20,917 nucleotides of DNA from a virus, in IMG/VR virus record IMGVR_UViG_3300043640_000163, positions 1 to 20,917 of that record. The stretch is one strand, 5' to 3'. A model generated the notes under the pieces. The model searched no databases and was not told the DNA's origin. It worked only from the letters and a program-made list of their open reading frames with translations. The position numbers were made by a program, and so were the translations under genes. Positions 1 through 20,917 of the stretch are shown here, piece after piece (within the stretch, counting starts at the first letter, position 1; every line of letters begins with the position of its first letter).

Positions 1-513
1 CGGTGGGAAGATCGGATTGGCACCTGCCAGCAGGTGGGCGAGATGCATTCTGTTGCTTATCATTTCGAGTTCTACGGTGTGTAGACCCTCGGCATCGCGC
101 TTGGCATTGCAGTTGACCAGCTTGCCACCCCAGCGTGTGCGCCAGTCGGGTTTGGTGGGGATCGGGTCCAGGGTGAAGTGCACGTCCTCGACGGCACGTC
201 GGTCGTGCAAGAGGAAGTCGGATAGCCAGTTGTCCCTGCGGATGACGACGGTCGCGGCACCGGCCTCGGACATGACCTCCTCGACCATGACCGACTTCTC
301 TTGCGCGATCTGGCCGACGTACTCCATGTTCTTGTCCCACAACCGAAGTAGCGGACGCTGCCGTGCTGCCTCGGTGATGACCCGTCGGCGGCCTTCGAGG
401 TAGCGGTAAGCCGACATCGGATCGTTGAGACTGGGGGCCTCGACCTGGCCGACCACCCAGTTCGGCACGGTCTTGAACAGCTGCCCCTCGCCATACCCTC
501 CTTCGCCGCTCAC
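1..513 (-). CDS. Minor tail protein, Gp37-like (N-terminal part, cut by window edge)
   Basis: An open frame of 171 codons runs off the left edge with no stop, so the 3' end is missing. The GTG start (513-511) overlaps the TGA of the upstream minor tail gene as GTGA. The product begins MSGEGGYGEGQLFKTVPNWV and continues with RPLLRLWDKNMEYVGQI and VVIRRDNWLSDFLLHDRRA. The pattern of a baseplate/tip protein opening with 'x-L-x-D-K-x-M-x-x-x-G-x-I' and then a W-L-x-D-F-L-L segment is typical of the Siphovirus ReqiPepy6 Gp37-like family, which usually follows the distal tail protein in actinophages. GC-rich third positions support this frame; an overlapping 140-aa frame at 72-494 has Ser/Arg-rich shadow composition. 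The role in the tail tip is inferred from family and position. Confidence 0.85.
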   Translation of the reverse strand, partial: MSGEGGYGEGQLFKTVPNWVVGQVEAPSLNDPMSAYRYLEGRRRVITEAARQRPLLRLWDKNMEYVGQIAQEKSVMVEEVMSEAGAATVVIRRDNWLSDFLLHDRRAVEDVHFTLDPIPTKPDWRTRWGGKLVNCNAKRDAEGLHTVELEMISNRMHLAHLLAGANPIFPP

Positions 514-1634
514 CCGTACGCCCGCGAGAAGCGTTGCGGCATGATGCCGGTGATGGTGCCGTTGGCGTTGGAGTGCTGCACCTTGATGGTCGCCTTGCTA
601 CGGGCGGGCCACGGCGTGGTGAACCGGCCTTCCATGCGCCGCCACACCGGCAGGCCGGAATCCAGCATGTCGTGCAGCAGGAAGTCCAGCAGGTCGATGT
701 TGCGTGCGATCCGAAAGAACAGCGAGTCAACGGGATCCGTGCTGGCGGTCAGGGTGCGCGCGGTCGGGTCGGTGTCGACGAGCACGTAGCCGTCCTTCGC
801 GGTGAGCAACGGCAGCTCGATCATTCGGCCGTCGGGTCCGTCTTCGATCCACGCGCGCCCGGGCGCGGACACGATGAACTTCGCGTAGCTGGGTTCACTG
901 CCGCGGTTGGGCATGATGACGTGGCCCTCGCCGATGTGCACGCCCGGTAGCAGGCCGGTGACGAGCGGGCCGAGCAGGCCCTTGAGGATCTGTTCTATCA
1001 AGTCCTCCAACGCGTCCCACGGTGTGTGTGGTGGGTCGTCGCCGTTGTCGGTCTTGTTGACCCACGTGTTGGTCTCCAGCCGCTTGCACCAGTACGGGAA
1101 TGCCGCGACCAGCGTCATGTCCCAGGCCATGAAGTGATTCCCGAACGCCACCGGGTCGATGTCGAACGGCGTCTTCGGATCCTCGGCCAGGCGCACGCGC
1201 AGCCAGCGCCAGCCATGGGTTCGGGTGAACACACCTAGGTAGCTGTCCTGGTTGAGAGACCAACTGCTCCACCATCTTTCCTCCAGCATGCGATACCGGA
1301 AGGAGGTGTCGGGGGCCATCGAGTTGGACACCATCACCTGCAGGTTGATGTCGCGTTTGAGGATGTCGGTCCGTTCATGCACTGCGCCAACCTGATACGG
1401 GCCAGCGCTCATCAGCTGCGTGAACGGCGTGTGGAACAGTCCGGCAATCTTCGGGCCGAGATCGATGCCCTGGTCCCCACCGTGGGAACCCGCCAGGTCC
1501 CAGTACATTCGGGACCCGTCACTGGGATTCGGCGCACCGATGAGCACGACCTTGGTGTCCAGGGATTGGAGGCGTTTGTCGATCCGCTCGAACACCTCGT
1601 CGGGTGGGCCGGTGTACGGGTTCGGTGTTGTCAT
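510..1634 (-). CDS. Minor tail protein, distal-tail (Dit)-like
   Basis: This 374-aa protein starts at ATG 1634 and overlaps the tape-measure stop as ATGA; its own stop overlaps the next gene as GTGA. It sits directly after the tape measure, where siphophages place the distal tail protein that joins tube to tip. The N-terminal half has the belt-like beta pattern with GSRMYWDLAG and the segment HERTDILKRDINLQVMV. Around residues 120-190 there is a Trp-rich stretch (RWWSSWS, THGWRWLRVRL, HFMAWDMTLVAAFPYW) often seen in mycobacteriophage minor tail proteins at this position. The C-terminus ends in GTITGIMPQRFSRAYG. No enzyme motif was seen. The minor tail assignment is strong; calling it Dit specifically rests on gene order. 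Confidence 0.85.
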   Translation of the reverse strand: MTTPNPYTGPPDEVFERIDKRLQSLDTKVVLIGAPNPSDGSRMYWDLAGSHGGDQGIDLGPKIAGLFHTPFTQLMSAGPYQVGAVHERTDILKRDINLQVMVSNSMAPDTSFRYRMLEERWWSSWSLNQDSYLGVFTRTHGWRWLRVRLAEDPKTPFDIDPVAFGNHFMAWDMTLVAAFPYWCKRLETNTWVNKTDNGDDPPHTPWDALEDLIEQILKGLLGPLVTGLLPGVHIGEGHVIMPNRGSEPSYAKFIVSAPGRAWIEDGPDGRMIELPLLTAKDGYVLVDTDPTARTLTASTDPVDSLFFRIARNIDLLDFLLHDMLDSGLPVWRRMEGRFTTPWPARSKATIKVQHSNANGTITGIMPQRFSRAYG

Positions 1635-4600
1635 TGCTTGGGTGCCGGGTACTTTCGTGCGGAGGCGTAGTTGGCAGCCGTTGTCGCTTCAAGCGCTTTG
1701 TTGTCGGTGAACGTGCCGTGATCTCCCACGTTTGTGCTTTGATTCAAGTTCGTGATTCCTCCGGCTTCTGGATTCGGCACGGGCGCTGCGCCTTCCGCGC
1801 CGTACGGGGTGGGCAGGTTCATTCCCGGTATGCCGCTGCCAGGGGTCAGGCCCTCGCCGGGGGTCATGCCCGCGGCCAGCGCGCCGCCGATGCTGCCACC
1901 CGGCATCAGTGAGGTCAGCGAGTCCATGATTCCGCTACCGGAACCACCCAGTGCGGCGGAACCCATTCCGAGCAGCGCGTTTTCGGGAGTTCCGGGCTTC
2001 GTGAATCCCTTCATGAAACCCATCAGTCCGCTGGCCATCTTGGTCACGCCCCACTCCATCGGGTCCGAGAACCCTTCGGGGAGAAGCGCATCCTTGACGC
2101 CGCCGATGCCGATGTCGGCGAGCGCGCCGAAGTCGGGCAGGATTCCGTTGATGCCCTCGGCGAGCTTCTCTTGCGGGGTCCCGCCGCCCTCGCCGCCGAC
2201 CGCTGCCTTGAGGTCTTCGAGGTCGCCCTTGGCTTGCTCCAGGTCGCGGGTGGTCTTGGCGACCTGATCCTTCTTGCGCTCCAACGTCGTTGGCTTGGTC
2301 TTCGGGTCGGCCTCCAGGGCGTCCAGCTCTTTCTGCTGGCTGTCGAGCTGGTTGCCGAGGTCGGAGATCCGGTCGTTCTTCTCCCGGATCGCGCGCTGCT
2401 GGGCAGCAGTGCCACCACCGCTGCCGCCGCTGCCGCCGCCGCCACCCGGGCTGCCGCCGCCGATGGAGATGCTGCCGTTGCTCATCAGCTGGCTGGTCGG
2501 CAGTTTCCCGCCGCCCTTCTGCAGCCACACGTGGATGTGGTTCATGTGGTTCTCGTTGTCAGAACCCTTGTCCGGCATCTCCGTACCGGTCGTGTCGCCC
2601 GGTTGGTAGAGGCGTTGCCGCCAGATGAAGTGCGTCAGGCCCAGCGCCTCGGCGTTACTCGCCACGAACCCGGCGACGTTGTCGCCCAACAACTTTCCCT
2701 CTGGGCCATCCCAGCCTGGAATCATGATGTCGATGGCGTTGCCGCTGGGGTGTTCGGGCAGGCTGTCGGCGCGACGGCCACCGACCTCGGAGATCTCGGG
2801 GAATCGGCGCATCACCTCCGAGCGCAGCATGTTCGCACCGGGGTTGAGCCCCTGCGCGTAGCCAGGCAGCATCGACTTCAGGTAGTCGACTGGGGGCACC
2901 CATCCGGCGTTCAGCGCCGCGACGATTCCGTTGCCGCCGTTGGCCATTCCCGTCGTGGTGACGACACCCTCACCGCGGGTGAGCATGGCCAGCACGTTGT
3001 CGGTACCGCCTGGCCCGCGCACCGTGGAGCTGCCCTTGCGGAACCCCGGGATGGCACCGAAGATCGCGGGCAGCGGCACCGCGGGGCCGCCGTAGATCTC
3101 GGCCAGCGCCTCGGCGATCATCCGATACGGGTTCTTCGCCAGGATGCTTTCCGGGGAGTCGGCATCGGATCCGGTGGCACCGGACGCGTCGGCCTTGGCC
3201 ACCAGCTCCGCGAGGTCGTCCTTGGCCTGCTGCAGATCACGGGTGGTCTTGGCCACCTGGTCGCGCTTGCGCTCCAGGGTGGTGGGCTTCGTCTTCGGGT
3301 TGGCCTCCTGGACGGACAGCTCCTCGGTCTGGCTGTCCAGCTGGTTCTGCAGGTCGGTGATCCGGTCGTTCTTCTCCCGGATGGCCCGCTGCTGGGCAGC
3401 CGTTCCCCCAGTGCTGCTCGTTGCCCCGCTGAGACCGCCCGAGGCCGACGCAAGTTCCTCGGCCTGGGCTTCGTACTGCTTCACCCAGTCCTCGCCGTAG
3501 CCGCCGCCCTGGACGCCGCCCTGTGCGGGCGTGCGGGTGATCCGGTCGTAGATGTCACCGGTCGTCTTGTCGAGCCGGTCGAAGAAGCCGGTGATCTGAC
3601 TCGCGGCGGCGTTGCGACCCGGGTAGCCAGCGTCCTGCTGGAACAGCCCAATGTGGTCGCCGTTCGAAGCCGTCGGGCTGAGGCCACTCTCACCGATGGC
3701 GGTCGCGAGGATCGCTCGCGCGTCGGACTCGGTGTAGCCGCGACTGATCGCCTCGCCGATGATGGCGCTGGCAAGGTCTTCCTTCGTGGAGTCGTTGCCG
3801 ACGCCCGTGCTGCCACTCTTGAACCCAGGCAGCATGCCCCGAAGACCCAGCAGCTTGATCCGCGGGTGGAGCCTCTCCCACAAGTCCTTCTGCTGTTGGC
3901 GCTTTCCAGGATCAACTGCATCGGGGAAGAGGACGTCGTCGGGGTTGACCGGCCTGCCCCACCAATCGGCTGGGGGCGGTCCCCAGCCCTGGCCGGGAAC
4001 GCTCCAGTCAGGCACGGCGATACGTCCGGGGTACTTTCCTGGAGATGGATCCGGAATGTTGCCTTCCTCGTCGCCGGTCGGGCCGATGGGGCCAGGGGGC
4101 CACGGGATTTGACCGGCCTTGAAGACTTGGCCGCCACCGCGGAACCCAGGCAGCCCCTGCGGGCTCCACCCGGAGTTGAGCGCGCCCACGATTGCGGTGC
4201 CGCCGTTGGCCATTCCGTCCGTGGTGACGACGCCCTCGCCGCGGGTGAGCCAGGCCAGCACGTTGTCGATTCCGCCGGGGCCGTTGACACCGGTCGAGCC
4301 CTTGGCGAATCCCTGGCGTTCGCGCTGGCGCTGGCCGGGGGTCATGCCGCTGTCCCCGGTCTCGCCTAGGCCCTGCCCGATTCCCGCCTTGACGTCCATC
4401 ACCAGCGGGTTCTGGGACACCTTCTCGATCAGTTCCCTGATCCGTTTCATCGCGTCTTCGGTTGTGGCAGTGACCTTTACCTCGCCGTTCGGCATCCGCT
4501 CGACGGTGTAGCCCAGGTCTTCCAACGTCTTCTTTGCCGGGTCGGTGATCGCCGTGGTGACGATGGTCTTGTCATCTGGCACGTCCATGATCGACAACCC

Positions 4601-7273
4601 GAGCGCAGCGAACCGCTTGGCACCCTCGTCGGTGACTTTCCACGATCCATTGAGGGTGTCGTTGAACCGTTCCTGCTCGTCGGACGTCGCGCCAATGTCC
4701 TTGGCGGCCTGGTTCACCTGCCTGGCGTAGTCGAGCATCTGCCTGTCGGCCTCGGGCATCACGTCCTGCAGGTCTTGAATGCCGTTGCGCATACTGGGGT
4801 CGAAGTCCTTGTTTCCGGCCTCCTGCAGCGCGTTCCACTCCTTGATCTTCTGGTTCACGACGTCGCGGGCGTCGCCCTCCCCGAGGAGTGCGGCGGTCGT
4901 CTCCTCGGCACTGATGCCCATGGTGGTGAGGTCCTGCACCATGGTGCTGGCTTCGCGCCCGCCCCCGGCGATGCCCGTGGTGACCGACGCGGTGCCCTTG
5001 GTGCGGATGGCGGCGGCGGCGTCCGCGTCCCCGGTCGCCGCGAGCAGGCCTTGGTGGGGGTCGATGCCCAATTTCCAAGCGAGCGTGTCGGTTCCCTTGT
5101 CGGTGAATTCCCGCGCAATCTTTTCCTGAGTCTCCTTGGTGACCAGGCCGGTCTCCTTGTCCAGCGTTTCGCGGAGGGCGATCAGGTTCTCGCGATGAGC
5201 GCGGGCGGCGTCGGCAGCCTTCTGGTTGTTCGCGGCGATCTGGCCGATGCCAAATGCTATGGCAGCGAACGCGATACCACCGAACCCGCCGAGTGCGCTG
5301 ACCAATCCGCCTGCGGCAGATGCCATCCCGGAGAACGCGCCGGACACTAGCCCCCTGGTGCGCCCGAACCGCTCCGCATTGATGGCCGAGTTGTAGAATG
5401 CGGTCTGCATCCTGTTGATCGCCGGGTACTGCTGGCCCAATTTGCCTACCGCCGTGCCGAATTGGCCGACGGTGAACGTCTGCTTGCCGACGTTGACCAC
5501 CGACGTGTTCAGCTTCCCGTAGGCATCGGCCAGTCCGCCGACGCCACGCGTCGAACCTCCCAGCGCGCCAGTCACTTTCAGCATGCCGTTGCTGAACCCG
5601 TCGAGTACCGGGTTGAGGAACTTGCCCTTGAGGTAGAGCGCGCCGACCGCAACGGCGAACGTCTGAACGACCCCGATGTTGTTGGCCATCAGTTCGAGCA
5701 GCGGCTTGAGGAATCCCGCAGCGGTTTTCACCGCGTCGCCGAACGCGGACCAGGCACCCAGCGCCAGGCCCGCGGCCATCCCGCCGAGGGCCTTGCCGAT
5801 CTTCAGGACCGGATCCTTGATCAGCTTGACGCCGTCGATGATGTTCTTGAAGCCGCCGACGAATACGTCGATGACTTCCTTGAATGCCTGCGGCCCTTGA
5901 CCATTGGCCAAAGCGAGGATCGCGTTGCCGAAGTCCTGCATCGGCCCGTCGATCTTGTCGAACACGGCCAGCTGCACTCCGGCCCAGGCGTTCTTGATTC
6001 CCTCGACGACGCCAGGCAGGCCCTGCATCTGGGCGGCAGCATTCCTGGCGGTCGAGTCTAACTTGTCGAGCCCCTTGCGCTGCTCGTCCCAGACCAAGCC
6101 CGCGTCCTTGGCGGCGAACATCGCCGCGCGTATCGCGTCGGAGCCAAAGACCTGTGCCGCAGCCTCATTGAACTCCATCTGCGTCATGGTTCCGTTGTTC
6201 GCGGCGACGCTGAGCTGCTCCATCATGTTGCGATAGCCGACGAACTTGCCGGTGCCGTCATCGAGGTTCATGTTCAGCGCATGAAGCGCTTCGCTCTGCG
6301 GATCGGTTGCGTTCTGCCAGGCCAGAAGCGACGACTTCATCAGGGTGCCCGCGTCGGACCCCTTGACGCCCATCTGGGCGAACGTGGCAATCGTGGCGGT
6401 GGTGTCCTCGAAGGTCATGCCCATGCCGTTGGCGACACCAGCAACCTGCTGCATCGCATTCTGTAGATCGGGCATCTCCATCGATGACCCGAGCACGGCG
6501 TTGGTGAACACGTCGGCGATGTGGCCCGCGTCGCCGACGCCCAACTTGAAGGCATTGATCGCGTTGACCTGAATAGTCGCGGCGTCGGCAGCGCTAATCT
6601 GTGCCGCCGTGGCCAATTGCGTTGTGGCCCTGGCTGCCTTCATCGAATCGGAGACGGTGAAGCCACCCTTGGATAGCTCCAGCATTGCGCTTGCGGCGTC
6701 GGCTGCCGAGGTGCCAGCCAGGGTGGTGTCCGCGCCCAGATCCTGGGCCACCTTGCGCATGCCTGCCATCTCTGCGGTGGTGGCCGAGGTGACGCCCTGA
6801 ATGGAGTTCATCTGACGTTCGAAGTCCAGTCCAGCCGTCATCACCGACCGGACCCCGCCGACCACCGAGGCGATGACCCCGCCGATTCCGGCAGCGGTCA
6901 GCGTCGCCTTGAACGCGGTCGCGAACATATTCGCCGACTCGGTGCCGCTGGCCTTGGCCTTCGGGGCGGCCCCCCGGAATGCATTCCCAAGGTCCATGTT
7001 CGCGGTGCCGCTCTTGACCCCCTGCGCGAACTGCGTTCCGCTGGCCTTGCCCGCCTTGGCGGCGTCGGCCGTGACCTGCTTCAGTGGCGCGGTCAGGCCC
7101 TTGCTGACTTGCGAGGCTTGCCCAGTGATGCCCTGCGAAAACGACTTACCGACCTTGCCGCCAGCGGTCTTGGCGACGCCCTCGGTGGCGGTGAACTGCT
7201 TCTTGATCTGCTCCATCGCGTCGGCGTACTTGACGGTGAGAGTCACATACCCGGAGGCAAGTTCAACAGCCAT
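1631..7273 (-). CDS. Tail tape measure protein with two cell-wall-hydrolase-like domains
   Basis: At 1880 aa this is the longest gene. It starts at ATG 7273, six bases after AGGGGG (7280-7285), and follows the frameshifted chaperones as expected. Residues about 140-380 form the TP901-like tape-measure core (GLDFERQMNSIQGVTSATTA, then GSDAGTLMKSSL). Hydrophobic segments lie near 122-145, 492-512 and 650-682. Two modular cassettes follow. The first has a Gly-rich segment (991-1036), a lysozyme/Rpf-like domain (about 1160-1275, AIGESGLSPT with candidate catalytic E1195, then GLFQQD), and a coiled coil (1291-1357). The second has a Gly-rich segment (1413-1458), a zinc-peptidase-like domain (about 1474-1590; H1508, D1515 in PSGNAID, and HMNHIH with H1576/H1579/H1581), and a coiled coil (1622-1688). 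The tape measure sets tail length and is ejected into the cell wall, where muralytic domains help DNA entry. The wall-degrading role here is inferred. Confidence 0.95.
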   Translation of the reverse strand: MAVELASGYVTLTVKYADAMEQIKKQFTATEGVAKTAGGKVGKSFSQGITGQASQVSKGLTAPLKQVTADAAKAGKASGTQFAQGVKSGTANMDLGNAFRGAAPKAKASGTESANMFATAFKATLTAAGIGGVIASVVGGVRSVMTAGLDFERQMNSIQGVTSATTAEMAGMRKVAQDLGADTTLAGTSAADAASAMLELSKGGFTVSDSMKAARATTQLATAAQISAADAATIQVNAINAFKLGVGDAGHIADVFTNAVLGSSMEMPDLQNAMQQVAGVANGMGMTFEDTTATIATFAQMGVKGSDAGTLMKSSLLAWQNATDPQSEALHALNMNLDDGTGKFVGYRNMMEQLSVAANNGTMTQMEFNEAAAQVFGSDAIRAAMFAAKDAGLVWDEQRKGLDKLDSTARNAAAQMQGLPGVVEGIKNAWAGVQLAVFDKIDGPMQDFGNAILALANGQGPQAFKEVIDVFVGGFKNIIDGVKLIKDPVLKIGKALGGMAAGLALGAWSAFGDAVKTAAGFLKPLLELMANNIGVVQTFAVAVGALYLKGKFLNPVLDGFSNGMLKVTGALGGSTRGVGGLADAYGKLNTSVVNVGKQTFTVGQFGTAVGKLGQQYPAINRMQTAFYNSAINAERFGRTRGLVSGAFSGMASAAGGLVSALGGFGGIAFAAIAFGIGQIAANNQKAADAARAHRENLIALRETLDKETGLVTKETQEKIAREFTDKGTDTLAWKLGIDPHQGLLAATGDADAAAAIRTKGTASVTTGIAGGGREASTMVQDLTTMGISAEETTAALLGEGDARDVVNQKIKEWNALQEAGNKDFDPSMRNGIQDLQDVMPEADRQMLDYARQVNQAAKDIGATSDEQERFNDTLNGSWKVTDEGAKRFAALGLSIMDVPDDKTIVTTAITDPAKKTLEDLGYTVERMPNGEVKVTATTEDAMKRIRELIEKVSQNPLVMDVKAGIGQGLGETGDSGMTPGQRQRERQGFAKGSTGVNGPGGIDNVLAWLTRGEGVVTTDGMANGGTAIVGALNSGWSPQGLPGFRGGGQVFKAGQIPWPPGPIGPTGDEEGNIPDPSPGKYPGRIAVPDWSVPGQGWGPPPADWWGRPVNPDDVLFPDAVDPGKRQQQKDLWERLHPRIKLLGLRGMLPGFKSGSTGVGNDSTKEDLASAIIGEAISRGYTESDARAILATAIGESGLSPTASNGDHIGLFQQDAGYPGRNAAASQITGFFDRLDKTTGDIYDRITRTPAQGGVQGGGYGEDWVKQYEAQAEELASASGGLSGATSSTGGTAAQQRAIREKNDRITDLQNQLDSQTEELSVQEANPKTKPTTLERKRDQVAKTTRDLQQAKDDLAELVAKADASGATGSDADSPESILAKNPYRMIAEALAEIYGGPAVPLPAIFGAIPGFRKGSSTVRGPGGTDNVLAMLTRGEGVVTTTGMANGGNGIVAALNAGWVPPVDYLKSMLPGYAQGLNPGANMLRSEVMRRFPEISEVGGRRADSLPEHPSGNAIDIMIPGWDGPEGKLLGDNVAGFVASNAEALGLTHFIWRQRLYQPGDTTGTEMPDKGSDNENHMNHIHVWLQKGGGKLPTSQLMSNGSISIGGGSPGGGGGSGGSGGGTAAQQRAIREKNDRISDLGNQLDSQQKELDALEADPKTKPTTLERKKDQVAKTTRDLEQAKGDLEDLKAAVGGEGGGTPQEKLAEGINGILPDFGALADIGIGGVKDALLPEGFSDPMEWGVTKMASGLMGFMKGFTKPGTPENALLGMGSAALGGSGSGIMDSLTSLMPGGSIGGALAAGMTPGEGLTPGSGIPGMNLPTPYGAEGAAPVPNPEAGGITNLNQSTNVGDHGTFTDNKALEATTAANYASARKYPAPKQ
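2210..2410 (-). repeat. Tape-measure coiled-coil repeat, copy 2
   Basis: This encodes residues 1622-1688, 54/67 identical to copy 1. It follows a Gly/Ser linker (about 1605-1621) just after the zinc-peptidase-like domain, as copy 1 follows the lysozyme-like domain. Confidence 0.93.
2933..3037 (-). repeat. Tape-measure Gly-rich repeat, copy 2
   Basis: This encodes residues 1413-1447 (KGSSTVRGPGG to MANGG), 29/35 identical to the copy at 4199-4303. It precedes the zinc-peptidase-like domain, so each hydrolase-like domain has the same leading segment. Confidence 0.9.
3203..3403 (-). repeat. Tape-measure coiled-coil repeat, copy 1
   Basis: This encodes tape-measure residues 1291-1357, beginning TAAQQRAIREKNDR and including PKTKPTTLERK. 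It matches copy 2 (2210-2410) at 54 of 67 residues without gaps, and the DNA is visibly related. The charge pattern suggests an antiparallel helical hairpin broken at the Pro/Lys-rich turn. Confidence 0.93.
4199..4303 (-). repeat. Tape-measure Gly-rich repeat, copy 1
   Basis: This encodes residues 991-1025 (KGSTGVNGPGG, then TRGEGVVTT and MANGG). It is 29/35 identical to the copy at 2933-3037. The motif 'K-G-S/T-x-x-V-x-G-P-G-G-x-D-N-V-x-A-x-L-T-x-G-E' is common in actinophage tape measures. It stands upstream of the lysozyme-like domain. Confidence 0.9.
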
Positions 7274-7286
7274 CGTTCACCCCCTG

Positions 7287-7984
7287 TCATCCGAAGAGTT
7301 TGTGCACCTTGGAGTCGCGGTCTGATCCACTGATTGGGTTGCCCGGCAACATCTCTCGAATCCGTTGCAGCGTGGACGGATTCGGTGCGGCACCTGGGCG
7401 CTGCTGTCCGCGGGTGCGCCGCTTGGCATCCCGGTCGATGGGCAGCACCGACACCGGCCGGTTGCGGTTCTTGCTGCCGTCCTTGGTCTTGGCCCACTGC
7501 AGCCAGAGCAGGGTGTCGACGGCGCGACCCAGCAACAGGGTGTCCAGCGTCCAGCCTGCGCGCTCGGGGTACTGCGAGGCGTACACGTGTGTGTTCGGAT
7601 TGGATTGGCGAACAATCACTTTCAGGTCTCGCCAGTTGAACTTCCGGGAGGGACAGTTGCGCAGGCGCAGGCCTAGGCCGATGAGGTCGGCTTCGAGCGC
7701 CTCGCCGTGGGCTTCGATGAGCCGGACGAGGCTGCGGATTCCCCCAGTGTGACACCGGCATTCGACTGCCAGGCTCTCACGATGTCCTCCAGCAGAGTCG
7801 CGGGGAGCTTGTCGAGTATCTCCAGGTTCTTCTTGTCGAGACCCCATTCGAGGGTGGAGAACATCTGCTCCTCGTCGTTGCCCCGATTGCGCCGAAGAAT
7901 GCCTATCGGCACCTCGGTGATCGGCCTGAGGACCAGGACGACGTTCTCGCCGTCAGCAGTCTCCACCTTGTACTCGAATGTCAT
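7287..7984 (-). CDS. Tail assembly chaperone, long form made by -1 frameshift
   Basis: Reading starts in the frame of the short chaperone and shifts -1 at GGGGGAA (7739-7745). This yields about 232 aa: 82 residues of the short form, then IRSLVRLIEAHGEALEADLI and on to DRDSKVHKLFG. This is the lambda G/GT arrangement found in nearly all long-tailed phages: two overlapping genes between major tail protein and tape measure, joined by a low-frequency slip. The product binds the tape measure during tail assembly and is absent from the virion. The second frame has no good start of its own near the overlap, and its codons become GC3-rich exactly after the slip site. Frequency of shifting cannot be read from sequence. 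Confidence 0.85.
7673..7984 (-). CDS. Tail assembly chaperone, short form
   Basis: This 103-aa product begins MTFEYKVETADGENVVLVLR at ATG 7984, preceded by AAAGG about 8 bases upstream. Up to VTLGE it looks like a normal helical tail chaperone (KNLEILDKLPATLLEDIVRA). The last 21 residues (SAASSGSSKPTARRSKPTSSA) are a shadow-like tail produced when no frameshift happens. It lies between the major tail gene and the tape measure, the conserved place for lambda G-type chaperones. Confidence 0.88.
   Translation of the reverse strand: MTFEYKVETADGENVVLVLRPITEVPIGILRRNRGNDEEQMFSTLEWGLDKKNLEILDKLPATLLEDIVRAWQSNAGVTLGESAASSGSSKPTARRSKPTSSA
7739..7745 (-). promoter_or_regulatory. Programmed -1 ribosomal frameshift site GGGGGAA
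   Basis: On the minus strand the bases read CTG-GGG-GAA-TCC in the zero frame. Slipping back one base gives the frame ATC-CGC-AGC that continues for 150 codons to the stop at 7287. The five-G run is the only homopolymer at the point where codon bias changes frame. Re-pairing at the second codon (GAA to GGA) is imperfect, so the exact slip mechanism is uncertain. Confidence 0.75.
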
Positions 7985-8002
7985 TGCGCGCCTTTGGTAT
8001 TT

Positions 8003-8040
8003 AGCGCAGCCAGTTCCCGCCGGGGACGGGTGGCTGCGCT
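8003..8040 (-). other. Strong stem-loop between major tail gene and chaperone genes
   Basis: A perfect 10-base inverted repeat (8003-8012 against 8031-8040, AGCGCAGCCA) encloses a second inner stem (GTTCCC/GGGGAC). No U-tract follows on the minus strand; the sequence goes into AAATACC and the chaperone ribosome site. It could slow or partly terminate transcription, or protect the 3' end of the major tail mRNA. Lowering chaperone output after the very abundant tail protein would make sense, but this is inference. Confidence 0.7.
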
Positions 8041-8054
8041 GTTGAACGACCCGA

Positions 8055-8067
8055 ACCCCGGCGGGGT
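8055..8067 (-). other. Small GC hairpin just after the major tail gene
   Basis: The bases ACCCC and GGGGT pair around a 3-base loop, four bases after the major tail stop codon. No U-tract follows. Together with the larger stem-loop at 8003-8040 it fills the 87-base gap between the two genes. Confidence 0.5.
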
Positions 8068-8071
8068 CTGG

Positions 8072-8677
8072 TTAGGAACCGGTCGAGACACGACCGTCGT
8101 TGGTCCAGGTGTAGATGGATACGCCCGTGGGGTCCTCGAACGCGCGGACTTCCACCTCGTACATGATCACGTCGCTGTGCACGATCTTCACGTCACCGAG
8201 GGTGATGATCTGACCATCGGGGATGTACGAGCGGTAGTGCGCGTCCAGCTCCGAGTCAATCGTGTCGAGCACCCACATCTGGTGCGGGAGCTTGCGGGTG
8301 TTCTTCTTGATCTCCACCAGCGTGCCGATGGTCGACGTCGCGGGGGTGACGGTCACGTTCGCCGCGCCATACACCGCCTTGAGCACATTGGCCGAAAGTG
8401 ATTCCAGGAACACGAACTTGTACGTGTAGGTGACCTCGGTCTGCAGAACCTTGACGACCTTGCCGCCGAAATTCCTCTTGTCTTCGGTTTTGATGTCCTT
8501 GGTCTCGGTGTATCCGTCCTCGCCGATGTGGCCGAGGTCGATGAACGCCGGGGCCAAAGTGTATGTGCCAGCGTCGAATAGCGCCTTCGTCGGTGGCGTC
8601 GATCCCATTGGGGCGACGAAGCAGGTTCCGGTGGCCGACGGTTCGGCCGCATAAACATTCTGATTGAGAGCAACCAT
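8072..8677 (-). CDS. Major tail protein (tail tube)
   Basis: This 201-aa protein begins MVALNQNVYAAEPSATGTCF at ATG 8677, with AAAGGG about 10 bases upstream. It is rich in beta strands (KVVKVLQTEVTYTYKFVFLE, TLGDVKIVHSDVIMYEVEVR), contains few charged helices, and lies between the tail terminator and the frameshifted chaperones, the fixed place for the tube subunit. Length fits the usual 180-300 aa. It is followed by two hairpins, consistent with strong expression separated from the chaperones. Identity rests on position plus fold-like pattern rather than a catalytic motif. Confidence 0.9.
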   Translation of the reverse strand: MVALNQNVYAAEPSATGTCFVAPMGSTPPTKALFDAGTYTLAPAFIDLGHIGEDGYTETKDIKTEDKRNFGGKVVKVLQTEVTYTYKFVFLESLSANVLKAVYGAANVTVTPATSTIGTLVEIKKNTRKLPHQMWVLDTIDSELDAHYRSYIPDGQIITLGDVKIVHSDVIMYEVEVRAFEDPTGVSIYTWTNDGRVSTGS

Positions 8678-8706
8678 GATGGTGAATCCCTTTCAAGGGC
8701 AGGTGA

Positions 8707-9123
8707 TTACAGGGCGAATGTCGCCCGAAGCAAGATGTCCACCGTCAGCTGTGCGCGCGGTGAGCCCGACGGATCGTCGGGGTCGGGGAAGTACACTGGT
8801 TCGCCGACCACGGTCACGACACGTATGCCGTTGCCAGGTGCGTGCTGTGCATCCACCAAATAACCACGGACCTTCTCGGCCGTGCGTACGGCCAGGATCT
8901 CGGTTCGATCCCAGCACAAGATGATCGCCCGGCGAGTTGAGAGTGCCGGGTTCATCGAGCCGCGAGCTGTCGCGGAGCGAACTACGACCAGCCTCGGCGG
9001 TCGCGGATTCGGAACCTGTGTTGCCACAGGCACATCGGGGGTTAGGCGAGTATCCAGGTAGCGCTTCAACACCAGCGGGCAGTACTCGTAGTAGCCGCTG
9101 CTGGGCACGCTTAGGTTCGCCAT
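8707..9123 (-). CDS. Tail terminator protein
   Basis: This 138-aa protein (MANLSVPSSGYYEYCPLVLK) starts at an ATG that overlaps the upstream stop as TGATG. It has the small alpha/beta pattern of gpU/gp17-like terminators: an N-terminal helix ending VLKRYLDTRL, a short strand after PRPPRLVVVRS, and later strands IRVVTVVGEPVYFPDPDD and AQLTVDILLRA. In siphophages this protein caps the tail tube and binds the neck, and its gene directly precedes the major tail gene, as here. Confidence 0.8.
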   Translation of the reverse strand: MANLSVPSSGYYEYCPLVLKRYLDTRLTPDVPVATQVPNPRPPRLVVVRSATARGSMNPALSTRRAIILCWDRTEILAVRTAEKVRGYLVDAQHAPGNGIRVVTVVGEPVYFPDPDDPSGSPRAQLTVDILLRATFAL

Positions 9124-9401
9124 CAGATGGTCAGATTGTTGATGAGCCGTTGGTGTTTGGCGTTGTCGGCCATGGCCTGTGGCGTCGCGGTGATCACCGT
9201 TGCCCGGTAATCGTGGCGCTTCAGGGTGAGCCAGCTCTGCGCACCCTCGGTGCCCGCGCGGTAGCCGTCGGTGATGCCTGCCTCGCTATTACACTGCGAG
9301 GCAATGGCTTCGGCAGCGGGGACCAGGTACTCGTCGACGATCTGCTTGACCACCGTGTCCCAGCCCTTCTGGTTGATCCGCACCTTGCCGGTGATCGCCA
9401 T
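9123..9401 (-). CDS. Neck/tail-completion protein, HK97 gp10-like
   Basis: This 92-aa protein starts at ATG 9401, which overlaps the preceding stop as TGATG; a longer frame to 9467 is shadow of the upstream gene. The N-terminal MAITGKVRINQKGWDTVVKQ and the helix DEYLVPAAEAIASQCN resemble the small HK97-gp10-type proteins that lie between head stopper and tail terminator in actinophages. The latter half (HDYRATVITATPQAMADNAK) suits the beta hairpin with a short helix seen there. Assignment is by order and weak resemblance. Confidence 0.7.
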   Translation of the reverse strand: MAITGKVRINQKGWDTVVKQIVDEYLVPAAEAIASQCNSEAGITDGYRAGTEGAQSWLTLKRHDYRATVITATPQAMADNAKHQRLINNLTI

Positions 9402-9778
9402 CAGATGCCCTCCACCCTGCGGAGCAGCACCACGTTGCCAGGCGACCAGCCGTGAAACCCGGTGCACTGCAACCGCAGTGACGTGACCTCGTAGACGTCG
9501 CCGCCCAGGCCCACGCGGTCGCGGATGGACGGAACCCAGTTCGGTGGTGAGGTGATCGCTGCGTCGAACTTCTCGCCCGCGGCGTTGACTTCGCCGGGGG
9601 TTAGGGCAGAGGACCCCGATCCAATGGACGAGAGGCGTTCGGTGCTGGCGACGGTATAGCCGTAGACGTCAACGGTTGTCGGTGTCTCCGCCCAACCGTT
9701 GACGACGTTGCCCAGCTCGTCGGTGCCGTCGGCCGACCACGGGTAGTGGTCCACCTTCTGCGCCAGCGGGAAGGTCAC
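9401..9778 (-). CDS. Head-to-tail stopper (head closure protein)
   Basis: This 125-aa protein starts with GTG at 9778, overlapping the adaptor stop as GTGA. It is beta-rich, with segments TTVDVYGYTVASTE, RDRVGLGGDVYEVTSLRLQC and NVVLLRRVEG, matching the SPP1 gp16/HK97 stopper barrel in size and composition. It comes second in the adaptor-stopper-gp10-terminator series. The function, closing the filled head before tail joining, is inferred from order. Confidence 0.75.
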   Translation of the reverse strand: MTFPLAQKVDHYPWSADGTDELGNVVNGWAETPTTVDVYGYTVASTERLSSIGSGSSALTPGEVNAAGEKFDAAITSPPNWVPSIRDRVGLGGDVYEVTSLRLQCTGFHGWSPGNVVLLRRVEGI

Positions 9779-10377
9779 TGCACGCGACCCATCTGCATGA
9801 CGATGGACGGCGGCAACGGATACCGGTAGGACCGCGCGAGGGTGACGTCATCGGGCGTCATGATGCCCGCATTGCCAGAGTTGGCCCAGTTCGCGATCTC
9901 CTGGGTGTAGTCCAACGTGCGCAACATCTTTGACTGTGCGATGACCGATCCCGGGTCGACGGTGAGGGTTCGCGCTGCGATGACCGCAACGGCTGCCACC
10001 ACGTCGTCGGGCACCGGGGTGTCCCATGCATAGGTCACGGTGGCGGTGTGCCCGTTGAGCAGGAAGTCGGGCCACTCGTTGGTGAACCTGATCCAGTTGC
10101 TCTCCACCGCGTACGGCTGCGGCATGCCATCCACACCGGACACCGCGACTTCGAAGACGGTCGAAGGGATCTCCTCCAGCCGCACTCGTCCCCCGAACAG
10201 TCTCAGGGTGTGCGTGTAAGTGCCCGGTGTGAACAGCCTTTGGGCTTCCATGCGGAAGCGTCGGGACACCAAGGCCAGCACGCCGGGTAGCCGCAGCGCC
10301 TGGGTGCTGGACAGCGCGGCAGCGTTCACCAGGCCCAGTGCTGCGGCTACGTCGGCGGCCGATGCCAAGGGGTCCAT
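9775..10377 (-). CDS. Head-to-tail adaptor protein
   Basis: The 200-aa product begins MDPLASAADVAAALGLVNAA at ATG 10377, five bases after the capsid gene stop. The open frame extends further to 10530, but those extra 51 residues are Arg/Ser-rich shadow of the capsid gene, so the shorter start is chosen. The opening 'D-x-L-A-T/S-x-x-D-V-A-A-A-L-G' followed by an LVSRRFRMEAQR helix is characteristic of SPP1 gp15/HK97 gp6-like adaptors that sit under the portal. A C-terminal helix region (IANWANSGNAGIMTPDDVTLAR) also fits. Confidence 0.85.
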   Translation of the reverse strand: MDPLASAADVAAALGLVNAAALSSTQALRLPGVLALVSRRFRMEAQRLFTPGTYTHTLRLFGGRVRLEEIPSTVFEVAVSGVDGMPQPYAVESNWIRFTNEWPDFLLNGHTATVTYAWDTPVPDDVVAAVAVIAARTLTVDPGSVIAQSKMLRTLDYTQEIANWANSGNAGIMTPDDVTLARSYRYPLPPSIVMQMGRVQ

Positions 10378-10381
10378 CGGG

Positions 10382-11203
10382 TTAGGAGCCGCTCGGGTTG
10401 AACACCCGCACGCCGAGGGGCCGAACGACCTTGCCGCCGTAAACGTGCAGTGCCCTCGCCCTGTCGGCGAACTTGTCCTGCGCGCGCATCGCCTCGACCT
10501 GGTCGATCTGGCTGACGAACGACACCGCACGCTGGTGGAACACCACGAACTGCGGGTAGTTCACTGCCGGGAGGTGGTTGCTGGTAACGACCCTCATGTC
10601 GAGGATGCGGCCGATGGTCGCGTTGCGCAGACCATTGCTGTCACCGGACACGTCGGCGTTGGTCAGCTTCGAATCAGAGCCCAGCAGAAGGGCTTCGAAT
10701 TCGGCGTTGACCACGGCGACACGGTTGTCGGAGGGGACCTCCGACTTGTTCATTGCCTTGCGGGCATCGCGCAGCAGGTTGTAGGCCGCGTCACCCGTGG
10801 TGGGTGCGGTGCCTGATAGTGCGGTGCCGCCTGCGACCAACAGTGCCGAGATGAACTTGTCGGTGTCGGCGGCCAGGGCGTATCCGGCAGCGGTGGTGTA
10901 CGCGTTCAGCGAACCCGCGCTTTGCGCGCGGTCGATGTCATCGACGAAGAAGTCGGTCGACTTCTCCTGATCGATGAGCAGATCCACCGAGGTGTCGGAC
11001 ACGGCCGACGCGCTCGTAATACGGCCTGCCGCTTTGTAATCGGTGACCGTCGGCGCGACGATGCCGGTGATGTGCACCGTGTTGCCGCGGGTTGCCAGGC
11101 CCTCGTAGTCGCGGTTGACCAGCGGTGCCAGTACGTTCTCGGTGTTCCACAGTTCGAGCAGGTTCGCCGCCCAGAGGGCGGGAATGAAGTGGGTGATTGC
11201 CAT
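10382..11203 (-). CDS. Major capsid protein (P22-coat-like HK97 fold)
   Basis: The 273-aa protein begins MAITHFIPALWAANLLELWN at ATG 11203, with AAAAGG about ten bases upstream. This opening, followed by VNRDYEGLATRGNTVHI and later DQEKSTDFFVDDIDRAQS, is the signature of the P22-coat/gp5-like capsid family widespread in actinophages ('E-x-x-Y-x-x-x-V-x-D-x-x-x-A-Q'). The C-terminal section (VSQIDQVEAMRAQDKFADRA, VYGGKVVRPLGVRVFN) also fits. It follows the scaffold gene, as usual. Around 400 copies would form the shell in a typical icosahedral head, by family knowledge. Confidence 0.95.
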   Translation of the reverse strand: MAITHFIPALWAANLLELWNTENVLAPLVNRDYEGLATRGNTVHITGIVAPTVTDYKAAGRITSASAVSDTSVDLLIDQEKSTDFFVDDIDRAQSAGSLNAYTTAAGYALAADTDKFISALLVAGGTALSGTAPTTGDAAYNLLRDARKAMNKSEVPSDNRVAVVNAEFEALLLGSDSKLTNADVSGDSNGLRNATIGRILDMRVVTSNHLPAVNYPQFVVFHQRAVSFVSQIDQVEAMRAQDKFADRARALHVYGGKVVRPLGVRVFNPSGS

Positions 11204-11225
11204 GTCGCACAGTCCTTTTCAGGTT

Positions 11226-11840
11226 TTAGGCGATGCCCTTGAGCTGATTCAGTCGGCCTTCTTTGTCGGCCTGGAGAATCGCCTGGGGGGTCATCTTGTT
11301 GAGTTCGTCCTGGCTCTGGATCTGGGCACCCGCACTGGGTGGCCGTCCATCGCCAGTGACCACGCTCGCCGGGGGTGTGGTGGGCGGCGGGGACTTCTTG
11401 AGGGAATTCGCCCACGCGGTTGCCTTTTCGGCACTCTCGCGCATGGCCTCTTCGGTGTCCCCCTGGATCATCTCCGGTGGGACCTTCTCTTCGCGCGCTA
11501 CCTTCTCGCGAAGACGCTCCTGGCGTGCCGCCTCGGCGTCCGCCCTCGCTGCGTCGCGCTCTCCAATGAGCCGCTCTTCCAACGTCTTTTGTGCTTCCTC
11601 GATCTCATCGAGGCGCTTCGCCTTGTCGGCGTAGCTCTGTGCACGTGCCTTCCACTCCTTGAGCTGTGCCCGGAACTTCTGCTCGTTGAATTCGTCATCT
11701 GCTGACGGCTCCGCTGCAGGGGGTGCGGGTGCTGGCTCGACGGTGCCCACCGGATCCGGCGGCGTGATGACACCGGTCGGCATGTTGTTGGGCGTGGGCG
11801 TCGCGGTGGTGGTCGTGCTGGTTTCGTTGGGGGTTGTCAC
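11226..11840 (-). CDS. Capsid scaffolding protein
   Basis: This 204-aa acidic protein starts with GTG at 11840, seven bases after AGAGGG. Residues 1-45 are Thr/Pro-rich and disordered (TSTTTTATPTPNN). Residues about 50-135 form a highly charged coiled coil (QKFRAQLKEWKARAQSYADK, EIEEAQKTLEERLIGERDAA). The end has the short helix pair DELNKMTPQAILQADKEGRL that resembles coat-binding tails of phage scaffolds. The gene sits just before the capsid gene. No protease motif is present in it. It is the first gene after the intrinsic terminator at 11902-11930. Confidence 0.9.
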   Translation of the reverse strand: MTTPNETSTTTTATPTPNNMPTGVITPPDPVGTVEPAPAPPAAEPSADDEFNEQKFRAQLKEWKARAQSYADKAKRLDEIEEAQKTLEERLIGERDAARADAEAARQERLREKVAREEKVPPEMIQGDTEEAMRESAEKATAWANSLKKSPPPTTPPASVVTGDGRPPSAGAQIQSQDELNKMTPQAILQADKEGRLNQLKGIA

Positions 11841-11901
11841 GGTTATTCCCTCTTCTCACCGGCATTGATCGCCGGATGAATCAGCCCCTCGTTCGGGCAT
11901 G

Positions 11902-11930
11902 AAAAAACCCCAATGGCGTTGCCACTGGGG
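11902..11930 (-). terminator. Rho-independent terminator upstream of the scaffold gene
   Basis: On the minus strand CCCCAGTGGC and GCCATTGGGG pair over 10 bases (one G-U) around a 3-base loop and are followed at once by six T. It lies between the small gene ending at 11962 and the scaffold start at 11840. This is the only classical intrinsic terminator I see in the window. On the plus strand no T-tract follows, so it acts on leftward transcription. No convincing promoter was found in 11841-11901; a weak CCGGC/GCCGG hairpin (11859-11875) is also there. Confidence 0.88.
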
Positions 11931-11961
11931 ATGTTTGGGGCGGCTTAGCCGCGGGTGGGGG

Positions 11962-12231
11962 TTAGGTGTTCAGGAAGAAGTCACGCTCGCGCGCGCGGGC
12001 CTCGCGCGCGTGGGTGCCGTCCAGCTGGCGCGCGAATTCAGTTCTGCACGCGAGGATGTCGGACGCGGACTTCGGGTTCGGCTGTGCGCCGAGGGCATCG
12101 AGGACGTCGGTGGTGGCCATGTCCAGGCCGGTGTCCGACGGGCAACCCCGCTCGGCACCGGTCACGATCTGGTCGAGCACGGAGGCGAAGGTGGCGCGCA
12201 GCTCGTCGTCGGTGGGCCTACCGTGCAACAC
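11962..12231 (-). CDS. Small unknown protein (89 aa) before the terminator
   Basis: The GTG start at 12231 follows AAGGTG at a good distance and overlaps the upstream gene by 14 bases. The product (MLHGRPTDDELRATFASVLD) is mainly helical, with a Cys at 30 (ERGCPSDTG) and another at 62 (DILACRTEF), and ends in an Arg-rich stretch and FFLNT. I do not recognise the family. It is the last of three small genes between the MuF protein and the terminator, so it is probably co-transcribed with MuF. Confidence 0.75.
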   Translation of the reverse strand: MLHGRPTDDELRATFASVLDQIVTGAERGCPSDTGLDMATTDVLDALGAQPNPKSASDILACRTEFARQLDGTHAREARARERDFFLNT

Positions 12232-12469
12232 GGAACACCTTCGCGATGGCGGTCTTGGCGGCGCTGACCTGGTCGGCGGGGATCCGGTCGTAGTCGCCGG
12301 TCCAGATGATGTCGGCGGGGCCAGAGGGGGCAGGCCCCCAGCTGTTGGTGTTGACCAGCCACCACTCCGCGCGGGCCGCGAGGAACTGCTCGGCGGTATC
12401 CGTCTCGGCGCTGTACACGCGGATCAGCGCGTGCGGCTCACCGCCCTGGCCGTCGGTGTAGTACTTCAT
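12218..12469 (-). CDS. Small unknown protein (83 aa)
   Basis: ATG 12469 follows a clear GGAGGT (12476-12481) by six bases, one of the best ribosome sites in the window. The protein starts MKYYTDGQGGEPHALIRVYS and includes EQFLAARAEWWLVNTNSWGP and DYDRIPADQVSAAKTAIAKV. It looks like a small alpha/beta fold and shares an opening M-x-x-Y-x-x-x-x-G-G pattern with the 76-aa protein just upstream. Family not recognised. Having its own strong ribosome site hints at independent, higher translation. Confidence 0.8.
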   Translation of the reverse strand: MKYYTDGQGGEPHALIRVYSAETDTAEQFLAARAEWWLVNTNSWGPAPSGPADIIWTGDYDRIPADQVSAAKTAIAKVFRVAR

Positions 12470-12475
12470 CGGGGG

Positions 12476-12481
12476 ACCTCC
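12476..12481 (-). promoter_or_regulatory. Strong ribosome binding site GGAGGT
   Basis: This fixes the start of the 83-aa gene at 12469. Most neighbouring genes instead use overlapping starts without such a site. Confidence 0.8.
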
Positions 12482-12507
12482 AACTCCACAATACGCCTGA
12501 CCAGGGG

Positions 12508-12738
12508 TTATTCGTTATCGTCGCTGGTCACGACACTGCCGTCAGCAGCGATTTGCCGGTAGTCGGGATTGCGCTCGTAGGTGCCGTCAGCCCGACGCCA
12601 CCCGATGATCGCCAGCTCGCCGACGTTCTCCCGCCAGACGGTCAGACGCCCCGGCATGGTCAGCGCCGAGAACGCCTCCAGCCCGTCGGCGAACGCGACA
12701 GGAGTACCGCCGTCGGGTTCGGCGTAGTAGGTCCACAT
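12508..12738 (-). CDS. Small unknown protein (76 aa) directly after the MuF fusion
   Basis: ATG 12738 overlaps the last base of the MuF stop (TGATG), implying translational coupling. The open frame continues upstream to 13512, but that part is antisense-like shadow of MuF, so the coupled start is used. The product begins MWTYYAEPDGGTPVAFADGL and has beta-like stretches GRLTVWRENVGELAIIGWRR followed by an acidic end SVVTSDDNE. Not recognised. Its place right behind a polyvalent, toxin-like C-terminus makes an accessory or immunity role conceivable, but nothing in the sequence proves it. Confidence 0.78.
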   Translation of the reverse strand: MWTYYAEPDGGTPVAFADGLEAFSALTMPGRLTVWRENVGELAIIGWRRADGTYERNPDYRQIAADGSVVTSDDNE

Positions 12739-15700
12739 CAGAACGCCCCCTGTCGGCTGGCGGTCCAGGTGGCCGCCTGCAGGTGGTACGGCACCAGCTC
12801 GGTGTATCCGGCTGCGTGCAGTGCTTGCAGCACGTCGGGGTGGATGTTCAGGTTCGCCTCCGCGGTGGCCTGGCGCACTGCCTCGGCGAACTCCTCGTAG
12901 ATCTGATTCTTCTCGGGCTGCTTCGCGTCGGCCGCCCTGCTGCCCTTGGCCTTGCCGCCATCCAGCACGCGGCGGGCCTCGCCGCTGTCGAGCCGGATAC
13001 CGAGGGCCACTCTGGCCTGCCAGGTGTCGATGGTGACGGCCGTCGCGTCCTCCTGTGCGAGAACGTTTTTGGTGTGGTTCCAGATCTTCGGGGAGTCGAG
13101 TGGCTTGTATTGGCCGTTGTGCCAGCCCGCCGGATCCTTGTGCGGGTCGTCGGGCTTGCCCTTGCGGGTCGCGATCTGGCGTTCGCTGTAGATCTGGTTG
13201 CCGCGCATCTCCCACACCGGATTGTCGCCTGCTGCAACACGTTTGAGCCGGTCGACGTTGGCGGTGAATTCGCCAGGGAAGTCCTTGATGGTCGAGGCGG
13301 CCAGCTCCTCGGGGGTCATCCGCAATGCCTTGGTGACCGCGGCGTAATTGACGTCGAAGTCCATCCGCGGGGACAGTGCGGCGTACATCGCAGCGGCCCG
13401 GTCGATGTCGCCCTCGAACCTTGTGCCCCGGCTGTTCTCGGCCAGGAACCAGCGCAGCTTCGGGTACCACGCGATGCCCTCGATCTGCTGATCGGGGGTG
13501 AGCCGATTCCATGCGGCCATGTCATCATCGAGGGTGTTGTTCTTCATCATCTCGATGGGCGGATGCTTGCCCTTGCCCGGACCGTAGGGCAGGTGGACCC
13601 CGCCCTTCTCGTCGTGGATGATCGGCACGGTCGGCCCGCGCAGCCGGTTGTTCTTCGCAACGAACCAGACGTCGAGGTCCTTCTCCTTGCGAATAACGGG
13701 CGTACCCTTAGTGATTGGGATGGTGTCCCAGAGCCGCTGCATCTTCGCTTCGAGCTTGGCCTTCATCTCCGGGGACGTCGTCGATGCCCGTGCGACGTTG
13801 AAGATCTTGTGGTTGACGTCCTTTACCGCCATCGACTTCGCGGTGTGAATCTGCACCTCGAACTCGGTGCCGTGCATCTTGAAGGTCATGTTCCGGCCGC
13901 GATACCCGGTGTAGGAGATACCCTTTGGCTGCTTGACCGGCTCGGCACCCAGGCTAACCAGGGCATCGCGCAGGTCGTTTCCCGACTTCCACGAGTCGGC
14001 CTCGGGCACGATTGCGGTGTAGCGCACCGTGTCTCGCATGTTGTCGACGGCCTGCTGAGCAGTCTGGCCCTTCTGGACCATCTCGTCCTGGGCCTTGCGG
14101 TACAGCGACGGGGCTTCCTTGAGCTTGTGGGCCAGTCCGTACATCTGGCCACCGGATGCCTCGACCGTGGCGGTGATCGCCGCGGTGATGGGCGGCTCGA
14201 TCCCGGCCGAGGCGCGGTACTTGCCGTCGGCTGCCGCGCGCGCGAGAGCACGTTGCTCGGCGGTCAGGGCGGCGTTGTCGACAGCGGCGTAATCCGCGTC
14301 GGTCCAGGGCAGCGGGGTCTCGTCCACCTCGGGCTCGGCTGCGCGCTTGCGCTCCAGTGCGGTCACCGAACGCGACGGCGGCTCTGGCGTGACCTTCGTC
14401 AGCGGCAGCTTCGACTCCCGAATGAGCAACGCGTGCAACGCCTTCGCGCCGTCGGTGGCCTTGTCGCCGTTGATCTCCACGTCGGCGAACGCCTCGGCCA
14501 ACATCTCCGGGGGATCCGGCAGGCCGCCCGTCTCGAACGAGTAGCCCGAGAACTGCTGTGCCCGCCACTCGTTGAACGTCATGCGGGGCTTCAGCTTCCC
14601 GTACGCGTCGGCGAGGGTCTCGTTGACCTTGTCACGTGCCCGCCGACTGCCGGTCGTGTCCAGGGTGTGGGCGAATTCGTGCACGGCGACGGCGTAGGCC
14701 GGTGACCTGTCGCCAATCGGCGGGTGGAATCCTTCGGCGACGTCGGCGGTGTAGGCGGTGTTCAGGTTCGCGACGTGCTCGGCGGTTCTGAACCACGACT
14801 CGTTGAATTCGATCTTCGAGTCGCCCTCGCGGATGTCGGATGCGGTCTGCGCGAATGTGTTTGGCCTGCTGTGCAAGTCGGTGGCGGTGACCAGCTTGAG
14901 CCGGGAGTGTGGGTACTTCGTCAGCATGTCGTCCAGCGCCCGGGTGGCCTCGGCCGCCACGTCGGGGTGCATCTTCGACTGGTCGAGCCGCACCGAGAGC
15001 CCGGGGTGGGCCTTGCGCAGCCTGGCCCCGGCGGCGGCCGTACCGTCGAATGCCGTTGCGGCTGTTCGTGTTTCAGTCGCCGGCCGTTCTAGGGCGTTGG
15101 GTCCTGCGCGCGCTTCGCTTCCTCCTGGAACTTCAGAAGTGCTTGTCGCGCTTGCGCTTTCAGCTGCTCTTTTGACTTGTTCTCGGTATCGAGAATGAAG
15201 ATTGGCTGCTTCATCGGATTTGGTGTACACCCCCTTCTTGCTGATGGTGCCGATGTCGATCTGGTTGAATTCGCCGAGGTCGAACACGGCGAGCTGGTCG
15301 GCACCTTGTGCGGTGGCGATGGTGGCGGCGCTGGGCGGTCCTACCCGGCTGATGTCGGTGTAGACCTTGCCCTTCTCGACCCAAAGTCCCAGGTGGTTAC
15401 CCGGATTGGAGAGTTCGTCGTAGTGCTCGTCGATGTAGCGGTCGACGTGCTCGGGTGTCCAGTCCTTCATCGGCACAACGACTTCGGTGCCCTTGAAGGG
15501 AGCGTAGGCATAGCCCTTGGCGGGCTGGCTGCCCTCCAGGTCGATGGTGATGCCGCCGTTCTTGCGGACGACGTCGTAGACCTGCTGGTCGAGGTCTAGA
15601 TCGATCTTGGGAAGGCGGGCCTTGACGATGTCGACGGGACCCTGAAACGCCTGGTGCTTCCAGGTCAGCGTCGGCCCGATCTCGCCGTGCTCGCGGGCGA

Positions 15701-16490
15701 CGATCAGCTTGCGGAATCCGGCGGGGGTGGTGCCGTCTTCGATGGCCTTGGCGATCAGCTTGTGCTGCTCGTCGGCATCGGCCAGCACTGCCTTGTCGAG
15801 GCGGTGGTCGATGGCGTCTTGGCCGCCCGCGGGCAGGGTGCCGACCCCGCAGTGGCAGCCGGGGTGTATCGGCATCAGGGCCTTGGCGCTGTAGGTCTGC
15901 GTCGATGCGATCTGGCACAGCGGGCAGGAGCCGTGCCGCGAGACTCGCCGATAGTGGCTCTGCCCTGAGGCTTTCACCACTTCGGAGGATTGGCGAACCT
16001 TGGTCATCTGCATGTCGGTGTCGACCATGCGTTCCATGCGCCGCGTACCGGCGATCAGCGCCTCGTCGTCGCTGGCACCTGCGCGGCGCTGCTGGACGAC
16101 GGTCCAGAACGGGCGCGCATACTCCTGGGCCTTGGTGACACCCTGGCGGTTGAGTACGTCGAAGCCCACCGGCGGTGGACGTTTCACGCCGAACACCTTG
16201 GAGACGTGCGCGTTGGTCAGCTCGGCAACGGTGCGCTGTCCGGCCTCGACCATCGGGGTGAAGGCGGCCACGGTTGCCTCGATGCGGCCAGCGACCTCCC
16301 CGCCGGAAAGCAGGTACTCCTTGGCACCGTCGAAGAAGTTCATGACGTGCTCGACCACCTGGCCGGTGACGTCGTCGATGACTTGCTTGTAGGCCTCTTC
16401 GTCGGTCTTGTCCGAACCGGTGAGGCCGACGATCTCGTCGGGGTCGACCGGGTCGGCTTCGACCGGCTCGGCCTCGACCAGCTCGGTCAT
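12738..16490 (-). CDS. MuF-family capsid protein fused to a zincin, RelA/SpoT-like and further domains
   Basis: This 1250-aa protein starts at ATG 16490, overlapping the portal stop (ATGA). Residues 1-290 are a MuF/SPP1-gp7 minor head protein with the zinc-type knot CPLC (189-192) and HPGCHC (209-214), then EHGEIGPTLTW. Residues 300-415 form a phage-associated module (YIDEHYDELSNPGNHLGLW, VYTDISRV, QLAVFDL). Residues 480-700 look like a zinc metalloprotease: HEFAH (604-608) and third-ligand candidate E666 in EMLAEAFAD. Residues 765-925 resemble RelA/SpoT nucleotidyltransferases: D820-TVRYT, TGYRGRN (861-867), FEVQIHTAKS (877-886), H894 and R901. Residues 990-1250 resemble a phage DUF7178-type domain: AWYP, AALSP (1037-1041), VTIDTWQ (1152-1158), LQAATW. 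MuF proteins lie inside the head and may enter the host. Residues 424-479 have poor codon use; see the feature at 15089-15214. Confidence 0.88.
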   Translation of the reverse strand: MTELVEAEPVEADPVDPDEIVGLTGSDKTDEEAYKQVIDDVTGQVVEHVMNFFDGAKEYLLSGGEVAGRIEATVAAFTPMVEAGQRTVAELTNAHVSKVFGVKRPPPVGFDVLNRQGVTKAQEYARPFWTVVQQRRAGASDDEALIAGTRRMERMVDTDMQMTKVRQSSEVVKASGQSHYRRVSRHGSCPLCQIASTQTYSAKALMPIHPGCHCGVGTLPAGGQDAIDHRLDKAVLADADEQHKLIAKAIEDGTTPAGFRKLIVAREHGEIGPTLTWKHQAFQGPVDIVKARLPKIDLDLDQQVYDVVRKNGGITIDLEGSQPAKGYAYAPFKGTEVVVPMKDWTPEHVDRYIDEHYDELSNPGNHLGLWVEKGKVYTDISRVGPPSAATIATAQGADQLAVFDLGEFNQIDIGTISKKGVYTKSDEAANLHSRYREQVKRAAESASATSTSEVPGGSEARAGPNALERPATETRTAATAFDGTAAAGARLRKAHPGLSVRLDQSKMHPDVAAEATRALDDMLTKYPHSRLKLVTATDLHSRPNTFAQTASDIREGDSKIEFNESWFRTAEHVANLNTAYTADVAEGFHPPIGDRSPAYAVAVHEFAHTLDTTGSRRARDKVNETLADAYGKLKPRMTFNEWRAQQFSGYSFETGGLPDPPEMLAEAFADVEINGDKATDGAKALHALLIRESKLPLTKVTPEPPSRSVTALERKRAAEPEVDETPLPWTDADYAAVDNAALTAEQRALARAAADGKYRASAGIEPPITAAITATVEASGGQMYGLAHKLKEAPSLYRKAQDEMVQKGQTAQQAVDNMRDTVRYTAIVPEADSWKSGNDLRDALVSLGAEPVKQPKGISYTGYRGRNMTFKMHGTEFEVQIHTAKSMAVKDVNHKIFNVARASTTSPEMKAKLEAKMQRLWDTIPITKGTPVIRKEKDLDVWFVAKNNRLRGPTVPIIHDEKGGVHLPYGPGKGKHPPIEMMKNNTLDDDMAAWNRLTPDQQIEGIAWYPKLRWFLAENSRGTRFEGDIDRAAAMYAALSPRMDFDVNYAAVTKALRMTPEELAASTIKDFPGEFTANVDRLKRVAAGDNPVWEMRGNQIYSERQIATRKGKPDDPHKDPAGWHNGQYKPLDSPKIWNHTKNVLAQEDATAVTIDTWQARVALGIRLDSGEARRVLDGGKAKGSRAADAKQPEKNQIYEEFAEAVRQATAEANLNIHPDVLQALHAAGYTELVPYHLQAATWTASRQGAF
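15089..15214 (-). CDS. Alternative-frame 41-aa coding stretch inside the MuF linker
   Basis: In the +1 frame relative to MuF, ATG 15214 opens 41 codons: MKQPIFILDTENKSKEQLKA, then a helix LKFQEEAKRAQDPTP and TAG. About two thirds of its codons end in G/C, against roughly one third for the MuF frame over the same bases (MuF residues 424-479), where AAA, GAT, CAT, TCT, CGA and AGA cluster. So this frame, not MuF, looks selected here. There is no close ribosome site (a G-rich run lies about 16 bases upstream). It may be the tail of a shorter MuF reached by frameshift, a tiny overprinted gene, or a trace of an indel at the five-C run 15230-15234. Which one cannot be decided from sequence. Confidence 0.5.
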   Translation of the reverse strand: MKQPIFILDTENKSKEQLKAQARQALLKFQEEAKRAQDPTP

Positions 16491-17995
16491 CTAACCGGGC
16501 GCTGTCCTGGCGGTGGTGGTGGGGTCACGCGGGGCGGCCGGGGCGGGGTGACGGCTGCCGGGGGCTGGGCCTGAGGTGGGCTCTGCGGGGCCGGGGCGGC
16601 CGGTGGCAGGGCCAACTGACGCGGTGCCATGCTCGCGGCCAAGAGGGCATCCTGCGACCGGTCCAGGGCATCCTGGGCAATCTGGTCGGGGCTGTAGCCC
16701 AGCACGTTGCGCTGAATCGACTTCCACGACTCCCCCGCACTGTGCGCGGCCAGGGCGGCGGCGTACTTCTCGGCCACGGTCACCCGGTCCACGGCCTCGA
16801 AGGACATCTCCACGGTGTCCTCCTTGAGGTCGTGACCAGCGAGGCGCAGGGCCTTCACCAGCACTGCCTCGCAACCCAGCTTCGCCTCGTCCACCCGGTC
16901 GCGGCACCGGAACACGAACCCGCTATCAGTGGCGCGTGCACCCTCGGCGCTTTGATTCGTGTTGTCGGGCATCAGGATTGGGAACGGGGTGCGGGTCACC
17001 GCGGACAGCTGGCGGATGTCGTCCTTGCTGGCGGTCAGGATCTGCTCGATGTTCGTCTCCGCGGACTCCCAAATGTCCAGTCCCTCCGGCAGATTCCACA
17101 AACAGCCGGGTGCTGGGGCGAACACCTTGGTGTAGTCGATGACGTTGCCCTTTTCGTCCGTCTCGGGCAGGGTGCCGCCCTTGATGGCGCGCTGCCGGAA
17201 GGCCTGCATGGCGGCGATGACGAGCCGCTCCAAGATCCCGGCGTTGATCCGGTTGATCAGGTCGAGGTGCGTCTCGAATTCCCCCGAACCCCCTGGATTG
17301 TTGTAGATCACGATGGGGATGCCGTCCGATTCACCGGACGTGGGCATCTCGTCGGTGCCGACACTGCGGTCCCACCGGCCCTCGGCCAGGTTGATCAGCG
17401 AGGTGGACGCGACCACCTTCTGCTCCACGATTTGCACTGTGCCGCGCTCGAACTGGGTCCACCCATCGGGCAGCCAGACCACGGCGCGGTCCTTGCACTC
17501 GTCCTCGTCGCGCCACACCTTCAGCACGGCCAGGGGACGCCAGCGCTGCAGCGGGTTGCTGATCACGCACATGGTCTCGGGGCTGTCGGCGGTGATCGCG
17601 ACCTCGTCGCTACCCACCTCGACGCCGTTTTGCCAGACCGTCAGATAGGACTGGCCGAAGATCATGCCGTCGCGAACCCACTCCTTGATCACCCCGCCAA
17701 AGCGGTTGTCGCGGTAGATCTTCTGCGCAAGGACCGCGCCCGGGGACTTCGGGTCGCCACCGACGGTGATGCCGTTCGGCACGACGCGGTCAACGACGCT
17801 GTCGCAGATCAGCTTTCCCCAGTTCGTGCGGGCACGGCGCTGGAAGTGCTGCCAGGATTCCCGGGTCTCCGGTGTCATGTCCGGCAAAGGCGCATCGCCG
17901 TCGACATAGCTGCGCAGCAGCGTCACGCTGCGACGGCGCTGATCCAGGCGGCGAGCCAGGATGCCCAGCCATTCCTCGGGGGTCTTATTCGCCAT
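16487..17995 (-). CDS. Portal protein (SPP1 gp6-like)
   Basis: The 502-aa protein starts at ATG 17995 (MANKTPEEWLGILARRLDQR), eight bases after GAGG (18004-18007); a GTG two codons earlier lies too close to that site. The segment NWGKLICDSVVDRVVPNGIT, the strand IFGQSYLTVWQNG and the long helix EFETHLDLINRINAGILERL followed by AFRQRAIKGG are typical of actinophage portals. TRTPFPILMPDNTNQSAEGA marks the tunnel region. The last 50 or so residues are strongly Pro-rich (TPPPPPGQ), an unusual extension possibly facing the head interior or MuF. The dodecameric portal is the DNA channel at one vertex. It follows the terminase and precedes MuF, the normal order. Confidence 0.94.
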   Translation of the reverse strand: MANKTPEEWLGILARRLDQRRRSVTLLRSYVDGDAPLPDMTPETRESWQHFQRRARTNWGKLICDSVVDRVVPNGITVGGDPKSPGAVLAQKIYRDNRFGGVIKEWVRDGMIFGQSYLTVWQNGVEVGSDEVAITADSPETMCVISNPLQRWRPLAVLKVWRDEDECKDRAVVWLPDGWTQFERGTVQIVEQKVVASTSLINLAEGRWDRSVGTDEMPTSGESDGIPIVIYNNPGGSGEFETHLDLINRINAGILERLVIAAMQAFRQRAIKGGTLPETDEKGNVIDYTKVFAPAPGCLWNLPEGLDIWESAETNIEQILTASKDDIRQLSAVTRTPFPILMPDNTNQSAEGARATDSGFVFRCRDRVDEAKLGCEAVLVKALRLAGHDLKEDTVEMSFEAVDRVTVAEKYAAALAAHSAGESWKSIQRNVLGYSPDQIAQDALDRSQDALLAASMAPRQLALPPAAPAPQSPPQAQPPAAVTPPRPPRVTPPPPPGQRPVR

Positions 17996-18042
17996 GGTCA
18001 CCGCCTCTCGTCAATGTCGCTGCAGCCATGGTCTATTCGCGT

Positions 18043-18228
18043 TCAATACCAGTACTGGCGGTTGCCGACCGGGTGGCCGAAGATGCTCAGCGCCAACAGG
18101 ATCAGACCAACGACCAGGGCGAGCCAGCCCAAGCCGGTGCACAGCGTGATCAGCACGATGGGCACCGCACCGAGCAGGGGCAGAAGCCAGTAGCCAACGA
18201 CCAGCAAGATGATTCCGATGACGATCAC
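18043..18228 (-). CDS. Small two-helix membrane protein, DUF6131-like
   Basis: GTG 18228 follows AAGGAG at five to six bases. The 61 residues contain two hydrophobic spans (about 3-25 and 28-50; MIVIGIILLVVGYWLLPLLG, then LALVVGLILLALSIFG) and a short polar end HPVGNRQYWY. This resembles the small DUF6131-type proteins found in mycobacteria and their phages, from memory and not by search. It lies between large terminase and portal, an odd place for a membrane protein in a virion operon. It is not a clear holin, since no endolysin lies near and both spans are packed without a charged turn. Confidence 0.8.
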   Translation of the reverse strand: MIVIGIILLVVGYWLLPLLGAVPIVLITLCTGLGWLALVVGLILLALSIFGHPVGNRQYWY

Positions 18229-18252
18229 GCGGACTCCTTGAGTTGGGTTGTG

Positions 18253-19899
18253 TCAGTACAGGCGTCGGGGTGCGCCGCCTCGCGCGCGCGGGCGAGCCCC
18301 GCTGCGTCGGGCGTCTAGGCAGGCCTGCCAGGACAGCACCCCGGCGGCGGCGGCATCGATCTTGTTCTGCATCTGGCCGTCCATCTTCTGCAAGATGTAG
18401 AGCGGCCTGCCCTCGTCGTCGGTGATCTTCAATTCCTTCTTGCCCGCATGGCCGAGGTGAGTCACCATGGCGTCCAGGTTGTCTGGGGTTCCGCCGTAGC
18501 TGACCAGCGCGGAGTCAATCGCCTCTTGGTAGGCCCGAAGTGAATACGACGCTGCGCGTGGGCGATTCATCCACCACAGCACGACCTGGTCGGGGTGGCG
18601 ACCCTCCAACGAGGAGACCGTCTCGGTCCAGTAGGGCGGATCGCAGTAGATCCGCCACACGTCGTAGTCGGTGAAGATCTCCTCGAACACCCCGACGACG
18701 TCGGCTTCGTCCACTTCCCAGGCCTCGACGTCGGGCGGGCGTTCCCAGATCCCCGCGATCTGCTGCAGGCCGGTGTCGATGTCGGTGAGCACGATGGCGG
18801 TGGCGTCCTTGAACCGCGCCCCATCGAATCCGCCTGTGACGAAGGCCTTCTTGGGTATCACGTTGGTGGTCAGCAGTTCGTTGCGAACCTTGATCATGTC
18901 GAAGGCACCGGAATCAGTTCTGCGCCAACGGTTTAGGTAGACACGCTCCCAGTAGCTGCGGTCGATGCCGGTGCGGTCGTAGTCCTTGGCGATGCGCTCG
19001 AACTGGCCGGTGCCCCACTCACCGACGGTCGGCCCGGTCGCGTCGGCGATGGCCGCTATGCGCAGGTCCACCGTGGACAGGTCGTTGTGCTCGTCGCCTG
19101 CCCACCGGCCGAAGAAGAACAGAGACGAATTCGGTGCTGTCCCAGCATCAATGCCCTCGGCTTCGTGGCGCACGTCTTCCTCGACGCTGCCCTGCCCCGG
19201 CTGGCCCGCAGTCGAGGTGTACAGAGCCCACGGGTGTTCGTACTGCCGCTTCGCCAGGTTCTGAATCATGGTTTCGTGCGCGGCCTTCTGCCGGGGCAGG
19301 TACAGCCGGTGCGGCTCGTCGAAGAACTCCATCGTGGTCCGCGCGCCGTCGCGGGTGGCCGGTGCGTTCGAGACCGGAACGGCCATGCCGTCGTTGTGCC
19401 CCCACTGGTCCATCCGCACGATGCGCTCAAGGCTGCAGTCGAACATGTCGGCGTCGGCGCTGTGCTCGATGACCCACTTCAGCACCCCGAACGCCAGCTC
19501 CTGCACCTGCTCCTCGGCGCTGGCCATCATCGGGATGTACGGGGCACGCACGGGGCGGCCCATCGGGCTGCCTTCGGGTGACCAACCGTCCCAACGTATT
19601 TCAGCCTCGGGGTGCAGCTCTGCGAAGCAGATCCAGGCTCCGAGTTCGGTTTTCGCGACGCCCTTGCGTAGCTCGACGGCGCACCGGTCGTAGACCCGGG
19701 TGCCCTCCAGTCGGTGACCGGACGGATAGATCTCGTACATCCGCCAGATCAAATACTCTTTCTCGGTGTCGAGCACCGCGGGCTCGCCCTGCAAAGACCC
19801 CGGCCCAAACACGCACTTGGACTTGATGAACTCACACACCGCGCCGCCCAAGCTGGGGTAGGGACGTTCCCCTACCGCGGGGACGACGAGCGTTGCCAC
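18253..19899 (-). CDS. terL: Terminase large subunit
   Basis: This 548-aa protein starts with GTG at 19899, one base after the small-subunit stop. The ATPase half has a Walker-A-like RKGVAKTELGA (78-88), Walker B EFFDEPHR (191-198) with D194/E195, and coupling motif YTSTAG (227-232). The nuclease half has candidate metal ligands D359 in GGFDGARFKDATA, D420 in YCDPPYW and D515 near KIDAAAAGVL. It pumps DNA into the prohead and cuts the concatemer. The P-loop lacks the classical GxxxxGK[ST] spacing, as in several phage terminases. The end is Arg/Gly-rich (SGARPRARGGAPRRLY). Confidence 0.95.
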   Translation of the reverse strand: MATLVVPAVGERPYPSLGGAVCEFIKSKCVFGPGSLQGEPAVLDTEKEYLIWRMYEIYPSGHRLEGTRVYDRCAVELRKGVAKTELGAWICFAELHPEAEIRWDGWSPEGSPMGRPVRAPYIPMMASAEEQVQELAFGVLKWVIEHSADADMFDCSLERIVRMDQWGHNDGMAVPVSNAPATRDGARTTMEFFDEPHRLYLPRQKAAHETMIQNLAKRQYEHPWALYTSTAGQPGQGSVEEDVRHEAEGIDAGTAPNSSLFFFGRWAGDEHNDLSTVDLRIAAIADATGPTVGEWGTGQFERIAKDYDRTGIDRSYWERVYLNRWRRTDSGAFDMIKVRNELLTTNVIPKKAFVTGGFDGARFKDATAIVLTDIDTGLQQIAGIWERPPDVEAWEVDEADVVGVFEEIFTDYDVWRIYCDPPYWTETVSSLEGRHPDQVVLWWMNRPRAASYSLRAYQEAIDSALVSYGGTPDNLDAMVTHLGHAGKKELKITDDEGRPLYILQKMDGQMQNKIDAAAAGVLSWQACLDARRSGARPRARGGAPRRLY

Positions 19900-19900
19900 C

Positions 19901-20371
19901 TCAGGCTAGGCGAAGGCGGGGGTCGTCGCCGGGTACCGGGGCCTTCATCGACTTCGAGTTGGCACGGCGCTTCTCGCCCTCGTCGCGGGCCTTCTCGGCG
20001 CTCTCGATGTTCCACTCCAGGCGGCGGCGATCCAGTGGCGTGAGCCCAAAGTCCTTTCGGGCCAACCGGATCTCCGCGGCAATCGATGTCTGATGATCGG
20101 GGTCGGTCCAGAAGTTGTCGATCAGCTGGGCCAGCACGTAGAGGCCGTGAATGTCGGAGCTGTGATACTCGCTGCTCATCGGCGAAGACCAGATGGCCAC
20201 CCACCAATCAACGGTGTGATCGTCCCAGACGATCTCGTCCCTAGTGCCGTCCAATCTCAAGGGGAGATCGGGTATTTCGACGGTCTCGGGATCACGCTCG
20301 GTCAGCGTGGCACGTGTGCTCGACTTGTTGACCCGGCTCCGCACACTCGGGTGCTTCGGCATGGGAGGCAT
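19901..20371 (-). CDS. terS: Terminase small subunit
   Basis: This 156-aa protein starts at ATG 20371, overlapping the upstream stop as TAATG. A basic N-terminus (KHPSVRSRVNKSSTRATLTE) is followed by DHTVDWWVAIWSSPMSSEYH, DIHGLYVLAQLIDNFW and AAEIRLARKDFGLTPLDRRR. This set (W-W-x-x-I-W-x-S-P-M, D-x-x-G-L, E-I-R-L-x-x-x-x-F-G-L-T/S-P-x-D-R-R-R-L) is familiar from actinophage small terminases. It recognises packaging-site DNA and hands it to the large subunit encoded next. It also suggests the packaging site (cos or pac) lies beyond the right edge. Confidence 0.88.
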   Translation of the reverse strand: MPPMPKHPSVRSRVNKSSTRATLTERDPETVEIPDLPLRLDGTRDEIVWDDHTVDWWVAIWSSPMSSEYHSSDIHGLYVLAQLIDNFWTDPDHQTSIAAEIRLARKDFGLTPLDRRRLEWNIESAEKARDEGEKRRANSKSMKAPVPGDDPRLRLA

Positions 20372-20544
20372 TAGCGACGCTGATTCGCTTGTGTCTCAGC
20401 CTCTTTCGCGGCGTTGTAGCAGGCCTGGCAGACGACGTGCTTGCGCGGGTTGTAGTTGTTGGACCAGTCCCAGTACTGCGCCATGTCGAAGGTATCGGAG
20501 ATCGTCTTCTGGCAGTCCTGGCACTGAACGCTGACCTCAGTCAT
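20371..20544 (-). CDS. Small zinc-ribbon-like protein (57 aa)
   Basis: ATG 20544 overlaps the preceding stop by eight bases (ATGACTGA). The product MTEVSVQCQDCQKTISDTFD ends AKEAETQANQRR and has two cysteine pairs, C8-x2-C11 and C39-x2-C42, spaced like a small zinc ribbon. Between them is an aromatic stretch MAQYWDWSNNYNPRK. The tight overlaps on both sides show it is translated with the terminase genes. It may bind DNA or help terminase, but the family is not recognised and no HNH motif is present. Confidence 0.8.
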   Translation of the reverse strand: MTEVSVQCQDCQKTISDTFDMAQYWDWSNNYNPRKHVVCQACYNAAKEAETQANQRR

Positions 20545-20782
20545 CAGCGTCTCCTCCCTTGGTGAAGGCCTTGCCCTTGAGCAGCTCGGCCCAGTTGGTC
20601 GTCGGCTTCGGCTTGGTGCGGCCGGTGATGGTGACGCTGCCGTCGTCCTCGCCGTAGCTCAGCGAGACCACTTCGGCGTCGAACAGGTCGTTGCCGCCGT
20701 ACGTGATTCGCAACCGCTTGGTCGGCGGCAATGGTTGGCCGAGGTTGTCGAGCCTCGGGCCGTCGTGCAGCTGATCGGTCAT
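20537..20782 (-). CDS. Small unknown protein (81 aa) upstream of terminase genes
   Basis: ATG 20782 follows AAGGGG by about six bases. The product begins MTDQLHDGPRLDNLGQPLPP and has beta-like runs RLRITYGGNDLFDAEVVSLS and SVTITGRTK, then a Lys-rich end. The frame stays open upstream to the right edge, but the ribosome site and the change in composition favour this start. It heads the visible packaging operon. Family not recognised. Confidence 0.78.
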   Translation of the reverse strand: MTDQLHDGPRLDNLGQPLPPTKRLRITYGGNDLFDAEVVSLSYGEDDGSVTITGRTKPKPTTNWAELLKGKAFTKGGDADD

Positions 20783-20789
20783 GGTGCGC

Positions 20790-20801
20790 CCCTTGATGAT
20801 T
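20790..20801. repeat. 12-base direct repeat CCCTTGATGATT, copy 1
   Basis: An identical copy lies at 20834-20845, 44 bases away. On the minus strand this copy supplies the ribosome binding site of the 81-aa gene (AATCATCAAGGGG). Confidence 0.6.
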
Positions 20802-20833
20802 CGTTTCTCGGTGGGCGATGGATGTTGTTGCTG

Positions 20834-20845
20834 CCCTTGATGATT
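20834..20845. repeat. 12-base direct repeat CCCTTGATGATT, copy 2
   Basis: This is identical to 20790-20801. It could be a remnant ribosome site from a local duplication or part of an operator; neither can be shown. The gap 20783-20880 holds no other feature that I can see. Confidence 0.55.
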
Positions 20846-20880
20846 GGATGACTGGGTTGCTGTGTCGGCATCGGTGCAGG

Positions 20881-20917
20881 TCAGAAGCCTAAGGACCCGT
20901 AGCCAGCAGAATTTGCT
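20881..20917 (-). CDS. Possible C-terminal end of an upstream gene
   Basis: At the right edge one minus frame reads ANSAGYGSLGF then TGA (20881-20883). The Gly/Ser-rich aromatic ending is protein-like, but eleven codons are too few to be sure. The two other minus frames are a stop-containing frame and the upstream extension of the 81-aa gene. Confidence 0.3.
   Translation of the reverse strand, partial: ANSAGYGSLGF

Follow-up and report, generated by a model that had tools for sequence, protein, structure and literature searches.

The tape measure protein (TMP) encoded in the window – the whole analysed stretch of 20,917 bases, a complete IMG/VR virus record – carries two parallel cassettes, each made up of a Gly-rich segment (GLY), a hydrolase-family domain and a predicted coiled coil (CC): GLY1–linker–N3–CC1 followed by GLY2–MT3–CC2. 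The flanks of the two cassettes are repeats of common origin, and the middles belong to two different families, one lysozyme-like and the other a zinc peptidase family, each with its own predicted fold and conserved residues. It is probable, in our assessment, that the protein opens murein during DNA entry by means of two cutters, one acting on glycan and the other, possibly weakened, on the stem peptide; we infer this activity from the domain families, and the host only from relatives.

The tape measure gene and its repeated flanks

As judged by its matches to PhageMin_Tail (1e-32) and to the tape measure family phrog_9228 (1e-127), the 1880-aa ORF is a tape measure protein, with an N-terminal half that is that of an ordinary tape measure (PhageMin_Tail region, PHROG matches). 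The gene is flanked by a tail assembly chaperone and a minor tail gene, and the minus-strand gene order of the window (terminase, portal, protease/head morphogenesis, major capsid, connectors, major tail protein, tail assembly chaperone, TMP, minor tail) contains the expected tail gene succession from the major tail protein onwards. Two further features of this strand were recorded. A part of the major capsid gene (window 10850-11203 (-)), approximately 75% identical to cluster F-type mycobacteriophages, is the sole DNA-level match of the window to phage records. A 1250-aa ORF (window 12738-16490 (-)) is a fusion of four matched domains: head maturation protease (residues 70-292), zinc-finger protease-like (510-689), head morphogenesis (751-929) and DUF7178 (991-1096).

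Comparison of the TMP with itself yields two gap-free diagonals, at offsets of 422 and 331 residues, bearing out the two parallel cassettes described by the sequence-only reading. The GLY copies are identical at 29/35 positions (residues 991-1025 vs 1413-1447), exactly as that reading had counted, and the CC copies at 55/67 (residues 1287-1353 vs 1618-1684), a recount that replaces the earlier 54/67; the best matches in shuffled proteins reach 13/35 and 18/67 at the respective lengths. Gapped alignment extends the pairs to 43/60 (GLY) and 67/97 (CC) aligned residues and puts the start of the repeat at residue 988 (window 4312); looking for an extension of the duplication beyond CC1/CC2, we found no significant similarity. 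The segments between the flanks, residues 1048-1286 (Pro-rich linker and N3) and 1476-1617 (MT3 and a Gly linker), do indeed differ, as had been claimed: their middle domains align with a score of 36, within the range of shuffles (mean 28, maximum 47).

Positions of the tape measure gene, its two cassettes and selected residues in the window
Feature	Residues	Window position	Strand	Basis or remark
Tape measure protein (TMP) ORF		1631..7273	(-)	1880 aa
GLY1, first Gly-rich copy	988-1047	4133..4312	(-)	43/60 aligned residues identical to GLY2
Pro-rich linker	1048-1159	3797..4132	(-)	homologous to L138 linker
Domain 1, N3 lysozyme-like	1160-1277	3443..3796	(-)	phrog_700, Phage_lysozyme2, predicted fold
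Putative catalytic residue of domain 1	E1195	3689-3691	(-)	invariant in relatives
CC1, first predicted coiled-coil copy	1287-1362	3188..3415	(-)	55/67 identical to CC2
GLY2	1410-1475	2849..3046	(-)	self-comparison, GLY tree
Domain 2, MT3 / VldE-like zinc peptidase	1476-1590	2504..2848	(-)	profile and predicted fold
MT3 residue	H1508	2750-2752	(-)	VldE H301 zinc ligand equivalent
MT3 residue	D1515	2729-2731	(-)	VldE D308 zinc ligand equivalent
MT3 residue	N1578	2540-2542	(-)	at VldE D372 position
MT3 residue	H1581	2531-2533	(-)	VldE H375 zinc ligand equivalent
CC2	1618-1692	2198..2422	(-)	self-comparison, CC tree

A lysozyme-like and a zinc-peptidase-like middle

Profile and fold comparisons support the assignment of domain 1 as lysozyme-like, in the N3 / phi29 gp13 / Phage_lysozyme2 group. 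It matches the endolysin family phrog_700 at 1.1e-10 and resembles the N-terminal LysA N3 of Tweety gp30 (44% identity, 9e-15) and of Daisy; N3 was defined in Tweety gp30, where an HHpred match to the phi29 tail protein gp13 was reported (PMC3314691). Pfam Phage_lysozyme2 matches 7/7 members of the domain 1 alignment, the window copy with a score of 21.1 bits that lies below the gathering cut-off of 28.2 (relatives 28-29 bits). The structure model (pLDDT 82.4) aligns with fungal muramidases (8b2h, Z 11.8; 8b2e, Z 11.2) and with phi29 gp13 (3csq, Z 9.1), and Foldseek alone returns a modest lysozyme fold match (8b2e, TM 0.64, E 1.6e-3). E1195, a Glu following the second helix, is invariant in 17 sequences and would be the catalytic residue; the GLFQQD motif lies at residue 1209, and the C-terminal part of the domain is shorter than in most relatives. 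The closest relative of the window N3 is that of locus L114 (55%, support 99), and the Pro-rich linker in front of it scores 195 against the linker of L138 (shuffles ≤66) and recurs in L113 and in the Avani/Yoshi TMPs (the latter at 36%, 1e-10). Of the earlier label 'lysozyme/Rpf-like' the first half fits better: the PF06737 profile, which matches Giles at 1.3e-25, finds nothing in the TMP of the window even when E is allowed to reach 1, and we set an Rpf identity aside in favour of the better-fitting N3 / Phage_lysozyme2 group.

Domain 2, which the sequence-only reading had rightly called zinc-peptidase-like, is by sequence profile and model a member of the TM4 motif 3 / VldE zinc peptidase family, and we have no doubt about this membership. 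A profile built from eight relatives finds VldE (PDB 9flh) at 1.6e-22, TM4 gp17 motif 3 matches the MT3 profile at 144 bits, and the AlphaFold2 model (pLDDT 84.7) superimposes on VldE 9flm over 108 residues (Z 17.7, rmsd 1.6). VldE, an L,D-endopeptidase, cleaves L-Ala-D-Glu; H301, D308 and H375 hold its zinc, and it is inactivated by Ala substitution at H370, D372 or H373 (PMC11667670). All three zinc ligands are kept in the window and are conserved across all aligned MT3 relatives; H370, D372 and H373 correspond to H1576, N1578 and H1579 in the HMNHIH motif (residues 1576-1581), so that only D372 is changed. E1195, GLFQQD, H1508, D1515 and HMNHIH all lie where the sequence-only reading had placed them, and of the catalytic residues that it expected relatives to keep, E1195 and the zinc ligands are conserved; at the D372 position the window and 6/41 other distinct MT3 sequences have Asn.

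Since N1578 replaces an Asp required in VldE, the certainty of cutting by MT3 is weakened; the substitution may lower, alter or leave its activity. The proposal that the protein cuts both glycan and peptide is thus upheld as to families and folds, and softened as to the peptide. It is conceivable, at a probability well short of that of our preferred reading, that N3 alone is active and has taken over the cutting, MT3 having become non-catalytic through the D-to-N change and serving in wall binding or in keeping length: VldE D372A is inactive (PMC11667670), and TM4 is viable without motif 3 (PMC1796659). However, the VldE evidence concerns an Ala and not an Asn mutant (PMC11667670), and the window MT3 retains not only the zinc ligands but also R1501, D1503, W1551, H1576 and H1579. 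Moreover, Asn has been tolerated repeatedly at this position, because it is seen in the 6/41 other MT3 sequences, where the tree calls for a minimum of two separate changes, and recurs, as HxNH[VI]H, in other TMP peptidase-like domains. The window MT3 is a natural Asn variant at a residue essential in VldE, and so opens the role of this residue to a direct test.

Origin and distribution of the double cassette

When the trees also include the segments of other phages, GLY1 groups with GLY2 (SH-aLRT 99) and CC1 with CC2 (SH-aLRT 98). The simplest reading of these pairings is a duplication of the flanks inside this lineage, with differing middles. Of the earlier proposal of a segment duplication followed by domain exchange, the duplication of the flanks and the difference between the middles are supported. 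The end branch of GLY1 is longer than that of GLY2 (0.59 vs 0.18), which fits cassette 1 as the derived copy, so that cassette 2 looks parental. We also considered a recent duplication and rejected it, as identical codons at identical residues are modestly above expectation (39/59 vs 0.54; 29/43 vs 0.49); given this only modest excess, the duplication, as dated by codon identity, is old.

Alternatively, no duplication took place and two whole cassettes of different phages recombined end to end. Single-cassette forms of both types exist, and the nearest relatives of the cassette 1 linker (L138/L113) and N3 (L114) are found elsewhere; however, GLY1 and CC1 join GLY2 and CC2 in preference to any GLY or CC from another phage, and while gene conversion after the joining could mimic this pairing of the flanks, we regard such an origin as improbable. 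That both domains are non-enzymatic spacers, merely lengthening the ruler and hence the tail, is very hard to credit: tail length is set by TMP length and removal of TM4 motif 3 shortens the tail by approximately 20 nm (PMC1796659), but a spacer has no need of E1195 and zinc-ligand residues conserved in all aligned relatives, and activity has been measured for TM4 motif 3 and VldE.

Across the 138 loci compared, GLY-MT3-CC is present in 81 ORFs (many from near-identical prophages), with the GLY2-type segment directly preceding MT3 in the single-cassette relatives. GLY-N3-CC occurs in L138, N3-CC in L114 and GLY-N3-CC-CC in Ayotoya, and only the window has GLY-N3-CC-GLY-MT3-CC. The TMP of Gordonia phage Ayotoya (L013) is a second one with a duplicated CC, its two copies standing after N3; in the CC tree this duplication is independent of that in the window. 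Among 50,697 phage records no place reached 80% coverage of the region with both domains; the N3 part was missing from each of the 25 top-ranking matches. A peptide-pattern search of IMG/VR returned no close relative of the whole TMP. A linker search of IMG/VR likewise found none, yet L138 and L113 carry the linker, so this search was not exhaustive. In bacterial genomes, the CC search found no relative and the N3 search found 21 loci, none with MT3 in the N3 ORF. In Mycobacterium chromosomes and a plasmid (L143-L161, e.g. L144, L150), N3 sits at the C-terminus of ORFs of approximately 370-500 aa that look unlike tape measures or lysins.

The view that two bond specificities in one TMP are less usual did not hold. 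A metallopeptidase-type signature (H...D...HxxHxH, with 0.0 expected from shuffles) is found in 29/34 TMP ORFs with N3, the window included (28/33 others; several are near-duplicates), and visual inspection of L114 and L137 shows an NlpC-type motif in its place; Giles, Barnyard and CwlP, discussed below, add further cases. The domains upstream of N3 are called peptidase-type on the strength of this signature only, as comparison with the MT3 profile gave weak probabilities in two groups (4-7%) and a moderate one in a third (68%), and no peptidase was matched when the PDB was searched by profile. Such a peptidase-like domain stands between the Pro-rich linker and N3 in L138 and L113; cassette 1 of the window is without that domain, and MT3 is placed in cassette 2 instead. 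Two kinds of predicted cutter in one TMP are thus common in related phages; the unusual feature is the tandem double cassette alone, which none of the other compared loci has.

In the reading we prefer, a GLY–hydrolase–CC segment would have been duplicated in this lineage, with MT3, the customary occupant, retained in cassette 2, while a Pro-rich linker and N3 of kinds known from other actinophage TMPs have come to occupy cassette 1. At infection the TMP would be released from the tail, and its two domains would make a local opening in the wall. A more far-reaching version, which we think doubtful, takes the hydrolase position as a duplicated, exchangeable slot, of which one was refilled by a glycan cutter while the older peptide slot went over to an Asn variant of altered activity, giving a division of labour. 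A sequence-level mosaic signal has been reported as frequent in tape measures, in a study that could confirm no recent case (PMC10684548); the TMP of the window clearly exemplifies the duplication of a segment whose middle domain was replaced.

Comparison with known systems

The TMP of TM4, gp17 (Piuri and Hatfull 2006), likewise has GLY followed by MT3, the latter aligned over its whole length (144 bits) with W853 conserved; unlike the window protein, it has a single hydrolase domain with an intact HMDH, no N3 and no CC match. Its motif 3 hydrolyses peptidoglycan and helps to infect stationary cells (PMC1796659), and the Barnyard TMP has been described with motifs 1 and 2 (PMC1796659). Gaia gp12 and phiGD20-1 gp13 have the order GLY-MT3-CC (identity 50-54% in MT3 and 59-66% in CC), but in one cassette only. 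VldE (Spr1875) of S. pneumoniae shares its fold and conserved zinc ligands with domain 2; it is, however, a cellular enzyme and has Asp at the position of N1578.

Other tail proteins combine cutters in other ways. Giles gp20 is a TMP with MT3 and a glycan-cutting-type domain (Transglycosylas PF06737, 1.3e-25), but this Rpf-type domain stands directly downstream of MT3, outside any repeated GLY/CC frame. CwlP (YomI) of the B. subtilis prophage SPbeta, for which muramidase and DD-endopeptidase domains have been reported (PMC5380687), is also a large tail protein with two types of cutter, though of other enzyme families and with another bond, and is likened here by description only. The Gordonia/Omega-type TMPs (ObLaDi, Attis, Clown, Phinally, Halley), together with L138 and L113, have N3 and a metallopeptidase-type signature, as does the window; in these, the peptidase-like domain, which is not MT3 at a confident profile level, lies upstream of N3 within one cassette, and L138 and L113 additionally have the Pro-rich linker in common with the window.
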